A DNA stretch of 64,000 nt from Rhodococcus rhodochrous (lineage in GTDB: Bacteria > Actinomycetota > Actinomycetes > Mycobacteriales > Mycobacteriaceae): the NCBI RefSeq assembly GCF_014854695.1, contig NZ_CP027557.1, positions 5,310,891-5,374,890 of the forward strand, in the 5' to 3' direction. The position numbers and the translations under genes are program-made. The notes beneath the pieces are model-generated. The model was not told the DNA's origin. It worked only from the letters and a program-made list of their open reading frames with translations, and searched no databases. Of the stretch, positions 1-64,000 are shown piece after piece (position 1 is the stretch's first letter; each line of letters opens with the position of its first letter).

Positions 1-48
1 GGCGATCGGCGGGACAGAAAAGCCATGCGGGGCCGGGGAGTTCCCAGG

Positions 49-543
49 TCATGTCGTGGGCCTCTTCTGGACGAGGGTCTTGCGCACGGCGACGGCGACG
101 ACATCGCCGTGCTGGTTGCGACCGGTGTGCTCGAGGGTGACGATGCCCTCCCCCGGCCGGCTCTTCGACTCGCGCTTGTCGACGATCTTCGTCTCGGCGT
201 AGAGCGTGTCGCCGTGGAAGAGCGGCTTGGGGAAGGAGATCTCGGAGAATCCGAGGTTCGCGACGATCGTGCCCTGCGTGAGCTGGGCGACCGACAGTCC
301 CACGATCGTCGAGAGCGTGAACATCGAATTGACCAGACGCTCACCGAAACTGGTCTCGGCGGCGTAGGCGGCGTCGAGGTGCAGCGCCTGCGTGTTCATC
401 GTCTGCGTCGTGAACAGCGTGTTGTCGGCCTCGGTGATCGTGCGGCCGGGGCGGTGCTCGTAGATCGCGCCGAGTTCGAATTCCTCGAACCACAGGCCGC
501 GCTGGACGATCCGCTTCTCCACGGTGGTGTCGGTTTCGCTCAC
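49..543 (-). CDS. MaoC-family hydratase of a branched-chain acyl-CoA operon
   Basis: 164-aa single hot-dog-fold protein of the MaoC/(R)-hydratase family, expected to hydrate an enoyl-CoA. It has the N-terminal 'GLWFEEFELGAIYEHRPGRTIT' type opening and the 'TEADNTLFT' hydratase region. It is the last complete gene of a leftward operon; its start overlaps the stop of the acyl-CoA dehydrogenase by 4 bp, so the two are translationally coupled. Gene order matches mycobacterial Rv2502c-Rv2499c (accD1-accA1-fadE19-maoC), where the homologue sits in leucine/isovalerate degradation. The exact substrate is inferred from context only. Confidence 0.85.
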   Translation of the reverse strand: MSETDTTVEKRIVQRGLWFEEFELGAIYEHRPGRTITEADNTLFTTQTMNTQALHLDAAYAAETSFGERLVNSMFTLSTIVGLSVAQLTQGTIVANLGFSEISFPKPLFHGDTLYAETKIVDKRESKSRPGEGIVTLEHTGRNQHGDVVAVAVRKTLVQKRPTT

Positions 544-1703
544 AGTCCCAGCTCCCGTCCGATGAGCATGAGCTGCACCTCGGTGGTGCCCTCACCGATC
601 TCGAGGATCTTGCTGTCGCGGTAGTGGCGCGCCACGGCGTATTCGTTCATGAAGCCGTAGCCGCCGTGGATCTGCGTCGCGTCACGCGCGTTGTCCATCG
701 CGGCCTCGGACGCGACGAGCTTGGCGACCGCGGCCTGCTTCTTGAACGGCTTGCCGGCGAGCATCGCGGCGGCGGCGTCGTAGTAGGCGGTGCGTGCTGC
801 GTGCGCACGTGCCTCCATGCGGGCGATCTTGAAGGCGATGGCCTGGTTGTTGCCGATCGGGCTGCCGAATGCCTCGCGTTCCTTGGCGTACTTCACCGAT
901 TCGTCGACGCAGCCCTGCGCGGCGCCGGTCGACAGCGCGGCGATCGCGATGCGGCCCTCGTCGAGGATGCGCAGGAAGTTGGCGTAGCCGCGGCCCCGCT
1001 CGCCGAGGAGGTTCTCCTCGGGCACCCGCACGTCGGCGAAGGTGAGCGGATGTGTGTCGGAGGCGTTCCAGCCGACCTTGTTGTAGGCGGGTTCGGCGGT
1101 GAAGCCCGGCGTGGAGGTCGGCACGAGGATCGTGGAGATCTCCTTCTTGCCGTTCTCCCGCACACCGGTGACGGCGGTGACGGTCACCAGCGAGGTGATG
1201 TCGGTGCCGGAGTTGGTGATGAACTGCTTGTTGCCGTTGATGATCCACTCGCCGTTCTCGAGCTTGGCGGTGGTCTTCGTGCCTCCGGCGTCGCTGCCCG
1301 CACCCGGCTCGGTGAGACCGAAGGCGGCGAGGTTGCGACCGCTCGCGAGCTGCGGCAGCCACTCCTGTTTCTGCTTCTCGTTGCCGAAGCGGTAGATCGG
1401 CATCGCACCGAGCGAGACACCGGCCTCGAGGGTGATGGCGACGGACTGGTCGACCTTGCCGAGTTCCTCGAGTGCGAGGCACAGCGCGAAGTAGTCGCCG
1501 CCCATGCCGCCGTATTCCTCGGGGAACGGCAGGCCGAACAGGCCCATCTCGGCCATGCCCTGCACGACCTCGTAGGGGAACGAATGCTCGGCATCGTGCT
1601 TGGCCGCGACCGGCGCGACCACCGTGCGGGCGAAGTCCGCGACGGTCTTGCGCAGCTGCTCGTACTCGTCGGGAAGTTGGCCGGTGGCCAGGTATTCCGT
1701 CAT
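540..1703 (-). CDS. fadE19: acyl-CoA dehydrogenase (isovaleryl-CoA/FadE19 type)
   Basis: 387-aa FAD-dependent acyl-CoA dehydrogenase, full length for the family. The FAD-binding signature is visible as '[14 protein letters not shown]' near residue 130, and the catalytic base region as 'GEGTTEVQ' near the C-terminus (Glu about 371). It should introduce the alpha,beta double bond in a short branched acyl-CoA such as isovaleryl-CoA, feeding the carboxylase encoded upstream. It overlaps the upstream carboxylase alpha gene by 4 bp and the downstream maoC by 4 bp. The symbol follows the mycobacterial synteny; substrate specificity is not proven by sequence. Confidence 0.88.
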
Positions 1704-3706
1704 GACTGTGCCTCTTCCGTGTCGGCGTGCGGGGTGACCCGCGCGAGAAGTTGATCGACCTTGACCTGCTCACCGGCGGCCGCGAACAGTTCGACGGTGC
1801 CGTCGATGGGGGCGGTGAGCGAATGTTCCATCTTCATGGCCTCGACGACGACGAGCGTCTGCCCGGCCGTGACGGTGTCGCCGGATGCGACGGACACCGC
1901 GATGACGGCGCCGGGCATCGGGCTGGTGATGTCGGCGTCGCCGGCGTGCGCGTCGTCGCCGCGCACCGATGCCTCGCGCACCTCGCGGACGGCGACGCTG
2001 CCGTGGCCGTCGGAAAGCCAGACCACACCGTCGGATTCGCCGACGCGGTAGCTGTGACGCCGGCCGTCGAGCACGACCGCCAGATCGGAGCCGTGCAGCA
2101 CGGCGCTGAACCGGTAGGTCTCGCCGTCCTCGACCTCGGCGACACCGGCCGCCGGGGTTCCGGTCAGGCGCACGTGTGCGGTGCGGTCGCCGGAGGTGAG
2201 CCGCGACGTGACGGGGCGGTGGGCACCGACGCGCCATCCGTCGGGCACGGCCCACGGATCGGTGGTGTCGCCCGCCCAGCGGTCGAGCCACCGCAGGATC
2301 GCCGCGGCGACGAGCGTGGAATCGGCGGTCGTGGGGGCGGTGTAGTCGCCGACCCGGCGGTCGAGGAGTCCGGTGTCGAGCGCACCGGCCACGACGTCGT
2401 CGTCGGCGAGCAGGAACCGCACGAAGTCGACGTTGGTGACGACGCCGAGCACGGCGGTCTGTGCGAGCGCCCGGTCGAGGCGTCGCAGCGCTCCGGCGCG
2501 GTCGTCGGCGTGGGCGATGACCTTGGCGAGCATCGGGTCGTAGTCGCTGCCGACCACGGTGCCGGCGCGGATGCCGGAGTCGACGCGCACGCCGGGACCG
2601 GTGGGTTCGACGACGTCGGCGATCTCACCGCCGGTCGGGAGGAAGCCGCGGGCCGGATCCTCGGCGTAGACGCGGGCCTCGATCGCGTGGCCGGTGAGGG
2701 TGATGTCGTCCTGGGTGAAGCCGAGCGGCTCGCCGGCGGCGATGCGCACCTGCCACTCGACGAGATCGAGGCCGGTGACCATCTCGGTGACCGGATGCTC
2801 GACCTGCAGTCGGGTGTTCATCTCCATGAAGAAGAACTCGTCGGGCTTGTCGGCTGAGACGATGAACTCGACGGTGCCGGCGCCGGTGTAGTCGACGCTG
2901 CGCGCGGTGTTGCACGCGGCCTCACCGATGCGGGCGCGGGTGGCCTCGTCGAGCAGCGGCGAAGGTGCTTCCTCGATGACCTTCTGGTGCCGTCGCTGGA
3001 GGCTGCACTCGCGCTCGCCGAGGTGGACGACGTTGCCGTGCGCATCCGCGAGGACCTGGACCTCGATGTGCCGGGGGCGCTGCACGAACCGTTCGAGGAA
3101 GAGGGTGTCGTCGCCGAACGCCGACGCCGCTTCGCGACGGGCGGATTCGAGCGCGGCGGGCAGATCCTTCGGGTCCTCGACGAGGCGCATGCCCTTGCCG
3201 CCACCACCGGCGGAGGGCTTGACGAGCACGGGATAGCCGACTTCCTCGGCGCCCGCGATCAGTTCGTCGTCGCTCAGTCCGGGCCGGGAGATGCCGGGCA
3301 CGACGGGAACGCCGAACTCCGACACCGCGGCCTTGGCGGTGATCTTGTCGCCCATGGTCTCGATCGCGTGGGCGGACGGGCCGAGGAAGGCGATACCGGC
3401 GGTGGCGCATGCGGCGGCGAAAGCCGAGTTCTCCGAGAGGAATCCGTAGCCGGGGTGGATGCCCTGCGCGCCGGTGGCGAGCGCCGCGTCGATGACCTTG
3501 TCGATCACCAGGTAGCTCTCGCGCGCCGCCGCGGGTCCGAGCAGCACCGCGGTGTCGGCCTCCTGCACGTGGCGGGCGTCGCGGTCGGCCTCGCTGAACA
3601 CGGCGACCGAGCGGATGCCCATCGCCTTCAGGGTGCGGATGACGCGCACCGCGATCTCGCCGCGGTTGGCGACCAACACCGTGTCGATCCGAGTCGTATC
3701 AGTCAT
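1700..3706 (-). CDS. accA1: acyl-CoA carboxylase alpha subunit (biotin carboxylase + BCCP)
   Basis: 668-aa biotin-dependent carboxylase alpha chain. The N-terminal biotin carboxylase domain begins '[16 protein letters not shown]', followed by the ATP-grasp core ('[11 protein letters not shown]', '[15 protein letters not shown]'). The C-terminal biotinyl domain has the 'EAMKMEH' biotin-lysine motif near residue 624. A longer reading frame extends upstream, but the ATG at 3706 is chosen because homology begins there and it lies 8 bp past the accD1 stop. It partners with the adjacent beta subunit. By synteny with mycobacterial accA1-accD1 this is the 3-methylcrotonyl-CoA carboxylase of leucine catabolism. 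Confidence 0.9.
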
Positions 3707-3714
3707 GGGTGCAC

Positions 3715-5310
3715 TCACATCCGGAAGACGCCGTAGGAGACCGGCTCGAGCGGGGCGTTGGCGCACACCGACAGTGCCAGTCCGAGAACTTTTCTGGTGT
3801 CTGCGGGATCGATGATGCCGTCGTCCCACAGGCGCGCGGTCGAGTAGTAGGGGTTGCCCTGCTCCTCGTACTGGGCGCGGATCGGAGCCTTGAACTCCTC
3901 CTCCTGCTCGGCCGTCCAGGGCTTACCCGAGGCGTCGAGCTGGTCGGAGCGCACCGTGGCCAGCACCGAGGCGGCCTGCTCGCCACCCATGACGGAGATG
4001 CGGGCGTTGGGCCACATCCACAGGAAGCGAGGCGAATACGCGCGACCGCACATCGAGTAGTTGCCGGCGCCGTACGAGCCGCCGATGACGACGGTCAGCT
4101 TCGGCACCCGCGCGCACGCGACCGCGGTGACCATCTTCGCGCCGTGCTTGGCGATGCCGCCGGCCTCGTAGTCGCGGCCGACCATGAAGCCGGAGATGTT
4201 CTGCAGGAACACCAGCGGGATCGAACGCTTGTCGCACAGTTCGATGAAATGCGCTCCCTTGACGGCGGATTCGCCGAAGAGCACGCCGTTGTTCGCGATG
4301 ATGCCGACCGGGTGACCGTGGATGCGCGCGAAGCCGGTGACGAGCGTTTTGCCGTATTCGGCCTTGAACTCGTGGAAGCTGGATCCGTCGACCACACGGT
4401 CGATGACCTCGTGCACGTCGTAGGGGATGCGCGAGTCGGTGGGCACCACGTCGTACAGCTCGGTGGGGTCGGCCTCGGGCGGGGTGGTGGGTTCGACGTC
4501 CCACGGGCGCGGGGTGCGCGGACCGAAGGTGGAGACGATGTCGCGCACGATGCGCAGCGCGTCGCGGTCGTCCTCGGCCAGGTGGTCGGTGACGCCGGAG
4601 ACCTTCGAGTGCAGGTCGCCGCCACCGAGTTCCTCTGCGGTGACGACCTCGCCGGTCGCGGCCTTCACCAGCGGCGGGCCACCGAGGAAGATGGTGCCCT
4701 GGTTGCGGACGATGACGGCCTCGTCGCTCATGGCGGGGACGTAGGCGCCGCCGGCGGTGCACGAGCCCATGACCGCGGCGATCTGCGGAATCCCCTTGGC
4801 GCTCATGGTGGCCTGGTTGTAGAAGATGCGGCCGAAATGCTCGCGGTCGGGGAAGACCTCGTCCTGCCGCGGCAGGAAGGCGCCGCCGGAGTCGACGAGG
4901 TACAGGCACGGCAGGTTGTTCTGCAGCGCGACTTCCTGCGCCCGCAGATGCTTCTTGACCGTGATCGGGTAGTAGGTGCCGCCCTTGACGGTGGCGTCGT
5001 TCGCGACGATCACGCACTCGCGGCCGGCGACGCGGCCGATGCCGGCGATCATGCCGGCGCCGGGGCACTCGTCGTCGTACATGCCGTCGGCGGCGAGGGG
5101 CGACAGTTCGAGGAACGGGCTGCCCGTGTCGAGCAGTTCGTCGACGCGGTCGCGGGGAAGCAGCTTGCCGCGCGCGACATGCCGCTCCCGGGCTTTCTCG
5201 CTGCCGCCCAGTGCTGCGGCAGCGAGCTTGTCTCGGAGCTCTCCGACCAGCTGTTCATGCTGGTCGCGGCTGGTTGTCGAGGCCGTCTCAGCGGTTGTCA
5301 CGCACACCAT
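3715..5310 (-). CDS. accD1: acyl-CoA carboxylase beta subunit (methylcrotonyl-CoA carboxylase type)
   Basis: 531-aa carboxyltransferase with both crotonase-like halves. Oxyanion-hole Gly pairs are visible in '[16 protein letters not shown]' (N-terminal half) and '[16 protein letters not shown]' (C-terminal half). '[18 protein letters not shown]' is typical of methylcrotonyl-CoA carboxylase beta chains. It is the first gene of the leftward operon and faces a TetR regulator across an 89-bp divergent promoter. The start is ambiguous: ATG at 5310 or in-frame GTG codons at 5307 and 5301, with homology beginning a few residues later. Confidence 0.9.
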
Positions 5311-5348
5311 CCTCGGTAGATCGACTAATCGCCATTAACTGAAATCTA

Positions 5349-5366
5349 GGTTAGTTATGATTAACC
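5349..5366. promoter_or_regulatory. candidate TetR operator between accD1 and its regulator
   Basis: The imperfect palindrome GGTTAGTTATGATTAACC has 5-bp perfect outer arms (GGTTA/TAACC) and most inner positions symmetric. It lies in the AT-rich 89-bp gap between accD1 and the divergent tetR gene. A second partial arm pair (TAACT at 5336, AGTTA at 5353) overlaps it. Position and symmetry suggest the binding site of the neighbouring TetR protein; binding is inferred. Confidence 0.5.
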
Positions 5367-5399
5367 GAGTTGTCCAGACCACACCGAGCGGAGATTTTC

Positions 5400-6059
5400 A
5401 TGACCGAGTCCGCGATCGACGTCTCGACCGCATCGGGACGCCCGACGCGGCGTAGCCTCGCCAAGGCGGAACGCCGACGGGACCTCCTGCGTGCCGCGGC
5501 GCACCTGATCGCCGAACGCGGATTCCCCGGGGTCCGCCTCGAGGATCTCGGTGCGGCCGTGGGGATCAGCGGACCCGCCGTGTATCGGCACTTCCCCAAC
5601 AAGGACGCCCTGCTCGTCGAGATCCTCGTCGAGATCAGCCGCCGCCTCCTCGCAGGTGGCACGCAGGTCGCCGAGACGACGCCCGACCCGCGCGACGCCC
5701 TCGAGGGGCTGGTCGACTTCCATCTCGACTTCGCGCTGGGCGAGCCCGATCTCATCCGCGTGCAGGACCGCGAGTTCACGTCCCTCCCCGACGAGGGGCA
5801 GCGGGAGGTGAGGGTGACCCAGCGGCGCTACGTCGAGATCTGGGTCGACGTCCTGCGCCGCATCGACCCCGCACTGCCCGAATCCGACGCGCGCACGATG
5901 GCGCACGCGACCTTCGGACTCATCAACTCGACACCGCACAGTGCCGACCCGCGTTCCCCCGAAGGCACCCGCGCGGTGCTGCGACGCATGGCACTGGCAG
6001 CTCTCGCCACGACCCCCTCGGCTCTCGCGGCAGAGCCGGCACGAACGGAGACCGCATGA
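5400..6059 (+). CDS. TetR/AcrR family regulator of the leucine-catabolic operon
   Basis: 219-aa TetR protein. The N-terminal HTH spans about residues 20-75 ('LLRAAAHLIAERGFPGVRLEDLGAAVGISGPAVYRHF', shown here in part: 'GISGPAVYRHFPNKDALL'). The C-terminal ligand domain is of the type found beside accD1 in mycobacteria (compare Rv2506). The ATG at 5400 is preferred over an upstream in-frame start at 5370 because homology begins just after it. It is divergent from accD1 and overlaps the downstream thioesterase by 4 bp. Likely a repressor responding to an acyl-CoA or branched-chain intermediate (inference). Confidence 0.82.
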   Translation: MTESAIDVSTASGRPTRRSLAKAERRRDLLRAAAHLIAERGFPGVRLEDLGAAVGISGPAVYRHFPNKDALLVEILVEISRRLLAGGTQVAETTPDPRDALEGLVDFHLDFALGEPDLIRVQDREFTSLPDEGQREVRVTQRRYVEIWVDVLRRIDPALPESDARTMAHATFGLINSTPHSADPRSPEGTRAVLRRMALAALATTPSALAAEPARTETA

Positions 6060-6826
6060 GCTACTTCGAACGACTCGGCCCGACCTCCTTCCGCGCCACC
6101 GAACACGTCGGTGGGGCGTGGAACGAGGCGGAGCAGCACATCGCGCCCGCCCTCGGGCTGATCGCCCACGTCGTCGAATGCGACCGCGACGCGCGGCGCG
6201 ACGACGACCTCGCGATCGGACGCCTGTCGTACGACATCCTCGGCACCGTGCCCGTCGGTCCCGTCGTCACGACCGTCGAGGTCCTGCGGCCCGGACGCAC
6301 CATCGAACTCGTGGAAGCGACACTCGCCTACGACGGGCGCGCGATCGTGCGTGCGCGCGCGTGGCTGATGCAGACCGGCCCCACCGCGGAGATCGCCGGC
6401 ACCACGCTGCAGCCGATCCCGTCGCCCGAGGACTGCGAACCCTGGGACCCGACGACGCTGTGGCCGGGAGGATTCATCGACTCGGTGGAGGTGCGTCGCG
6501 TCTCGACCGCACCCGGACGGGCCTCGTTCTGGGTGCGTACCGATCTTCCGCTCGTGGAGGGCGAGAAGGTCAGCGATCTCGCCGCCACGGCCGGCCTGTT
6601 CGACATCGCCAACGGCATGGCGGTGCGTGCCGATCCGAGGACGGTCGCCTTCCCCAACCTCGATCTGACCGTGCACCTGTTCGCCGAACCCCGCGGTGAA
6701 TGGGTCGGCTTCGATACGTCGGTCTCGTTCGGCGCCGACGGCATCGGCCTGACGAGCACGGTGCTGCACGATGCGACCGGCCCGATCGGCACGATGTCCC
6801 AGATCCTCACGGTGCGGCCGATCTGA
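6056..6826 (+). CDS. acyl-CoA thioesterase-like protein (double hot-dog)
   Basis: 256-aa protein resembling the thioesterase family proteins of actinobacteria (TesB-like double hot-dog fold). The N-terminal half contains 'IGRLSYDILGTVPVGPVVTTVEVLRPGRTI' and the C-terminal half 'RADPRTVAFPNLDLTVHLF...GFDTSVSFG'. These correspond to the two hot-dog repeats, the second with a catalytic-type Asn/Asp-Leu region. It is translationally coupled to the tetR gene (ATGA overlap), so it is probably co-regulated with acyl-CoA breakdown. Substrate unknown. Confidence 0.72.
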   Translation: MSYFERLGPTSFRATEHVGGAWNEAEQHIAPALGLIAHVVECDRDARRDDDLAIGRLSYDILGTVPVGPVVTTVEVLRPGRTIELVEATLAYDGRAIVRARAWLMQTGPTAEIAGTTLQPIPSPEDCEPWDPTTLWPGGFIDSVEVRRVSTAPGRASFWVRTDLPLVEGEKVSDLAATAGLFDIANGMAVRADPRTVAFPNLDLTVHLFAEPRGEWVGFDTSVSFGADGIGLTSTVLHDATGPIGTMSQILTVRPI

Positions 6827-6854
6827 GCGGCCGCACCGGTCCGGAGGTCTCGGA

Positions 6855-6918
6855 GTCCGGTGACCTCGAGGTTCGGTGACCTCGGGGTGCGGCGCCCTCG
6901 GGGTTCGGTGGCCTCAGC
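6855..6918. repeat. four-copy imperfect 16-bp tandem repeat
   Basis: Four contiguous 16-bp units (6855, 6871, 6887, 6903) with consensus GTTCGGTGACCTCGGG fill the gap between the convergent thioesterase and LLM genes. The last unit supplies the LLM stop codon. Units differ at 2-4 positions. There is no stem-loop of terminator type here. It is likely a local slippage array. Confidence 0.8.
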
Positions 6919-7786
6919 TCAGCAGCGCGGACGCGAGCTGCCGGTAGCCCTCGCTCGGGAAGGTGAACGGATCCGCGGTGAGCACCTGGATGGCCACCTC
7001 GTCGGCACCGGCGGCGTAGTGCTTCTCGATGCCGGCGACGACGCTGTCGAGATCACCCCACGGGATGAGCACGTCCATCAAGGCGTCGCTGCCACCGTCG
7101 GCGAGGTCCTCGTCGGTGTACCCGAGACGACGCAGGTTGTTCGAGTAGTTCGGCAGCGCGAGATAACCGCGCATGTACTCGCGGGCGATGCCGCGCGCGA
7201 CGGTCTCGTCGGTTTCGAGGACGACGGCCACCTCGGGCGCGAGCAACGGCTCCGAGCCGAGGGCCTCACGCGCGACCGCCGTGTGCTCGGGCGGAACGAA
7301 GTACGGATGGGCTCCTGCCGCGCGCTCGGCGGACAGCTTCAGCATGCGCGGGCCGAGCGCCGCGAGGACCCTACGATCGGTGGGCACCGGCGTCGACGCC
7401 GCATCGAGACCGTCGAGGTACTCGACCATCCGGCTGTAGGGCTTGGTGTAGCTGGTGTTCTCCCGCGCGTCGACGACGGGAGCGTGACTCGTTCCGACTC
7501 CCAGCAGGAAACGACCGGGATACCGCGACTCCAGATCGGCGACCGCAGCGGCCGTGGTCTCCGGGTCGGCGTGCCAGATGCTGATGATGCCGCTCGCCAG
7601 CTCGAGCGTCGTCGTCGCCGCGAGCAGTTCCCCGTAGACGGACGGGAAACCGTCCCGGAATCCGCCGGACGTCCACAACCGGGAGTACCCGAGCTCCTCC
7701 AGTTCGCGGGCAGCGCCGAGCGCCTGCTCGCGAACCTTCCGACCGAGCCAGAACGCGCCACCCCACACACTCACTCGTCGTGTCAT
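6914..7786 (-). CDS. LLM-class F420-dependent oxidoreductase
   Basis: 290-aa luciferase-like monooxygenase-fold protein. It opens with 'RRVSVWGGAFWLGRKVREQALGAARELEELGYSRLW' and continues with 'LELASGIISIWHADPETTAAA' and 'GRFLLGVGTSHAPVVD', typical of the actinobacterial F420-dependent TIGR03620-like subfamily. The ATG at 7786 is chosen because the upstream extension has no homology. It probably uses F420H2; the substrate is unknown. It is convergent to the thioesterase and divergent from the histidine kinase across a 264-bp gap in which no regulatory motif was recognised. Confidence 0.8.
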   Translation of the reverse strand: MTRRVSVWGGAFWLGRKVREQALGAARELEELGYSRLWTSGGFRDGFPSVYGELLAATTTLELASGIISIWHADPETTAAAVADLESRYPGRFLLGVGTSHAPVVDARENTSYTKPYSRMVEYLDGLDAASTPVPTDRRVLAALGPRMLKLSAERAAGAHPYFVPPEHTAVAREALGSEPLLAPEVAVVLETDETVARGIAREYMRGYLALPNYSNNLRRLGYTDEDLADGGSDALMDVLIPWGDLDSVVAGIEKHYAAGADEVAIQVLTADPFTFPSEGYRQLASALLS

Positions 7787-8050
7787 GCGACCGACCCTAG
7801 TCGCGTTCCGGCACTCGGTGCAGCCGCTTCGGCCCGTGGCCGGATCGGGACGGCTCCACCGGTCGGCTACAGTTCGCATTCGGGTTCAACAGACAGCCCG
7901 ACCATACGTGTGTTCGCAGACCGACAGGTCCGGGACCGCACCGCCGTCGGGATTCGTCGCCCGTAGGCGCGAATCGGGCACGGACCGGGAAGCTGGGGTG
8001 GATGTGATCGGTTTCGTGCGTTCCGCCGAAGTCGGAGCGACGGTGCAGCG

Positions 8051-9691
8051 ATGAGGGATCCTTCGGTTCCCGAACCGCGTATCGAGCGCATCTCCTCGCG
8101 GCTGGCCGTGCAGAGCTGGTTCCAGTTGGCGTTCGCGCTCCTCGCGGTGTTCGCCGTCGTCGGTTCGATCGTGGGCGGGATCTTCATCCAGCGCACCGTG
8201 CAGATCACCGACGAGGTGACCGAGCGGATCCAGCCGGCGATGACGCAGGCCTTCAACTTGCAGACCGCTCTGCTCGATCAACAGACCGCGGTCCGCGGGT
8301 ACGCGCTCACGACCGAACCCGTCTTCCTCGGGCCGTACCGTGCGGGTCAGGAGAACCAGCAGGTCGCGCTCGATCGTCTTCGCGTGCTCCTCGCCGGGCA
8401 TCCGGATCTGCTCGCCGACATCGACACGATCGAGGCCGCCGCTGCGCAGTGGCGGACGCAGTACGCAGAGCCGATCATCGAGACCGTCGTTCCCGGGGAG
8501 CCTCGTCCCGTCGATCCGGCCCTGGCCGAGCAGGACCGGCTGGCCTTCGGTGAGATCCGGTCGATGTTCGCCCAGGAGAACAACGCTCTCTCCGATGTCC
8601 TGGCGGAGGACCTCGACGAACTCGCGGAGTCCCGCACCATCCGCAATTCGGTGTTGATCGCGATGGTGATCACGTTCATCCTCACCGGTCTCGCCACGGT
8701 GGTTCTCGTCCACAACCTCGTCGCCGTGCCGCTCGCAAGGCTTCGCCGGGCCAGCCGCCGGGTCGCGCTGGAGGAGAACTTCTACCAGCACATCTACCCC
8801 CAGGGACCGAAGGACATCCGGGCACTCGCCCTCGATGTCGAGACGATGCGCGGTCGTATCGCGGACGCGTTGGCGGACTCCCGGAAGCAGCAGACCCTGC
8901 TCGCGAAACAGACCGAGGATCTCGATTCCCAGGCCGAGGAACTCCGCCGCTCGAACACCGAACTCGAGCAGTTCGCCTACGTCGCATCGCACGACCTGCA
9001 GGAACCGCTGCGGAAGGTCGCGTCCTTCTGCCAGTTGCTCGAGAAGCGGTACGGCGACGTCCTCGATGATCGGGGACGGCAGTACGTGGAGTATGCCGTC
9101 GACGGCGCGAAGCGGATGCAGGTGCTGATCAGCGATCTGCTCGCCTTCTCCCGGGTCGGACGCGTTCACGACGCCTACGTCCGGGTCGACCTCGGCCGAC
9201 CGCTCGAGAAGGCGTTGTTCAACCTCTCTGCCTCCATCGAGGAGTCACAGGCGCAGATCGAACGCCCCGACGACCTCCCCGAGCTCACCGGCGACCCCAC
9301 TCTGCTGACGATGCTGTGGCAGAACCTGGTCGGCAACGCCATCAAGTTCCAACATCCCGATCGCACCCCGGTGATCAGGATCGAGTGCGAAAAAGTCGAG
9401 GACGAGTCGGACGGTCCGCAGTGGCACTTCTGCGTCACCGACAACGGCATCGGGATCGACAGCGAGTACGCCGAGAAGGTGTTCGTCATCTTCCAGCGGC
9501 TGCATCCTCGCGACGATTACCAGGGCACCGGTATCGGACTGGCGCTGTGCAAGAAAATCGTCGAGTATCACGCGGGAAGAATCTGGATCGACACCGAGTA
9601 CGGCGATACTCATACCGAGGGCACTCGAATCTGCTTCACCCTCGGAACCGCATCACGCCCCGTCGAGCAGAAGCAGGGGACCACGGCCTGA
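8051..9691 (+). CDS. membrane sensor histidine kinase with CHASE3 and HAMP domains
   Basis: 546 aa. TM1 at about residues 24-48, an extracytoplasmic CHASE3 domain ('LLDQQTAVRGYALTTE'), TM2 at about 197-222, HAMP, a coiled coil, and HisKA with phospho-acceptor His314 in 'YVASHDLQEPLRKV'. The HATPase domain has the N box 'LVGNAIKF', G1 'DNGIGID' and G2 'GTGIGLAL'. This matches phytochrome-type kinases without a PAS/GAF sensor. It is followed after 11 bp by a single-domain response regulator, its probable partner. The signal is unknown. Confidence 0.9.
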   Translation: MRDPSVPEPRIERISSRLAVQSWFQLAFALLAVFAVVGSIVGGIFIQRTVQITDEVTERIQPAMTQAFNLQTALLDQQTAVRGYALTTEPVFLGPYRAGQENQQVALDRLRVLLAGHPDLLADIDTIEAAAAQWRTQYAEPIIETVVPGEPRPVDPALAEQDRLAFGEIRSMFAQENNALSDVLAEDLDELAESRTIRNSVLIAMVITFILTGLATVVLVHNLVAVPLARLRRASRRVALEENFYQHIYPQGPKDIRALALDVETMRGRIADALADSRKQQTLLAKQTEDLDSQAEELRRSNTELEQFAYVASHDLQEPLRKVASFCQLLEKRYGDVLDDRGRQYVEYAVDGAKRMQVLISDLLAFSRVGRVHDAYVRVDLGRPLEKALFNLSASIEESQAQIERPDDLPELTGDPTLLTMLWQNLVGNAIKFQHPDRTPVIRIECEKVEDESDGPQWHFCVTDNGIGIDSEYAEKVFVIFQRLHPRDDYQGTGIGLALCKKIVEYHAGRIWIDTEYGDTHTEGTRICFTLGTASRPVEQKQGTTA

Positions 9692-9702
9692 GGAGCACGA
9701 TC

Positions 9703-10152
9703 GTGACATATCCCCCTGCCCGACCGGTGGACGTCCTGTTGGTCGAGGACGATCCCGGCGACGAGCTGATGACCCGTGAAGCATTCGAGGACAACAAGAT
9801 CGGCAACGCCCTCCACGTCGTCCGCGACGGGGCGGAAGCACTCGACTTCCTGTACCGCCGGGGCGACCACGAGGGCGCGCCGCGCCCGGATCTGATCCTG
9901 CTCGATCTGAACCTGCCGAAGTACGACGGCCGGCAGGTGCTGACGAAGATCAAGTCCGATCCGGAACTGTCCGACATCCCGATCGTGGTGCTCACGACCT
10001 CGTCGGCCGAGGAGGACATTCTCCGCAGCTACAAGCTGCACGCCAACGCGTACGTCACCAAGCCGGTCGATCTCGACCAGTTCATCGGTGCCGTGAAGCA
10101 GATCGACGAATTCTTCGTGCAGGTCGTGCGGCTACCGCGTCGCGGACGCTGA
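9703..10152 (+). CDS. single-domain response regulator (Rcp1-like)
   Basis: 149-aa CheY-like receiver with no output domain. It shows acidic 'LLVEDDPGDELMTREAF', phospho-acceptor Asp68 in 'ILLDLNLPKYDG', the conserved Thr in 'VVLTTSS' and Lys in 'AYVTKPVDL'. The 'LP+YDGRQVL' form matches cyanobacterial Rcp1/phytochrome-partner regulators. The start is the GTG at 9703, just downstream of 'GAGGAG'. It probably relays the phosphate from the adjacent CHASE3 kinase to an unlinked target. Confidence 0.88.
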   Translation: MTYPPARPVDVLLVEDDPGDELMTREAFEDNKIGNALHVVRDGAEALDFLYRRGDHEGAPRPDLILLDLNLPKYDGRQVLTKIKSDPELSDIPIVVLTTSSAEEDILRSYKLHANAYVTKPVDLDQFIGAVKQIDEFFVQVVRLPRRGR

Positions 10153-10186
10153 CGAGAAGCTCCGCGGCGCGGCTCCGGCCGAACCG

Positions 10187-10432
10187 TCAGGACAGGATGC
10201 CGAAGATCGCGACCACGAAGATGATCACGATCACCGCGACGGCGAGCAGCGTGAGCCACCCGCTGATGGGGAACCGCTTCCTCGTGTCGGGTTCCGGGGC
10301 GGACAGCCCGGACGTCGTCCCCGAATCGGGGGGCGTCGATCCGGGCGCTACGCCACCGCCGGGTTCCAGATCCGGGGTACGTGCAGGGTCGGGATCCTGG
10401 TTTCCATGATGTTCGGGGTCCGACGTGGTCAC
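10187..10432 (-). CDS. small tail-anchored membrane protein (DUF6480-like)
   Basis: 81-aa protein starting at a GTG preceded by a strong AGGAGG. The N-terminal 55 residues are polar and Pro/Gly/Asp-rich ('DLEPGGGVAPGSTPPDSG'); one C-terminal TM helix follows ('WLTLLAVAVIVIIFVVAIFGIL'). 'LEPGGGV.PG.TPP' plus a C-terminal TM is the pattern of the actinobacterial DUF6480 family. Function unknown. It is convergent with the response regulator (35 bp gap). Confidence 0.7.
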   Translation of the reverse strand: MTTSDPEHHGNQDPDPARTPDLEPGGGVAPGSTPPDSGTTSGLSAPEPDTRKRFPISGWLTLLAVAVIVIIFVVAIFGILS

Positions 10433-10520
10433 CTGACCTCCTTCTGTGCGGCTGCGCTCCCGTGGAGCGGCCGCAGACGTGTGTCGCGGTGAATTCGGTT
10501 CTACGGCGACATACCTCTCC

Positions 10521-10552
10521 CCCGCACTCCGCAAACCCCGCACTCCGCAAAC
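10521..10552. repeat. perfect 16-bp tandem duplication upstream of adh
   Basis: CCCGCACTCCGCAAAC occurs twice back to back (10521-10536, 10537-10552) in the 244-bp divergent gap between the DUF6480-like gene and the alcohol dehydrogenase, about 37 bp upstream of a stress-sigma-like promoter. No role can be assigned. Confidence 0.85.
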
Positions 10553-10588
10553 CTGCCTTCTGCGGCAGGCGACCTCTTCCGGTCCGGC

Positions 10589-10613
10589 GTTTGCCCGCTC
10601 CGAGCGCGGGTAG
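10589..10613 (+). promoter_or_regulatory. SigB/SigF-type promoter for the alcohol dehydrogenase
   Basis: GTTT at 10589 and GGGTAG at 10608, separated by 15 nt, match the actinobacterial general-stress sigma consensus GTTT-N14-17-GGGTA. It lies 64 bp before the adh ATG, which has its own RBS (GAGGAG). Stress or stationary-phase expression is inferred. Confidence 0.55.
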
Positions 10614-10676
10614 GCATCGAGGGACACGTGCCGGGTACGACCCGACATTCCTGCACCCGAGGAGCCGAGGAGCGAC

Positions 10677-11858
10677 ATGAAGGCAGTGACATGGCAGGGG
10701 CGCCGCAACGTGAGCGTCGATACGGTGCCCGATCCGACGATCCAGGAGGCCGGTGACGCCGTCATCCGCGTCACCACCACCAACATCTGCGGCTCTGACC
10801 TGCACCTGTACGAGGTGTTGGGAGCCTTCATGACTCCTGGCGACATCCTCGGTCACGAACCGATGGGCATCGTCGAGGAGGTCGGCTCCGGCGTCACGAA
10901 ACTGAAGCCCGGCGACCGGGTGGTGATTCCCTTCCAGGTGTGTTGCGGCCAGTGCTTCATGTGTTCCCACGGCCTGCATTCGCAGTGCGAGACCACGCAG
11001 GTCCGTGAGGAGGGCACCGGTGCCGCGCTGTTCGGCTACTCGAAGCTCTACGGCAGCGTGCCCGGCGGGCAGGCCGAATACCTGCGCGTCCCCCATGCCG
11101 ACGCCACCCACATCAAGGTCCCGGAAGGGCCGGCCGACGACCGTTTCGTCTACCTCTCCGACGTGTTGCCCACCGCGTGGCAGGCCGTCGAATACGCGGA
11201 GATCCCCGACGGTGGGAGTGTCACGGTGCTCGGCCTCGGCCCCATCGGTGAGATGGCCGCGCGCATCGCGGCGCACAAGGGTGCCCGCGTGATCGGCGTG
11301 GACATGGTCCCCGAGCGACTGGCCCGCGCGGCCTCCCGCGGCATCGAGGTCGTCGATCTGCGCGAGGTCGACAACAACCCCGGCGACATGATCCGTGACA
11401 TGACGAACGGGCGCGGTACCGATTCGGTGATCGACGCCGTGGGTATGGAGGCGCACGGCTCACCCGTCGCGAAGCTCGCCCAGAGTGCCGCCGGTTTCCT
11501 GCCGTCGGCGATCGCCGAGCCGTTCATGGAGAAGGCCGGAGTGGACCGTCTCCACGCGCTGTACACCGCGATCGACGTCGTGCGGCGTGGTGGTGCGGTC
11601 TCGCTGAGCGGCGTGTACGGCGGGGCGGCGGATCCGATGCCGATGCTCACCCTGTTCGACAAGCAGATTCGTCTCCACATGGGTCAAGCCAACGTGTTGA
11701 ACTGGGTCCCGGAGATCCTGCCGCTCCTGACCGACGAGGATCCGCTGGGGGTCGACGACTTCGCGACCCACCGCCTCCCGCTCGACGACGCACCGCACGC
11801 GTACGAGATCTTCCAGAAGAAGCAGGACGGCGCCATCAAGATCTGTCTGAAACCGTAG
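10677..11858 (+). CDS. zinc-dependent alcohol dehydrogenase (formaldehyde-dehydrogenase-like MDR)
   Basis: 393-aa medium-chain dehydrogenase. Catalytic-zinc Cys in 'TNICGSDLHLYE', 'GHEPMGIVEEVG', a structural-zinc-like cluster 'VCCGQCFMCSHGLHSQC', and Rossmann 'VLGLGPIGEMAARIAA'. The 'CGSDLH' form and length match the glutathione-independent formaldehyde dehydrogenase-like family. It is monocistronic, with a stress-type promoter upstream and a strong hairpin terminator downstream. The substrate is unproven. Confidence 0.86.
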   Translation: MKAVTWQGRRNVSVDTVPDPTIQEAGDAVIRVTTTNICGSDLHLYEVLGAFMTPGDILGHEPMGIVEEVGSGVTKLKPGDRVVIPFQVCCGQCFMCSHGLHSQCETTQVREEGTGAALFGYSKLYGSVPGGQAEYLRVPHADATHIKVPEGPADDRFVYLSDVLPTAWQAVEYAEIPDGGSVTVLGLGPIGEMAARIAAHKGARVIGVDMVPERLARAASRGIEVVDLREVDNNPGDMIRDMTNGRGTDSVIDAVGMEAHGSPVAKLAQSAAGFLPSAIAEPFMEKAGVDRLHALYTAIDVVRRGGAVSLSGVYGGAADPMPMLTLFDKQIRLHMGQANVLNWVPEILPLLTDEDPLGVDDFATHRLPLDDAPHAYEIFQKKQDGAIKICLKP

Positions 11859-11868
11859 TGGACGCAGC

Positions 11869-11904
11869 CGAACCGGGCCCGGGAATCACCCCGGACCCGG
11901 TTCG
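11869..11904. terminator. bidirectional hairpin terminator between adh and hsp20
   Basis: Nested inverted repeat: CGAACCGGG (11869-11877) pairs with CCCGGTTCG (11896-11904), and CCGGG/CCCGG pair inside. It lies in the 56-bp gap between the convergent adh and hsp20 genes. There is no U tract, which is usual for this GC-rich group. Confidence 0.75.
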
Positions 11905-11914
11905 TCGTAGCGGT

Positions 11915-12340
11915 TCACTTCTCGATCGCGGCCTGTCCGTTGCTTTCCGCGTCGATCACGGAGATCTTGCGGGGCTTCGCCTTCTCTGCGACCGGAATCG
12001 TCAGGCGCAGAACACCACCGCGATACTGTGCTTCGATCCGATCGGTGTCGAGAGTGTCACCGAGGAACAGCCGACGAGTGAAGACGCCTCGCGGCCTCTC
12101 GGTGGAGACGAATTCCTTGTCCCGGTCGACTTCCGGACGTTCCGCGCGCACAGTGAGCACGTTGCGTTCGACATCGAGGTCGATCGAGTCGGCGTCGACG
12201 CCCGGAAGGTCGAACTCGGCGACGAAACGGTCGCCTTCTCGCCATGCATCGAGCGGCATCACCGCGGGCCGTGCCATGGTGCCGAGCACCTGCTGCGTGA
12301 AGCGATCGATATCGCGGAAGGGGTCGGTGCGCATCAACAT
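11915..12340 (-). CDS. Hsp20/alpha-crystallin small heat-shock protein
   Basis: 141-aa protein with the alpha-crystallin domain from about residue 35 ('[39 protein letters not shown]') to '[36 protein letters not shown]'; the 'GVLRLTIP' strand is diagnostic. The ATG at 12340 has a GGAGG ribosome-binding site. ATP-independent holdase chaperone. It is divergent from a MerR-family gene over a shared palindrome, suggesting control by that regulator. Confidence 0.9.
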
Positions 12341-12395
12341 CGGTCTGTCACCTCCGACTGTCCGGCCGTTCGTGACGGCCACACTCTGTTTGATT

Positions 12396-12417
12396 ATCTG
12401 TGTCTGTAGACACAGAT
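12396..12417. promoter_or_regulatory. palindromic operator between hsp20 and merR
   Basis: 9-bp perfect arms ATCTGTGTC (12396-12404) and GACACAGAT (12409-12417) around TGTA, inside the AT-rich divergent promoter. The site differs from the classical HspR HAIR box, so it is probably specific to the neighbouring MerR-type protein. Confidence 0.65.
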
Positions 12418-12499
12418 TTATTATGGCCCTGTGATAAGGTTCGGTCAAGACCGCGGGTGACCGCGGCGCGACCCGAGAACACCGACTCCGGAGGAAACG

Positions 12500-12829
12500 A
12501 TGACGCCAGATCCGTTACGCGCCCGGCGCGGGGTCTACGGCATCTCGGTGGCCGCCGAACTGTCAGGACTCGACCCGCAGACCCTGCGCCTGTACGAACG
12601 CCGAGGGCTGCTGAACCCCGAACGCACGGCAGGCGGAACGCGCCGCTACAGCGACAACGATCTCGAGATCGTCCAACGGATCGTCGAACTGGTGGGCTCC
12701 GGAATCAATATCGCCGGAATCGCCCGGATCCTCGAACTCGAGGCGAACAACGCGGCCCTCAGGGAGGACAACGACCGTCTGCGCTCCACTCTGGACAGCA
12801 GACCCCCTCCCCCGCCGCATACTTCCTAG
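12500..12829 (+). CDS. MerR-family (HspR-like) transcriptional regulator
   Basis: 109-aa protein with a MerR winged HTH at residues 12-80 ('[28 protein letters not shown]', '[20 protein letters not shown]') and a short C-terminal coiled coil ('[19 protein letters not shown]') ending in a Pro/His tail. No metal-binding Cys residues are seen. RBS GGAGG. Divergent from hsp20 and therefore probably its regulator, in the manner of HspR. Confidence 0.82.
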
Positions 12830-12865
12830 ACCTCCTCTACCTGCGCAAACAGCAGAAAGACCGGG

Positions 12866-12883
12866 CCGGTTCAGGAGAACCGG
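12866..12883. terminator. inverted repeat after merR
   Basis: CCGGTTC (12866-12872) and GAACCGG (12877-12883) form a perfect 7-bp stem with loop AGGA, 37 bp past the merR stop. It is probably a factor-independent-like terminator, but it could equally be an operator for the small genes that follow. Confidence 0.45.
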
Positions 12884-12964
12884 GCTAAGATTCAAGAACG
12901 CCTCAGAGGTGCGTAGGAGTGCGTCCGCCAAGTGACGCACCGATAGCAATAAGGGGTGACCTCA

Positions 12965-13120
12965 GTGCGCAATGCACAGCACGATTCACCGAATATCGGA
13001 CAGGGACAGCAGGACACGGTATTCCGGCCTAATCACATCGCAGACGACACGATCCGCTGGCCCGATCCGAGCCCGTTGGACGGATGGTGGGCCCGCGTCA
13101 TGGGCAAGTCGGTTCCCTGA
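12965..13120 (+). CDS. small protein of 51 aa, function unknown
   Basis: Short reading frame from a GTG with an upstream AAGGGG ribosome-binding site at the right distance. Codon use is GC3-biased and the composition is not Arg-rich, unlike shadow frames here. The protein is polar, with 'RWPDPSPLDGWWARVMGK' at the C-terminus (two adjacent Trp). No domain recognised. A zinc-ribbon small gene follows after 84 bp, possibly on the same transcript. Confidence 0.55.
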   Translation: MRNAQHDSPNIGQGQQDTVFRPNHIADDTIRWPDPSPLDGWWARVMGKSVP

Positions 13121-13204
13121 GAGGAACCGGCACGATCCGACCATTCCACGACATCGATTCGCGGATACCGAGTTATTGACCGAGTTATTGATATCGAGGT
13201 GGAC

Positions 13205-13417
13205 ATGATGCCGCACCGCGACCCGCTCTCCGGTGGCCGGTGGGTCTTCCGTTGCGACCATTGCGATCACTGCTACCGCACTGCCGCACAGAGCAAGCTG
13301 CAGGCAGAGCTCTATGCCCAGATGAACGGCTGGGCCACCCATCCGACGACGTTGTGCCCCGGATGCGCAACACTGTTCACCGGCGAGTTCGCGCCGCTCG
13401 CGCACGCCGACGGTTGA
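13205..13417 (+). CDS. small zinc-ribbon-like protein (70 aa)
   Basis: Two Cys pairs are evident: 'FRCDHCDHC' near residue 18 and 'LCPGCATLF' near residue 52, giving a likely four-Cys zinc site. The start is taken as the ATG at 13205 behind GAGG; the ATG at 13208 and GTG at 13199 are alternatives. Length and composition suggest a small nucleic-acid-binding or adaptor protein, but no family is recognised. Confidence 0.62.
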   Translation: MMPHRDPLSGGRWVFRCDHCDHCYRTAAQSKLQAELYAQMNGWATHPTTLCPGCATLFTGEFAPLAHADG

Positions 13418-13473
13418 GCCGATAGTTGTCGCAGTCGCCGGTCGGGAGGCGGGTGAGCATCTAGGCTCGCTTC

Positions 13474-14367
13474 ATGACCGGCGACGCGACGCGTATCGAT
13501 TCACCCGAGAAACTCTCGGCTGCTCTCGAGACCACGGGATATCTCGCCGACGACGGACTGGCGACCGTCGTCTTCCTTGCGATGCGTATGGGCCGGCCGC
13601 TCTTCTGCGAAGGCGAACCCGGAACCGGGAAGACTTCGCTCGCAGCGGCTCTCGCTCAGGCCCTGGATCTGCCGATGGTCCGGTTGCAGTGCCACGAGGG
13701 CATCGACGCCTCGCAAGCCCTCTACGACTGGGATTTTCCCCGGCAGTTGCTCCATCTGCGCTCGCTCGAAGCAGCGAGCGACGGTGTGCTCGATGCGGAT
13801 ACCGCCGAGCGTTCCCTCTACACGGAGCGTTACCTCCTCGTCCGCCCGTTGCTGCAGGCGCTCACCGACTCGCCGTGCGTGCTGCTCGTCGACGAGATAG
13901 ACCGCGCCGACGACGAGTTCGAGGCCTTCCTGCTCCAGCTGCTCGACGAGAACGCGGTGACGATCCCCGAACTGGGCGAGATCCGCGCGGAGGTCCCACC
14001 GCTGGTGGTGCTCACCTCCAACCGGACCCGCGAGGTGCACGACGCGCTCAAGCGCCGCTGTCTGTACCACTGGGTGGAGCATCCCGATCTCGAACGCGAA
14101 GTCGCGATCCTGCAGCGGCGGTTGCCCGGTCTGGGGCACCCGCTCGCCGAGCAGATCGCCCACGCGGTGCGCTCGCTCCGCGAACAGGACCTCCTGAAGC
14201 CACCGGGGATCGCCGAATCCCTCGACTGGGCGCGCGCACTGATCGCCCTCGACCGCGACGTCCTCGACGCGGCGACCGCTGCGGCGACACTCGGTGCCGT
14301 ACTGAAGTACCGCGAGGACATCGACCGGGTCACCCGCGCCGGACTCGACCTCTCGAGCGCCGGATGA
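13474..14367 (+). CDS. coxD: MoxR-type AAA+ ATPase (CoxD-like)
   Basis: 297-aa MoxR-family ATPase with Walker A 'CEGEPGTGKTSLAAALA', Walker B 'VLLVDEIDRADDEFEAFLLQLLDE' and sensor 1 'VVLTSNRTREVHDALKRRCLYHW'. In cox clusters CoxD acts with the VWA protein CoxE to mature the Mo/Cu active site. It is the first gene of the cluster and overlaps coxE by 4 bp. Confidence 0.87.
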   Translation: MTGDATRIDSPEKLSAALETTGYLADDGLATVVFLAMRMGRPLFCEGEPGTGKTSLAAALAQALDLPMVRLQCHEGIDASQALYDWDFPRQLLHLRSLEAASDGVLDADTAERSLYTERYLLVRPLLQALTDSPCVLLVDEIDRADDEFEAFLLQLLDENAVTIPELGEIRAEVPPLVVLTSNRTREVHDALKRRCLYHWVEHPDLEREVAILQRRLPGLGHPLAEQIAHAVRSLREQDLLKPPGIAESLDWARALIALDRDVLDAATAAATLGAVLKYREDIDRVTRAGLDLSSAG

Positions 14368-15476
14368 CGACCGCCCCCGGTCCGGTCGTCGGGCTGGCCG
14401 GCTTCTGCCGCGCCCTCGCTGCCGCCGGTCTGCCCGTCGCCCTCGATGCCACCGCTACCTATCTCGACGCCCTCGCACACGTCGACGTCGGGGATCCCGT
14501 CCAGGTCTACTGGGCGGGCCGCGCGACGCTGTGCCGCACCCCGGACGACACGGCCCGCTACGACGCGACCTTCGTCCACTGGTTCGGCGACACCGTCCCC
14601 ACCGGCTCGCGCACCCACGGGCAACGCACCCGCACCGCACGGATCGCGGCGCTGTCCCGCGGCGAGGGCGCCGACGGCGACTCCGGCGACGACGCGCCAC
14701 GACTGCAGGTCGCGGCGGACGACACCGACGTCCTCCGGCACCGCGACGTGGCCGAACTGACGACCGCGGAACGCGCCCACCTCGCCGAACTGCTCGCGCG
14801 GCTTGAGCCCCGTCCGCCGACGCGTCGGGGATTGCGGTCGAAGCCCTCCCGCCGCGGACCGGTGGACCCGCGGCACACCCTGCGCGACATGCTGGCGAGC
14901 GGAGGCGAACCCGTCCGACCACGGCATCGTGCACGGGCGACGAGACCGCGCCGGGTGGTGTTGCTGATCGACGTGTCCGGCTCGATGACTCCCTACGCCG
15001 ACGCGCTCCTGCGGTTCGCGCACGTCGTCACGCGTGCCGCACCGTCGTCCACCGAGGTGTTCTCCCTCGGCACGCGGCTGACCCGCCTGTCGCGGGCGCT
15101 GCGTGCCCGCGACCCGCAGATCGCGCTCGCCGGGGCCTCGCGTGCGGTTCCCGACTGGGCGGGTGGGACACGTCTCGGCGACACGCTCGGTGCGTTCCTG
15201 GACCGTTGGGGGCGAAGGGGTTTCGCGCGCGGCGCGGTGGTCGTGATCTTCTCCGACGGCTGGGAGCGCGGCGACGCCTCGCTACTCGGGGAACGCATGG
15301 CGCAGCTGCATCGCCTCGCGCACCGCGTGCTGTGGGTGAACCCGCACGCCGGCAGCGCCGGATACGAACCGATCCAGTCGGGTATCTCCGCGGCCCTGCC
15401 GCACATCGATCGTCTGCTCGCGGGACACAGCCTCGCGACACTGGAAGAACTTCTCGAGGAGGTTCGGCGTGCGTGA
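14364..15476 (+). CDS. coxE: VWA-domain protein (CoxE-like)
   Basis: 370 aa. The C-terminal half is a von Willebrand A domain with an intact MIDAS: 'VVLLIDVSGSMTPYADALLRF' (DxSxS), a Thr in 'GGTRLGDTL' and Asp in 'VVIFSDGWERGD'. The N-terminal half is helical and charged. The start ATG overlaps the coxD stop; the downstream xdhC start overlaps its end by 8 bp. It is the partner of the MoxR-type ATPase in cofactor maturation. Confidence 0.87.
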   Translation: MTTAPGPVVGLAGFCRALAAAGLPVALDATATYLDALAHVDVGDPVQVYWAGRATLCRTPDDTARYDATFVHWFGDTVPTGSRTHGQRTRTARIAALSRGEGADGDSGDDAPRLQVAADDTDVLRHRDVAELTTAERAHLAELLARLEPRPPTRRGLRSKPSRRGPVDPRHTLRDMLASGGEPVRPRHRARATRPRRVVLLIDVSGSMTPYADALLRFAHVVTRAAPSSTEVFSLGTRLTRLSRALRARDPQIALAGASRAVPDWAGGTRLGDTLGAFLDRWGRRGFARGAVVVIFSDGWERGDASLLGERMAQLHRLAHRVLWVNPHAGSAGYEPIQSGISAALPHIDRLLAGHSLATLEELLEEVRRA

Positions 15477-16611
15477 AATTCTGGACGAGCTCGACCGGCG
15501 GTACCGGGACGGAGAGGCCGTCGCGGTGGGCACCGTGGTCTCGACCTTCCGTTCGGCGCCCCGGGGACCGGGTGCATCGATGCTGGTCGCGCAGGACGGC
15601 ACCGTCACCGGCAGCGTCTCGGGTGGGTGCGTCGAAGGCGACGTCTACGAACTCGGCCGGTCCGTCATCGACAGCGGGCTGCCGGTGCTGCAGCGCTACG
15701 GGGTCTCCGACGACGACGCCTTCTCCGTCGGCCTGACCTGCGGCGGCATCATCGACGTCTTCGTCGAACGGATCGACGCCGCGTCCTTCCCCGCCTTCAC
15801 CGACCTGCTCGGCTCCGTCCGCGCGGGCGAACCCGTCGCGCTCGCGACCGTCACCGCCCATCCCGACCCGGCGGTACGGGGACGACGGATGGTCGTGTGG
15901 CGCGACCGCGCCGACGGCCGGCTCGCCTCGTCCCGCATGCACGACGCCGTCGTCGACGACGCGCGCGGCCTGCTCGAGGTGGGACGCTCGGGCACCCTCC
16001 ACTACGGCACCGACGGTGAGCGTCGCGGCGAGGGGATGTCGGTGTTCGTCAACGTCTTCCAGCCCCCACCGCGGCTGATCGTGTTCGGGGCGATCGACTT
16101 CGCGTCGGCGATGGCCCGGCTCGGCTCGTTCCTGGGTTACACGGTGACCGTGTGCGACGCGCGTGGAGTGTTCGCCACCGAGGCCCGCTTCCCCGGCGCC
16201 CACGAGGTGATCGTCGACTGGCCGCACCGCTATCTCGCCGCCGAGGCCGAGGCCGGACGCGTGGACGCCCGCACAGTCATCACGGTGCTCACCCACGACC
16301 CGAAGTTCGACGTACCGCTCCTCGAGGTCGCGCTACGGCTCGACGTGGCCTACGTGGGAGCGATGGGGTCGCGCCGCACGCACGACGACCGGATGGAGCG
16401 TCTGCGGGAGACGGGACTGACCGAGGAGGAACTGGCACGCCTGTCGTCGCCGATCGGCCTGGACCTCGGGGCCCGCACCCCGGAGGAGACGGCGGTGTCG
16501 ATCGCCGCCGAGATCATCGCGCTGCGCTGGGGTGGAGGCGGCGGCCGCCTCGCGGAGACACGCGGACCGATCCATGCCCACGAGGAGCACATCGGCGCTC
16601 AGAAGTACTGA
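15469..16611 (+). CDS. XdhC/CoxF molybdenum-cofactor maturation protein
   Basis: 380-aa XdhC/CoxI-family protein. The N-terminal domain has 'VGTVVSTFRSAPRGPGASMLV' and 'SVSGGCVEGDVYE' with the conserved Cys and 'GLTCGGIIDVFVE'. The C-terminal Rossmann domain has 'RLIVFGAIDFASAMARLG' and 'YVGAMGSRRTHDDRMERL'. It binds and sulfurates Mo cofactor for insertion into the large subunit. GTG start inside the coxE 3' end. Its 3' end overlaps the opposing SDR gene by 13 bp. Confidence 0.9.
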   Translation: MREILDELDRRYRDGEAVAVGTVVSTFRSAPRGPGASMLVAQDGTVTGSVSGGCVEGDVYELGRSVIDSGLPVLQRYGVSDDDAFSVGLTCGGIIDVFVERIDAASFPAFTDLLGSVRAGEPVALATVTAHPDPAVRGRRMVVWRDRADGRLASSRMHDAVVDDARGLLEVGRSGTLHYGTDGERRGEGMSVFVNVFQPPPRLIVFGAIDFASAMARLGSFLGYTVTVCDARGVFATEARFPGAHEVIVDWPHRYLAAEAEAGRVDARTVITVLTHDPKFDVPLLEVALRLDVAYVGAMGSRRTHDDRMERLRETGLTEEELARLSSPIGLDLGARTPEETAVSIAAEIIALRWGGGGGRLAETRGPIHAHEEHIGAQKY

Positions 16612-17414
16612 GCACCACCGTCGATCGCGAAGCTCTGGGCGGTGACGAAGGCGGACTCGTCGGACGCGAGGAAGGCGACCATGTTCGCGATCTCGTCCGC
16701 CTCGGCCATGTACTTGTTCAGGAAGGGCATGGTCATGCCGCCGAGCCGGGGGTTGCTCTCGGCCGTCTGCGCGATGCGTTCGCGCATCGAACCCGATCCC
16801 ATGGGCGTGTTCACCGCGCCCGGATGGATGCTGTTGACCCGGATGTCGTGCTGTCCGAGTTCGGCGGCGAAGGCCCGCGCCATCCCGACGAGGGCGTGCT
16901 TGCTGGTCGTGTAATGCACCATGAACGGCTGCAGCTTCACGCCGGCGAGCGAGCTGGTCACGACGATCGAACCGCCGCCGCGGGCAATGAGGTGTGGGGC
17001 GGCCGCGGTGATCGTGTTCCACACCCCGGTGACGTTGATGTCGAGGGTGTCGCGGAAGCTCTCGGGGGTGATCTCGTCCCACGTCTGCGGGATGCAGATC
17101 CCCGCGTTGGCGACCACGACGTCGAGACCGCCGAACTGCGCGACACCCTCTTCGAGCACCGCCTTCGTACCGTCGAGATCGCGGACGTCGCACTGCACCA
17201 GATGCGCCTTCGCGCCCTCCGCCTCGACCAGCCGGCGCGTCTCGTCGAGGTCATCGACCGTGGGGGAATCGTAGGGAACACCCGGCAGCGGACCGGCGAG
17301 ATCGATACCGACGATCTGCGCGCCCTCCTGCGCGAGCCGGACCGCGTGGGCGCGGCCCTGACCACGCGCGACTCCGGTGATGAAGGCGACCTTGTCCTCG
17401 AGGCGACGGGTCAT
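16599..17414 (-). CDS. mycofactocin-type SDR oxidoreductase
   Basis: 271-aa classical SDR: 'KVAFITGVARGQGRAHAVRLAQEGA' (the GxxxGxG form with RGQGR), catalytic Ser/Tyr/Lys in 'VVTSSLAG' and 'YTTSKHALVG'. Between beta2 and alpha3 is an insertion ('PLPGVPYDSPTVDDLDETRR') characteristic of mycofactocin-coupled SDRs, whose NAD is not exchanged with solvent. It lies on the opposite strand inside the cox cluster, with its 5' end facing coxS over a 143-bp shared promoter. It could act on an alcohol or aldehyde linked to the hydroxylase substrate (inference). Confidence 0.82.
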   Translation of the reverse strand: MTRRLEDKVAFITGVARGQGRAHAVRLAQEGAQIVGIDLAGPLPGVPYDSPTVDDLDETRRLVEAEGAKAHLVQCDVRDLDGTKAVLEEGVAQFGGLDVVVANAGICIPQTWDEITPESFRDTLDINVTGVWNTITAAAPHLIARGGGSIVVTSSLAGVKLQPFMVHYTTSKHALVGMARAFAAELGQHDIRVNSIHPGAVNTPMGSGSMRERIAQTAESNPRLGGMTMPFLNKYMAEADEIANMVAFLASDESAFVTAQSFAIDGGAQYF

Positions 17415-17513
17415 GCGGTTCCTCTCGTGGCGGCTTCCGCCTCCGATCGACGCGAGCACGAAGGCGATTTCGGCGATTCGGGTCCTTTCTACGCGCGATA
17501 TGCAGCAGAGTGT

Positions 17514-17531
17514 CAGTGATCTGTATCACTG
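17514..17531. promoter_or_regulatory. palindrome in the coxS/SDR divergent promoter
   Basis: Perfect 7-bp arms CAGTGAT (17514-17520) and ATCACTG (17525-17531) around CTGT, 26 bp upstream of the coxS start. Likely the operator of a local regulator; the LysR protein at the end of the cluster is one candidate. Confidence 0.6.
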
Positions 17532-17557
17532 CGCTACGCGAGGTACTTGGAGGACCG

Positions 17558-18046
17558 ATGCGCATCACTGTCACCGTAGACGGAACGCAGTACACGGACG
17601 ACGTGGAACCGCGACTGCTTCTCGTCCACTACCTCAGAGATCGACTCGGGAAGGTGGGCACGGTGGTCGGCTGCGACACGAGCAACTGCGGCGCCTGCAC
17701 CGTGTTGCTCGACGACCACAGCGTCAAGTCGTGCTCGATGCTCGCGGTACAGGCCGACGGACACGCGGTCACCACCGTCGAAGGGCTCTCCACGAACGGC
17801 AGCCTGCATCCGGTCCAGGAGGCGTTCCGCGAGAAGCACGCCCTGCAGTGCGGCTTCTGTACGCCCGGGATGATCATGGCGACCATCGACCTGCTCTCCG
17901 AGAACTCCGATCCGAGCGACGAGGACGTCCGGCACGGCCTCGAAGGAAATCTGTGCCGCTGCACCGGATACCAGAACATCGTGGCCGCTGCGCGTGACGC
18001 CGCCCAGCGACTGCGCGAGAACCCGGCCGCCACGCAGGAGGTATGA
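17558..18046 (+). CDS. coxS: molybdenum hydroxylase small subunit, 2x[2Fe-2S] (CoxS)
   Basis: 162 aa. Plant-type [2Fe-2S] ligands in 'GCDTSNCGACTVLLD' and the C-terminal helical [2Fe-2S] domain with 'CGFCTPGM' and 'GNLCRCTGYQNI'. The ATG at 17558 follows GGAGG. It carries electrons from the Mo site (CoxL) to FAD (CoxM). Stop overlaps the coxL start. Confidence 0.93.
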   Translation: MRITVTVDGTQYTDDVEPRLLLVHYLRDRLGKVGTVVGCDTSNCGACTVLLDDHSVKSCSMLAVQADGHAVTTVEGLSTNGSLHPVQEAFREKHALQCGFCTPGMIMATIDLLSENSDPSDEDVRHGLEGNLCRCTGYQNIVAAARDAAQRLRENPAATQEV

Positions 18047-20448
18047 CGATGACGAGCACCGTGGATCCCACCACCGACGAGGGAACCGGCGAATCCGAAC
18101 TCGGCCGGGCACGCCGCCGCAAGGAGGACGAACACCTCATCACCGGCCGCACACGCTGGACCGACAACATCGTGCTCCCCGGGATGCTGCACGCCGCGAT
18201 CCTGCGCAGCCCGGTCGCGCACGCCCGCATCACCGGCCTCGACGTCTCCGAGGCCCGGGGCAAGCCGGGGGTCGTCGCCGTCTACACGGGTGCCGACCTC
18301 GCCGAGGAGCAGGGCAGCCTGCCGTGCGCGTGGCCGATCACCGAGGACATGAAGACCCCGAACGCCCCGGCCCTCGCAGTCGACACCGTGCACTTCGCGG
18401 GTGAAGCCGTCGCAGTCGTGGTGGCCCGCAGCGCATACGAGGCCCACGACGCCCTCGATGCGATCGATGTGGACTACGAGGACCTGCCGGTCGTGCTCGA
18501 TCTCGAGAGCGCGGCGCAGGACGGCGATCTCGTCCACCCCGATCTCGGCACCAACGTCAGCGCGACGTGGGTGTTCGACTCCGCCGAGGCCGGTAGCGGT
18601 GGCAACGTCGAGGACGCGATCCGCGACGCGGAGGTGATCGTCGAACGGACCTTCCGGCAGCAGCGGCTCATCCCCGCTTTCATGGAACCGCGGTCGGTCG
18701 TCGTCGACCCCACCGCCTCGCAGATCACCATGTGGTCGGCCACCCAGGTCCCACACGTGCTGAAGCTGATGCTCGCGATGACACTCGGTCTCCCCGAGCA
18801 CAAACTGCGCGTCATCGCCCCCGACGTGGGCGGCGGTTTCGGTGGCAAGCTGCAGGTCACCCCGGAGGAGGTGCTCACGCTCCTCATCGCGCGTCGCCTG
18901 CACAAGCCCGTCAAGTACACCGAGACGCGCAGCGAGTCGATGCTCGCCGCGCACCACGGCCGCGACCAGGTCCAGAAGCTGACCCTCGCCGCGCGCCGCG
19001 ACGGCACCGTCACCGGCCTGAAAGTGGAACTGCTCGCCGACATGGGCGCCTATCTGCGTCTCGTCACCCCGGGTGTGCCGATCCTCGGCGCATTCATGTT
19101 CAACGGCATCTACAAGTTCGACTCGTACCGGTTCGCGTGCACCAACGTGTTCACCAACAAGGTGCCCACCGACGCCTACCGCGGCGCCGGACGCCCCGAA
19201 GCCACCTTCGCGATCGAACGCATCATGGACGAGCTCGCCGTCGAACTGTCCATGGATCCCCTCGAGCTCCGCGAGAAGAACTGGATCAAGCACGAGGAGT
19301 TCCCGTTCGACACCGTCGCGGGTCTGACCTACGACTCGGGCAACTACGAGGCCGCGACCGCCAAGGCACGAGAGTTGTTCGACTACGACGCATTACGACG
19401 CGAACAGGCCGAACGACGCGAGCGCAACGACCCGGTGCAGCTCGGTCTCGGGGTCTCCACGTTCACGGAGATGTGCGGCCTGGCCCCGTCGCGGGTGCTC
19501 GGTTCGCTCTCCTACGGCGCCGGCGGCTGGGAGCACGCCGCGATCCGCATGCTCCCGACCGGCAAGGTGGAGGTCGTCACCGGTTCGTCCGCCCACGGTC
19601 AGGGCCACGAAACGGCGTGGAGTCAGATCGTCGCCGACCGGCTCGGAATCCCGTTCGAGGACATCGAGATCCTGCACGGCGACACGCAGAGTTCACCGCG
19701 CGGTCTCGACACCTACGGTTCCCGCTCACTCGCCGTCGGCGGCATCGCGGTCGTGAAGGCCGCCGAGAAGGTGGTCGCCAAGGCCCGGCCGATCGCCGCA
19801 CACCTGCTCGAATGTTCCGAGGACGATCTGGATTTCGAGGCAGGACAGTTCCGTGTGAAGGGCACCTCGAAGTCCGTCGGGCTCACCGACGTCGCGCTCG
19901 CGGTGTTCGCCGCGCACGACCTGCCCGACGGTGTCGAACCGAACCTCGACTCCGAGGCGACCTACGATCCCGACAACTTCTCGTTCCCGCACGGCACCCA
20001 CCTGTGCGCGATCGAGGTCGACACCGAGACGGGGCACGCGCGAATCCGCAAGTACGTGTGCGTCGACGACGTCGGCCACGTCGTGAACCCGCTCATCGTC
20101 GAGGGTCAGGTGCACGGCGGACTCGCCCAGGGCATTGCCCAGGCCCTGTACGAGGAGGCGGTGCACGACGAGTCGGGCACGTTGCTGAGTTCGTCGTTCG
20201 CGGAGTATCTGCTGCCCACCGCGGTGGATCTGCCGCCCTTCGTCACCGATCGCACCGACACCCCGGCACCCGGTAATCCGCTGGGTGTCAAGGGTGTCGG
20301 CGAGGCAGGAACCATCGCCTCCACCCCGGCCGTCGTCAATGCCGTACTCGATGCGGTCCGGCCGTTCGGCGTCACCGACGTCGAGATGCCCTGTACACCG
20401 ATGCGGATCTGGAACGCGCTCCGCGACGCCCGAGGAGGCACGAAATGA
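18043..20448 (+). CDS. coxL: form II CoxL-type molybdopterin hydroxylase large subunit
   Basis: 801-aa xanthine oxidase-family large subunit. The active-site loop reads AYRGAGR (about residue 377), the form II signature, rather than the AYxCSFR of genuine CO dehydrogenase. The catalytic Glu motif 'GVGEAG' lies near residue 752; MCD-binding 'GGGFGGK' is near residue 265. It probably oxidises an aldehyde, purine or other heterocycle rather than CO. It overlaps coxS and coxM by 4 bp each, so subunits are translationally coupled. Confidence 0.9.
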   Translation: MTMTSTVDPTTDEGTGESELGRARRRKEDEHLITGRTRWTDNIVLPGMLHAAILRSPVAHARITGLDVSEARGKPGVVAVYTGADLAEEQGSLPCAWPITEDMKTPNAPALAVDTVHFAGEAVAVVVARSAYEAHDALDAIDVDYEDLPVVLDLESAAQDGDLVHPDLGTNVSATWVFDSAEAGSGGNVEDAIRDAEVIVERTFRQQRLIPAFMEPRSVVVDPTASQITMWSATQVPHVLKLMLAMTLGLPEHKLRVIAPDVGGGFGGKLQVTPEEVLTLLIARRLHKPVKYTETRSESMLAAHHGRDQVQKLTLAARRDGTVTGLKVELLADMGAYLRLVTPGVPILGAFMFNGIYKFDSYRFACTNVFTNKVPTDAYRGAGRPEATFAIERIMDELAVELSMDPLELREKNWIKHEEFPFDTVAGLTYDSGNYEAATAKARELFDYDALRREQAERRERNDPVQLGLGVSTFTEMCGLAPSRVLGSLSYGAGGWEHAAIRMLPTGKVEVVTGSSAHGQGHETAWSQIVADRLGIPFEDIEILHGDTQSSPRGLDTYGSRSLAVGGIAVVKAAEKVVAKARPIAAHLLECSEDDLDFEAGQFRVKGTSKSVGLTDVALAVFAAHDLPDGVEPNLDSEATYDPDNFSFPHGTHLCAIEVDTETGHARIRKYVCVDDVGHVVNPLIVEGQVHGGLAQGIAQALYEEAVHDESGTLLSSSFAEYLLPTAVDLPPFVTDRTDTPAPGNPLGVKGVGEAGTIASTPAVVNAVLDAVRPFGVTDVEMPCTPMRIWNALRDARGGTK

Positions 20449-21299
20449 TTCCGGCTCCGTTCGACTACGTCGCCCCCTCGAGCGTCGACGAAGCGGTCGC
20501 CGCGTTGACGGAGGCCGGTGAGGACGCGAAGGTCATCGCCGGTGGGCAGAGCCTCATGCCCGTCCTGCGACTGCGGATGGCGGCACCGACCGTGCTCGTC
20601 GACCTCGGCAGGATCCCCGAACTGCGGGGCATCCGCGACGACGGCGACGCCCTGGTGATCGGCGCGACCACCACCCACCACGACGTGCTGCACGACCCGC
20701 TCGTCGCGGAGCACGCACGGTTGCTGGCCGAGGCGACGGCGACCGTCGCCGATCCTCAGATCCGGCACCGCGGCACGTTCGGCGGGGCGCTCGTGCACGC
20801 CGATCCGGCCGGAGATCTCGCCGCGCCGGCCGTGGCGCTCGAGGCGACCTTCACCGTGGCGGGTCCGTCAGGGCGTCGCACCATCGCGACGGACGACTTC
20901 TTCCAGGACTACTTCACGACCGCGGTCGAACCCGGAGAGATCCTCGTCGAGGTCCGGATTCCCAAGCACACGGGCTGGTCGGCGCGCTACGAGAAGTTCC
21001 ATCGCGCGGCCCAGCAGTGGTCGATCGTCGGAGTCGCGGCGACCCTGCAGGCGTCCGGCGGCACCATCGAGCGGGCGAGGATCGCGCTCACGAACATGGC
21101 GGCCGTCCCGGTCCGGGCACGCGGCGTCGAGGAATCGCTGGTCGGCAAACCCGCGACGGCAGAGACGATCCGCGAGGCCGCCGAGCTCGCCACCGACGGC
21201 ACGGCTCCCATGACCGACGGGAATGCCGACGCCGAGTATCGGAGCCACCTCGCCCGGGTACTCACCCGACGAGCGGTCACCACTGCCTCCGGGGTCTAG
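20445..21299 (+). CDS. coxM: FAD subunit of molybdenum hydroxylase (CoxM)
   Basis: 284-aa CoxM/xanthine dehydrogenase FAD-binding subunit with both FAD motifs: 'KVIAGGQSLMPVLRLR' (AGGxSL, near residue 32) and 'RHRGTFGGALVHADPAGDL' (TxGG, near residue 110). The C-terminal CO_deh_flav_C domain is present. It passes electrons from the CoxS clusters to a quinone or other acceptor. Confidence 0.92.
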   Translation: MIPAPFDYVAPSSVDEAVAALTEAGEDAKVIAGGQSLMPVLRLRMAAPTVLVDLGRIPELRGIRDDGDALVIGATTTHHDVLHDPLVAEHARLLAEATATVADPQIRHRGTFGGALVHADPAGDLAAPAVALEATFTVAGPSGRRTIATDDFFQDYFTTAVEPGEILVEVRIPKHTGWSARYEKFHRAAQQWSIVGVAATLQASGGTIERARIALTNMAAVPVRARGVEESLVGKPATAETIREAAELATDGTAPMTDGNADAEYRSHLARVLTRRAVTTASGV

Positions 21300-21352
21300 G
21301 CGTTTCCACGCCGAACACCGAGATCCCGGACCACTTGTTCGGAAAGGACCTC

Positions 21353-22210
21353 ATGCAACTCGAACACACACTGTCCGTTCCCGCCCCGGTCGACGAGGTG
21401 TGGACCGCCCTGCTGAATCCGGAGAAGGTTGCGCCGTGCATGCCGGGCGCGACGCTCACCGGGGTCGACGGCGACACGTTCACCGGGACCGTCAAGGTGA
21501 AGCTCGGACCGGTGGCGCTCACGTTCAAGGGCACCGGCGTGTACGTCGAGAAGGACGAGAGCGCCCGCCGGGCGGTCATCGAAGCCAATGCGAAGGACAC
21601 CCGGGGCAACGGCACGGTGGCCGCGACCATCACCGTCACCCTCACCGGCGACGGCGACCGCACCGACGGCATCGTGAACACCGACATGAAGATCACCGGC
21701 AAGCCCGCCCAGTTCGGACGAGGGATGATCTCGGATGTCGGTGGGAAGATCCTCGAACAGTTCGCGGACTGCCTGTCGAAGAAGCTCGGACCCGAAGCGG
21801 CGGCCTCCTCCACGTCCTCCTCCGCGGCGACCGCTGAGGCAGCCGAGTCGCAGCCCAACGAATCCGTGCCGGCGAGCCCGCCGCTCACCGCCGCAGGTTC
21901 GGGCGACGAGCCTGCCGGTGGAGCATTCGTCGGGCCCGGCGCCGGGGACGACGACTCCGCGCAGGCGCGGCCGAACGAGTCGGTGCCGCCCAGCCCGGTG
22001 AGCGCCTCACCGGCACCGACAATGACCTCGACGCCTCCCACGCCGTCGACGACTCCCTCCCCGGCCGCGCCCCCGCAGCCCGAGGCCGAACCGCTCGACC
22101 TCATGCAGTACGCGAAGGGATCGGTCGCGACGCGGGTCGCGCCGGTGGGAGTGATCGCGATTCTCGTCGTGGTCATCGCGGTGATCCTCCAGCGTCGATC
22201 GGGACGCTGA
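21353..22210 (+). CDS. coxG: CoxG-type SRPBCC protein with C-terminal membrane anchor
   Basis: 285 aa. Residues 1-150 form a CoxG/SRPBCC domain ('LEHTLSVPAPVDEVWTALLNPEKVAPCMPGA'). A Ser/Pro/Ala-rich linker follows, holding two copies of a 'PNESVP.SP' motif. One C-terminal TM helix ('APVGVIAILVVVIAVIL') completes it. CoxG recruits CO dehydrogenase to the membrane in Oligotropha, so this subunit probably docks the form II enzyme to the respiratory chain. Confidence 0.85.
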   Translation: MQLEHTLSVPAPVDEVWTALLNPEKVAPCMPGATLTGVDGDTFTGTVKVKLGPVALTFKGTGVYVEKDESARRAVIEANAKDTRGNGTVAATITVTLTGDGDRTDGIVNTDMKITGKPAQFGRGMISDVGGKILEQFADCLSKKLGPEAAASSTSSSAATAEAAESQPNESVPASPPLTAAGSGDEPAGGAFVGPGAGDDDSAQARPNESVPPSPVSASPAPTMTSTPPTPSTTPSPAAPPQPEAEPLDLMQYAKGSVATRVAPVGVIAILVVVIAVILQRRSGR

Positions 22211-22227
22211 CCCACGCCGGATCCACT

Positions 22228-22275
22228 CGAACGCTGCGGATCGGACCCGTCGAACGGGCCGGTTCGCAGCGTTCG
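22228..22275. terminator. bidirectional terminator after coxG and the lysR gene
   Basis: Perfect 11-bp arms CGAACGCTGCG (22228-22238) and CGCAGCGTTCG (22265-22275) enclose a second hairpin (CCCGT/ACGGG). It lies between the convergent coxG and lysR genes. Confidence 0.8.
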
Positions 22276-22281
22276 TCGCTG

Positions 22282-23205
22282 TCAGCCCGCCTGTGCTGCG
22301 ACGCGGCGACGCCCGACCGGATCGAGCTGCGCGCGGAGCCAGGCGTGCGCGGGATCCGCATCGCGCTCGGCGTGCCACACCGCGAATTCGCGCAGGGGCG
22401 GCAGCTGGAAGGTCGGTTCCAGGATGCGCAGGGACGCCGCCTCGGCGACGTGCCGGGCCATGCGCTCGGGCAGGAAGGTGATCATGCGGGTGTTCTCCAG
22501 GGCATACGGGAGAACCGCGAGGTTGCCGCTGGTTGCGCCGATCCGGGCCACCACTCCTGCACGCAGCAGCGCGCGGCCGAGGTTGGTGTCGTCGGAATAC
22601 TGCGCGTAGGACAGCAGCGGGTAGCGGCCGAGCACTTCGCGTGTGAGCTTGGTGCCGGTGTACGGGTGGCCGGACCAGACCGCCCCGACGAATCTGTCGG
22701 TCAGCACGACCTGCCTCCGGCAGGTCTCGAACTCCGGGGATTCGAGGACGTATCCCGGCAGCACCGCGAGGTCGATCTCGAACCGGCGGAAGGCATCGAG
22801 ACCGGCACCGTTGAACGGCAGCAGATCGAAACGGATATTGGCCGGGGTGCTCCCCCGCACCAGCATGCGCAGAAGGGTGATCTCCGCGTAGTCGCCGGTC
22901 ATGATCGTGAAGGTGCGCGAATCCGTCGCGGGGTCGAAACCGGGTGCGGCCAGCACCGAACGCTCGAGGGTCCGCAGCACCTCGCGGAGCGGTTCGACGA
23001 TCGCCTGCGCCCGCGCGGTGGGACGCAGTGTGCGGCCGCTCTTCACCAGAAGCGGATCGTCGAATTGCTTGCGCAACCGGGCGAGAGCCGTACTCGTGGC
23101 CGGCTGCGACATGTTCAGTCGCCGCGCCGCCCGCGTGACATTGCGTTCGGAGAGCAGGACATCGAGGACGACGAGCAGGTTGAGATCGACCCGTCGCAGA
23201 TCCAT
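22282..23205 (-). CDS. LysR-family transcriptional regulator
   Basis: 307 aa with N-terminal HTH 'VDLNLLVVLDVLLSERNVTRAARRLNMSQPATSTALARLR' and a NodD/PNPR-like effector domain. The ATG at 23205 is preferred because AGGGGGG precedes it; ATG 23220 is an alternative. It is convergent with the cox cluster, whose expression it may control. It could instead regulate the divergent histidine kinase. Confidence 0.83.
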   Translation of the reverse strand: MDLRRVDLNLLVVLDVLLSERNVTRAARRLNMSQPATSTALARLRKQFDDPLLVKSGRTLRPTARAQAIVEPLREVLRTLERSVLAAPGFDPATDSRTFTIMTGDYAEITLLRMLVRGSTPANIRFDLLPFNGAGLDAFRRFEIDLAVLPGYVLESPEFETCRRQVVLTDRFVGAVWSGHPYTGTKLTREVLGRYPLLSYAQYSDDTNLGRALLRAGVVARIGATSGNLAVLPYALENTRMITFLPERMARHVAEAASLRILEPTFQLPPLREFAVWHAERDADPAHAWLRAQLDPVGRRRVAAQAG

Positions 23206-23391
23206 GCGCCCCCCTGACATCGAAACCCGGCGGAACGGAAAATTCCGGCGGCATCGTAGCGCACGACCGTGATGTATACGCAAGGCCGAATACCAGCTAT
23301 CGGACTTGGACGGCGATCTTGTGAGCGCAACGAAGTACTACCTACTCTGACCCACGTCCTGACGGCAGCGAACCGTGATTCGCCCTGGCCC

Positions 23392-23411
23392 GAATTTCGA
23401 AGGCGAAATTC
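23392..23411. promoter_or_regulatory. inverted repeat upstream of the NIT-domain kinase
   Basis: 8-bp perfect arms GAATTTCG (23392-23399) and CGAAATTC (23404-23411) with loop AAGG, 70 bp upstream of the kinase start, in the 277-bp divergent gap. It is unusually AT-rich for the region. Operator or leader hairpin; not distinguishable. Confidence 0.5.
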
Positions 23412-23482
23412 TTTACTTGCCGAAGTCCAGTTTCGGCCGGCCGCCGACTCAGGCAGGTAGAGAGGTTCGGGGGCGAAACGTT

Positions 23483-25567
23483 GTGAGTCTCATGAAGAAA
23501 TTCCGGCAGCACACGCCGGACAACTGGCGTCTGTGGCGCAGGATGACCGCGGTCGTCGCCGTCCCCCTCGTCGCCGCGACCCTGTACGGCTCGCTCCGCG
23601 TCTACGACCTCTACCAGGAGAACGACACCTACAGCGCCGCCGCCGAGAACGTCTCCATCCTGCCGACCCTCGCCGACTACGCCACCAGTGTCACCGGCGC
23701 CGCCGCAGCGACGATCCTGTCACTGCCCGTCGACAACGGTGCCCAGGTCGCCCGCGAATCCGCCGCGACGCTGCGCGACCACATCGACGCCAAGGATCTC
23801 GATCCGCAGATCGCGGCGATGATCAACCGCATGCTCGCCGAGGGCGAGAGCCTGCTCGACAGCGCGTCGTCGGGAACCCTGGCGCCGACCGTGGCCAGCG
23901 AGCGCGCCGAAGGATTCGTCAGCCGCGCCCAGGCTGCCTACCGCGCCATCACCACCACCACGGACGACCCCACCGTCCAGCGCGAGAGCGCGACACTTCT
24001 CGACCTGTGGGACACCCAGTGGTCCCTGCTCGACCAGGTCCTCGCATACTCCGCGCTGAGCGCCGGAACCGACGGTGCCCTGCTGATGTGGAACAACGCC
24101 CTCGGTGTCGAGTCCGCGCGGCTGGCCGTCCTCCGCGACACCTTCGTCGAGAACGAGGCCGCCGACGCCTCCCGGGTCGACGGTCTGATGACCCAGCTCG
24201 AGAACCGCCGCAGCATCACGGCCAACCTCGACAACGAAGCGGGCAACGTCGCCGCCCTGCGCGGGTCGATCTTCGAGAGCCTCATGATCTACCAGGAGGA
24301 GGTCGCCGGTTCCGCGACCCGAGCCGTGACCGCCCTCGACGACCTCGCGGCCGAAGCACGCACCGAAGCCCTCAAGAACGCCATCGGTGTCGCGATCATC
24401 CTCCTGCTCGCCCTCACCCTGGCGATCGTGATCGCGATGTCGCTCGTCCGGCCGTTGCGCCGACTGCGCGACGACACCCTGCGCACCGCCGAACAGGATC
24501 TGCCCGCCGCACTCGCTGCGATCAAGGACGGCGCCGAGATCGAATCCGTCACACTGGATCCGATCCGCGTCCACACCCGCGAGGAGATCGGCGAGGTGGC
24601 GCGCGCCGTCGACAGCATGAACGAAGGTGCCCTACGCCTGGCCGGCGAACAGGCCCAGCTGCGCCGCCAGGTCAACGAGATGCTCGAAACGCTCGCCCGC
24701 CGCAACAAAACGCTCGTGGAACAGCAACTGGCGCTGATCGATTCGCTCGAACACGAAGAGCGCGACCCGACGCGTCTGCAGAACCTGTTCGCGCTCGACC
24801 ACCTCGCCGCCCGCATGCGGCGCACGGGCGACTCGCTGCTCGTCCTCGCCGGTACCCGCCAGCGCCTCGGCCGCGTCCCCGACACACCGCTCGTCGACGT
24901 CCTGCGCGCATCCGTCTCGCAGGTCGAGAACTACCAGCGCGTGAACATCGGAAATGCGCCGGACGGCAATCTGGTCGGCAGCGCCGTCACCGACGTCGTC
25001 CACATGATCGCCGAGCTCCTCGACAACTCGCTGCGCGCCTCACCGCCCGAGAGCACCGTGGCGTTCGCGTTCTCCCGCGCCGTCGACGGCGGCCTCCTCC
25101 TCGAGATCGCCGACCGCGGAATCGGTATTCCCGCAGACGAACTCGCCGACATCAACATGCGGCTGGGTTCGGACGGCGAAGCCGGATCCGGTGCCGCACG
25201 GCGAATGGGTCTGTTCGTGGTCGCGCGCCTCGCCGATCGTCACGGCATCACGGTGCGTCTGCGTCCGACCTTCGACTCGTCCACCAACGCCGGCATCACC
25301 GCGAGCATCTACCTGCCGACCAGCCTGCTCAAGGGAACCGGCAGGAACCACGACGATCCGTACCGGATCGATCGGCCGCGCCGCCTGCCCGATCCCCCTT
25401 CGGAGTACGGCGAGCAGTTCCACGCCGACCCGGCATCCGGATCGCAGCCGGCGGTCGGAAGCCGTCACTCGGCACCCACCCCCGCTCTCGCGACGCCCGG
25501 GACGAGTCCGGGCATCCGACGCGGACAGCTGCACGAACGATGGGTCCCCCGCGGCGCGGGACAGTAG
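23483..25567 (+). CDS. NIT-domain sensor histidine kinase (CvnA-like, orphan)
   Basis: 694 aa from the GTG at 23483 (ATG 23492 is possible). TM1 near residue 20-38, an extracellular helical nitrate/nitrite-sensing-type (NIT) domain, TM2 'AIGVAIILLLALTLAIVIAMSLV', HAMP, a signalling helix lacking a typical HisKA His-Pro motif, and HATPase with 'MIAELLDNSLRASPP' and 'EIADRGIGIPADEL'. The C-terminal tail is Pro/Ser-rich. This architecture is that of CvnA in actinobacterial conservons, but no roadblock, DUF742 or GTPase genes follow. Confidence 0.82.
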   Translation: MSLMKKFRQHTPDNWRLWRRMTAVVAVPLVAATLYGSLRVYDLYQENDTYSAAAENVSILPTLADYATSVTGAAAATILSLPVDNGAQVARESAATLRDHIDAKDLDPQIAAMINRMLAEGESLLDSASSGTLAPTVASERAEGFVSRAQAAYRAITTTTDDPTVQRESATLLDLWDTQWSLLDQVLAYSALSAGTDGALLMWNNALGVESARLAVLRDTFVENEAADASRVDGLMTQLENRRSITANLDNEAGNVAALRGSIFESLMIYQEEVAGSATRAVTALDDLAAEARTEALKNAIGVAIILLLALTLAIVIAMSLVRPLRRLRDDTLRTAEQDLPAALAAIKDGAEIESVTLDPIRVHTREEIGEVARAVDSMNEGALRLAGEQAQLRRQVNEMLETLARRNKTLVEQQLALIDSLEHEERDPTRLQNLFALDHLAARMRRTGDSLLVLAGTRQRLGRVPDTPLVDVLRASVSQVENYQRVNIGNAPDGNLVGSAVTDVVHMIAELLDNSLRASPPESTVAFAFSRAVDGGLLLEIADRGIGIPADELADINMRLGSDGEAGSGAARRMGLFVVARLADRHGITVRLRPTFDSSTNAGITASIYLPTSLLKGTGRNHDDPYRIDRPRRLPDPPSEYGEQFHADPASGSQPAVGSRHSAPTPALATPGTSPGIRRGQLHERWVPRGAGQ

Positions 25568-25609
25568 GCGACGCAGGCAGTGGGCGGGGCGGTCTGTCAT
25601 CCTGACGGC

Positions 25610-26503
25610 ATGACCGCTCCCCGCGTCGACGTCCACCAGCACGTCTGGCCGGCACCGTTCGTCGCGGCATTGCGGGCACGCACCCGTGCGCCGCGGCTCG
25701 TCGGATGGACGTTGTACCTCGACGGTGAGCCCCCGTACGAGGTGCGACCCGAGGATCATTCGATCGCCCGGCGGGCCGAGCTCGCGGCGCAGGACGGCAT
25801 CGACCTGGCGCTGGTGTCGTTGTCGAGCCCGCTGGGGATCGAAACGCTTCCCGCGGCCGACGCCGCCGGCCTGCTCGACGCCTACCACGAGGGAGTGCTC
25901 GCGCTGCCGCACCCGTTCGGGGCATGGGCGGCGGCGTCGATCGACGATCCCGATCCCGCGGCGCTGCGCGCGGTGCTCGGGGCGGGCTGCGTCGGCCTCC
26001 AACTTCCCGCCACCGAGTTGGCGGATGCCGACGGCTACGCGCGGTGCGCCCCACTCCTCGACGAACTCGACCGCGTCGGCGCTCCCCTCTTCGTGCATCC
26101 TGGGCCCGCCGCGGCCGACCCGTCGGCTCCGCCGTGGTGGCCGGCGATGGTGTCGTACGTGGCGCAGATGCACACCGCGTGGTTCGCCTGGCACGAGTAC
26201 GGGGCCCCTCGCCTCCCCGGACTGCGCGTGGGGTTCGCGATGCTCGCCGGGCTCGCTCCGCTGCACGCCGACCGGATGGCCGCGCGCGGCGGACCGGCGA
26301 CGATCCCGTCGGCCGGAGTGTTCGTCGACACCTCGTCGTACGGTCCCGAGATCGTCGAGGCCGTGGCGGCCGGGCTCGGCCGCGACCGCGTCGTGCTCGG
26401 GTCGGACCGTCCGTACGCTGCACCGTTGCTGTTCGGCGACGAGCGCGACGAGCCCGTACGGCGACGCAATCCGGCCCGGTGGTTCCGAACGTCACACGAG
26501 TGA
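25610..26503 (+). CDS. amidohydrolase-family protein (Amidohydro_2-like)
   Basis: 297-aa TIM-barrel metal hydrolase. N-terminal 'RVDVHQHVWP' is the metal-binding HxH, 'PLFVHPGPAAADP' carries the strand-5/6 His, and 'DRVVLGSDRPYAAP' the strand-8 Asp. The ATG at 25610 is chosen over an upstream in-frame ATG. Substrate unknown; decarboxylase or hydrolase activity is possible in this family. The leader peptide and cupin gene follow 41 bp downstream. Confidence 0.75.
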   Translation: MTAPRVDVHQHVWPAPFVAALRARTRAPRLVGWTLYLDGEPPYEVRPEDHSIARRAELAAQDGIDLALVSLSSPLGIETLPAADAAGLLDAYHEGVLALPHPFGAWAAASIDDPDPAALRAVLGAGCVGLQLPATELADADGYARCAPLLDELDRVGAPLFVHPGPAAADPSAPPWWPAMVSYVAQMHTAWFAWHEYGAPRLPGLRVGFAMLAGLAPLHADRMAARGGPATIPSAGVFVDTSSYGPEIVEAVAAGLGRDRVVLGSDRPYAAPLLFGDERDEPVRRRNPARWFRTSHE

Positions 26504-26544
26504 AAACCTTGACAGCGCCGCATCCGGCCGCTGAAGTGATCGGC

Positions 26545-26637
26545 ATGCATCTTCCGGCGACCCTGCGGCATCGCAGGCTACATGTGGACTACGTCCGCAT
26601 CGCCGGTGGTTTCTGTGGTTGTCGCGCCTGTCGTTGA
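26545..26637 (+). CDS. Cys-rich leader peptide, putative cysteine-sensing attenuator
   Basis: 30-aa peptide ending 'HVDYVRIAGGFCGCRACR', with three Cys in the last seven residues. 'RR.HVD..R.A...C' followed by Cys codons is the hallmark of actinobacterial leader peptides placed before sulfur and cysteine genes, and Cys-codon uORFs in mycobacteria act as cysteine-responsive attenuators. It ends 73 bp before a cysteine-dioxygenase-like gene, with a hairpin between. Ribosome stalling at the Cys codons when Cys-tRNA is low is the proposed signal (inference). Confidence 0.75.
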   Translation: MHLPATLRHRRLHVDYVRIAGGFCGCRACR

Positions 26638-26663
26638 TCCCGGCCCGACCCCACTTCTTCTGC

Positions 26664-26689
26664 CCGGACGACCCTTCGGCCCCGTCCGG
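26664..26689 (+). promoter_or_regulatory. hairpin between leader peptide and cupin gene
   Basis: CCGGACG (26664-26670) and CGTCCGG (26683-26689) form a 7-bp perfect stem with a 12-nt loop, ending about 9 nt before the GAGGAA ribosome-binding site of the downstream gene. It is placed to act as the translation- or transcription-controlling structure of the leader. Confidence 0.55.
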
Positions 26690-26710
26690 CTCCCGTTTCG
26701 AGGAACCACG

Positions 26711-27211
26711 ATGCCTGCTGCTCTTCTGTCCACCTCCGTGCGCGTCGATCTCACCGAGATCGTCCGTGACATCGCCGCGGACGTCTCCCGCTGGCGGCCG
26801 CTCGTCCGTTTCGACGAGACCGAACGCTGGTACACCCGGCTCGCCGTTGCCGACGACTACGAAGTGTGGTTGCTGAGCTGGCTTCCCGGGCAGCGCACCG
26901 GGATTCACGATCACGGTGGGAGCGCCGGTGCGTTCGCCGTGGCACAGGGACGGGTCCGGGAGGACACCGTCGACCAGCCGTGGTCGGAAGACCTTCCCGG
27001 GCAACGCGTGACACTCTCCCGCACCCGTCTGTCGACGGGTGCCACGCGTCGATTCGACGGTCGGCACGTGCACGAGGTCGTCAACGACGGTCCCGTCCCG
27101 GCGGTGACCGTGCACGCCTATGCCCCCGCACTGGACTCGATGAGCCGATACCGCCTCGAGAGCGGCATCCTCACCCTCGCGACCTCGGAGCGTGCCGGCG
27201 ACGACTGGTGA
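26711..27211 (+). CDS. cysteine dioxygenase-like cupin
   Basis: 166-aa cupin of the cysteine dioxygenase family. Iron ligands appear as 'GQRTGIHDHGGSAGAFAV' (HxH) and a third His in 'GRHVHEVVND'; the C-terminal 'VTVHAYAPALDSMSRYRLE' is typical of actinobacterial CDO. It converts cysteine to cysteine sulfinate with O2, or a related thiol. RBS GAGGAA. Control by the upstream Cys-rich leader fits this function. Confidence 0.82.
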   Translation: MPAALLSTSVRVDLTEIVRDIAADVSRWRPLVRFDETERWYTRLAVADDYEVWLLSWLPGQRTGIHDHGGSAGAFAVAQGRVREDTVDQPWSEDLPGQRVTLSRTRLSTGATRRFDGRHVHEVVNDGPVPAVTVHAYAPALDSMSRYRLESGILTLATSERAGDDW

Positions 27212-27294
27212 TCCACTCGTGACAAATCCGGCACAGTGGGTATCCGCCGGGATAGAGTCGAAAACCGACCGTGCCGCATCCGAGGGAGCAACCC

Positions 27295-28206
27295 GTGAAA
27301 CGCTTCGCACGCACCACCGCACTTCTCGCCGTGTACGCATTCGCCCTGGCCGCCTGTTCCGGCGGTGGAGACGAGGATCCCCTCGCCGGGGATACAGCGG
27401 ACGGAGGCGCGATCGTCGTCGGTTCGGCGAACTTCCCGGAGAACGTCCTGCTCGCGGAAATCTACTCGCAGGCACTCGAGAGCGCAGGCTCCGAGGTCAC
27501 CCGCCAGTTCAACATCGGCAGCCGCGAGATCTACTACGACCAGGTCGCCTCGGGTGCCATCACACTCGTCCCGGAGTACAACGGCGCACTGCTCGCCCGG
27601 GTCGATCCCGACAGCACCGCCTCGACGACCGAGGACGTCAATGAGGCCCTGTCCGAAGCCCTTCCGGACGGACTCGAGATCCTGGCCTCCGCACCCGGCG
27701 AGAACAAGGACGCCCTCGTCGTCACCGAGGAGACCGCGCAGCGCTACAACCTGGTGAGCATCGCCGATCTCGCGCCGGTCGCCGGCGAACTCGCCCTCGG
27801 CGGACCGCCGGAATTCGAGACGCGCCGGCAGGGTGTCGTGGGTCTGCGCGAGGTGTACGGGGTCGAGTTCCGCGAATTCGTCCCCACCGACACCGGTGGC
27901 CCCATCACCATCCGCGCGCTCTCGGACGGCACCGTGCAGGCCGCGAACATCTTCACCACCGATCCGTCGCTGAGCACCGAACCATTTGTGGCGCTGGAGG
28001 ACCCGGAATCGATCTTCGGAGCCCAGAACGTCACCCCACTGGTGCACCGCGCCGATCTCGACGACGACGACGTCGCGAAGATCGACGCCGTGTCCGACAA
28101 GCTCACCACCGACACCCTCGTCGTCCTGGTCGGACAGGTGGTCACCGACGGCCGCGACATCGACGTCGTCGCCGAGGAGTGGCTGCAGCAGAACGATCTG
28201 AACTGA
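27295..28206 (+). CDS. osmoprotectant ABC transporter substrate-binding lipoprotein
   Basis: 303-aa lipoprotein: GTG start behind GAGGGAG, signal peptide, and lipobox 'ALAACSGGG' with the acylated Cys at about residue 21. The mature domain is OpuAC-like ('VVGSANFPENVLLAEIYSQALE', 'ALVPEYNGALL' region), as in OpuCC/ProX for glycine betaine, choline or carnitine. First of four clustered transporter genes (spacing 16 bp, then 4-bp overlaps). Confidence 0.88.
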   Translation: MKRFARTTALLAVYAFALAACSGGGDEDPLAGDTADGGAIVVGSANFPENVLLAEIYSQALESAGSEVTRQFNIGSREIYYDQVASGAITLVPEYNGALLARVDPDSTASTTEDVNEALSEALPDGLEILASAPGENKDALVVTEETAQRYNLVSIADLAPVAGELALGGPPEFETRRQGVVGLREVYGVEFREFVPTDTGGPITIRALSDGTVQAANIFTTDPSLSTEPFVALEDPESIFGAQNVTPLVHRADLDDDDVAKIDAVSDKLTTDTLVVLVGQVVTDGRDIDVVAEEWLQQNDLN

Positions 28207-28222
28207 CGGAAGTCGGTGCCGC

Positions 28223-29332
28223 GTGATCATATTCGACAACGTCGAGAAGCGATATCCCGACGGGACCGTCGCCGTCGACGGACTCTCGCTGGAGGTCCCG
28301 ACGGGCACCCTGACGGTGTTCGTCGGACCGTCGGGCTGCGGGAAGACCACCTCGTTGCGCATGATCAACCGGATGGTCGAACCCTCGGGCGGGCGTGTGC
28401 TCGTCGGGGGCCGCGACGTCCGGGACGAGGATCCCCGGATCCTGCGCCGCGGCATCGGATACGTGATCCAGCACGCCGGACTGTTCCCCCATCGCACGGT
28501 GGTCGACAATGTCGCCACCGTGCCCCGACTGCTCGGCGCGAGCCGTAAGGAGGCCCGCGCGACCGCGATGGACGTGCTCACCCGGGTCGGACTCGGAAAG
28601 GAACTGGCGCAACGCTATCCGTCTCAGCTGTCCGGCGGGCAGCAGCAGCGTGTCGGTGTGGCCCGCGCGCTGGCGGCCGATCCTCCGATCCTGTTGATGG
28701 ACGAGCCGTTCTCCGCGGTCGATCCCGTGGTCCGCAAGGATCTGCAGGACGAACTCCTGCGCCTGCAATCGGTGCTGGCCAAGACGATCGTGCTCGTCAC
28801 CCACGACATCGACGAGGCGATCAAACTGGGCGACCGCGTGGCCGTCCTGCGACCGGGCGGGGTGCTCGCCCAGTACGCGACACCGGAGGAGCTTCTCACC
28901 TCCCCCGCCGACGATTTCGTCGCCGGATTCCTCGGCGTCGATCGCGGTGTGCGGCTCATGTCGTTCTTCTCGTCCGCCGACCTGCCGCTGCGCACCGACC
29001 CGATCGTCACCCGCGATGCCGCCGAACTCGCCGTCGGCGACGGCTGGCTTCTCGTCGTCGACGACGACGGACGCCCGACGGGGTGGCACGACGGCAGTGC
29101 CGATACGGAATTCCTGCCGGCCGGAAGGCCGTTCGTTCCCGGGCGGGATCCGCTGCGCGCCGTGCTCGACGCGGCCGTGCTCTCACCGTCGGGTCATGCC
29201 GTGGCGGTGGACGACGACGGACGTGCGCTCGGGGTGATCAGCAGCGAAGAGGTGGCCGCGGCGGTCCGCGCAGCGCACAACCACAGAGAGGCCGGCACCC
29301 CGTCTCCGCTCGAGATGCGGAAGTCGCGGTGA
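28223..29332 (+). CDS. osmoprotectant ABC transporter ATP-binding protein
   Basis: 369 aa, ProV/OpuCA type. Walker A 'GPSGCGKTTSLRMINR', signature 'LSGGQQQRVGVARAL', Walker B 'ILLMDEPFSAVDPVVRKDLQ', H-loop 'VTHDIDEA'. The C-terminal 120 residues hold a degenerate CBS pair, the usual ionic-strength sensor of this subfamily. GTG start; GTGA overlap with the next permease. Confidence 0.9.
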   Translation: MIIFDNVEKRYPDGTVAVDGLSLEVPTGTLTVFVGPSGCGKTTSLRMINRMVEPSGGRVLVGGRDVRDEDPRILRRGIGYVIQHAGLFPHRTVVDNVATVPRLLGASRKEARATAMDVLTRVGLGKELAQRYPSQLSGGQQQRVGVARALAADPPILLMDEPFSAVDPVVRKDLQDELLRLQSVLAKTIVLVTHDIDEAIKLGDRVAVLRPGGVLAQYATPEELLTSPADDFVAGFLGVDRGVRLMSFFSSADLPLRTDPIVTRDAAELAVGDGWLLVVDDDGRPTGWHDGSADTEFLPAGRPFVPGRDPLRAVLDAAVLSPSGHAVAVDDDGRALGVISSEEVAAAVRAAHNHREAGTPSPLEMRKSR

Positions 29333-29973
29333 GCCTGCGGATTCCCGGCTATCTCGGGACGTTCTGGGAACTGCTCGGCGATCATCTCGTCATGGCGCTC
29401 GGCGCGTCGCTGCTCGGCCTCGTCCTCGCCCTGCCGCTGGGCCTCGCGTGCGTGCGGTGGCCGCGGGTGTACGCCCCGGTGCTCGCGGTCTGCAGCGTCC
29501 TGTACTCGATTCCGTCGCTTGCCTTCTTCGTCCTGCTCATCGCGTTCACCGGGATCAGCCGGACCACGGTGATTCTTCCGCTGGCCGTCTACGCCCTGGC
29601 GGGCCTCGTCCCGAACGTCGTCGACGGATTGCGTGCCGTGCCCGACAGTGTCCGCCAGTCGGCGGTGGCGATGGGATTCTCGACGCCGCGCCGGTTGCTC
29701 ACCGTCGACCTGCCGCTGGCGATCCCCGCGGTCGTCGCGGGGTTGCGCGTCGCGACCGTCGCGAACATCAGCATGGTGAGCGTCGGAGCGCTCATCGGCA
29801 TGGGTGCCTTCGGGGCATTGTTCACCGCGTCGGTGCAACTCGACCGGCTCGATCTGGCGATCATCGGCATCATCGCGACCGTCGTGATGGCACTGGTCGT
29901 CGACGCGGTGCTCGTGCTCGTCCAGCGTCTCACCACGCCGTGGATGCGCCGCACCTCGAAGGTGCGCCGATGA
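29329..29973 (+). CDS. osmoprotectant ABC transporter permease 1
   Basis: 214-aa inner-membrane protein with about six TM helices and the BPD_transp_1 EAA-like loop 'PDSVRQSAVAMGFSTPRRLLTVDLPLAIPAVVAG'. OpuCB/OpuCD type. It starts at the GTG overlapping the ATPase stop; its own stop overlaps the second permease start. Confidence 0.88.
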   Translation: MSLRIPGYLGTFWELLGDHLVMALGASLLGLVLALPLGLACVRWPRVYAPVLAVCSVLYSIPSLAFFVLLIAFTGISRTTVILPLAVYALAGLVPNVVDGLRAVPDSVRQSAVAMGFSTPRRLLTVDLPLAIPAVVAGLRVATVANISMVSVGALIGMGAFGALFTASVQLDRLDLAIIGIIATVVMALVVDAVLVLVQRLTTPWMRRTSKVRR

Positions 29974-30644
29974 CGACGCTGCTGAACTATCTGGCCGAGT
30001 ACTTCGGCGACTCCGCGAACTGGTCGGGCGCGTCCGGGATCCCGACGCGACTGGCCCAGCACTTCGGCTACACCCTGCTCGCGTTCGTGATCTCCGTGCT
30101 CCTCGCGTTGCCGCTCGGTCTGTGGACGGGTCACACGGGCCGCGGCGGCGTGTTCGTGTCCCTCACGGCGAACGCCGCACGCGCCCTTCCCACCTACGGC
30201 CTGCTCGTGTTGCTGGTCGTGCTGTACGGGATCGGGCTGGTTCCGGTGATGGTGCCGCTGGTGGCACTCGCGATCCCACCCATCCTGTTGAACTCCTACG
30301 AAGGGATCCGCGGGGTCGACCCGGCGCTGACCGACGCCGCCCGCGGGATGGGGATGACCTCGTCCCAGATCCTGCTGCGGGCCCAGCTCCCGGTGGCTCT
30401 GCCGCTGATCCTCGTCGGCCTGCGCACCGCCGCAGTGCAGATCGTCGCGACCGCGACCATCGCCGCCGCGGTGAGCTTCGGCGGGGTGGGAAGGCCCATC
30501 GTGGACGGTCTCGCGCGCAGCGACTACGCCCTGGTCGTGGGCGGTGCCGCCCTCGCCGGGATCTGCTCGCTGGTGATCCTCGCGCTCTTCGCGGTCCTCG
30601 GCCGACTGCTCGTCTCACCCGGCGTTCGGGCCTCGCGCGACTAG
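29970..30644 (+). CDS. osmoprotectant ABC transporter permease 2
   Basis: 224-aa permease paralogous to the preceding one, with the coupling loop 'DPALTDAARGMGMTSSQILLRAQLPVALPLILVG' and about six TM helices. Together the two form the heterodimeric channel. A weak CCCC/GGGG hairpin (about 30648-30674) follows the stop and may terminate the operon. Confidence 0.88.
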   Translation: MTTLLNYLAEYFGDSANWSGASGIPTRLAQHFGYTLLAFVISVLLALPLGLWTGHTGRGGVFVSLTANAARALPTYGLLVLLVVLYGIGLVPVMVPLVALAIPPILLNSYEGIRGVDPALTDAARGMGMTSSQILLRAQLPVALPLILVGLRTAAVQIVATATIAAAVSFGGVGRPIVDGLARSDYALVVGGAALAGICSLVILALFAVLGRLLVSPGVRASRD

Positions 30645-30749
30645 CTCGTACGACCCCTCGGAACGCCTCCTTCGGGGCTGCAGAACGTGTCGGTGGCCCG
30701 GAGCACACTGGAGGTAGAGACGAAGTCCTATCGAGGAGGCGCAGGTGCG

Positions 30750-31223
30750 ATGTATGCGCAACGCGAAACCTACTTCGGCTGGACGTCTCGGCGTGTACCC
30801 CTGTACGCAGCCGCGCAGCCCACGGCATCCCCGGCCACACCGGCCGCATCCGGTCCGAGCATCCGTCCCGAGGACGAGAGCGTTCCCTCGGGTGTGACGC
30901 TCGACCGCATCCTGCCCGAGTCCGTGCTGCACGGCCGTCTGGTCGCGTATCACGACGCGGACGAGGACAGGGACTACGTGGCCGTGGCGGTCGGCGCGGT
31001 GGCGGGCGAGAACGATGTACCGGTCCGGGTGGCCGAGGAGGAGACACTCGTCGTGTCCGCGGCCCGCAACGTGATCAACGGGATCCTCGTCGGCACGGAG
31101 GACGACGACCTCGACGAGCTGGAGGTCGCCCGGCAGCTCCGCTTCGGCGGACCGGTCCGCGACCTGCTGGAATACATCGGCGCACGGTCGGTCGTCGTCG
31201 ACTGGAGTCCCGCTGTGGCGTGA
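30750..31223 (+). CDS. hypothetical protein, 157 aa
   Basis: No family recognised. The ATG at 30750 follows GAGGAGG. The N-terminus 'MYAQRETYFGWTSRRVPLY' is aromatic and basic, then a Pro/Ala/Ser linker (about residues 24-40), then an acidic domain with 'DEDRDYVAVAVGAVAGEN', 'EEETLVVSAARNVINGILVGTEDDDLDELEVA' and a C-terminal 'LLEYIGARSVVVDW'. Soluble, no TM or signal peptide. Probably monocistronic. Confidence 0.6.
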   Translation: MYAQRETYFGWTSRRVPLYAAAQPTASPATPAASGPSIRPEDESVPSGVTLDRILPESVLHGRLVAYHDADEDRDYVAVAVGAVAGENDVPVRVAEEETLVVSAARNVINGILVGTEDDDLDELEVARQLRFGGPVRDLLEYIGARSVVVDWSPAVA

Positions 31224-31522
31224 TCCGACAGCGCCGTGGCGTGATGTGACCGAGCCCCGTGATCGCGGATGTGTGACGCGCCGACACACACATCTGCAAC
31301 GACTCGGCGTTCAGGTGGTACGGTCGTAGGTGTCCCCGTGACCAAACCGTAATAATCCGGGGATTATCGCAGCCCTCAGGTGGGTATCCGACCGCTCGGG
31401 TTCCACTGGGAGGGTGACCGGAAGTGGCGATGCCGGACTGATAGCTACGCCCGTCGGGGGCAGCCCGACATCGCCACTTTCGACCCAGTTCTTCGTGACC
31501 CGGTTCTTCCGAGTCCCGGGCC
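31224..31522. other. 299-bp intergenic region with two symmetric elements
   Basis: No coding frame with sensible start and composition was found. It holds a palindrome, ATAATCC-GG-GGATTAT (31352-31367), and a long-range perfect 11-bp inverted repeat, AAGTGGCGATG (31422-31432) with CATCGCCACTT (31469-31479). The latter could be the terminator of the leftward hydrolase gene or a structured RNA. I could not match it to a known riboswitch. Confidence 0.5.
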
Positions 31523-32398
31523 TCAGCCCTCCGTTACCGATGCAGCAGCGGCCATGGACGCCAGAGCTGCCGGCGTCTCGACCGCGAGGAGATGACCCGC
31601 CTCGGGAAGCGTCACGAAATGCGCGCCCATGTCGTCTGCCAGCTTGTTCAGCGCGTCGACCTGCACGAGGGGATCCTTGCTACCCACGACGACCTCGACC
31701 GGACGCCCACGCCAGCGGCGCAGCACGGCCCGATCGATGCGGGGCATGTTCGTCAGCGACGTGCAATACGCGCCGACGCGGCAGGACCACCGCAGGGTCT
31801 GTTCGTCGGGCCGGTAGTCGCATCCGGCGAGTGCCCGGAGGTACCGCTCGGTGTTCTCGAGGTTGGGCTCGTTGCGCCACTGCAGGCCGGGGATGAGGGC
31901 GCGGTTCCACCGGACGCGCGGGACGAGCCCCAGCGGGGCGGCGATCACCAGCTTCTCGATCCGGTCGGGATCCTCCACCGCAGCAGCTACCGATGCCGAC
32001 CAGCCGAGCCCGATCACGGGAACCCGCTCGACGCCCAGCGCATCGAGCACCTCGACCAGCCAGTGGCCGTAGACGGCGTGGATCCGGCTGTCGGGCCGGC
32101 TGCCCGCGCTCGCACCGGGAAGGCCCGGGACGTCCACGAGCACCACCCGGTGGTGCTCGCCGAACTGCTCGGCGAGCAGACGCAGCCCCGCCGCAGGGAG
32201 GTCGCCACCCGCGAGCACCACGATCGGCGGTGCGGTGGCAGGACCTGTAGTGAGCACATAGGTGTCGCCCAGCGAAGTGCGGGCGACGTGCTCCTCGACG
32301 GGACGCTTCCAGTAGGTCAGCAGTCCTGCGCACGCCTGATGGATCACACTGCCGTCTCCGGGGCAGCGATAGGGCGAACGTGTGAGCAACGCCATCAT
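31523..32398 (-). CDS. alpha/beta-fold hydrolase
   Basis: 291-aa alpha/beta hydrolase. 'PPIVVLAGGDLPAAG' marks the strand-3/oxyanion region, the nucleophile elbow is 'VIGLGWSASVAAA' (G-W-S-A-S, last Gly replaced by Ser), Asp in 'VEVVVGSKDPLVQ', and His in 'LPEAGHLLAVETP'. The triad is intact, so activity is likely. Substrate unknown. Monocistronic on the minus strand, downstream of the glutaminase gene by 204 bp. Confidence 0.78.
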   Translation of the reverse strand: MMALLTRSPYRCPGDGSVIHQACAGLLTYWKRPVEEHVARTSLGDTYVLTTGPATAPPIVVLAGGDLPAAGLRLLAEQFGEHHRVVLVDVPGLPGASAGSRPDSRIHAVYGHWLVEVLDALGVERVPVIGLGWSASVAAAVEDPDRIEKLVIAAPLGLVPRVRWNRALIPGLQWRNEPNLENTERYLRALAGCDYRPDEQTLRWSCRVGAYCTSLTNMPRIDRAVLRRWRGRPVEVVVGSKDPLVQVDALNKLADDMGAHFVTLPEAGHLLAVETPAALASMAAAASVTEG

Positions 32399-32602
32399 CC
32401 TCCTACCCGGACGGTTCCGGGGACGACGAGGGATTCACGGAACGGCATGAATGGATCTTCTTTCGTGGGGTACGAGCGTCTTTCGCCGCCGGCCTCAGGC
32501 ACACCGCACGACACCGTAGCCCAGTGCTCGGCGTGAACGCCACCCGTGGTGCCGGAAAGTTTCACAGCCGTCCCTCACGTCACTTTCGTGCCGAATGCCC
32601 TT

Positions 32603-33886
32603 TCACCTCTGCGCCTCCAGGTCTTCCCACGAGGCGTGGACCTGCGGCCGGAAGCCGTAGCCGGTGTCGGGATCGGGCAGATGCCCTTCGGGGTCGATCA
32701 CGACGACCTCCACACCGTCCCGATGGAGCCGACCGATCATCTCCAGCAACATCCTTCGGCCCACAGGCAGGACCGTGCGGACGAGGGAAAGGTCGAAGAC
32801 CAGGCGTTTCGTCTTCACCGGATCGTCGACCACGGCCGTCACGAGACCCTCGGCACTGGTGAACTGGAGGTCGCCCTGCAGCTCCAGAAGAGTGAGAGAC
32901 TCGTCACCCTCACCGATGACATGTCTTCTGCGCAACACCGAGTGCGCGACCATCGGCGCGTCCATCAGATGCAGGCTCATGTCACGGGAGAGACGACCGA
33001 AGGCCGCGACGCCCTGGACGCTGGTGCCGTGCTCGTCGAGGCGCGGTGAGTACGCCGCAATACCCAACTGTCCCGGTAGGATTCCTATGATTCCTCCGGA
33101 CACGCCGCTCTTGGCGGGGATACCGACGGTGGAGAGCCAGTCCCCCGCCGCGTCGTACATCCCACAGGTCGCCATCACCGACAACACCTGACGCACCACG
33201 TCGCGCGAGAAGATCTCCTCGCACGTCACGGGTTGCACACCGCCCGCCGCGAGTGTCGCGGCCATCATCGCGAGGTCCTTGGTCGTGACCGTCACCGAGC
33301 ACTGCCGGATGTACCCCTCGACGATCTCGTCGGGATCGTCCTCGAAAACCTCGTACCCCCGAAGAAGATTGGCGATGGCGACATTGCGATAGGAGTTCTC
33401 GAGTTCCGAGGCCGCGACCTTCTCGTCGATCGCCAGGTCGCGACCGGCCAGGGACGACAGCAGGGAGCGGATGTCCTCCACCGAGTCCTCGACCGGCCTG
33501 TCGTCGAGCACCAGGGCGTGTGCGGCGAGCGCACCCGCATTGATCATCGGGTTCAGCGGACGGCCCGTGTTGCGTTCGAGGGAGACCTCGTTGAACGCCT
33601 CCCCGGAAGGTTCGACGTCGATCACGTCGAGTACGGCGTCGAAGCCTCTCTGTTGCAGTGCGAGACCGTAGACGAAGGGCTTCGAGATCGACTGGATCGT
33701 GAACTCGGTGTCGTCGTCGCCCACGGAGTACATCGCGCCCTCGGCGGTCACGAGGGTGAGTGCGAACCGGTCCGGGTCGGCTCTCGCCAGTTCGGGGATG
33801 TAGTCGGCGAGTGTGCCCGAACTGTCGGCACATCCTCGGAGGACTTCGGTCAGATAGTCCGGCAACGGTGAACGCATGCATTCCAT
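32603..33886 (-). CDS. glsA: glutaminase A fused to a STAS domain
   Basis: 427 aa. Residues about 1-305 are a serine-dependent glutaminase (beta-lactamase fold) with the SxxK motif 'IQSISKPFVYGLALQQRG', 'NTGRPLNPMINAGAL' and 'GIPAKSGVSGGIIG'. A C-terminal STAS domain (about 330-415, 'LTLLELQGDLQFTSAEGL', 'KRLVFDLSLVRTV') resembles anti-sigma antagonists. It hydrolyses glutamine to glutamate. The start is ATG 33886 or 33877; no strong RBS decides. Confidence 0.87.
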   Translation of the reverse strand: MECMRSPLPDYLTEVLRGCADSSGTLADYIPELARADPDRFALTLVTAEGAMYSVGDDDTEFTIQSISKPFVYGLALQQRGFDAVLDVIDVEPSGEAFNEVSLERNTGRPLNPMINAGALAAHALVLDDRPVEDSVEDIRSLLSSLAGRDLAIDEKVAASELENSYRNVAIANLLRGYEVFEDDPDEIVEGYIRQCSVTVTTKDLAMMAATLAAGGVQPVTCEEIFSRDVVRQVLSVMATCGMYDAAGDWLSTVGIPAKSGVSGGIIGILPGQLGIAAYSPRLDEHGTSVQGVAAFGRLSRDMSLHLMDAPMVAHSVLRRRHVIGEGDESLTLLELQGDLQFTSAEGLVTAVVDDPVKTKRLVFDLSLVRTVLPVGRRMLLEMIGRLHRDGVEVVVIDPEGHLPDPDTGYGFRPQVHASWEDLEAQR

Positions 33887-33964
33887 CGTGACCGACTCGG
33901 ACGCTGCCGGGGTAGGGAGTGACGAACGCGATTGAACCGACAGACCGACGGGTATGCCATCCCC

Positions 33965-34648
33965 ATGACTGCTCTGTCGTCGGCGCTGTCCGTGCCGTTC
34001 CGAGTGGGATCCGCGCTGCGCGGAGCACGCGTGTTCCATCCCCGCGGCGAGACCTTCGAAGGGATGGCCGAACTCGAGTCGTCCTGGTGGCCGCAGCAGA
34101 TCCCCCGCCCCACCCCGGTGATCGCCCGGGTGTCGCGAGGCATCGGCACGCCGGACGGGATGCCGGACGTGCTCGGTCTCGCGGTGCGCTTCGCCTCGAA
34201 GACCGGCCCGTGGGACGTCCTGCTCGCATCGGCCTACCTGCCGGGCCGGGTGACGTTGGTGCCGGCCCGCTCGTGGTCGACTGCCCGCTACAGCACACTC
34301 ATGGCCTATCGGACCGACAGCGATCCCACGCCGCGGTGGATCACTGCCGTTCCGCGCGGGCAGCATCCGTCCTCGACGACCTCGGTGCAGGCACTCGAGG
34401 TGCCGCTCGAATTCTCGCTCCTGGTGGGTTCCGCCCGCGGCCCTCTCGAAGCGGCGGGACGCCTGACGCTGAGTCGCCGCCTGCCCGAGAAGGATTCGGA
34501 ACAGCCGTCCTTCGATCCGACCGTCCACTGCCCCGGATTCGTCGATCCGTGGCCGGGCTGGCTCGTCGAGACACGGCGCGACGCCTACCGGGCGAGCCGG
34601 GCCGGACGAGGCGCCTCCCTCGCCCGGCCGCAGCACACCGTCAGCTGA
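33965..34648 (+). CDS. catalase-superfamily-like protein, short form
   Basis: 227 aa. 'GARVFHPRGETFEGMAE', 'VIARVSRGIGTPDGMPDVLGLAVRFASKTGPWDVLL' (quoted in two parts: 'RVSRGIGTPDGMPDVLGLAV' and 'GPWDVLLAS') resemble the catalase core strands 'ARFS...GS.DT.RD.RGFA.KF' and 'NWDLVGN'. It is only half the usual catalase length and lacks an evident heme Tyr region. It may be a heme or lipid-peroxide protein of the catalase-like fold. It is divergent from glsA and overlaps the hemerythrin gene tail to tail by 8 bp. Confidence 0.5.
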   Translation: MTALSSALSVPFRVGSALRGARVFHPRGETFEGMAELESSWWPQQIPRPTPVIARVSRGIGTPDGMPDVLGLAVRFASKTGPWDVLLASAYLPGRVTLVPARSWSTARYSTLMAYRTDSDPTPRWITAVPRGQHPSSTTSVQALEVPLEFSLLVGSARGPLEAAGRLTLSRRLPEKDSEQPSFDPTVHCPGFVDPWPGWLVETRRDAYRASRAGRGASLARPQHTVS

Positions 34649-35135
34649 TCACCGCGTCGATCGTCTTCTTCAGCGCGGACGGCTGTGCCGGTGACCGCGG
34701 GGCGTCCTTCTTCATCTCGAGCATACGAGCACCGATGTCCTGCAATTGCTTACGGCCGAGCGCCTCGCGCACCTTGGGGAACCACTCGTCCTCCTCCTCG
34801 TCGATGTGATGCTCGACGTTCTCGATCAGGACCGTCGTCTTCGCGTCGAAACGCTCTGCGTCGGGCTTCATCCCGGCCAGTTCGACGACGAGCACATCGG
34901 CGACGTGGTGTTCCTCGTACGACTCGAGGATGTCGTCCTCGAGATCGGGAAGCAGGGAGCGTATCTCGGGGTACATGCACTCGTTCTCGAGATAGGTGTG
35001 CACGGTGAGGGCTTCGATGATCCTGTCGACGATCTTGCCCTTCTCCTTCTCCCCCTCGGCCTTCCGGAAGTCGCGGAAGAGTTTCTTGATCTCCTTGTGG
35101 TCTTCCTTCAGCAACACGATCGCGTCTGTGGACAC
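34641..35135 (-). CDS. hemerythrin HHE domain protein
   Basis: 164-aa four-helix protein with diiron ligand residues in 'LLKEDHKEIKKLF', 'HTYLENECMYPEI', 'EEHHVADVLV' and 'IENVEHHIDEEEDEWFP'. GTG start behind AGGAGG. Binds O2, NO or acts as an iron/redox sensor. Convergent with the catalase-like gene, which may hint at a shared oxidative role. Confidence 0.88.
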   Translation of the reverse strand: MSTDAIVLLKEDHKEIKKLFRDFRKAEGEKEKGKIVDRIIEALTVHTYLENECMYPEIRSLLPDLEDDILESYEEHHVADVLVVELAGMKPDAERFDAKTTVLIENVEHHIDEEEDEWFPKVREALGRKQLQDIGARMLEMKKDAPRSPAQPSALKKTIDAVIS

Positions 35136-35204
35136 GGTTCCTCCTGCGGCGGAGAAATGCCGCCCCCAGCGGGCGTGACACAGGAATACCCATCCGCGAC
35201 ACCG

Positions 35205-36071
35205 TCACACGCGCACGCGATCCGCATTCGCGAGGATGGCCGCCCGCAGTGCCGCCTCCGGACCGCTGAGTACGGAACGGCGCGCCATGAGCACGAACTC
35301 GATCTCACCCGCATCGGGAAGCAATCGTCGGGGATCGCGCACCGGGACGAGACCGGGTGGTGGAAGCCGCTCGGCGTGCAGCACCACGCCCAGTCCGGCG
35401 AGCGCCGCGGCGCGCAGGCCGTTGAGACTGTCGGTCGTGCACGCGACGCGCACACCGCGCCCGCTGCGCTGGAGGACCTCGAGCGCGATGTCGCGGGTCA
35501 GGGCCGGCGATGGATAGGACACCAGCGGTGTCGGCTCGTCCGGGTCGAGGACGTAATCGGGGGCAGAGAGGAAGACGAGGCGCTCGCGAAAGATCATCTC
35601 GCCGTGGCGGCTGCCCGGTCGGCGCTTGCCGAAGACCAGATCGAGTTCGTTGTCGTCGAGCCGGCGCTGCAGATCCTCGCTCAGATCCACGGTGAGTTCG
35701 AGATCGACGCGGGGATGACTGCGCCGGAACTCGGCGAGGATCGACGGCAGCTCGTAGAGCACCAGGTCCTCGGAGACCCCGAAACGCAGCCGGCCGCTGA
35801 GCGGTGACTCCGAGAAGTGCCTGCGGGCGGCATCGTGGCGATCGAGGATCTCGCGGGCGAAGGCGACCATATCGGCGCCGTCCGCCGTGAGCTCGACGTG
35901 GTGCGTGTCGCGTACGAACAGGCGCCGCCCGATCTCCTTCTCGAGTCGCGCGACGTGCTGACTGACCGTCGACTGCCGCAGGCCGAGCCGCTGGGCGGCC
36001 GCGGTGAAGCCGCGCTCCCGCTCGACGGCGAGGAAGCTCCGTAGGTGTACCGGATCGAACACGACCTCCAT
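35205..36071 (-). CDS. LysR-family regulator of the adjacent transporter
   Basis: 288-aa LTTR with HTH 'LRSFLAVERERGFTAAAQRLGLRQSTVSQHVARLEKEIGRR' and a full effector domain. It is divergent from a bile-acid-symporter-type transporter across a shared inverted repeat, the classical LTTR arrangement. ATG 36071 is used; an in-frame GTG at 36086 would also work. Confidence 0.84.
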   Translation of the reverse strand: MEVVFDPVHLRSFLAVERERGFTAAAQRLGLRQSTVSQHVARLEKEIGRRLFVRDTHHVELTADGADMVAFAREILDRHDAARRHFSESPLSGRLRFGVSEDLVLYELPSILAEFRRSHPRVDLELTVDLSEDLQRRLDDNELDLVFGKRRPGSRHGEMIFRERLVFLSAPDYVLDPDEPTPLVSYPSPALTRDIALEVLQRSGRGVRVACTTDSLNGLRAAALAGLGVVLHAERLPPPGLVPVRDPRRLLPDAGEIEFVLMARRSVLSGPEAALRAAILANADRVRV

Positions 36072-36087
36072 TTCATCATGAATCACG

Positions 36088-36120
36088 ATTGCAGAAAACG
36101 TGGTGACCGTCTTCTGTAAT
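36088..36120. promoter_or_regulatory. LysR-type binding site between lysR and transporter
   Basis: ATTGCAGAA (36088-36096) and TTCTGTAAT (36112-36120) form an inverted repeat matching at 8 of 9 positions, with a 15-bp spacer. This spans the divergent promoter and is the expected operator of the flanking LTTR. Its position argues against a transporter start at 36100. Confidence 0.65.
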
Positions 36121-36147
36121 GGCCTCAGGCTGCCGTACGGTCGATTC

Positions 36148-37137
36148 GTGCTCTCCAAGATCCCCGTGCTCGGACGACTCGACCCGTTCCTGCTCGCCAT
36201 CCTCGCCACCGTCGCCGTCGCTGCTCTGCTGCCCGCCGACGGGGTCGTACTCGACGGCGTGAACTGGGCCGCCAAGATCGCCATCGGGTTGCTGTTCTTC
36301 CTGTACGGCGCGCGCCTGTCCACGCAGGAGGCCATCGAGGGTCTCAAGCACTGGCGTCTGCACCTGACGATCCTCGCCACGACCTTCGTCGTCTTCCCAC
36401 TGCTCGGCCTGGCCGCGAAGGTGCTCGTGCCGTCGATCCTGAGCGACCCTCTCTATCTCGGCGTCCTGTACCTGTGCCTGCTGCCGTCCACGGTGCAGTC
36501 CGCCATCGCGCTCGTCTCGGTGGCGCGCGGCAACATCCCCGGTTCGATCGTCTCGGCCAGCGCCTCGAGTCTCATCGGAATCTTCGCGACGCCGCTGCTG
36601 GTCGCGCTGACGATGTCCACCCAGGGCGTCACCTTCAGCGGGTCGGCCGTGCTCGACATCGTGCTGATGTTGCTCGTGCCGTTCGTCGTAGGTCAGCTCC
36701 TGCGGCGCTGGATCGGTGGCTGGGTGAAGGCCCACGGCAAGCCGCTCAAGCTCGTCGACCGCGGATCGATCATGCTCGTCGTGTACGTGGCGTTCAGCCG
36801 CGGCATGAACGAGGGCATCTGGTCGATGATGTCGGTCGGTCGCCTGCTCGCCCTCGTCGGTGTGTGCGCGGTGCTGCTCGCGATCGTGCTCGCACTCACC
36901 TGGTACTCGTCACGCGGACTCGGTTTCGAATACCAGGACCGTGTCGCGATCCTCTTCTGCGGCTCCACGAAGTCCCTGGCCACCGGCCTTCCCATGGCGA
37001 TCGTGCTCTTCCCCGGCCAGCCCATCGGCCTGATCGTGCTGCCGCTCATGCTGTTCCACCAGATGCAGCTCCTGGTGTGCGCGGCCCTCGCCGGACGCCT
37101 GGCGAAGAAGGCACCGGACGGGCTCGTAGCCGTATAG
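36148..37137 (+). CDS. bile acid:sodium symporter-family transporter (YfeH-like)
   Basis: 329-aa membrane protein with about 9-10 TM helices. 'FFLYGARLSTQEAIEGLKHWRLHL' and 'LCLLPSTVQSAIALVSVARGNIPGSIVSASASS' are typical of the SBF-like/YfeH family. The GTG at 36148 is chosen because upstream in-frame GTG codons fall in the LTTR operator. Probably exports or imports an organic anion; substrate unknown. Confidence 0.83.
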   Translation: MLSKIPVLGRLDPFLLAILATVAVAALLPADGVVLDGVNWAAKIAIGLLFFLYGARLSTQEAIEGLKHWRLHLTILATTFVVFPLLGLAAKVLVPSILSDPLYLGVLYLCLLPSTVQSAIALVSVARGNIPGSIVSASASSLIGIFATPLLVALTMSTQGVTFSGSAVLDIVLMLLVPFVVGQLLRRWIGGWVKAHGKPLKLVDRGSIMLVVYVAFSRGMNEGIWSMMSVGRLLALVGVCAVLLAIVLALTWYSSRGLGFEYQDRVAILFCGSTKSLATGLPMAIVLFPGQPIGLIVLPLMLFHQMQLLVCAALAGRLAKKAPDGLVAV

Positions 37138-37271
37138 GAGAGCGAAGCGGAAGCTCCTGTTCGACGAAATCGAGGGTGAAATCCGCTGATTCCGGTAGCG
37201 GTGACGTCGTCGTGCCGTCACCGTGCAGGGAGAACCCCGATTCGCGAACCTCGGCTCGAAGGAGCACCGGC

Positions 37272-38489
37272 ATGGGTCTGCTCTTCCACGATCATCTGCA
37301 CGACGAGTTCGGAACCTGGCCATTGGCCTACATCCCCTACGGTGGTGCCGACTTCGGTGAGATCGCCGCAGTGGCCCGGCAGGTGGGGGACGGTGACGAC
37401 GCGGACTTCTACGGGGCATGGGTCGAGGCCGGGGACCGTCTCGTCGCCGAAGCGGAGACCTGTGCGGCCGCCGGGCACGACGACTCGGCCCGCGAGTTGT
37501 TCCTGCGGGCGAGCGCCTACTACGCGACCGCCTATCACCCGCTGTACGGATCCCCGGTCGACCCGCGTCTGATCGCTGCCTTCGACAAGCAGGTCGCGGC
37601 CTTCGATGCCGGGCTGGCGATCGGGGACACACCCGTGAAGGCTGCCAGGATTCCGTTCGAGGACACCACGTTGCCGGGCTACCTGATCCCCGCACCCGGT
37701 CACGAGAGCAACGTGCGGCCGCTCATCGTCTTCACCAACGGATACGACGCCACGATCACCGACATGTTCTTCGCGTCGGCGGTGGCGGCACTGCGACGCG
37801 GCTACCACTGTCTCCTGTTCGACGGACCGGGTCAGGGCGAGATGCTCTACAAGCAGAACATGCCGATGCGCCCGGACTGGGAAGTGGTCGTGCGCGCGGT
37901 GATCGATCATGCGACGGCCTCCCCCATCGTGGACCCCGAACGCATCGTCCTGAGCGGATGGAGTCTCGGGGGGTATCTCGCGCCGCGCGCAGCGTCCGGT
38001 GAGCATCGCCTGGCAGCGGTGGTCGCCGATCCCGGTCAGTGGAGCGTCGCGGCCGGCACCCGGGCCCTCGGGGCAGCATTCGGCCTGTCCCCCGAGGTCC
38101 TGGACGATCCTCTCTCGATGCACACGCAGGACGCCGACGCGATCATGGCTGCGGTGCAGGCGGATCCGTCGCTGCGCTGGAAACTCGTCTCGCGCGGATT
38201 CTGGGTCAACGGAGTCTCGGACATCCGGGAACTGTTCGCGGCACTGAACGAGTACACGCTCGACGAGGTCGGGGAACGCATCTCGTGCCCGGTCGTGGTG
38301 ACGGCGGCCGAGAGCGATGCCCTCGCACGCGGTGCGGGAACATTCGGAGATCGGCTCGGCGACACGGTGACTCTCATCCCGTTCACCGACGCCGAGGGTG
38401 CGGGTGGGCATTGCGAGATGGGCAACCGCACCCTCCTCAACAGGCGGGTTCTCGATCGGCTCGACGAACTCCTGGCCCGCACGCCCTGA
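37272..38489 (+). CDS. alpha/beta hydrolase with N-terminal helical cap (FrsA/DHPON-hydrolase type)
   Basis: 405 aa. The N-terminal about 120 residues are helical ('ELFLRASAYYATAYHPLYG'). The hydrolase domain starts at 'RIPFEDTTLPGYLIPAPG', with oxyanion region 'IVFTNGYDATITDMFF', nucleophile Ser in 'LSGWSLGGYLAPRAA', Asp in 'VTAAESDALARG' and His in 'GGHCEMGNR'. This matches the 2,6-dihydroxypseudooxynicotine hydrolase/FrsA group, which cleaves C-C or ester bonds. Substrate unknown. 134 bp downstream of the transporter. Confidence 0.82.
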   Translation: MGLLFHDHLHDEFGTWPLAYIPYGGADFGEIAAVARQVGDGDDADFYGAWVEAGDRLVAEAETCAAAGHDDSARELFLRASAYYATAYHPLYGSPVDPRLIAAFDKQVAAFDAGLAIGDTPVKAARIPFEDTTLPGYLIPAPGHESNVRPLIVFTNGYDATITDMFFASAVAALRRGYHCLLFDGPGQGEMLYKQNMPMRPDWEVVVRAVIDHATASPIVDPERIVLSGWSLGGYLAPRAASGEHRLAAVVADPGQWSVAAGTRALGAAFGLSPEVLDDPLSMHTQDADAIMAAVQADPSLRWKLVSRGFWVNGVSDIRELFAALNEYTLDEVGERISCPVVVTAAESDALARGAGTFGDRLGDTVTLIPFTDAEGAGGHCEMGNRTLLNRRVLDRLDELLARTP

Positions 38490-38492
38490 CGA

Positions 38493-39689
38493 TCAGCGGT
38501 CGGGCCAGCCCGTGTACGCCTCCGCGAGATACTGCTGCCCGTACCGGGAACCGACGACCCCGGCGAGTTCACCCAGCGCCCGCTTGTTCTCGAACGACGT
38601 TGCGTCCTCACGGGTGTGGAGCATCGAGGTCATCCAGTACGAGAAGTTCTGCGCCTTCCACACGCGCTGCAGCGCCGTGTCGCTGTAGGCGTCGAGCAGG
38701 TCGGACGAGCCGGTGGAGAAGAACGAGTCGAGCGCGCGGAAGAGCACCCGGACGTCGGCCAGGGCGAGGTTGAGTCCCTTGGCACCGGTCGGCGGAACGG
38801 TGTGGCCGGCATCGCCTGCCAGGAAGAGGTTTCCGTGCCGCATCGGTTCGCACACGTACGAACGGAAGGGCAGGACCATCTGCTCGAAGATCCGGCCGCG
38901 CTTCAGTTCGAAACCGTCGGGGCCGTCGACACGCCGCTGCAGTTCGTCCCAGATCCGGTCCTCGCTCCACGCCGACGCGTCCTCGGACGGATCGCACTGG
39001 AAGTACATCCGCTGCACCGACTCGTTGCGCTGGCTGATGAGGGCGAATCCGTGATCCGAACGCGCATAGATCAACTCGGGCGCACTCGGCGGAGCCTCGG
39101 TGAGGATCCCGAACCATGCGAAGGGGTACTCGATGAAGTGATCGGTACGGACGTCCCCCGGAATCGCCTTGCGGCAGATGCTCTGTGATCCGTCGGCTCC
39201 GACGAGGAATCGGCACCGGATCTCGACCGGCGTGCCGTCGGATTCGGTGAACCGGATCTTGGGTGTGTCGGTGGTGATGTCGAGAACCTCTGTGTCGCAG
39301 ACGCTGTAGCGCACATCGCCACCGTCGCGTTCGCGCGAGGCGGCCAGGTCGACGAAAACCTCGTTCTGCGGATACAACCACACCGACTCACCCACGAGGT
39401 CCCGGAAATCGATGCGGTGGCTCTCGCCTCCGAAGCGCAGATCGATGCCGTCGTGGCGGTGCCCTTCGTTCAGGACACGGGTGTCGACTCCGCTCTCGGT
39501 GAGCAGCGACACCGAGCCGTGCTCGAGGATGCCCGCACGGTGGGTGGTCCGGATGGTCTCGTGATCACGCTTCTCGACGACGATATTGTCGATTCCCGCC
39601 TTCGCGAGGAGGTGGGAGAGCATGAGACCTGCCGGGCCGCCGCCGACGATGCCGACCTCGGTGGTGACGACCGTACGGGTTGCGTTCAT
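38493..39689 (-). CDS. pobA: 4-hydroxybenzoate 3-monooxygenase
   Basis: 398-aa flavoprotein hydroxylase. FAD motif 'VGIVGGGPAGLMLSHLLAKAG', 'RAGILEHGSV', the DG motif 'FLVGADGSQS', and the diagnostic 'GDAGHTVPPTGAKGLNLALADV'. It converts 4-hydroxybenzoate to protocatechuate using NADPH or NADH. ATG 39689. It lies 103 bp downstream of an IclR-family gene on the same strand. Confidence 0.9.
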   Translation of the reverse strand: MNATRTVVTTEVGIVGGGPAGLMLSHLLAKAGIDNIVVEKRDHETIRTTHRAGILEHGSVSLLTESGVDTRVLNEGHRHDGIDLRFGGESHRIDFRDLVGESVWLYPQNEVFVDLAASRERDGGDVRYSVCDTEVLDITTDTPKIRFTESDGTPVEIRCRFLVGADGSQSICRKAIPGDVRTDHFIEYPFAWFGILTEAPPSAPELIYARSDHGFALISQRNESVQRMYFQCDPSEDASAWSEDRIWDELQRRVDGPDGFELKRGRIFEQMVLPFRSYVCEPMRHGNLFLAGDAGHTVPPTGAKGLNLALADVRVLFRALDSFFSTGSSDLLDAYSDTALQRVWKAQNFSYWMTSMLHTREDATSFENKRALGELAGVVGSRYGQQYLAEAYTGWPDR

Positions 39690-39765
39690 GTGTTCGTCCT
39701 TCGCTGCGCGTATCCGATTCGCGTCCCGTCGAGTGTCGTGCGCCTCACCCACCGCACACGCCGAC

Positions 39766-39782
39766 TTCTCGTTCAATGAGAA
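39766..39782. promoter_or_regulatory. candidate IclR operator upstream of pobA
   Basis: TTCTC (39766-39770) and GAGAA (39778-39782) separated by 7 bp, in the gap between the iclR-type gene and pobA. Short arms, so only a weak candidate for the PobR-like operator. Confidence 0.35.
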
Positions 39783-39792
39783 AACGATCGGG

Positions 39793-40551
39793 TCAGTCCG
39801 GGGGACGCTCGCCGACTCCGCGCGCGATTCCGCGGGCAGCGGCCATGAGGACGGGCACGACGGCCTGCTGCCGGGACGCACCGGTGGGCACCACCACGCC
39901 GAGCGCCGCCATGGCATGACCCGACCGTGCGAGGACGGGCACCGCGATGCCCGTGGTGCCCTCGTCGAGCACACCGTCGAAGCGCGCATAACCCCGTCGA
40001 CGGACCTCCGCGAGCGCGCGACGGAAATCCCTCGTCGTCGCAGCGAACCGCTTCTCCACCTCGGGATGTCGTCGCCGATAGGTTTCCTGCACCTCCGCAG
40101 GTGAGAACGCGAGCATCGACATGCCCAGCGACGTGTCGTGGACGGGGAGCCGACGCGCGACCGAGGCCTGGTTGACCACCGAATCGGACGCCGACAGCCG
40201 CTCGAGGACGAGGACCTCGTCGTCCTGCAGGACCGCGAGCTGGGTGTGCTGGTGCACCACCGACTGCACGTCCTGCAGGAAGGGCAGCGCCGCCTCCCGC
40301 AGATCCCGTGCGGGTGCACTGCGCGCGACGAGTTCCCACAGGCGCAGACCGAGCCGTACCCGGCCGTCGTCGTCCCGGGTGAGCAGACCGTGTTGCACCA
40401 GCTCGCCGACGAGCCGGTAGGTCGTGGCCTGCGGGATGCCGGACCTGCGGGCGAGACTCCCGACCGTCAGGCGGGGTTGGGTGTCGTCGAACGACTCGAG
40501 GATGCGGACGACGCGGTCGAGCATCGAGTCACCGGACGGCGAGTTGGCCAT
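39793..40551 (-). CDS. IclR-family regulator (PobR-like)
   Basis: 252 aa: N-terminal winged HTH 'RLTVGSLARRSGIPQATTYRLVGELVQHGLLTRDDDG' and the C-terminal IclR effector domain ('VVNQASVARRLPVHDTSLGMSML', 'GYARFDGVLDEGTTGIAVPVL'). Directly upstream of pobA in the same orientation, so it probably senses 4-hydroxybenzoate and controls pobA. Confidence 0.87.
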   Translation of the reverse strand: MANSPSGDSMLDRVVRILESFDDTQPRLTVGSLARRSGIPQATTYRLVGELVQHGLLTRDDDGRVRLGLRLWELVARSAPARDLREAALPFLQDVQSVVHQHTQLAVLQDDEVLVLERLSASDSVVNQASVARRLPVHDTSLGMSMLAFSPAEVQETYRRRHPEVEKRFAATTRDFRRALAEVRRRGYARFDGVLDEGTTGIAVPVLARSGHAMAALGVVVPTGASRQQAVVPVLMAAARGIARGVGERPPD

Positions 40552-40607
40552 GTCGCCATTGTTCCGTGTCCGATCCGGGCAGCTTCACCATCCGGATCCG
40601 TCCGTAG

Positions 40608-40641
40608 ATTCGACATCTGTCAATATAGACATGTGTCGAAT
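40608..40641. promoter_or_regulatory. ArsR operator upstream of arsR-acr3-arsC
   Basis: 14-bp arms ATTCGACATCTGTC (40608-40621) and GACATGTGTCGAAT (40628-40641) match at 11-12 positions around AATATA. The same half-site, GACATATGTCGAA, recurs before arsI. The arsR start codon GTG (40633) lies inside the right arm. Confidence 0.78.
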
Positions 40642-40992
40642 CAAGATCTCGCGGGTGACGACGCCTGCTGCTCTCCGCTCGTGCGCCAACCCCTGACGGG
40701 CGATCGCGCCGTCGACCTCGCCCGGATGTTCAAAGCCCTCGGCGATCCGGTGCGTCTGCGGTTGCTGTCGCTCGTCGCGAGCCATGCCGGCGGTGAGGCG
40801 TGCGTGTGCGACATCTCGGGATCGTTCGATCTGTCCCAACCGACGATCTCGCACCATCTCAGAGTTCTGCGCGAGGCAGGCCTGCTCGAGTGCGAGCGTC
40901 GCGGAACGTGGGTGTACTACTGGGTGGTTCCGGCTGCATTACGGCAACTCTCCGAGGTGCTCGGGATCGAGTCGACCGAGGTACCCGCATGA
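40633..40992 (+). CDS. arsR: ArsR-family arsenic-responsive repressor
   Basis: 119-aa ArsR/SmtB protein: 'DLARMFKALGDPVRLRLLSLVASH', HTH 'VCDISGSFDLSQPTISHHLRVLREAGLLE'. Potential As(III) ligands are an N-terminal Cys pair ('DDACCSPL') and the 'ACVCDISG' Cys residues. The GTG start keeps the conserved CCSPL segment and lies within the operator, implying a leaderless or nearly leaderless mRNA. Overlaps acr3 by 4 bp. Confidence 0.86.
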   Translation: MSNQDLAGDDACCSPLVRQPLTGDRAVDLARMFKALGDPVRLRLLSLVASHAGGEACVCDISGSFDLSQPTISHHLRVLREAGLLECERRGTWVYYWVVPAALRQLSEVLGIESTEVPA

Positions 40993-42068
40993 GTGAGCGC
41001 ACCGCGGTGGACACTCCCGTGATGGGCAGGATGTCGACACTCGACCGCTTCCTTCCCGTGTGGATCGGCACCGCCATCGTCGTGGGCCTGCTGCTCGGCC
41101 GCATGATTCCCGGACTCGGGGAAGCCCTGAGTTTCATCGAGATCGACGGAATCTCGCTGCCGATCGCCCTCGGTCTGCTGATCATGATGTACCCGGTGCT
41201 GGCGAAGGTGCGCTACGACCGTCTCGACACGGTCACCGGCGACCGCACCCTGTTGATCTCGTCGCTGATCCTCAACTGGATCGTCGGTCCCGCACTGATG
41301 TTCGCGCTCGCGTGGCTGATGCTGCCGGATCTGCCCGAATACCGCACCGGTCTGATCATCGTCGGCCTCGCGCGCTGCATCGCGATGGTGATCATCTGGA
41401 ACGACCTGGCGTGTGGCGACCGGGAAGCCGCAGCCGTGCTGGTCGCGATCAACTCGGTCTTCCAGGTGATCATGTTCGCCGCTCTCGGCTGGTTCTACCT
41501 GTCGGTGCTGCCCGGATGGCTCGGCCTCGAGCAGACCGGTCTCGACGTCTCCCCGTGGGAAATCGCGAAATCCGTGCTGATCTTCCTCGGAATCCCGCTC
41601 GTCGCCGGTTTCCTCACTCGTCGATTCGGCGAGAAGGCCAAGGGCCGCAGCTGGTACGAGCAGACCTTCCTGCCGCGCATCGGACCGTGGGCGCTGTACG
41701 GACTGCTGTTCACCATCGTGATCCTGTTCGCGCTGCAAGGCGAACAGATCACCTCGCGACCACTCGACGTCGTACGCATCGCGCTGCCCCTGCTGGCGTA
41801 CTTCGCGATCATGTGGGGGAGCGGGTATCTGTTCGGCGCTGCAGTAGGACTCGGCTACGAACGCACCACCACACTCGCCTTCACCGCCGCGGGCAACAAT
41901 TTCGAACTCGCCATCGCCGTCGCGATCGGCACGTTCGGCGTCGCGTCCGGGCAGGCCCTGGCTGGAGTCGTCGGACCACTCATCGAAGTGCCCGTCCTCG
42001 TCGCACTCGTGTACGTGGCTCTGGCTCTGCGTACACGTTTCGCCGCACGCGCCGGAGGTGCGTCGTGA
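40989..42068 (+). CDS. acr3: ACR3-type arsenite efflux permease
   Basis: 359-aa protein with ten predicted TM helices and the conserved Acr3 segment 'GLARCIAMVIIWNDLACGD' with its essential Cys, plus 'FTAAGNNFELAIAVAIGTFG'. Exports As(III) using the proton motive force. Translationally coupled to arsR upstream and arsC downstream (4-bp overlaps). Confidence 0.93.
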   Translation: MSERTAVDTPVMGRMSTLDRFLPVWIGTAIVVGLLLGRMIPGLGEALSFIEIDGISLPIALGLLIMMYPVLAKVRYDRLDTVTGDRTLLISSLILNWIVGPALMFALAWLMLPDLPEYRTGLIIVGLARCIAMVIIWNDLACGDREAAAVLVAINSVFQVIMFAALGWFYLSVLPGWLGLEQTGLDVSPWEIAKSVLIFLGIPLVAGFLTRRFGEKAKGRSWYEQTFLPRIGPWALYGLLFTIVILFALQGEQITSRPLDVVRIALPLLAYFAIMWGSGYLFGAAVGLGYERTTTLAFTAAGNNFELAIAVAIGTFGVASGQALAGVVGPLIEVPVLVALVYVALALRTRFAARAGGAS

Positions 42069-42472
42069 CCACGGTCCCGTCGGTGTTGTTCGTGTGCGTG
42101 CACAATGCCGGTCGGTCCCAGATGGCCGCCGGGTTCCTGAGTCATCTCGCGGGGGACCGCATCACAGTCCGTTCCGCCGGGTCCGCACCCGCCCCCGAGG
42201 TGAACCCTGCTGCGGTCGCAGCGATGGCCGAGGTCGGCATCGACATCTCCGGCGAGAACCCGAAGATCCTCACCGCCGACGCCGTGCAGGCCTCCGACGT
42301 CGTGATCACGATGGGCTGCGGCGACACCTGCCCGGTGTTCCCCGGTACGTCCTACCGGGACTGGGTGCTCGACGACCCGGCCGGACGAGGAATCGACGCC
42401 GTGCGTCCGATCCGTGACGAGATACGGACGAAGGTCGAGGCGCTGATCGCCGAACTGACGTCGCCGGCATGA
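42065..42472 (+). CDS. arsC: arsenate reductase (LMW-PTPase fold)
   Basis: 135 aa with P-loop 'VLFVCVHNAGRSQMAAGF' containing the catalytic Cys, a second redox Cys in 'ITMGCGDTCPVFPG' and general acid region 'RDWVLDDPAG'. Reduces arsenate to arsenite for Acr3; in this group electrons come from thioredoxin or mycothiol/mycoredoxin. GTG start. Confidence 0.92.
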   Translation: MTTVPSVLFVCVHNAGRSQMAAGFLSHLAGDRITVRSAGSAPAPEVNPAAVAAMAEVGIDISGENPKILTADAVQASDVVITMGCGDTCPVFPGTSYRDWVLDDPAGRGIDAVRPIRDEIRTKVEALIAELTSPA

Positions 42473-42676
42473 TCGAGTTCGGCAACCGCATCCATCGGGT
42501 ACCCACAGATCTGTCACGCCGGGCGTCCGCGTAGGGCGCCCGGTGTGGACGAAGTCGTCCCCGACATGCTCCGGACACCGCGTTGCACGTCATCGCAGGT
42601 CCGGTAGCGTTCTGAGACGACTCGTAATCGCGTGTCGGTCGATCGGCTCGGTGCAGCCGAACTGTGGGAGGTTCCC

Positions 42677-43627
42677 GTGGCTGGTGGTCTCGTCGCCCTT
42701 CTGGACGACGTCGCGGTACTTGCGAAGGCAGCCGCGGCATCCATAGACGACATCGGCGCCGCAGCCGGCAGGGCGAGCGTCAAGGCAGCGGGCGTGGTCG
42801 TCGACGACACGGCCGTCACCCCTCGCTACGTGCACGGGTTCACCCCCGATCGCGAACTGCCGATCATCCGCAAGATCGCGATCGGGTCGATCCGCAACAA
42901 GCTCCTGATCATCCTGCCGGTCGCGATGATCCTGAGTCAGTTCCTCCCGCAGGCCCTGCCGTATCTGCTCATCGCCGGTGGTCTGTTCCTCTGCTACGAG
43001 GGTGCCGAGAAGGTCTACGAAGCGCTCACCGGCGGCCACCACGAAGAAGAGGCCACCGCGGCGGAGAAGGGCCCCGAGTTCGAGAAGGCCATGATCGGCG
43101 GCGCGATCCGCACCGACCTGATCCTGTCGGCCGAGATCATGGTGATCTCGCTGGCCACGGTCGAGGACGAACCCTTCCTGACCCGACTGCTCGTCCTCCT
43201 CGTCGTCGCCGTCCTCATCACCGTCCTGGTCTACGGCGTGGTCGCCCTGATCGTGAAGATGGACGATGTCGGCCTGGCGCTCGCGAAACGGAAATCGACC
43301 TTCGCTCAGCGCGTCGGTCGCGGTCTCGTGACGGCGATGCCGAAGCTGATGACCGTTCTCACCGTGGTCGGGATCGCCGCCATGCTGTGGGTCGGTGGGC
43401 ACATCCTGCTCGTCAACGTCGGCGAGGCCGGATTCCATTGGCCTGCCGATCGTCTCCACGATCTCGAGCACTGGTTCGGCGAGCTCGTGCACGGCGGATT
43501 CGGCGGCGTGCTGTCGTGGACCGCGGGGACCGTGGCATCCGCTCTGGTGGGCCTGATCGTGGGCGCGATCGTCGTGCTGATCATGCACCTGATCCCGCGG
43601 CGGAAGAAGGCCGACGCCACGCACTGA
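42677..43627 (+). CDS. DUF808/YedI-family membrane protein
   Basis: 316-aa protein beginning 'AGGLVALLDDVAVLAKAAAASIDDIGAAAGRAS', the DUF808 (YedI) signature, then 'SIRNKLLIILPVAMILSQFLPQALPYLL', 'FLCYEGAEK' and several further TM helices. GTG start behind GGGAGG. Function unknown. It sits between the two halves of the ars region but has no evident arsenic role. Confidence 0.87.
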   Translation: MAGGLVALLDDVAVLAKAAAASIDDIGAAAGRASVKAAGVVVDDTAVTPRYVHGFTPDRELPIIRKIAIGSIRNKLLIILPVAMILSQFLPQALPYLLIAGGLFLCYEGAEKVYEALTGGHHEEEATAAEKGPEFEKAMIGGAIRTDLILSAEIMVISLATVEDEPFLTRLLVLLVVAVLITVLVYGVVALIVKMDDVGLALAKRKSTFAQRVGRGLVTAMPKLMTVLTVVGIAAMLWVGGHILLVNVGEAGFHWPADRLHDLEHWFGELVHGGFGGVLSWTAGTVASALVGLIVGAIVVLIMHLIPRRKKADATH

Positions 43628-43650
43628 CGCCGCCGGATCCCCCGGACGGG

Positions 43651-44259
43651 TCACTCCGGGGCGCTTCTCCGGACCGCCTGCGCGAACGCCCGCATGAGAC
43701 CGGGATCCTTGACGCCGCGTTCGGCCTCGATGCCGCTGGAGACGTCGACACCCCACGCCCCGGACGCGGCAAGCGCCCTCTCGACATTGTCGGGGTTCAG
43801 CCCGCCCGCGAGGACCCACCGACCGGACGGCAGGGCACTGCGGTCCTGCCAGTCCCACGTCTTCCCGGCACCGGCGACGGCACCGTCGACGAGCAGCAGG
43901 TCGGCCCCGTAGTCCTCCGACAGCGCCTCGGCTCCTCCGGTGTTGACGGCACGGATCACCGTGAATCCAGCGTCGTGCAGCACGCGCACGTCGTCGGTCG
44001 ACCGAAGGTCGTGCACCTGGACGTGATCGAGATTCGCGGCCCGCGCCGTCGCGATGATCTCGTCGAGGGGCATCTTCACGTAGACGCCGACGGCGAGTGT
44101 TTCCGCCGGCACGCGGGGGCGGAGCGTCGCGGCCCGGTCGGGGGAGATGCGACGAGGACTCTCGGCAAGGACGAAACCGACCGCGTCGACGCCCAGTTCG
44201 ACGGCGAGATCGACCGTCGCCTCGTCCTGCAGCCCGCACATCTTGATGAACGTCATCAC
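43651..44259 (-). CDS. trpF: phosphoribosylanthranilate isomerase
   Basis: 202-aa TIM barrel: catalytic Cys in 'FIKMCGLQDE' (KxCG motif), 'VDAVGFVLAESPRRIS', catalytic Asp in 'LLLVDGAVAGAG' and phosphate loop 'LAGGLNPDNVERAL'. Third step of tryptophan synthesis from chorismate. It stands alone, away from other trp genes. Many actinobacteria lack trpF and use bifunctional PriA, so its presence is worth noting. Confidence 0.88.
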   Translation of the reverse strand: MMTFIKMCGLQDEATVDLAVELGVDAVGFVLAESPRRISPDRAATLRPRVPAETLAVGVYVKMPLDEIIATARAANLDHVQVHDLRSTDDVRVLHDAGFTVIRAVNTGGAEALSEDYGADLLLVDGAVAGAGKTWDWQDRSALPSGRWVLAGGLNPDNVERALAASGAWGVDVSSGIEAERGVKDPGLMRAFAQAVRRSAPE

Positions 44260-44304
44260 TACCTTCCTCGCCGTTTCTCCACCTCGAGGATATGTCTGCG
44301 ACCG

Positions 44305-44664
44305 TCAGCGGCAGCAGTTCGGATCCAGGACGACCCTGAGCGCCTCGAGGGACTCGGAGCGGGCACGGTGATAGACGTTCATCCCGCGCCGCTCGGATTC
44401 GACCATGCCCGCCTTGCGCAGTTGTCCGAGGTGATGGCTCACCGTGGATTCCGCGAGATCGACACCGGTTGCAAGATCACATGTGCACACCGCACCTTCG
44501 TCTGCAGTGAGCAGGATCGACATGAGCTTGATGCGCACCGGGTCGGCCAGGGCCTTCAACCTCAACGCGACTTCGAGGGCGGCATCGTCACTCATCGGCG
44601 CAGCCGATACCGGCGCACAGCAGATCGGGGCGCGGACATCGATCACGGGTAGAGCTTTCGGCAT
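44305..44664 (-). CDS. second ArsR-family regulator
   Basis: 119 aa: 'LRLKALADPVRIKLMSILLTADE', HTH 'CDLATGVDLAESTVSHHLGQLRKAGMVE'. Cys pairs at the N-terminus ('APICCAPV'), in 'AVCTCDL' and at the very C-terminus ('DPNCCR') suggest metalloid sensing. Divergent from arsI over an operator nearly identical to that of the first arsR, so the two repressors may share targets. Confidence 0.86.
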   Translation of the reverse strand: MPKALPVIDVRAPICCAPVSAAPMSDDAALEVALRLKALADPVRIKLMSILLTADEGAVCTCDLATGVDLAESTVSHHLGQLRKAGMVESERRGMNVYHRARSESLEALRVVLDPNCCR

Positions 44665-44687
44665 GATTCGAGCCTAACCACCTTCTT

Positions 44688-44739
44688 GACATATGTCGAA
44701 ATATAGGAGCATCCTGTGAGCGTTAATTCGATATATGTC
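44688..44739. promoter_or_regulatory. paired ArsR half-sites in the arsR2/arsI promoter
   Basis: GACATATGTCGAA (44688-44700) and its inverted near-copy TTCGATATATGTC (44727-44739) match at 12 of 13 positions, 26 bp apart. Each half is itself nearly palindromic and equals the arsR1 half-site. A TTGACA -35-like box overlaps the left copy (44686-44691). Confidence 0.72.
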
Positions 44740-44757
44740 ACACAGGTGGAGGTTGTC

Positions 44758-45255
44758 ATGTCACGCATCCAGTTCGCCCTCAACGTCGACGACCTGCCCG
44801 AAGCGGTCGCCTTCTACTCGACACTGTTCGGTACCGAACCGGCCAAGCTCGAACCGGGCTACGCCAACTTCGCGATCGCCGATCCACCGTTGAAGCTGGT
44901 GCTGTTCGAGAACCCGGGCAAGGGCGGCACGATCAACCATCTCGGGGTCGAGGTCGACTCGTCCGAGAAGGTGCACACCGAGATCGCCCGATTGACCGAA
45001 GCGGGCCTGTTCGCCGACGAGGAGATGGGCACGACCTGTTGCTACGCCACGCAGGACAAGGCGTGGGTGACGGGTCCGGCAGGGGAGAAGTGGGAGGTGT
45101 ACACCGTCCTGGCCGATTCGGAGACCTTCGGGTCGAGCCCGCAGCATCTCGACGGCCCGCGAGAGACCGACGACGTGGCGTGCTGCACCGCGAACACGGC
45201 AGACGAGCGCCAGAACCAGCCTTCGACGACAGGAGCCGCACCTACCTGCTGCTGA
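44758..45255 (+). CDS. arsI: ArsI/CadI-family vicinal-oxygen-chelate metalloenzyme
   Basis: 165-aa glyoxalase-fold protein: 'RIQFALNVDDLPEAVAFYSTLFG', metal ligand His in 'TINHLGVEVDS', Glu in 'GEKWEVYTV'. Cys94-Cys95 in 'GTTCCYATQDKAWV' is the vicinal pair that binds trivalent organoarsenicals in ArsI C-As lyases. The Cys-rich tail adds 'VACC' and a terminal 'TCC'. Likely demethylates organoarsenicals or confers cadmium/arsenic tolerance. ATG with GGAGG. Confidence 0.87.
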   Translation: MSRIQFALNVDDLPEAVAFYSTLFGTEPAKLEPGYANFAIADPPLKLVLFENPGKGGTINHLGVEVDSSEKVHTEIARLTEAGLFADEEMGTTCCYATQDKAWVTGPAGEKWEVYTVLADSETFGSSPQHLDGPRETDDVACCTANTADERQNQPSTTGAAPTCC

Positions 45256-45295
45256 ACGTCTTTCGCCGAAGGTTCACGTCCTCGGGACACGATCT

Positions 45296-45322
45296 GTCGC
45301 CCCGGCCGCCGGGCGGGGCGAC
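45296..45322. terminator. bidirectional terminator between arsI and dnaB
   Basis: Perfect 9-bp arms GTCGCCCCG (45296-45304) and CGGGGCGAC (45314-45322) with a 9-nt GC-rich loop, in the 75-bp gap between convergent arsI and dnaB. Confidence 0.82.
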
Positions 45323-45330
45323 GACTCGTA

Positions 45331-48300
45331 TCAGCCTCGCGCCATGTCCACGAACCGCGACAGGTGCAGCTGGTGCGCAACGGTGATGGTCGCGGTCGGG
45401 CCGTTACGGTGCTTGCCGACGATGAGGTCGGCCTCGCCACCACGCGGGTCGTCGCGCTCGAACGCGTCGGGGCGGTGCAGCAGGATGACCATGTCGGCGT
45501 CCTGCTCGAGGCTGTTGTGCACCGCGATGCCGTCGGCGACGAAATTGTGTGTGCCGGGCACTGTTCCGTCGTAGACGTCCTGCTCGCCGAGACTCGTGAC
45601 GGAGACGATCTCGTCCCAGAACACGTTGTTGGTGGCGACCATGTCGATGTCGGCCGTGTCGAGGACATCGGCAACCCGGGCGAGCCGCGAGCGTGCACCC
45701 TCGGTGTTCCGCGGGATGGCGGACGCGACCGGCCCGATCGGGGCGAGCTGTTCGACGGCGAGAAGTTCGCCGAGCTCGGCTTCGATCTCGGGGGTGACGG
45801 TGTCGGGGCTGTGCTTGACGAGCTTCGGTCCCAGTTGCGCCAGGACCCACTGCGCCGCGGTTCCGTGCTTGCCCACGTCGTGGAGGAAGACCGCCTGGTT
45901 CTCCGCTCCGGTGACCGTGAGGTCCCAGCTCTCGCCGGCATCGGTGATCCGCGCGAACACGCCGATACGCAGGAGCAGGCGCGCGAGGTCGTCGGCGAGA
46001 CGACGATCCGCCGACCGGTAGCGGACGACGGCGCGGGCAGCGCCTGCATCCCATGCGACCTCACCGCTGTCTTCCCAGATGTGGCAGACGAGTTCGGCGA
46101 CCTGTTCCTTGGGGAGCGAGAACGCGCGGGTGGGGATGAGTCGGCCGGCCACGGCAGTGTCCGCGAGAGCGGCCACCTCGTCGTCGGATGCGGGTATCAC
46201 GTCGAGGGGTGCGGGCACCGCACGTGGCACTGCGACACGCTCACCGGCAACCAACTCGCCCAACGGCATCCAGCCGTCGATGGTGAGGAAGGGATGGTTC
46301 GCGGTGGCTTCGACACGACGCCCCGAGGCCAGCTCCAACCGGAAGACTTCCTTACGGCCGCTGGGGAAGACCTTCACCATCGGCCGGACGACCATCCGCA
46401 TGCGTTCGTCGAGCGACCACACGAGGGGCTGTTCGCCCGACTCGAGCAGCTCGCCGAGCGTGACCTCGGCACCGGTGTCGGCGCGCATGATGCGCGTGGA
46501 CGCCGGCAGGCAGCCCGACTCACGGAGGTCGGAGACCTGCGGCCGCTTGTCGGTGCGCTGCTCGGGACCACGGTTGAGCTGACACACCGCGACGACCGGA
46601 ACCTCGAGTTCCTTCGCGAGAAGCTTGAGGCTACGCGAGAATTCGGAGACCTCCTGCTGACGCGACTCGACCTTCTTGCCGGACGACATGAGCTGCAGGT
46701 AGTCGATGACGATGAGACGGATGTCGTGTTTCTGCTTGAGCCGCCGCGCTTTTGCGCGGATCTCCATCATCGTGAGGTTCGGCGAGTCGTCGATGAACAA
46801 CGGCGCCTCGCTGATCTCGCTCATGCGACGGGCGAGACGCGTCCAGTCGTCGTCGGTCATGCGTCCGGATCGCATGTCGCCGAGCTTGATCTTCGCCTCC
46901 GCGGACAGCAGACGCATGACGATCTCGGTCTTGCCCATCTCGAGAGAGAAGATGACCGAGGCCATGCCGTGCTTGATGGAGCACGACCGCATGAAGTCCA
47001 TGCTCAGCGTGGAATTGTGCGTGGGCACCATCGCGCGACCCGCGAGGTACATGTGGTCGCCGTCGACCTCGACACACCGCACCGGGACCGAGGGAACCGG
47101 GCGGACGGCGACGATACGGCGCTCCCGCGACGCTGCGGCACGGCATTCCTTGTGCCGCACGGCCTTACTGGGCAGGACGAAGACATCGTCGTCGGCGAAG
47201 AAGGAGATCTCGGTGCCGTCGAGCACCGGTGCGTAACCGAGGCCCGACAGGAGTTCGGCGACGCCCTGCGCCAGACGCTCGGACGAGCCGACGAACCGGA
47301 TGGTGCCGTCGTCGTCGATCTCTCCACCGGCGTCGAGCAGGCCCGCGAGGAGTTCGCGACGCTGCGGTTCGGATGCCCGCTGGTACTCGGCAGGGATGTG
47401 TGCGCCGAGCGCGACGAGGGCGCTCGTGAAACCACCTTCGCCGTCGATACGCATGTGCAGTTCGGGATCGGACGACGGGCCGCCCAGCCACGCACCGAGC
47501 GTGAAGGGGGAGACGGGCAGCTCGGCTGCCGGGAACGACAGTGCCTCGGTGTTCGCGACGGTGTGCCCGGCGTCGGCGGAGGCGGCGAGTTCGCCCGTGG
47601 TGCGGATCGCGCCGTCGCCGGTGCGCCACTGGTGCTGCTCGTCGGCGACGATCACGGTGCCGTCGGAGAACACGACGTCGAAGCACGGACGGCCGTGCAT
47701 GACCTCGGTGGCGGCGAGGACGCGGGTGGGGCGGCCGTCGGCACCGAGGAGTTCGTCGCCCACACCGACCTCGCCCATCGTGGTCCAGCCGGTGGGGGTA
47801 GGCAGGGGAGTGTCGAGGGCGAGCGCCTTACCCACACCGGGACGCGCGGCGACGATGATCATCTGGCCGGCGTGCAACCCGTTGGTGAGCTCGTCGAGTT
47901 CGGCGAAGCCGGTGGGCACGCCGAGGGAGATACCGCCGCGGCTGGCGATGGAGTCGATCTCGTCCATCGTGGGCTGCAGGAGCTCTTCGAGCGGCACGAA
48001 GTCTTCGGTGGTGCGTCGTTCGGCGACCTCGAAGACCTCGGCCTGCGCGCGGTCGACGATCTCGGCGACGTCCTGGCCGTCGGCGCCGGCGTAGCCGTAC
48101 TGGACGATGCGGGTGCCCGCCTCGACGAGACGGCGCAGGACGGCCTTCTCGGCGACGATCTCGGCGTAGTAGCCGGCGTTGGCCGCGGTGGGGACGGTCT
48201 GGGTGAGCGTGACGAGGTAGGCGGCTCCGCCGAGACGCTTGAGTTCGCCGCGCCGGTCGAGTTCGGCCGACACGGTGACCGGGTCGGCGGGTTCGCCGCG

Positions 48301-48531
48301 GCTGTAGAGATCGAGGATCGCGTCGTACACGGCCTGGTGGGCCGGGCGGTAGAAGTCGCCGGGCCTCAGCACTTCGAGGACGTCGGCGATGGCGTCCTTG
48401 CTCAGCAGCATGCCGCCGAGCACGGACTGCTCGGCTACGAGATCCTGAGGGGGCTGTCGACCGAAGTCTCCACTCGGTTCCTCGGGAGGTCCCGAATATT
48501 CGGGATTTCCACGATCGTCAACGACGGCCAC
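45331..48531 (-). CDS. dnaB: replicative DNA helicase DnaB interrupted by two inteins
   Basis: 1066-aa precursor from the GTG at 48531 (RBS GGAGGAAGG); a longer frame reaches 48654 but lacks homology. DnaB N-terminal domain 'DLVAEQSVLGGMLLSKDAI', linker, then RecA-like helicase with Walker A 'ARPGVGK-ST' split by intein 1 and 'VIDYLQLM', 'VSDLRESG-SLEQDADMVI' split by intein 2. Removing both leaves about 462 aa, the normal DnaB length. It unwinds the chromosome at the fork. It lies downstream of rplI as in mycobacteria, with a 493-bp gap rich in DnaA-box-like motifs. Confidence 0.95.
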   Translation of the reverse strand: MAVVDDRGNPEYSGPPEEPSGDFGRQPPQDLVAEQSVLGGMLLSKDAIADVLEVLRPGDFYRPAHQAVYDAILDLYSRGEPADPVTVSAELDRRGELKRLGGAAYLVTLTQTVPTAANAGYYAEIVAEKAVLRRLVEAGTRIVQYGYAGADGQDVAEIVDRAQAEVFEVAERRTTEDFVPLEELLQPTMDEIDSIASRGGISLGVPTGFAELDELTNGLHAGQMIIVAARPGVGKALALDTPLPTPTGWTTMGEVGVGDELLGADGRPTRVLAATEVMHGRPCFDVVFSDGTVIVADEQHQWRTGDGAIRTTGELAASADAGHTVANTEALSFPAAELPVSPFTLGAWLGGPSSDPELHMRIDGEGGFTSALVALGAHIPAEYQRASEPQRRELLAGLLDAGGEIDDDGTIRFVGSSERLAQGVAELLSGLGYAPVLDGTEISFFADDDVFVLPSKAVRHKECRAAASRERRIVAVRPVPSVPVRCVEVDGDHMYLAGRAMVPTHNSTLSMDFMRSCSIKHGMASVIFSLEMGKTEIVMRLLSAEAKIKLGDMRSGRMTDDDWTRLARRMSEISEAPLFIDDSPNLTMMEIRAKARRLKQKHDIRLIVIDYLQLMSSGKKVESRQQEVSEFSRSLKLLAKELEVPVVAVCQLNRGPEQRTDKRPQVSDLRESGCLPASTRIMRADTGAEVTLGELLESGEQPLVWSLDERMRMVVRPMVKVFPSGRKEVFRLELASGRRVEATANHPFLTIDGWMPLGELVAGERVAVPRAVPAPLDVIPASDDEVAALADTAVAGRLIPTRAFSLPKEQVAELVCHIWEDSGEVAWDAGAARAVVRYRSADRRLADDLARLLLRIGVFARITDAGESWDLTVTGAENQAVFLHDVGKHGTAAQWVLAQLGPKLVKHSPDTVTPEIEAELGELLAVEQLAPIGPVASAIPRNTEGARSRLARVADVLDTADIDMVATNNVFWDEIVSVTSLGEQDVYDGTVPGTHNFVADGIAVHNSLEQDADMVILLHRPDAFERDDPRGGEADLIVGKHRNGPTATITVAHQLHLSRFVDMARG
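45514..46512 (-). mobile_element. DnaB intein 2 (class 1, eroded LAGLIDADG endonuclease)
   Basis: 333-residue intein, precursor residues 674-1006. It begins with Cys ('CLPASTRIMRADTGAEVTL'), has block B 'EATANHPFLTIDGW' and ends 'THNFVADGIAVHN' before Ser+1 of 'SLEQDADM'. The insertion point RESG/S is that of the cyanobacterial Ssp DnaB intein. The endonuclease region keeps block D 'LIPTRAFSLPKEQVAEL' and a degenerate block E 'LVCHIWEDSGEV', while block C appears deleted, so homing is probably lost. Confidence 0.88.
47014..47826 (-). mobile_element. DnaB intein 1 (class 3-like, Ala-initiated, in Walker A)
   Basis: 271-residue intein, precursor residues 236-506, inserted inside the P-loop between GVGK and ST. 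It starts with Ala ('ALALDTPLPTPTGW') instead of Cys/Ser. A WCT triplet is present: Trp302 in 'DEQHQWRTG', Cys486 in 'PVRCVEVDGDH', Thr504 in 'MVPTHN', the mark of class 3 inteins that splice through an internal Cys. LAGLIDADG motifs are degenerate ('LGAWLGGPSSD', 'LLAGLLDAGGEI'), with the first catalytic Asp missing. Confidence 0.87.
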
Positions 48532-48712
48532 TGCAGTGCCTGCCTTCCTCCACATGTCCCCGTCCGGCGCGCCGTGCTCCGGCGGATACCTGCACGCACT
48601 CCCGGTGTCGGTACCCGGGGTTTCGTGTCCGGTTCTACTCGCCCCTACCGACATCCTGTGTGTGGAGTCGTGCGCCCGACGTTAGGGATCGGGATGACCC
48701 TCCACAACTCGG

Positions 48713-48960
48713 GTTGTGCACACAGTTGGGGATGAATTGTGGAAAGAGGAGGACAGCCTTGTGCACCGGATGTGCACAACCTGGGGACAACACATCTCAC
48801 ATCTCCCATAACTGCAGGTAGGAGCGGAAAAACGCCTGTTCACACCTGTGGAGAAAAAGAATTTCGGCGTGTCGGAGGGCCGGGCGTGTTCACCCATTCG
48901 TTCCCCGAACGACATTCCGAGGAGTCACAACGGTGTGGTTTACCCCCCGGTTTATCCACA
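48713..48960. promoter_or_regulatory. cluster of DnaA-box-like motifs upstream of dnaB
   Basis: The 493-bp gap between rplI and dnaB has no gene. It contains a perfect TTATCCACA (48952-48960), TGTGGAGAA (48847-48855, one mismatch on the other strand), and an 11-bp perfect inverted pair GGTTGTGCACA (48713-48723) and TGTGCACAACC (48771-48781), each one change from the actinobacterial box TTGTCCACA. It may let DnaA influence dnaB expression. A full origin is unlikely because the dnaA/dnaN genes are not here. Confidence 0.5.
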
Positions 48961-48976
48961 GGCTGTGCACAGACGA

Positions 48977-49013
48977 CGAGGAGCCCCACGCCGACCAGGC
49001 GCGGGGCTCCTCG
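48977..49013 (-). terminator. terminator of the rpsF-ssb-rpsR-rplI operon
   Basis: Perfect 11-bp arms CGAGGAGCCCC (48977-48987) and GGGGCTCCTCG (49003-49013) with a 15-nt loop, starting 12 bp past the rplI stop. Confidence 0.85.
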
Positions 49014-49024
49014 AGGGGCCGGAA

Positions 49025-49480
49025 TCAGGCAGCCACGACGTTCAGCGTGAACTTCGCGGTGACATCCGGGTGCAGCTTCACGACGATCTGGTGCTTACCG
49101 GTCGCCTTGATGTGAGCCTTGGGCAGCTCGACGATGCGCTTGTCGACAACCGGGCCACCGGCAGCCTTGAGAGCACCGGCGACATCGGCAGCGGTGACCG
49201 AGCCGAACAGCTTGCCCGAGTCGCTCGAGGTCTTGACGCTCAGCGAGACGTCCTCGAGGCCCTCGATGGCGGCCTTGAGCTCCTGGGCGTGCTCGAGGCC
49301 ACGCACGGCGCGAGCCTCCTGAGCACGGCGGATGCCCTCGACCTGCTTCTGGGCACCACGGGTGGCGACGATCGCCAGGCCGCGGGGCAGCAGGTAGTTG
49401 CGGCCGTAGCCGTCCTTGACCTCAACGGTGTCGCCAGGCGCACCGAGGTTGTCCACGTCAGCAGTAAGGATGAGCTTCAT
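49025..49480 (-). CDS. rplI: 50S ribosomal protein L9
   Basis: 151-aa L9. N-terminal domain '[36 protein letters not shown]' (the classic KxGYxRNYLxPxxxA signature), long connecting helix and C-terminal 23S rRNA-binding domain. Last gene of the rpsF-ssb-rpsR-rplI operon, 17 bp after rpsR. Confidence 0.97.
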
Positions 49481-49497
49481 CGTGTCCCTCCCTTTCC

Positions 49498-49740
49498 TCA
49501 GCGAGTCGTCGAGACGTAAGGGAGCAGAGCCACCTCACGAGAGTTCTTGACAGCAACAGCGACGTCGCGCTGGTGCTGCACGCAGTTGCCGGTGACGCGG
49601 CGAGCGCGGATCTTGCCGCGATCGCTGACGTACTTGCGCAGCAGCGTCGTGTCCTTGTAATCGATCTGCACGTTCTTTTCCTTGCAGAAGGTGCAGACCT
49701 TCTTCTTCAAAACCTTCTCGCGCGCGGGCGACTTAGGCAT
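49498..49740 (-). CDS. rpsR: 30S ribosomal protein S18, zinc-binding form
   Basis: 80-aa S18 with the zinc-type Cys set ('[11 protein letters not shown]' and '[13 protein letters not shown]'), i.e. the C+ form that actinobacteria replace by a Zn-free paralogue under zinc limitation. Partner of S6 in the 30S platform. 41 bp after ssb. Confidence 0.95.
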
Positions 49741-49781
49741 GGTCGTTCTCCGTAATTTTGGATGTTCCGATCGAGGTCGGA

Positions 49782-50294
49782 TCAGAACGGAGGCTCGTCG
49801 TCCCCGGAACCACCGAAGGAGCCCGACTGCGGGGCGTCGCCCCACGGGTCGTCTCCGCCGACGTTCGTGTTCTGAGCGGGACGGCCACCGCCCGATCCAC
49901 CGGAGGAACCACCGAAGCCTCCGCCACCGCGACCGGCCTTGGTGACCTTGGCCGTGGCGTAACGGAGCGAGGGGCCGATCTCGTCGACCTCGAGCTCCAC
50001 GACAGTGCGCTTCTCACCTTCACGCGTCTCGTAGCTGCGCTGCTTGAGCCGGCCCTGCACGATCACACGCGAGCCGCGAGTCAAGCTCTCGGCCACGTTC
50101 TCCGCTGCCTCACGCCAGATGTTGCAGCGCAGGAACAGAGCCTCGCCGTCCTTCCATTCGTTGGACTGACGGTCGAACACGCGGGGCGTGGATGCAACGG
50201 TGAAGTTCGCAACCGCAGCACCCGCGGGGGTGAAACGCAGTTCGGGGTCGGCGGTCAGATTGCCGACCACGGTGATGACGGTGTCGCCTGCCAT
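49782..50294 (-). CDS. ssb: single-stranded DNA-binding protein
   Basis: 170 aa: OB fold residues 1-115 ('[25 protein letters not shown]'), a Gly/Ser-rich linker ('[19 protein letters not shown]') and the acidic protein-interaction tip 'GDDEPPF'. Protects ssDNA in replication. Normal for actinobacterial SSB. Located between rpsF and rpsR. Confidence 0.97.
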
Positions 50295-50358
50295 GTGGTT
50301 CCTCCTGCAGTGTGGGGAGTCCTGATGCGCCAGAGCCTACGGCCCGGCGCCGACAGGC

Positions 50359-50646
50359 TCACTTGCCGTGGCGCAGAACCTTGGTGCGGAGCACCGACTC
50401 GTTCAGGCCGAGCTGGCGATCCAGCTCTGCAACGGCAGCAGGCGTCGCGCTGATGTCGATCACCGCGTAGATGCCTTCGCTGTTCTTGGCGATCTCGTAG
50501 GCGAGACGGCGCTTACCCCACACGTCGACCTTGTCGACCTTGCCGCCTTCCTGGCGAATGACGTTGAGGAACGTCTCCAGCGAGGGAGCGACGGTGCGCT
50601 CGTCCAGGCTGGGGTCCAGGATGATCATCAATTCGTAATGACGCAT
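50359..50646 (-). CDS. rpsF: 30S ribosomal protein S6
   Basis: 95-aa S6 starting '[19 protein letters not shown]', with '[25 protein letters not shown]'. Binds S18 and the 16S central domain. First gene of the leftward operon; RBS AGGAGG. Confidence 0.97.
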
Positions 50647-50678
50647 AAGACCTCATCACCTCCTATGGACTGTGAACG

Positions 50679-50697
50679 GTCACGGACGTTCCGTGAC
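50679..50697 (-). promoter_or_regulatory. hairpin in the rpsF 5' leader
   Basis: Perfect 8-bp arms GTCACGGA (50679-50686) and TCCGTGAC (50690-50697) with a 3-nt loop, about 33 bp upstream of the rpsF ATG. Leaders of rpsF-rpsR operons often carry an S6:S18-binding RNA; I cannot confirm that fold here. Confidence 0.45.
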
Positions 50698-50800
50698 AGG
50701 AGGGTCGTTGCGTCAGCAACCCATGAAGGGTACACGACGGCCCGGCGACCAGCGAAATCGCCGACCGTCGCGGGCAGGGGTTTTGTCCTAGGGTGAGGAC

Positions 50801-52141
50801 ATGCGCACGAGCTCCGGGACCGTCTCGCTCGTCGCCGTCCTGACGTGCGCGGTGATGATGTGGTTCGGCTACCTGAACAAGGCCCGGTGCGCCGGCCCCA
50901 CCTTCGACGCCGAGGGCCGCACGCTGCGGTTCGAGGACATCAAGGACGCGGACGTCTGTTATTCCGACATCCAGCAGTTGTGGATCGGCCGCGGCATCAA
51001 CCTCCACCTCTTCCCCTTCGTCGACGGGGGCATCACCTCGTCGGGAGCGCTGACCGGGGGCACCGTCGAATATCCCGTGCTCAGCGGGGTGCTCATGTGG
51101 ATCGGGGCGATCGGTGCCCACACCGATGCGGAGTTCCTCCTGCAGTCGGCGTGGTTGCTCGCCCCCTTCGGACTGATCACCGCGTGGTTGCTCGCCCGGA
51201 TGGCGGGGTGGGCAGCGCTGACGTGGTCGCTCACGCCGCCGCTCGTGCTCTACGCCTTCCTCAACTGGGACCTGCCGGTCGTGGCGGTCACCGTCGCCGC
51301 CGTCGCGGTGCTGACGATCGAACGCTGGTCGCTGCGGACTCGCGGAGTGGTCGCGGCCGTGCTGCTGGGCGTGGGCTTCTGTCTCAAGCTCTATCCGGGC
51401 ATCTTCGTGCTGCCGCTCATCGCCTACGTCCTCACCGGCGGGAGCTCACCCGACCGGAAGCGGGACGTCCCCGGCGCCCTCGCCGTCGCGGGCACGGCGG
51501 CAGCGACGGTCGCCGCGATCAACCTGCCCTTCGCGATCCTCGGCTACGAGGGCTGGCGGGCGTCGTTCGCCTTCCAGCAGAACCGGGAAGCGGACGGGAC
51601 CAGCAACTCCATCTGGTACTGGGGTCTGCGGCCGTTGATGGGCGGCTACCAGGAATACGAGAACACTCCCCAGTACAACGAGCTGGTGGCCCAGTTGTCG
51701 CCGACGCTGGTCGCGCTGTCGTTCGCGCTCGCCCTGTGGCTCGGATGGCGCCGATACCTCCGCGACGGCGTCTATCCGTGGCTCGGGACCGGGGCCGCGA
51801 TGCTGTGCGGCTTCATGCTCTTCCACAAGGTGCACTCACCGCAGTACACGCTGTGGCTGCTGCCACTGCTGATCCTGCTGCGCGTGCCGTGGGGTCTCGT
51901 CGCCGCTTATCTCCTCGCCGACCTCGCCATCGGCATCGGCATCTTCCGGTGGTTCGCCGCGACCGCCGGCGAAACGGACATGGCCCTGCCGCTCACGCTC
52001 GTCCACATCGGAGTGTGGGGACGCGCGGTCCTGCTGGTCGTGCTGTTCTTCGTCTTCCTGCGCGTCGCGCCCCGAACTCCGTGGCAGCAGACGGAACGAA
52101 CGGACTACGCTCGCCGTCCGACGACGACCGGGAGAACGTGA
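50801..52141 (+). CDS. GT87-type polytopic glycosyltransferase-like membrane protein
   Basis: 446 aa, about 10-11 TM helices. 'VEYPVLSGVLMWIGA', 'FLNWDLPVVAVTVAAVAV', 'GVGFCLKLYPGIFVLPLIAYVL' and 'LFHKVHSPQYTLWLLPLLIL' are hallmarks of GT87/DUF2029 polyprenyl-phosphate-mannose-dependent mannosyltransferases. It is paralogous to the 530-aa protein next to ponA1 (same 'GxATKLYP' and 'KVxSPQYxLWL' motifs). Divergent from rpsF; overlaps the GNAT gene by 1 bp. Confidence 0.8.
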   Translation: MRTSSGTVSLVAVLTCAVMMWFGYLNKARCAGPTFDAEGRTLRFEDIKDADVCYSDIQQLWIGRGINLHLFPFVDGGITSSGALTGGTVEYPVLSGVLMWIGAIGAHTDAEFLLQSAWLLAPFGLITAWLLARMAGWAALTWSLTPPLVLYAFLNWDLPVVAVTVAAVAVLTIERWSLRTRGVVAAVLLGVGFCLKLYPGIFVLPLIAYVLTGGSSPDRKRDVPGALAVAGTAAATVAAINLPFAILGYEGWRASFAFQQNREADGTSNSIWYWGLRPLMGGYQEYENTPQYNELVAQLSPTLVALSFALALWLGWRRYLRDGVYPWLGTGAAMLCGFMLFHKVHSPQYTLWLLPLLILLRVPWGLVAAYLLADLAIGIGIFRWFAATAGETDMALPLTLVHIGVWGRAVLLVVLFFVFLRVAPRTPWQQTERTDYARRPTTTGRT

Positions 52142-52728
52142 TGAACGACAGTTGGACGGAACATCCCCTCCTCGAGGGTCCCCGTATCCGGCTCGAGCCC
52201 CTCACCGACGCGTACGCCGAAGGGTTGCTGGAAGCCGCCGACGATCCCGACACGATTTTCGCCTGGGCGCACCTCGTGATCCGCGACCTCGACGACGCGC
52301 GCACCTTCGTGCGCGAGGCGGTGGCCGATCCGTCCCGGTTGCCCTACGCGATCGTCGACAGGACGACCGGTGAGGTGCTGGGATCGACGTCCTACTACCT
52401 GCTCGAACCGGCCCACCGCACATTGGTGATCGGGTACACCTGGTTGTCGACGCGAGTGCAGCGCACCCACGTGAACAGCGAGTCGAAACTGCTTCTGCTG
52501 CAGCGCGCATTCGACGACCTCGGGGCCGTGCGCGTGACGTGGCACGCCGACGAACGCAACACCCGTTCGCGCGACGCTCTGCGCCGGCTCGGCGCCACCG
52601 AGGAGGGTCTGCTCCGCAAGCACCGCAGGCGCCGTGACGGCAGCTGGCGGACCACCGCCCTGTTCTCCCTCACGGACGACGAATGGCCCGGGGTGCGCGC
52701 CCGGCTCGAGGAGCGCACGGTGCGATGA
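52141..52728 (+). CDS. GNAT-family N-acetyltransferase (RimJ-like)
   Basis: 195-aa acetyltransferase: 'RIRLEPLTDAYAEGLLEAADD', core 'TLVIGYTWLSTRVQRTHVNSESKLLLLQRAFDDLGAVRV' and 'DERNTRSRDALRRLGATEEGLLRKH', the RimJ/RimL-like pattern. Target (protein N-terminus or small molecule) unknown. ATG overlaps the GT87 stop; an in-frame GTG lies one codon upstream. Overlaps the DUF2752 gene by 4 bp. Confidence 0.85.
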   Translation: MNDSWTEHPLLEGPRIRLEPLTDAYAEGLLEAADDPDTIFAWAHLVIRDLDDARTFVREAVADPSRLPYAIVDRTTGEVLGSTSYYLLEPAHRTLVIGYTWLSTRVQRTHVNSESKLLLLQRAFDDLGAVRVTWHADERNTRSRDALRRLGATEEGLLRKHRRRRDGSWRTTALFSLTDDEWPGVRARLEERTVR

Positions 52729-53135
52729 GGACGAGGCGCGCGCTCGCAGCCCCCATGGCGATCGTCGTGGGTGCGGTCGCGGTGTGCGCAGCGGTGGCGT
52801 GGGCCGACCCGACCACGCCGGGTGGGGTCATCCCGCCGTGCCCCACCTATTCACTGTTCGGAATCCTGTGTCCCGGTTGCGGTTCGTCACGGATGTTGTA
52901 CTCACTCGTCCATCTCGACGTACCGGCAGCGTTGCACTACAACGCCCTCGGTCTCGTCGCGCTGGCCGTGCTCACCGCGGTCTTCGGTCTGTGGACGTGG
53001 GGCCGGGTGCGGGGCACACCGATGCCGCGATGGACGCGATACCGGTGGACCCCGCACCTCGTGCTGGCCCTGACGGCGGTGTGGTTCGTCGTGCGCAACA
53101 TCCCGGTCGCGCCGTTCACCGCCCTACGGATCTGA
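52725..53135 (+). CDS. DUF2752 membrane protein
   Basis: 136 aa with three or four TM helices and the DUF2752 motif 'CPTYSLFGILCPGCGSSRMLYSLVHLDVPAALHYN'. Its Cys pair and 'GCGSSR' loop are conserved but of unknown function. ATG overlaps the GNAT stop. Convergent with the secreted repeat protein, with only 3 bp between the stops. Confidence 0.86.
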   Translation: MRTRRALAAPMAIVVGAVAVCAAVAWADPTTPGGVIPPCPTYSLFGILCPGCGSSRMLYSLVHLDVPAALHYNALGLVALAVLTAVFGLWTWGRVRGTPMPRWTRYRWTPHLVLALTAVWFVVRNIPVAPFTALRI

Positions 53136-53138
53136 CCG

Positions 53139-53696
53139 TCAGAGGATCGGGCAGTTGACCAGGTAGTCCCAGTCCGTCCCGGGATCACCGGTCACTCGGA
53201 CGAGAACCGAGGTCGCGCTCCCGGCCGGCACGTTCACCACTGCCGATCCGGTGCCTTCGTTGATGCTGTCACCGATACGACCGGTGTCGTAGATCTGGGA
53301 ACCCCCGTAGAACACCTGGATCCGGTCGGGAACGTCGTAGGTCTCCCAGTCGAGCAGGAACGACGTGGGACCGCTGCGACCCAACTCGTGGTAGGTGCTG
53401 GTGACACCTTCCCCTCCCGACTGCCGCGACTGGTTGCACTGCTGTGTCGTCGGCAGCGACGATCCGTTCTCCAGGATCACGCTGCCCAGATCGATCGCAC
53501 GGGCCCCCAGATCCATCACGCTGCCGGGCAGTTCGGACACACTGCCGGGCAGATCGGCGACACTGCCCGGCAGATCGTTGCTGCCGGCGCTGCCGGTGGG
53601 AGCGGCCGAAGCGGCAACGGGCGCACCGAATGCGACCGCCGCCACCGTGACCGCCGTCAGAACCGCGCGCAGACCCGACCTGCGAATACGAGACAT
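53139..53696 (-). CDS. secreted protein with LPGSV repeats
   Basis: 185 aa with a Sec signal peptide (basic start, hydrophobic core, cleavage near 'ASAAPTG'), three 7-residue repeats ('DLPGSVA', 'ELPGSV' type, about residues 41-61) and a beta-rich C-terminal domain ('TSFLLDWETYDVPDRIQVFYGGSQIYDTG'). The C-terminal part resembles calcium-independent carbohydrate- or surface-binding beta folds, but no family is certain. RBS GGAGG. Confidence 0.7.
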   Translation of the reverse strand: MSRIRRSGLRAVLTAVTVAAVAFGAPVAASAAPTGSAGSNDLPGSVADLPGSVSELPGSVMDLGARAIDLGSVILENGSSLPTTQQCNQSRQSGGEGVTSTYHELGRSGPTSFLLDWETYDVPDRIQVFYGGSQIYDTGRIGDSINEGTGSAVVNVPAGSATSVLVRVTGDPGTDWDYLVNCPIL

Positions 53697-53818
53697 GCTT
53701 CCTCCGATGATCGATGCGTTGAATCCCCCATGAGGGACGTTCCCACACCGCGCGGCCTGGGCGTATCCTGCAATCGGATGAATCCGGCTCGGTCGGAACA
53801 TCTTCCGTCCCTTCCGAT

Positions 53819-56800
53819 TCACGCCGTGTCGCCGCACGGCGGCCGGAAGGGAACACCCGGCAGATGCCGTTCCCATTCGTCCTCGGTCACCGGAGTGCCG
53901 ACGGTGGAACACAGTGTCGCCTCGACGGTCTCGGGGTCGAGTTGCCACAGCCGCACGGAACGGTCCGGACCGCCTCCGACGAGCACCGCTCCGTTGTGCG
54001 CGAAGGTGGCGTCGTAGACCCGGCTTCCGTAGGCGGCGAGCACCGCGTGGGTGGTGGGGGAGTCCGGCCGGGTGACGTCCCAGATCCACGCCGACCCGTC
54101 GCCGACGCCGGCCGCGAGACGATTCCCGTCGGGGGAGAAGTGCAGCGAATACACCGCGTCCGCAGGCCCGGTGATCCGCGCCAGTTCGCGCGGGGCGGCA
54201 GGGTCCGCGACATCCCACAGGCGCACACTGCGGTCGGCGCTCGCGGCGGCGAGGACCGTTCCATCGCCACCGAACGCGACCGTCTGCGCCTGACTCTCGA
54301 ACCCGGAGAGTTCGGAGATCCGCGTCGGGTCGGCGGGATCGGAGAGATCCCACAGTTCGACGAGGCCACCGGCGCTCGCCGCGGCCACGATGTCGGCAGT
54401 GGGATGCCACGACAGCATGTACGGATAGTCGTCGGCCTCGAAGGTGCCGACAACGCGCGGAGCAACCGGATCGGAGGCGTCGACGATCGCGACCTTCGCG
54501 TCCTCCGTCGCCGTTACCGCCACGACGGGTCGGTCGGGAGCGAACTCGACCACTCCGACGACGCCCGCGACGACGCCCTCGGCGGTCCCGGCGAACTGCG
54601 GCGCCGCGGGGTCCGTCAGATCCCACAGGTGCACGGATCCGCCGGATGTTCCCGCTGCAGCGAGTGATCCGGTCTTCGACAGCGCTGCGGCACCACTGAA
54701 CCGGTCCTCGACGGGCGGACTCAGGGACGGTTGTTCCGCCGCCGCACCGGGATCGGCGATGTTCCACAGCGGCAGGGCATTCGACCGTCCCTGACCGAAG
54801 AGGACGAGGGTGCCGTCCGCATCGACGGGAGTGACGTAGACGGCTTCGTCCGCGGGCAGGACCGGGCCGGGCACCGGCCACCATCCCACCGAACCGTCCA
54901 GTGCCGCGGTGAGCACTGCGCGACCCTCGTCGGTGAAGACGACCGAGGTCACGGGATTCGAACCGGGCAGTGTCGTGGTCGATTCGGCGGCGTCGGGAGT
55001 CGTTCCGTCCGCCCAGATGCGGACGGTGTTGTCGGAGCTGCCCGCGACCAGGCGACGACCGTCCGGAGCGAACGCGACGGTGTTGACATAGCTGGTGAAT
55101 CCTTCGAGGGTGGCCAGGGGCACGGGTACCGCGGGATCGGCCATGTCCCAACGCAGTACGTGGCGGCCGGTGGTGCCGGCCGCGACCGTGCGACCGTCGG
55201 GCGAGAACGCCACCGACAGAAGATGTTCGGTGCCGCCGTCCGGCGGTGTCTCGAACACCGGTCGGGTGCCGGCGTCCTGCGTTTGCGCGTCCCACACCCG
55301 CAGCGACATCTGCCTGCCGGCCACGACGAGCCATCGGTTGTCGGGCGAGAAGGCCGGGTACACAGCACCTTCGGCCGGATGGTCGAGTGAGGGCAGTTCT
55401 CTCACCTCGTCGGCATTCGTGTTCCATCGCAGCACTGTGCCGGAGCCCGTCCCTGCCACGAGTTGCCTTCCGTCCGGCGAGAATTCGAGGGAATATGCCG
55501 TGTGGTCGGAGTTCGCGAGCACCGCCCGCTGCTGCGGCGAGGTGCGATCGCGGATGTCCCAGAGCCAGATTCCGCCCTGCCCGCCCACCGCGACGGAGTC
55601 ACCGTCCGGCGACACGGCGAGCGCATAGAGTTCGCCGGCGCCGTCCCCCGCACCGAATTCCGCGGTCGGGGTGATCGACGGTCCGGTCTCACCCACCGCC
55701 CACAACCGCACCGTGCCGTCGGATGCGGCACTGACCACAGTGCTCCCGTCGGGTGTGCTGCGTGCCTGGAGGGGGCCTGCCGGTCCCGTCAGACGCACGG
55801 GGGTACGCACACCGGTGGTGTCCAACAGCGCCGAGCGCGCTTCCACGGTGTCGGCGACGCGGTAGCCGGCCAGCGCGAACTGGGCGGCAAGGGCGGGTTC
55901 GGTGGCCGACAACTGCGACGAGACGGTCGCGATCTGGCGCGACATCGCGTCGTCGCGTGCGCGCTGGGCGTCGGCGCGTTCGGTGCGCGCGCTGATTCCG
56001 GCTGTGGTGGCGACGACCACCAGTACGAGGGCGATCACCGCCGTCACGGTGAGGGCGCCGACGAGCCGCCGGAGCATCCTGGTCCGGCGGCGCTCCGTCT
56101 CGACTTCGGCGTCCCGGTGCGCGAGGCTCCGGGCGAGGAACTCCCGTTCGGTGTCGTTGAGCGCGTCGGCGTTGTCGTCGACGCGACTCCAGTCGTCGTG
56201 GAGGACGAGCCGGCCACCGCCGAGCAGGGTGGTGTCGTCGCGGTCGCTGTCCTCCCACACCTGCGCGGCGCGGGTGAGTTCGCGATGGACCGCGAGGCCC
56301 GCCCGGTCGGCGTCGATCCATCCGCGCAGCCGGTCCCACGCGATGAGGAGGACTTCGTGGCTCAGCTGGACGGAATCCTCGTCGACCGTCAGGAGCCGGG
56401 CGTCGGCGAAACGGTCGACGATCTCGTCCACGGCGTCGACGTCCCCGAACGCCAGTTCGCTGCGGGGAGTGCGTCGTCGTGTCTGGGTGTCGTCGTCGAC
56501 GTTGACGAGACGCAGGAACACCCGGCGCGTGAGTCGCTGCTGTTCGGGGGTCAATTCCGAGTACAACTCCTCGGCGGTCTGCTGGACCGCGCCGGAGATA
56601 CCGCCGACCGCGGTGTAATCGGCGACGGTGAGCGTCCGGCGCTCGGCCCGCTGCCACAGCCGCAGCAACGCGTGGGACAGCAAGGGGAGTGTGCCGGGCT
56701 CGTCCTTCGTCCGCGACGCGCGGGGAGAGAGATCGGTCAACAGCACCTTCACCAGCTCCGGTGGAACGGTCACCCCCGCCTTGGCCGCCGGTTGCACGAT

Positions 56801-57637
56801 GACGGATTCGAGTTCGGCAGCCGACATGGGACCGACGACGACGGGCCCGGACTCCAGGATCGGTACGAGGTGCGGTTCCCGAGCGGCGAGCCCGTAGAAG
56901 TCGGCCCGGAGCCCGAGGACGACGACGATGTCGTCGGACGGCTGCGCGAGGTGTTCGAGAAAGTCGTGGCGGTCTTCTTCCTCCCCGGAGGTCCACAATT
57001 CCTCGAACTGGTCGACGACGAGAACGGTCGGGTGATCGACGTCGAGAATGCCGGCGAGTTTGTCCGGTCCTGCCGACGCGGGGGTCAGGACGACAGGTTT
57101 CCAGTCGCGGAGATCGGTCTCGTCGGAACCGACGGCGGCCGCGACACCGGCCCGCAGCAGAGACGACTTGCCCGCACCGGAGGGACCGACGACGAGGATC
57201 ACCCTCGGACCCTGCCCGGCGACCGCGGCGCGGATCCGGCGGAGAACGTCCTCGGTGATGTCGTCGCGGCCGAAGAACCACTCGGCGTCCTCCGCCTCGA
57301 AAGAGGACAGACCGCGATAGGGGATCGGGCCGGTGTCCCGGCGCTTGGTCCGTGCCTGCCGGGCGCGACGCGCAGCCGCGATCCAGGTGTCCGCCTCGAT
57401 CTCGTCGGCGACCCCGCACGCCGCGAGCACCGCGCGGAAGGCGGGCTCGCTGGCGCGGGTCGGCAGGTGCTGTCCGGAGAACCATCCGGCGACCGTGCCG
57501 TGCAATGCGCCGGACGCGTCGACGACATCGCGGATCGACAGTCCTGCTCGGGTTCGCAAGGCGGTCAGGGCCCGGCCGAACTCGGCCCGGGAGGTGATGG
57601 AGGTCGGATCGGCCGCCTCCACGGTTGTTTCCGTCAT
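53819..57637 (-). CDS. HTH-STAND NTPase with TM helix and WD40 propellers
   Basis: 1272 aa. Residues 15-75: Xre-like HTH ('GRALTALRTRAGLSIRDVVD'). About 104-480: nSTAND1-type NTPase with Walker A 'GPSGAGKSSLL' (151-161) and Walker B 'VLVVDQFEELW' (205-215). TM helix 524-548. About 610-1260: roughly 14 WD40-like repeats (e.g. 'VRLWDVADPAAP'), enough for two seven-bladed propellers. STAND proteins are ligand-triggered signalling ATPases. It is divergent from a small LuxR-type gene. Target and signal unknown; a role in stress or defence is only a possibility. Confidence 0.85.
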   Translation of the reverse strand: MTETTVEAADPTSITSRAEFGRALTALRTRAGLSIRDVVDASGALHGTVAGWFSGQHLPTRASEPAFRAVLAACGVADEIEADTWIAAARRARQARTKRRDTGPIPYRGLSSFEAEDAEWFFGRDDITEDVLRRIRAAVAGQGPRVILVVGPSGAGKSSLLRAGVAAAVGSDETDLRDWKPVVLTPASAGPDKLAGILDVDHPTVLVVDQFEELWTSGEEEDRHDFLEHLAQPSDDIVVVLGLRADFYGLAAREPHLVPILESGPVVVGPMSAAELESVIVQPAAKAGVTVPPELVKVLLTDLSPRASRTKDEPGTLPLLSHALLRLWQRAERRTLTVADYTAVGGISGAVQQTAEELYSELTPEQQRLTRRVFLRLVNVDDDTQTRRRTPRSELAFGDVDAVDEIVDRFADARLLTVDEDSVQLSHEVLLIAWDRLRGWIDADRAGLAVHRELTRAAQVWEDSDRDDTTLLGGGRLVLHDDWSRVDDNADALNDTEREFLARSLAHRDAEVETERRRTRMLRRLVGALTVTAVIALVLVVVATTAGISARTERADAQRARDDAMSRQIATVSSQLSATEPALAAQFALAGYRVADTVEARSALLDTTGVRTPVRLTGPAGPLQARSTPDGSTVVSAASDGTVRLWAVGETGPSITPTAEFGAGDGAGELYALAVSPDGDSVAVGGQGGIWLWDIRDRTSPQQRAVLANSDHTAYSLEFSPDGRQLVAGTGSGTVLRWNTNADEVRELPSLDHPAEGAVYPAFSPDNRWLVVAGRQMSLRVWDAQTQDAGTRPVFETPPDGGTEHLLSVAFSPDGRTVAAGTTGRHVLRWDMADPAVPVPLATLEGFTSYVNTVAFAPDGRRLVAGSSDNTVRIWADGTTPDAAESTTTLPGSNPVTSVVFTDEGRAVLTAALDGSVGWWPVPGPVLPADEAVYVTPVDADGTLVLFGQGRSNALPLWNIADPGAAAEQPSLSPPVEDRFSGAAALSKTGSLAAAGTSGGSVHLWDLTDPAAPQFAGTAEGVVAGVVGVVEFAPDRPVVAVTATEDAKVAIVDASDPVAPRVVGTFEADDYPYMLSWHPTADIVAAASAGGLVELWDLSDPADPTRISELSGFESQAQTVAFGGDGTVLAAASADRSVRLWDVADPAAPRELARITGPADAVYSLHFSPDGNRLAAGVGDGSAWIWDVTRPDSPTTHAVLAAYGSRVYDATFAHNGAVLVGGGPDRSVRLWQLDPETVEATLCSTVGTPVTEDEWERHLPGVPFRPPCGDTA

Positions 57638-57811
57638 CTACGGTTCCCTCGGGAAGAATCTGCGTTTCCGCAGGTCAACGATGTATGGCTGTACGGATTT
57701 CGTACGGGATCACGCGCGGGCGTAGGTCTTCGCACCGACGGCGACGAGGATTCGAGGTGGCGCATTCGCGCCGGCTCCCCAGACTCTTCGTCAGCCGAGA
57801 GGCGGTTCGCC

Positions 57812-58093
57812 GTGAACGCTCAGCACCGTTCGTCCTCGTTCCACGACACGCGTGTCGGCGGCCTCGTGCGGCCTCTGCTCAGCGCCCGCGAGAAGGAAGT
57901 TCTGCTCACCTGGCTGGCAGCGGACTCGAAGACCGAAGCGGCGAGGCGGCTGTTCATCTCGGTGGGCACGCTGAACACTCATCTGCAGCGGATCCGCCTC
58001 AAGTACGCGGCAGCCGGACGAGATGCCTCGACGAAGGCGAGTCTGCTGGCACGCGCGCTCCAGGACGGTCTGACGACGCTGGACGAATGGTGA
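57812..58093 (+). CDS. stand-alone LuxR-type HTH protein (93 aa)
   Basis: GTG start behind GAGAGG. Residues about 25-80 are a GerE/LuxR HTH ('LSAREKEVLLTWLAADSKTEAARRLFISVGTLNTHLQRI'), with no receiver or ligand domain. Divergent from the STAND-WD40 gene over 174 bp, so it may regulate it, or be its signalling output. Confidence 0.78.
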   Translation: MNAQHRSSSFHDTRVGGLVRPLLSAREKEVLLTWLAADSKTEAARRLFISVGTLNTHLQRIRLKYAAAGRDASTKASLLARALQDGLTTLDEW

Positions 58094-58125
58094 CACCGCA
58101 CGAAGGTGACGCCGCGCGCACGGTG

Positions 58126-58141
58126 ACGCGCCGGCGCGCGT
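58126..58141 (+). terminator. short GC-rich hairpin after the LuxR-type gene
   Basis: ACGCGC (58126-58131) and GCGCGT (58136-58141) around CGGC, 33 bp past the stop; three GGTGAC copies precede it. Weak terminator candidate. Confidence 0.4.
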
Positions 58142-58312
58142 GAGGTCAGGGATCGTCGGAAGTGCAGGGCACGGCGAACCTCCAAGGCGCGGTCGACAGG
58201 TCCCCGACAGTCCCGTAGCAACGAAGTTGACGAATCGGATATTAGCGACAAAACGCCCGAAGATGCGGGGTTCGTCCATTTACCCGTCGATGTGGACTCC
58301 GTCCACGCAGGT

Positions 58313-58795
58313 TCAGGCCGCGCGCAGGGAACTCAGCGCCGCGTGCTGCTCGATACCGACCCGCCCCGGCGCCACGGCGAGAGCCACCGCGGTCTGCCGC
58401 GAGTCGAGGCCCACGATGGTGCGCAGGATGAGAATCTCCTGCTGGAGTCGGGTCAGCGGGAAGGCCCGCGGGCTCGCGAACTCGGCATCGGCCGCGTCGG
58501 CGACCAGCGTGTAGGCCAACCGCAGGAAAGGCCGGTCGGCTCCGGACGGCGCGGTGAGCTCGGCGAGAATGGCACGGCAGGCGGCCAGGGCGAGACGATC
58601 GGCGTCGGCGAAGGTACCTCCGGCGGCTTTCGCACGGGCCCGGAAGTAGGCGATCACGAGCGGATGCAGGTCGCGCAGGAGCCGTGGGATCGCGGTGGCG
58701 TCGCCGGCCGCGACCGTCCACGCCAACTCACACGTCGTGAACTGTGATGCGGTGACATCCGTCCCCGCTCCGAATCCCCGTCCGCCGCTCGCCAT
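58313..58795 (-). CDS. ECF sigma factor-like protein, divergent
   Basis: 160 aa. The N-terminal part resembles sigma-70 region 2 ('ATAIPRLLRDLHPLVIAYFRARAKAAGG', 'FLRLAYTLVADAADAEF') and the C-terminal part region 4 ('LTRLQQEILILRTIVGLDSRQTAVALAVAPGRVGIEQHAALSSLRAA'). Both are degenerate, notably in the -10-recognition helix. It could be an alternative sigma factor (ShbA-like) or a decayed one. 27 bp downstream of the GT87 gene on the same strand. Confidence 0.6.
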   Translation of the reverse strand: MASGGRGFGAGTDVTASQFTTCELAWTVAAGDATAIPRLLRDLHPLVIAYFRARAKAAGGTFADADRLALAACRAILAELTAPSGADRPFLRLAYTLVADAADAEFASPRAFPLTRLQQEILILRTIVGLDSRQTAVALAVAPGRVGIEQHAALSSLRAA

Positions 58796-58822
58796 TCTCC
58801 CCCCTCGTGCTCGTTCCCGAGC

Positions 58823-60415
58823 CTAGGGGGCCGACGAAGTCTCCGACATCCATCGTTCGGATGATTCTTCTCTCGTGACCCGATGGTGAGCAGGTCGCAA
58901 CCTGGCGGGCAGCCATCGCGGCGGACGGTCGGGAGCCTGGTCGAGCACACCACCGACGGGATCGTCGACGAAGCCGTACCGCACGGGATCCCGCACCGGA
59001 CGCCGGATCTGCCACAGCACGACCGCGCACAGTGCCACGACGGCGACATCGCGCAGGAAGACCGTGGCGGTGAACCACTGCTCCGGCAGCCCCTTCCGAT
59101 CGGGACCGAGGTAGTAGTACATGCGCGGAACCCACACCAGCGCATCGATCGTCATCCAGGCGACCAGCGCGCGCCGGTGGGGCACGGCCAGCACGGCGAG
59201 CGGCACGAGCCACAGCGAATACTGCGGACTCCACACCTTGTTCGTGAGCAGGAAGGCCGCAACGAGGAGGAAACACAGCTGCGCGAGGCGGGGGCGGCGC
59301 GGCGCGGTGAGCCCGATCCACCCGATCGCGGCGCAGGCCGCGGCGAACAACACGAGCGAGACCCCGTTGAAGGTCGAGGCCGACCAGGCCGGCCAGCCCA
59401 CGAACGAGTGCAGCACGTTGTAGATCGAATCCGGATCCGCTCCGCGATCGGAGTTGAGCCGGAAGAACTCCGCCCATCCGCGCGGGTACAGCACCATGAT
59501 CGGCAGATTCACGACCAGCCATGCCGCGGCGGCCGCTCCCGCGGTGCGGGCGAACGACCGCAGGTGGCCGGTCCGCAGGCACAGCACCAGCAGCGGACCG
59601 AGCAACAGCAAGGGATACAACTTCGTCGCGGCACCGAGGCCGAGCAGGACACCGGCGAGAACCGGTCGACGACGTGCCCACGCCAGCAGGCCACCGGCGG
59701 CGAAGGCCGTGGCCAGGGCATCGAAGTTCGTGAAGGCGTGCACCACGACCAGCGGTGACGCCGCGACGAGTGCAGCGTCCCAGATCCTGCGACCCGCCGA
59801 CATCGCGGTGGCCCACACCGTGACGAGCCAGGCGAGCGCGAGACCGAGTGCGACGACGGCGAAATAGATCGCGACCTGCAGCGCATCGGGGAGCCACGGT
59901 GTGGCGTCCCACGCCTTCGCGATGCGCATCGAGCCGTACTGGTAGAGCCCCGCGAGCACCGGATACTCCATGTACCGGGTCTGCATCTGCCCGTCGGGGC
60001 CGGGTTCCTCCCACGACGTCCGGTACGGGAAGGCGCCCTCGGCGAGCCGTTCGGCACCGTAGAGCGGAACGATGTCGGAATAACACATCGCCACGTACTG
60101 CCGGTTGCCGCTCCAGTCCAGGCCGAGCGCGCCATCGGGACCGACGGGTCCCTGCTGGACACAGGCCGCCTTCGTGAACCAGCCGAAGGCGAGGAAGACG
60201 ACCGCGAGCAGCAACATCGCCCGCAGGGGAGTGAAGAAGCGGGTGCGCCCGAGCACGGCGTGCCGGCCCACCGGACCGCCGATGACGGCGGTCAGGCGCG
60301 ACACCGTCGGGTCGGTACGCCCGGGGGTGTCGCGCCAGTCCAGGGAACGACGATCCTCGGCCGGTGGTGCAGCGGACACCACAGGCCGGGCGTCGGATCC
60401 CCGGTCGTCGCTCAC
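58823..60415 (-). CDS. GT87-type membrane mannosyltransferase-like protein (Rv0051-type)
   Basis: 530-aa polytopic protein (about 11-12 TM). 'DIVPLYGAERLAEGAFPYRTSWEEPG', 'MEYPVLAGLYQYGSMRIA', 'FTNFDALATAFAAGGLLAWA', 'GLGAATKLYPLLLLGPLLV' and 'TNKVWSPQYSLWLVPLAVLAV' match GT87/DUF2029 enzymes. As in mycobacteria it follows ponA1 (9-bp gap), suggesting a cell-envelope glycosylation role. GTG start. Confidence 0.82.
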   Translation of the reverse strand: MSDDRGSDARPVVSAAPPAEDRRSLDWRDTPGRTDPTVSRLTAVIGGPVGRHAVLGRTRFFTPLRAMLLLAVVFLAFGWFTKAACVQQGPVGPDGALGLDWSGNRQYVAMCYSDIVPLYGAERLAEGAFPYRTSWEEPGPDGQMQTRYMEYPVLAGLYQYGSMRIAKAWDATPWLPDALQVAIYFAVVALGLALAWLVTVWATAMSAGRRIWDAALVAASPLVVVHAFTNFDALATAFAAGGLLAWARRRPVLAGVLLGLGAATKLYPLLLLGPLLVLCLRTGHLRSFARTAGAAAAAWLVVNLPIMVLYPRGWAEFFRLNSDRGADPDSIYNVLHSFVGWPAWSASTFNGVSLVLFAAACAAIGWIGLTAPRRPRLAQLCFLLVAAFLLTNKVWSPQYSLWLVPLAVLAVPHRRALVAWMTIDALVWVPRMYYYLGPDRKGLPEQWFTATVFLRDVAVVALCAVVLWQIRRPVRDPVRYGFVDDPVGGVLDQAPDRPPRWLPARLRPAHHRVTREESSERWMSETSSAP

Positions 60416-60424
60416 GCGGCGAGG

Positions 60425-63400
60425 CTACCCGGCCGGAGCGTATTCGAACGCGTCCTGGGGGCTACCGCCCTGCGCGCCCTGGAATCCGCCTCCCTGCGCG
60501 CCCGGGATCGCGGGGCTCTCGAGTCCCGGGATGCGGTTCTGCGGAGGCGATCCACCCTCGTCGGAGTCGTCGCCGGTACCACCGCCGCCGGTTCCGCCGC
60601 CGGTGTCCTCGCTCTCCTCCTGCTGACCGCCGGTGCCGGGACGGGAGGGCGCGTTCTGGGTGGTCGTCTGCGGGGCGACACCCGGAACGGGAATCGTGAC
60701 GCCGGGGAAGATCTCCACGTTCTGCGTGGTGATCTCCGGAACCTCCGGAAGACTCGGCACGACACGCGAGGTGGTGGTCTGCTCACGGGTGGCCGGAGCC
60801 GTCGTCGACGCGGTCCACGCCGGCACGCCGGAGACACCGGCGATCGGTTCCGGCTTCGGGAACGACTCGACCTCGGTGCCCTCGAGAGCGCCGTCCATCG
60901 TGTCCTTCCAGATGTCCGACGGGATACCCGAGCCGTAGATCATGCCGCCCCAGCTGTTCTCGAGGGGCAGGCCCTCCTCGGTGCCGACCCACACAGCGGT
61001 CGACAACGACGGGGTGTAACCGACCATCCACGCGTCCTTGTTGGAGCCGGTGTCGCCGAGCTGAGCGGTACCGGTCTTCGACGCGGACGGACGGCCACCG
61101 GCCAGGGCGTGGCCGTTCGAGTACGCGGCGATCGGGGTCATCGCGGAAGTGGTGTTGTCGGCCACCGCCGCGTCGACGACCTGCTCACCGGCAGGGGTGC
61201 CACGGTCGAGGAGCACCTCGCCGTCGGACGTCACGACCTTCTGCACGAAATACGGCTCGTGATAACGGCCGGACGCCGCGAGCGTGGCGTACGCCGACGC
61301 CATGTCGAGCACGCGCGACTGGTACTGGCCCAGCACGATGCCGTAGTTGGGGCCGATGCCGCCCGGCTCGGTGAGCGTCTCACCGATGCCCGGCAGCTCC
61401 TTCGCGACACCCAGCTTGTGCGCCATGTCGGCGATGGCCTGCGGGCCGTTGTCCATCTCGAGCATCATCCGGTAGAAGCTCGTGTTCAACGACCGCTTGA
61501 GCGCTTCTGCGATGGTGCACTGCCCGCACGACTCACCCTCGACGTTACCGATCTTGATGCCGTTGACCGTCAGCGGACCGCTGTCGTAGGTCTGCGACAA
61601 CGGCACGCCCTGGTCGAGGTTGGCGGCCAGGCCGAACACCTTGAACGACGAACCCGTCTGCAAACCGGACTGGGCGAAGTCGTAACCGACACCGCTCTCA
61701 CCGCCGTAGTAGGCGCGGATCGCCCCGGACCGGGGATCGACCGACACCACCGCGGTACGCAACTCCTCGGGTTCGCCCTCGAGATTGCTCTGCGCCGCCT
61801 CGACCGCCGACTGCTGGGCCTGGGGGTCGATCGTCGTGGTGATCTGGAGACCGGCTGTGTTGAGAAGGTTCTCGTCGATGCCCTCGCGGGACAGCTCGGC
61901 GAGCACCTGGTTCTTGATCAGACCTTCGGGGCCGGACGACTGGTCGCCGTTGTCGAGCTCAGCAATCGGCACGTAGGCCGGGTACTTCATACCCGACCGT
62001 TCGGCGGCATCGAGCGTGCCCGCGGAGACCATGCCGTCGAGCACGTAGTTCCAGCGCGCCTCCGCACCCTCGGGGTTCTGCTCGGGATCGAGCAGCGACG
62101 GCAACTGGATCGACGACGCGAGCACGGCGCCCTCCTCGACGGTGAGCTCACCGACGGGCTTGCCGAAATACGCGTTCGACGCCGCGGCGATGCCGTAGGC
62201 ACCACGACCGAAGTAGATGGTGTTGAGGTAGGCCGCGAGGATGTCGTCCTTGGCCCACTGGTTCGCCATCTTCGTCGACAGCACCAGCTCCTTGAGCTTT
62301 CGCGTCAACGTCCGCTCGGAACCGACGACGGCGACCTTCACGTACTGCTGGGTGATGGTCGAACCACCACCGGCGCTGTCGCGGCCGAGCACGTTGTCGC
62401 GGGCGGCACGCGCGAAGCCGGTGACCGAGAAGCCGGGATTGCTGTAGAAGTCGCGGTCCTCGGCGGCGAGCACGGCATTGCGGACGTGCACGGGGATCGC
62501 GTCGAGTTCGACCTCGGTGCGGTTGCCCTCCGGCGGGATCACCTTCGTGATGACACCCTGGCCGTCGGAGTTGAAGATGGTCGCGGCCTGGTTCGTCTGC
62601 AGCTCACCGGGGCGCGGCACGTCCTGGACGATGTACGCCAGCATGAACATGAGGATCGGGACGAGGATGCCGGCGGCGACCACGCCGTAACCGATCCGGC
62701 GGATCGTGCGCCAGCGGTTGTTCTTGCCGTCGCCCTTTCCACCCCCGGCGCCGCCACCCGAACCGCCACCGGGCGGAACGGTGGGAGGTCCGCCTGCGGG
62801 CGGGCCGCCGGCGACGCGTGTCGTGGGTGCATCGTTCGCAGCACTCGCACCTACTGCAGCACCCGCTGCAGCGCTCGCACCCATCGCAGCGGAGACCCGC
62901 TGCGTCGGCGCGTCCGCTCCGGGACGCTGTGCACCTGGCGCGTCCGCTCCGGGACGCTGTGCACCTGGCGCGTCCGCTCCGGGACGCTGCGCAGCCGCGT
63001 CCGCTCCGGAACGCATGGCGACGGTCGGATCGGCCTGCGGCGTGCGCTGGACGGGAGGCACCGCGCCGGGCGGCAACGTGCCGGGACGCGGCGGCATCGG
63101 CTGGTTGGGATTGCGCGGCTGGTTCGCGCCCGGGGCGGGCACCGGTCCGCGCGGCGGGTACGGCTGTCCCGGCCGGCCCTGCTGGGGGGCCGGTCCCTGC
63201 CCCTGACCGGGAGCCGGGGGACGTTGTCCCTGGACGGGACCCTGAGGGCGCTGCCCCTGGCCGGGGGCTCGAGGACGTTGCCCCTGCCCGGGGGCTTGAG
63301 GATGCTGCCCCTGACCGGGAGCCTGGGGCGGGTACGGCGGCCGGCCGCCGGGGCGCGGCGGTTGCTGACCTGCGGGACCACCGGGCTGTCCGCCCGGTCG

Positions 63401-63664
63401 GCCCGGCTGTCCCTGAACACCCGGCTGACCCTGTGCTCCCGGCTGACCCTGTGCTCCCGGCTGACCCTGCGGGCGCGGTTGCGGCGGCAACGGACGACCC
63501 TGCACCGGTCCCTGGACAGGGCGCTGCTGTCCCGGACCGGGCTGTCCCTGACCGGCACCGGCAGGAGGACCGGGACGTTGCTGCCCGGGCTGCGGTCCTG
63601 CGGGACCGCTGCGCTGGGGCGGGACGGCCTTGTTGTCCTCGGGTTCGTTGTCGGGGGAACTCAC
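60425..63664 (-). CDS. ponA1: bifunctional penicillin-binding protein PBP1A (PonA1)
   Basis: 1079 aa. An unusually long Pro/Gln/Gly-rich cytoplasmic tail (about 1-320), one TM helix (325-347), GT51 transglycosylase with catalytic Glu in 'LAAEDRDFYSNPG' (about 401) and 'GGSTITQQYVK'. The transpeptidase has SxxK in 'GSSFKVFG' (about 670), SxN in 'RSLNTSFY' and KTG in 'ASKTGTAQLG' (about 860). A Thr/Pro/Gly-rich extracellular tail follows. It polymerises and crosslinks peptidoglycan. GTG start 4 bp after a small ORF. Confidence 0.94.
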   Translation of the reverse strand: MSSPDNEPEDNKAVPPQRSGPAGPQPGQQRPGPPAGAGQGQPGPGQQRPVQGPVQGRPLPPQPRPQGQPGAQGQPGAQGQPGVQGQPGRPGGQPGGPAGQQPPRPGGRPPYPPQAPGQGQHPQAPGQGQRPRAPGQGQRPQGPVQGQRPPAPGQGQGPAPQQGRPGQPYPPRGPVPAPGANQPRNPNQPMPPRPGTLPPGAVPPVQRTPQADPTVAMRSGADAAAQRPGADAPGAQRPGADAPGAQRPGADAPTQRVSAAMGASAAAGAAVGASAANDAPTTRVAGGPPAGGPPTVPPGGGSGGGAGGGKGDGKNNRWRTIRRIGYGVVAAGILVPILMFMLAYIVQDVPRPGELQTNQAATIFNSDGQGVITKVIPPEGNRTEVELDAIPVHVRNAVLAAEDRDFYSNPGFSVTGFARAARDNVLGRDSAGGGSTITQQYVKVAVVGSERTLTRKLKELVLSTKMANQWAKDDILAAYLNTIYFGRGAYGIAAASNAYFGKPVGELTVEEGAVLASSIQLPSLLDPEQNPEGAEARWNYVLDGMVSAGTLDAAERSGMKYPAYVPIAELDNGDQSSGPEGLIKNQVLAELSREGIDENLLNTAGLQITTTIDPQAQQSAVEAAQSNLEGEPEELRTAVVSVDPRSGAIRAYYGGESGVGYDFAQSGLQTGSSFKVFGLAANLDQGVPLSQTYDSGPLTVNGIKIGNVEGESCGQCTIAEALKRSLNTSFYRMMLEMDNGPQAIADMAHKLGVAKELPGIGETLTEPGGIGPNYGIVLGQYQSRVLDMASAYATLAASGRYHEPYFVQKVVTSDGEVLLDRGTPAGEQVVDAAVADNTTSAMTPIAAYSNGHALAGGRPSASKTGTAQLGDTGSNKDAWMVGYTPSLSTAVWVGTEEGLPLENSWGGMIYGSGIPSDIWKDTMDGALEGTEVESFPKPEPIAGVSGVPAWTASTTAPATREQTTTSRVVPSLPEVPEITTQNVEIFPGVTIPVPGVAPQTTTQNAPSRPGTGGQQEESEDTGGGTGGGGTGDDSDEGGSPPQNRIPGLESPAIPGAQGGGFQGAQGGSPQDAFEYAPAG
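62911..63000. repeat. 30-bp tandem repeat in the ponA1 N-terminal tail
   Basis: Two identical 30-bp units (62911-62940 and 62941-62970) and a diverging third copy encode repeats of 'RPGADAPGAQ' in the cytoplasmic tail. Direct reading of the sequence; copy number may vary between strains. Confidence 0.88.
63421..63474. repeat. 18-bp tandem repeat in the ponA1 N-terminal tail
   Basis: Unit CCGGCTGACCCTGTGCTC occurs at 63421 and 63439, followed by a partial third at 63457, encoding 'GQPGAQ' repeats. Part of a longer collagen-like Pro/Gly/Gln region. Confidence 0.85.
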
Positions 63665-63668
63665 GTAC

Positions 63669-63845
63669 TCATCTCCAACTGTTCTCGCGACGCATCACGC
63701 CGCGGCCTCGACACTGCTCCACGAAGAGCCGATCGGCGATGCCGGCGGACGGCAGCCGATCGACGATGTGCGCAGCGGACGACGCGACGATCAGGTCGTG
63801 CGGGTCGGACCCAGGAGCGAACTCCACGAGAAAGCGTACGGGCAC
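63669..63845 (-). CDS. small protein of 58 aa upstream of ponA1
   Basis: GTG-initiated frame ending 4 bp before the ponA1 start and beginning 16 bp after the DUF5318 stop. The protein ('MPVRFLVEFAPGSDPHDLIV' ...) has normal composition and strong GC3 bias, while the competing frame is Arg-rich. Probable coupling to ponA1 through the short spacing. No family recognised. Confidence 0.5.
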   Translation of the reverse strand: MPVRFLVEFAPGSDPHDLIVASSAAHIVDRLPSAGIADRLFVEQCRGRGVMRRENSWR

Positions 63846-63860
63846 GTTGCCGGTACCCCT

Positions 63861-64000
63861 TCACTCGCTGGCGGTACGACGGCTCGATCCCGTCGACCGG
63901 CGACGCGGGCTCTTGGGGGCGGGTTGCGATCCCAGGACGTACGACTGCACCAGGTGATTCCAGCTGCAGGTACGGCACACCTCGACCACGTGAACCGAGA
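63861..64000 (-). CDS. DUF5318 protein, 3' part (Rv0049-like)
   Basis: Truncated at the window edge. The visible 45 C-terminal residues include 'HVVEVCRTCSWNHLVQSYVL', the conserved zinc-type CxxC of DUF5318, then a basic Ser/Arg/Pro tail. In mycobacteria the same gene precedes ponA1. Function unknown. Confidence 0.75.
   Translation of the reverse strand, partial: SVHVVEVCRTCSWNHLVQSYVLGSQPAPKSPRRRSTGSSRRTASE

Follow-up and report, generated by a model that had tools for sequence, protein, structure and literature searches.

A conserved cysteine-codon leader before a cysteine dioxygenase-family gene of Rhodococcus as a candidate translation attenuator

The locus described here belongs to the 6.09 Mb genome of Rhodococcus rhodochrous and lies within a stretch of 64,000 nucleotides that was analysed as a whole, referred to below as the window. 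It comprises a short upstream open reading frame (uORF), whose peptide ends in FCGCRACR, and, 73 nt further on, a gene for a cupin of 166 codons (Table 1). An earlier note on this DNA, made from the sequence alone, had described a 30-codon frame with three Cys codons among its last seven sense codons. This description holds, and all three codons are TGT. The cysteine dioxygenase (CDO) features that it had ascribed to the cupin are likewise borne out: the protein scores 78 bits against the Pfam model CDO_I (PF05995; cut-off 23), thus above the gathering score, and its alignment with the rat-type CDO chain (PDB 4ubg) retains the YTR, HDH, later His and HxY positions. We take the retained positions to be the three histidine iron ligands, the active-site tyrosine and the arginine of Cys-type enzymes. 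The best-scoring PDB match, 8qfr, is without the Arg of YTR in that alignment. The cupin is a probable cysteine-oxidising enzyme, and another thiol is a possible substrate. The gene that follows it encodes an OpuAC-type osmoprotectant-binding protein, as is the case downstream of CDO in most loci of the genus. Directly upstream (window positions 25610-26500) lies a frame whose product looks by eye like an amidohydrolase and which ends 6 nt before the -35 element; this product has no Pfam match at E<=1, and its best NCBIfam match (E 0.17) is unconvincing.

Table 1. Features of the leader and of the CDO-family locus, with positions counted from the first nucleotide of the window.
Feature	Position	Strand	Description and basis
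-35 element TTGACA	26509-26514	+	36 nt 5' of the uORF start; conserved spacing
Putative -10-like box TGAAGT	26532-26537	+	17-nt spacer; 7 nt 5' of the ATG
Cys-codon leader uORF	26545-26637	+	30 codons, ATG to TGA, MHLPATLRHRRLHVDYVRIAGGFCGCRACR; read from the sequence
Predicted three-way junction within the uORF	26555-26605	+	RNAalifold; one compensatory pair
Junction helix P1 (predicted)	26555-26559/26601-26605	+	
Junction helix P2 (predicted)	26562-26567/26572-26577	+	One compensatory pair (UA to CG)
Junction helix P3 (predicted)	26582-26589/26593-26600	+	Encoded by the HVDYVR codons
Anti-SD segment GUGGUUUCU	26606-26614	+	Predicted to pair with 26701-26709; RNAalifold, MFE, recoding control
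Cys-codon stretch	26614-26631	+	TGT at 26614-26616, 26620-26622 and 26629-26631
7-bp hairpin CCGGACG/CGTCCGG	26664-26670/26683-26689	+	Ends 11 nt upstream of the SD
SD and spacer of the CDO gene, AGGAACCAC	26701-26709	+	Predicted partner of the anti-SD segment
CDO start-codon region GATG	26710-26713	+	Predicted to pair with uORF bases 26548-26551
Cysteine dioxygenase-family cupin, 166 aa	26711-27211	+	PF05995 and alignment to rat-type CDO
OpuAC-type osmoprotectant-binding protein, next gene	27295-28206	+	PF04069, 148.9 bits

Short frames with a Cys-rich tail are not rare as such: the window contains three of them, and 20 Markov simulations give 2.5 on average, so that Cys density alone is at chance level and it is conservation that sets this uORF apart. 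Loci of relatives were taken from a first search (30 of 42 matching loci). A CDO gene is present in 11 of the 18 genomes of the genus, and all 11 keep the Cys-codon cluster in a frame with a common start position, in one case without a stop codon; the comparison of relatives that the earlier note had called for finds the Cys-codon cluster conserved. A sense Cys-tail ORF lies upstream at 10 of these 11 loci and an antisense one at none, with 1.2 expected from shuffles, so the reported Cys-rich frame before a CDO-like gene is confirmed and its conservation in the genus exceeds chance. The locus without a stop, L056, is of the R. zopfii type (with the leader region of L031) and has five Cys codons; since no stop precedes the CDO start, its uORF extends 105 codons beyond that start, in a frame different from that of CDO. 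Cys codons of seven genus leaders are TGT rather than TGC in a ratio of 26:1, against 24:108 in 37 window ORFs. The HVDxxR pattern noticed earlier holds in part, being strict in 5 of the 11 genus leaders, replaced by HVDLVH in 3 and absent in 3. For codons 1-23, pN/pS is 0.95 over the seven leaders, without sign of peptide constraint, and 0.35 among the five closest.

A TTGAC element stands at -36 from the uORF start in 7 of 7 scored genus loci, the window included, and also in L055, L057 and L006, that is, in all 10 loci with sequence there. The -10-like box reads TGACAT or TGGCAT in relatives. This conserved -35 spacing, together with a -10-like box that stands 7 nt upstream of the ATG, makes it probable that the uORF is leaderless, the mRNA beginning at or beside its AUG. 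A strict sigma-70 consensus scan of positions 26450-26800 found no promoter, and a leaderless-promoter pattern, too strict to accept TGAAGT, matched none of the 11 genus loci.

The uORF is predicted to lock the SD of the CDO gene. RNAalifold, run on eight genus sequences, returned unprompted a three-way junction, a 9-bp anti-SD/SD helix and a second helix, of 4 bp, that joins the 5' end of the uORF to the CDO start codon; the single-sequence MFE structure agrees, with -71.8 kcal/mol and z -3.04, an energy that 2 of 200 shuffles match or go below. The anti-SD segment ends on the first Cys codon. Across the genus alignment, 97.6% of the 254 cells of predicted pairs can pair, against 31-51% for slid pairings; lock pairs are broken at two positions in L031/L056, besides the lost uORF stop, and at one in L004. 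Only one pair is changed on both sides and 133 of 500 shuffles reach the covariation score, which is thus not above shuffles and uninformative on the predicted fold. The predicted lock does exceed synonymous recodings of the uORF: in L001, L002, L005 and L054 none of 60 recodings attained the native SD closure, and in L004 5 of 60 did. For L001, L002, L005, L054 and L004 respectively, 1, 0, 0, 0 and 6 of 60 recodings attained the native difference between the ribosome-free state and a Cys stall, and 1, 7, 0, 0 and 3 that between the stop and the Cys positions. The duplex energy between uORF tail and SD is mostly not significant against shuffles (p<=0.05 in 2 of 7 genus leaders, and in 4/29, 1/13 and 3/10 leaders of other classes), in a test that is blunt and whose genus SD segment omitted the last base of the lock. 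The 7-bp hairpin that had been pointed out near the ribosome binding site is present in the window and is not conserved, being missing in L004 and altered in L003. Rfam gave no match at gathering score in the window and none at E<=1 for positions 26400-26900, and a terminator scan of 26450-26800 found no terminator-like site.

The dependence of the lock on ribosome position was computed with a folding model that forbids pairing beneath the ribosome footprint; it is thermodynamic and ignores co-transcriptional kinetics. The scan scored 59 of 63 attempted leaders. Under the rules applied, no leader or SD was recognised in L105, L042, L013 and L022, of which the last three do carry Cys leaders; seven genus leaders were scored, with L055, L056, L057 and L006 outside the scan. 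In these seven, opening the SD costs 4.9-10.7 kcal/mol without a ribosome, 4.8-10.6 kcal/mol when a ribosome occupies the stop codon and 2.2-4.7 kcal/mol when it occupies the best Cys codon, the last value being lower than the two others in 7/7. Five footprint sizes concur that the SD opens at the early Cys codons; at the last Cys codon it is often closed again. As the SD is freed at early Cys codons and closed at the stop, slow Cys decoding should increase expression, and in a traffic simulation lowering Cys decoding from 10 to 0.3 per second raised SD opening 1.6- to 5.2-fold in 7/7 genus leaders. The polarity predicted by these models for the genus leaders is CDO ON at scarce Cys-tRNA. This runs against the reversed logic that the earlier note had proposed, in which high Cys-tRNA lets the ribosome finish and opens expression: at the window locus, as in the whole set of seven, the folding model closes the SD at the stop and opens it at early Cys codons, and in the traffic model slower decoding increases opening. 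What stands of that interpretation is the conserved Cys-codon leader before a CDO-family gene, related to those that precede sulfur genes; the reversed logic is not supported at this locus, and the hairpin on which it had drawn is not conserved.

From a wider search (182 of 394 genomes), 30 loci together with 56 fetched places, a subset of the matches, were examined. Streptomyces carries two CDO paralogues with leaders. CDO1, the high-scoring CDO_I paralogue, has a Cys-tail ORF before 29 of 30 loci (antisense 2, expected 4.4), with a leader ending in ..RRVHMDLVRYAGCVCRPSC; CDO2, with poly-Cys leaders, has one before 22 of 25 (antisense 0, expected 2.2). Other members of the family, mostly with leaders ending in ..ECCR., show 15 of 24 (antisense 3, expected 3.5), and further members of the class, at 6 of 49 loci (antisense 2, expected 3.3), are without clear excess; two of the latter, L170 (LHVDLRMTASALCPC) and L164 (LHIDLQRVLSCGC), have leaders that look genuine by eye. 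The Cys-leader trait is thus pronounced in certain lineages; others lack it, or it escapes detection there. The TTGAC element at -36 recurs in 24 of 29 Streptomyces CDO1 leaders and in 9 of 13 CDO2 leaders, the remaining four having it at 37, and in none of 10 mycobacterial-type leaders. In CDO1 leaders, pN/pS over the last 20 codons is 0.13 (29 leaders), indicating strong constraint on the peptide, and H, D, L, R and Y keep the residue despite synonymous change. The motif HxDxVRxAG is common to Rhodococcus-type and Streptomyces CDO1 leaders. In L121 and L127, class members of one family, two short frames lie 5' of CDO, the one ending in ..MCCGVMRCCCCA or ..MCHGVMRCRCCA and the next containing ..RRIHLDLLLTQGSVC..; these may be tandem leaders.

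The Streptomyces CDO1 leaders differ in geometry. Their anti-SD lies at the uORF 3' end, beyond the first two Cys codons (exact CCGTCCTG vs CAGGACGG, an 8-bp complement, in 19 of 29), and in the folding model the SD is mostly closed with a ribosome at the first Cys and mostly open with one at the last Cys or the stop. Of four such leaders in the traffic model, L111 goes up, L112 goes down under severe limitation, and L109 and L092 stay nearly flat. In 13 CDO2 leaders SD opening shows no dependence on ribosome position. In mycobacterial-type leaders a ribosome at Cys mostly opens the SD, and one at the stop does so with less regularity; two of three rise in the traffic model, L015 falling. For two CDO1 leaders the recoding control is weak, as 6 and 3 of 60 recodings attain the native closure, and for two mycobacterial-type ones, with 46 and 5 of 60, its outcome is negative or weak.

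The earlier note had also placed the window peptide close to leaders that precede sulfur genes in actinobacteria, and the same genome agrees with this. Searched with NF042934 (150 of 219 candidates scored), it has 13 places at E<=10, four of them above the cut-off, one of these only with its in-frame neighbours; the window peptide is not among the 13. NF042933 finds nothing above its cut-off (best 38.4 bits). The HVDxxR pattern has 167 matches in the whole genome, 92 on the forward and 75 on the reverse strand, and the reversed pattern has 80; 30 loci were inspected. Leaders recognised by eye in this genome are ..AVDLCRLGGCCCPC close to a rhodanese gene, HVDFKRVCASCC.. upstream of a sulfite reductase-like gene, AVDLCRMGAHMCCR upstream of an FAD/NAD reductase, HVDLCRTRSCLCAF preceding a winged-helix regulator, HVDLCRTASGICPD preceding a protein with weak likeness to luciferases (best Pfam match below cut-off) and HVDLVRVSTAACCRSTL preceding a protein without identification; the first three kinds of gene agree with the sulfur-gene claim. 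In these six leaders, with SDs and starts of our own assignment, the SD was opened at Cys codons in the rhodanese-linked one only, where the stop position was open too. At L174 (G000:C1:854184, minus strand), a leader ..RRRAVDLCRLGGCCCPC adjoins a rhodanese-domain gene and scores 38.4 bits against the Ms5788A model (cut-off 45); the 3' part of this leader pairs with the SD of the gene that follows, and in this Ms5788A-like case the SD opens at the CCC codons. At L181 (G000:C1:3462552, plus strand), the Cys-rich leader HVDFKRVCASCCLPCAACLCADCL lies 5' of a sulfite/nitrite reductase-like gene, and no dependence of the SD on ribosome position was found there. L176/L177 (G000:C1:531951-533470) form a divergent pair of HVDLCR leaders, with a winged-helix regulator (PF00486) and the weakly luciferase-like protein as neighbours.

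The polycysteine leaderless sORF attenuators of mycobacteria (Ms5788A type) were reportedly described by Canestrari et al. in 2020. To our knowledge, Cys-codon leaders are known only before genes of cysteine and sulfur acquisition. As far as the accessible accounts describe the Ms5788A type, the window locus resembles it in having Cys codons towards the end of the uORF, an SD predicted to be locked by the uORF and a cysteine-metabolism neighbour, and its uORF is probably leaderless too; it differs by its catabolic target, a cysteine dioxygenase, by three dispersed Cys codons instead of a run, and by a lock directly 5' of the first Cys codon. The likeness to mycobacterial Cys-uORF attenuators drawn in the earlier note is matched in silico by a conserved Cys cluster near the end and by ribosome-dependent hiding of the SD. 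The models NF042934 ('putative leader peptide', cis_reg_atten) and NF042933 (leader_Ms5788A) have an HVDxxR-like core like that of the window peptide, which matches neither at E<=1 (cut-offs 27 and 45 bits); the Streptomyces CDO1 leader scores 37.1 bits against the former (cut-off 27). The kind of leader is thus already known, down to an NCBIfam model that covers the Streptomyces CDO1 leader, and it is the CDO target that is unexpected. In the accessible text, Cys leaders are described before cys operons of Mycobacterium and P. acnes and before cbs of B. longum (PMC1262725, 2005); like the window, these have Cys codons near the stop of a short ORF before a cysteine gene in Actinobacteria, but they precede biosynthetic genes, and the text available proposes no SD lock. 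Cys leaders in mycobacteria have been in print since 2015 (PMC4633059, in part), and the accessible parts of citing papers describe the mycobacterial polycysteine leaders as acting by SD-lock translation attenuation, ON at cysteine scarcity. Further literature was drawn on in its accessible parts (PMC13236596, PMC9094748, PMC9031893, PMC8079986, PMC4974804). No report of a Cys leader before CDO, and no match to 'HVDxxR' as a pattern, was found in a coverage that leaves out most subscription journals and is thus weak evidence of absence.

The reading that we favour, with somewhat better than even confidence, is a translation attenuator that works through cysteine codons and by which scarcity of Cys-tRNA switches CDO on; in it we infer the start of transcription, the translation of the uORF, the polarity and the physiological purpose. 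The mRNA would start at or beside the uORF AUG. Free of ribosomes, the uORF RNA would fold into the three-way junction, GUGGUUUCU would capture the CDO SD (AGGAACCAC) and the 5' end the start codon, and CDO would be OFF. A ribosome slowed at the first Cys codons would cover the anti-SD, so that the SD would be freed and CDO translated, whereas a ribosome running on to the stop codon would leave the anti-SD free and let the lock re-form. Scarce Cys-tRNA would then mean CDO ON, as reported for mycobacterial cysteine-responsive leaders, and CDO would be part of a cysteine-shortage group alongside this genome's rhodanese and sulfite reductase leaders, perhaps for recycling sulfur from cysteine or another thiol into sulfite.

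The weak point of this attenuator is that induction of a cysteine-degrading enzyme at low cysteine looks wasteful and contradicts simple feedback. The oddity would be solved by sulfur recycling via sulfite, CDO then belonging to a cysteine-shortage response, by a substrate other than cysteine, or by an arrest peptide that stalls, and thereby senses plenty, at high cysteine. The reversed logic, by which plentiful Cys-tRNA lets the ribosome complete the leader and opens CDO expression, suits a catabolic gene, but the window leader and its six scored relatives are closed at the stop and open at early Cys codons, and we consider it unlikely. It is possible for the differently built Streptomyces CDO1 leaders, where the 3'-terminal anti-SD and the opening at the last Cys or stop speak for it; under severe Cys limitation the traffic model predicts less opening in L112 and hardly any change in L109 and L092, but L111 rises. 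The arrest leaders TnaC and SpeFL stand before catabolic operons, and TnaC stalls the ribosome with tryptophan. The window leader is like these in preceding a gene that degrades the sensed amino acid, and unlike them in that ligand-induced arrest is only hypothetical for it. According to this improbable account, actinobacterial CDO leaders would be arrest peptides: the nascent HVDxxR..C or HxDxVRxAG chain would sense abundant free cysteine, or a related thiol, and stall at the Cys codons, freeing the SD and switching CDO ON. Catabolic polarity would then follow from the same stall-opens-SD anatomy, and the constraint on the CDO1 peptide (pN/pS 0.13, last 20 codons, 29 leaders) and the shared HxDxVRxAG motif argue for it. 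Against it, the motif also stands before other sulfur genes of the genome, is missing in 3 of 11 genus leaders and owes part of its conservation to hairpin P3, and pN/pS lends no support over the seven genus leaders (0.95; 0.35 in five close ones). If true, it would be a thiol counterpart of TnaC made from the parts of a starvation attenuator.

Control of transcription, with the leader governing Rho-dependent termination in the gap before CDO, has in its favour that this gap (26638-26700) is C-rich, that the Streptomyces CDO2 leaders have no SD link and that Rho has been suggested for the Cys leaders of mycobacterial cys operons (PMC1262725, in the part accessible). It is quite unlikely given the strong SD lock in the genus, a gap of only 39 nt in L004 and a scan of 26450-26800 that found no intrinsic terminator. 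That the frame is a chance ORF across conserved DNA without regulatory role agrees with the chance-level Cys density of the window, but is hardly credible in view of sense:antisense counts of 10:0, 15:3, 29:2 and 22:0 in four sets, the conserved promoter spacing and the recoding control. Leaders before CDO-family genes in the genus, before two Streptomyces paralogues and before other family members suggest ribosome-sensed cysteine control of thiol oxidation in many Actinobacteria.

The genes downstream of CDO vary with the lineage. A rhodanese-like protein follows CDO1 and the mycobacterial-type loci, and CofD follows Streptomyces CDO2, according to a Pfam check of one locus each. At L034, L035, L041 and L048, the CDO2 paralogue with its poly-Cys leader lies directly 5' of cofD (coenzyme F420 synthesis); at L048, the one locus of the four that was checked, Pfam and NCBIfam agree on the identity of CofD.
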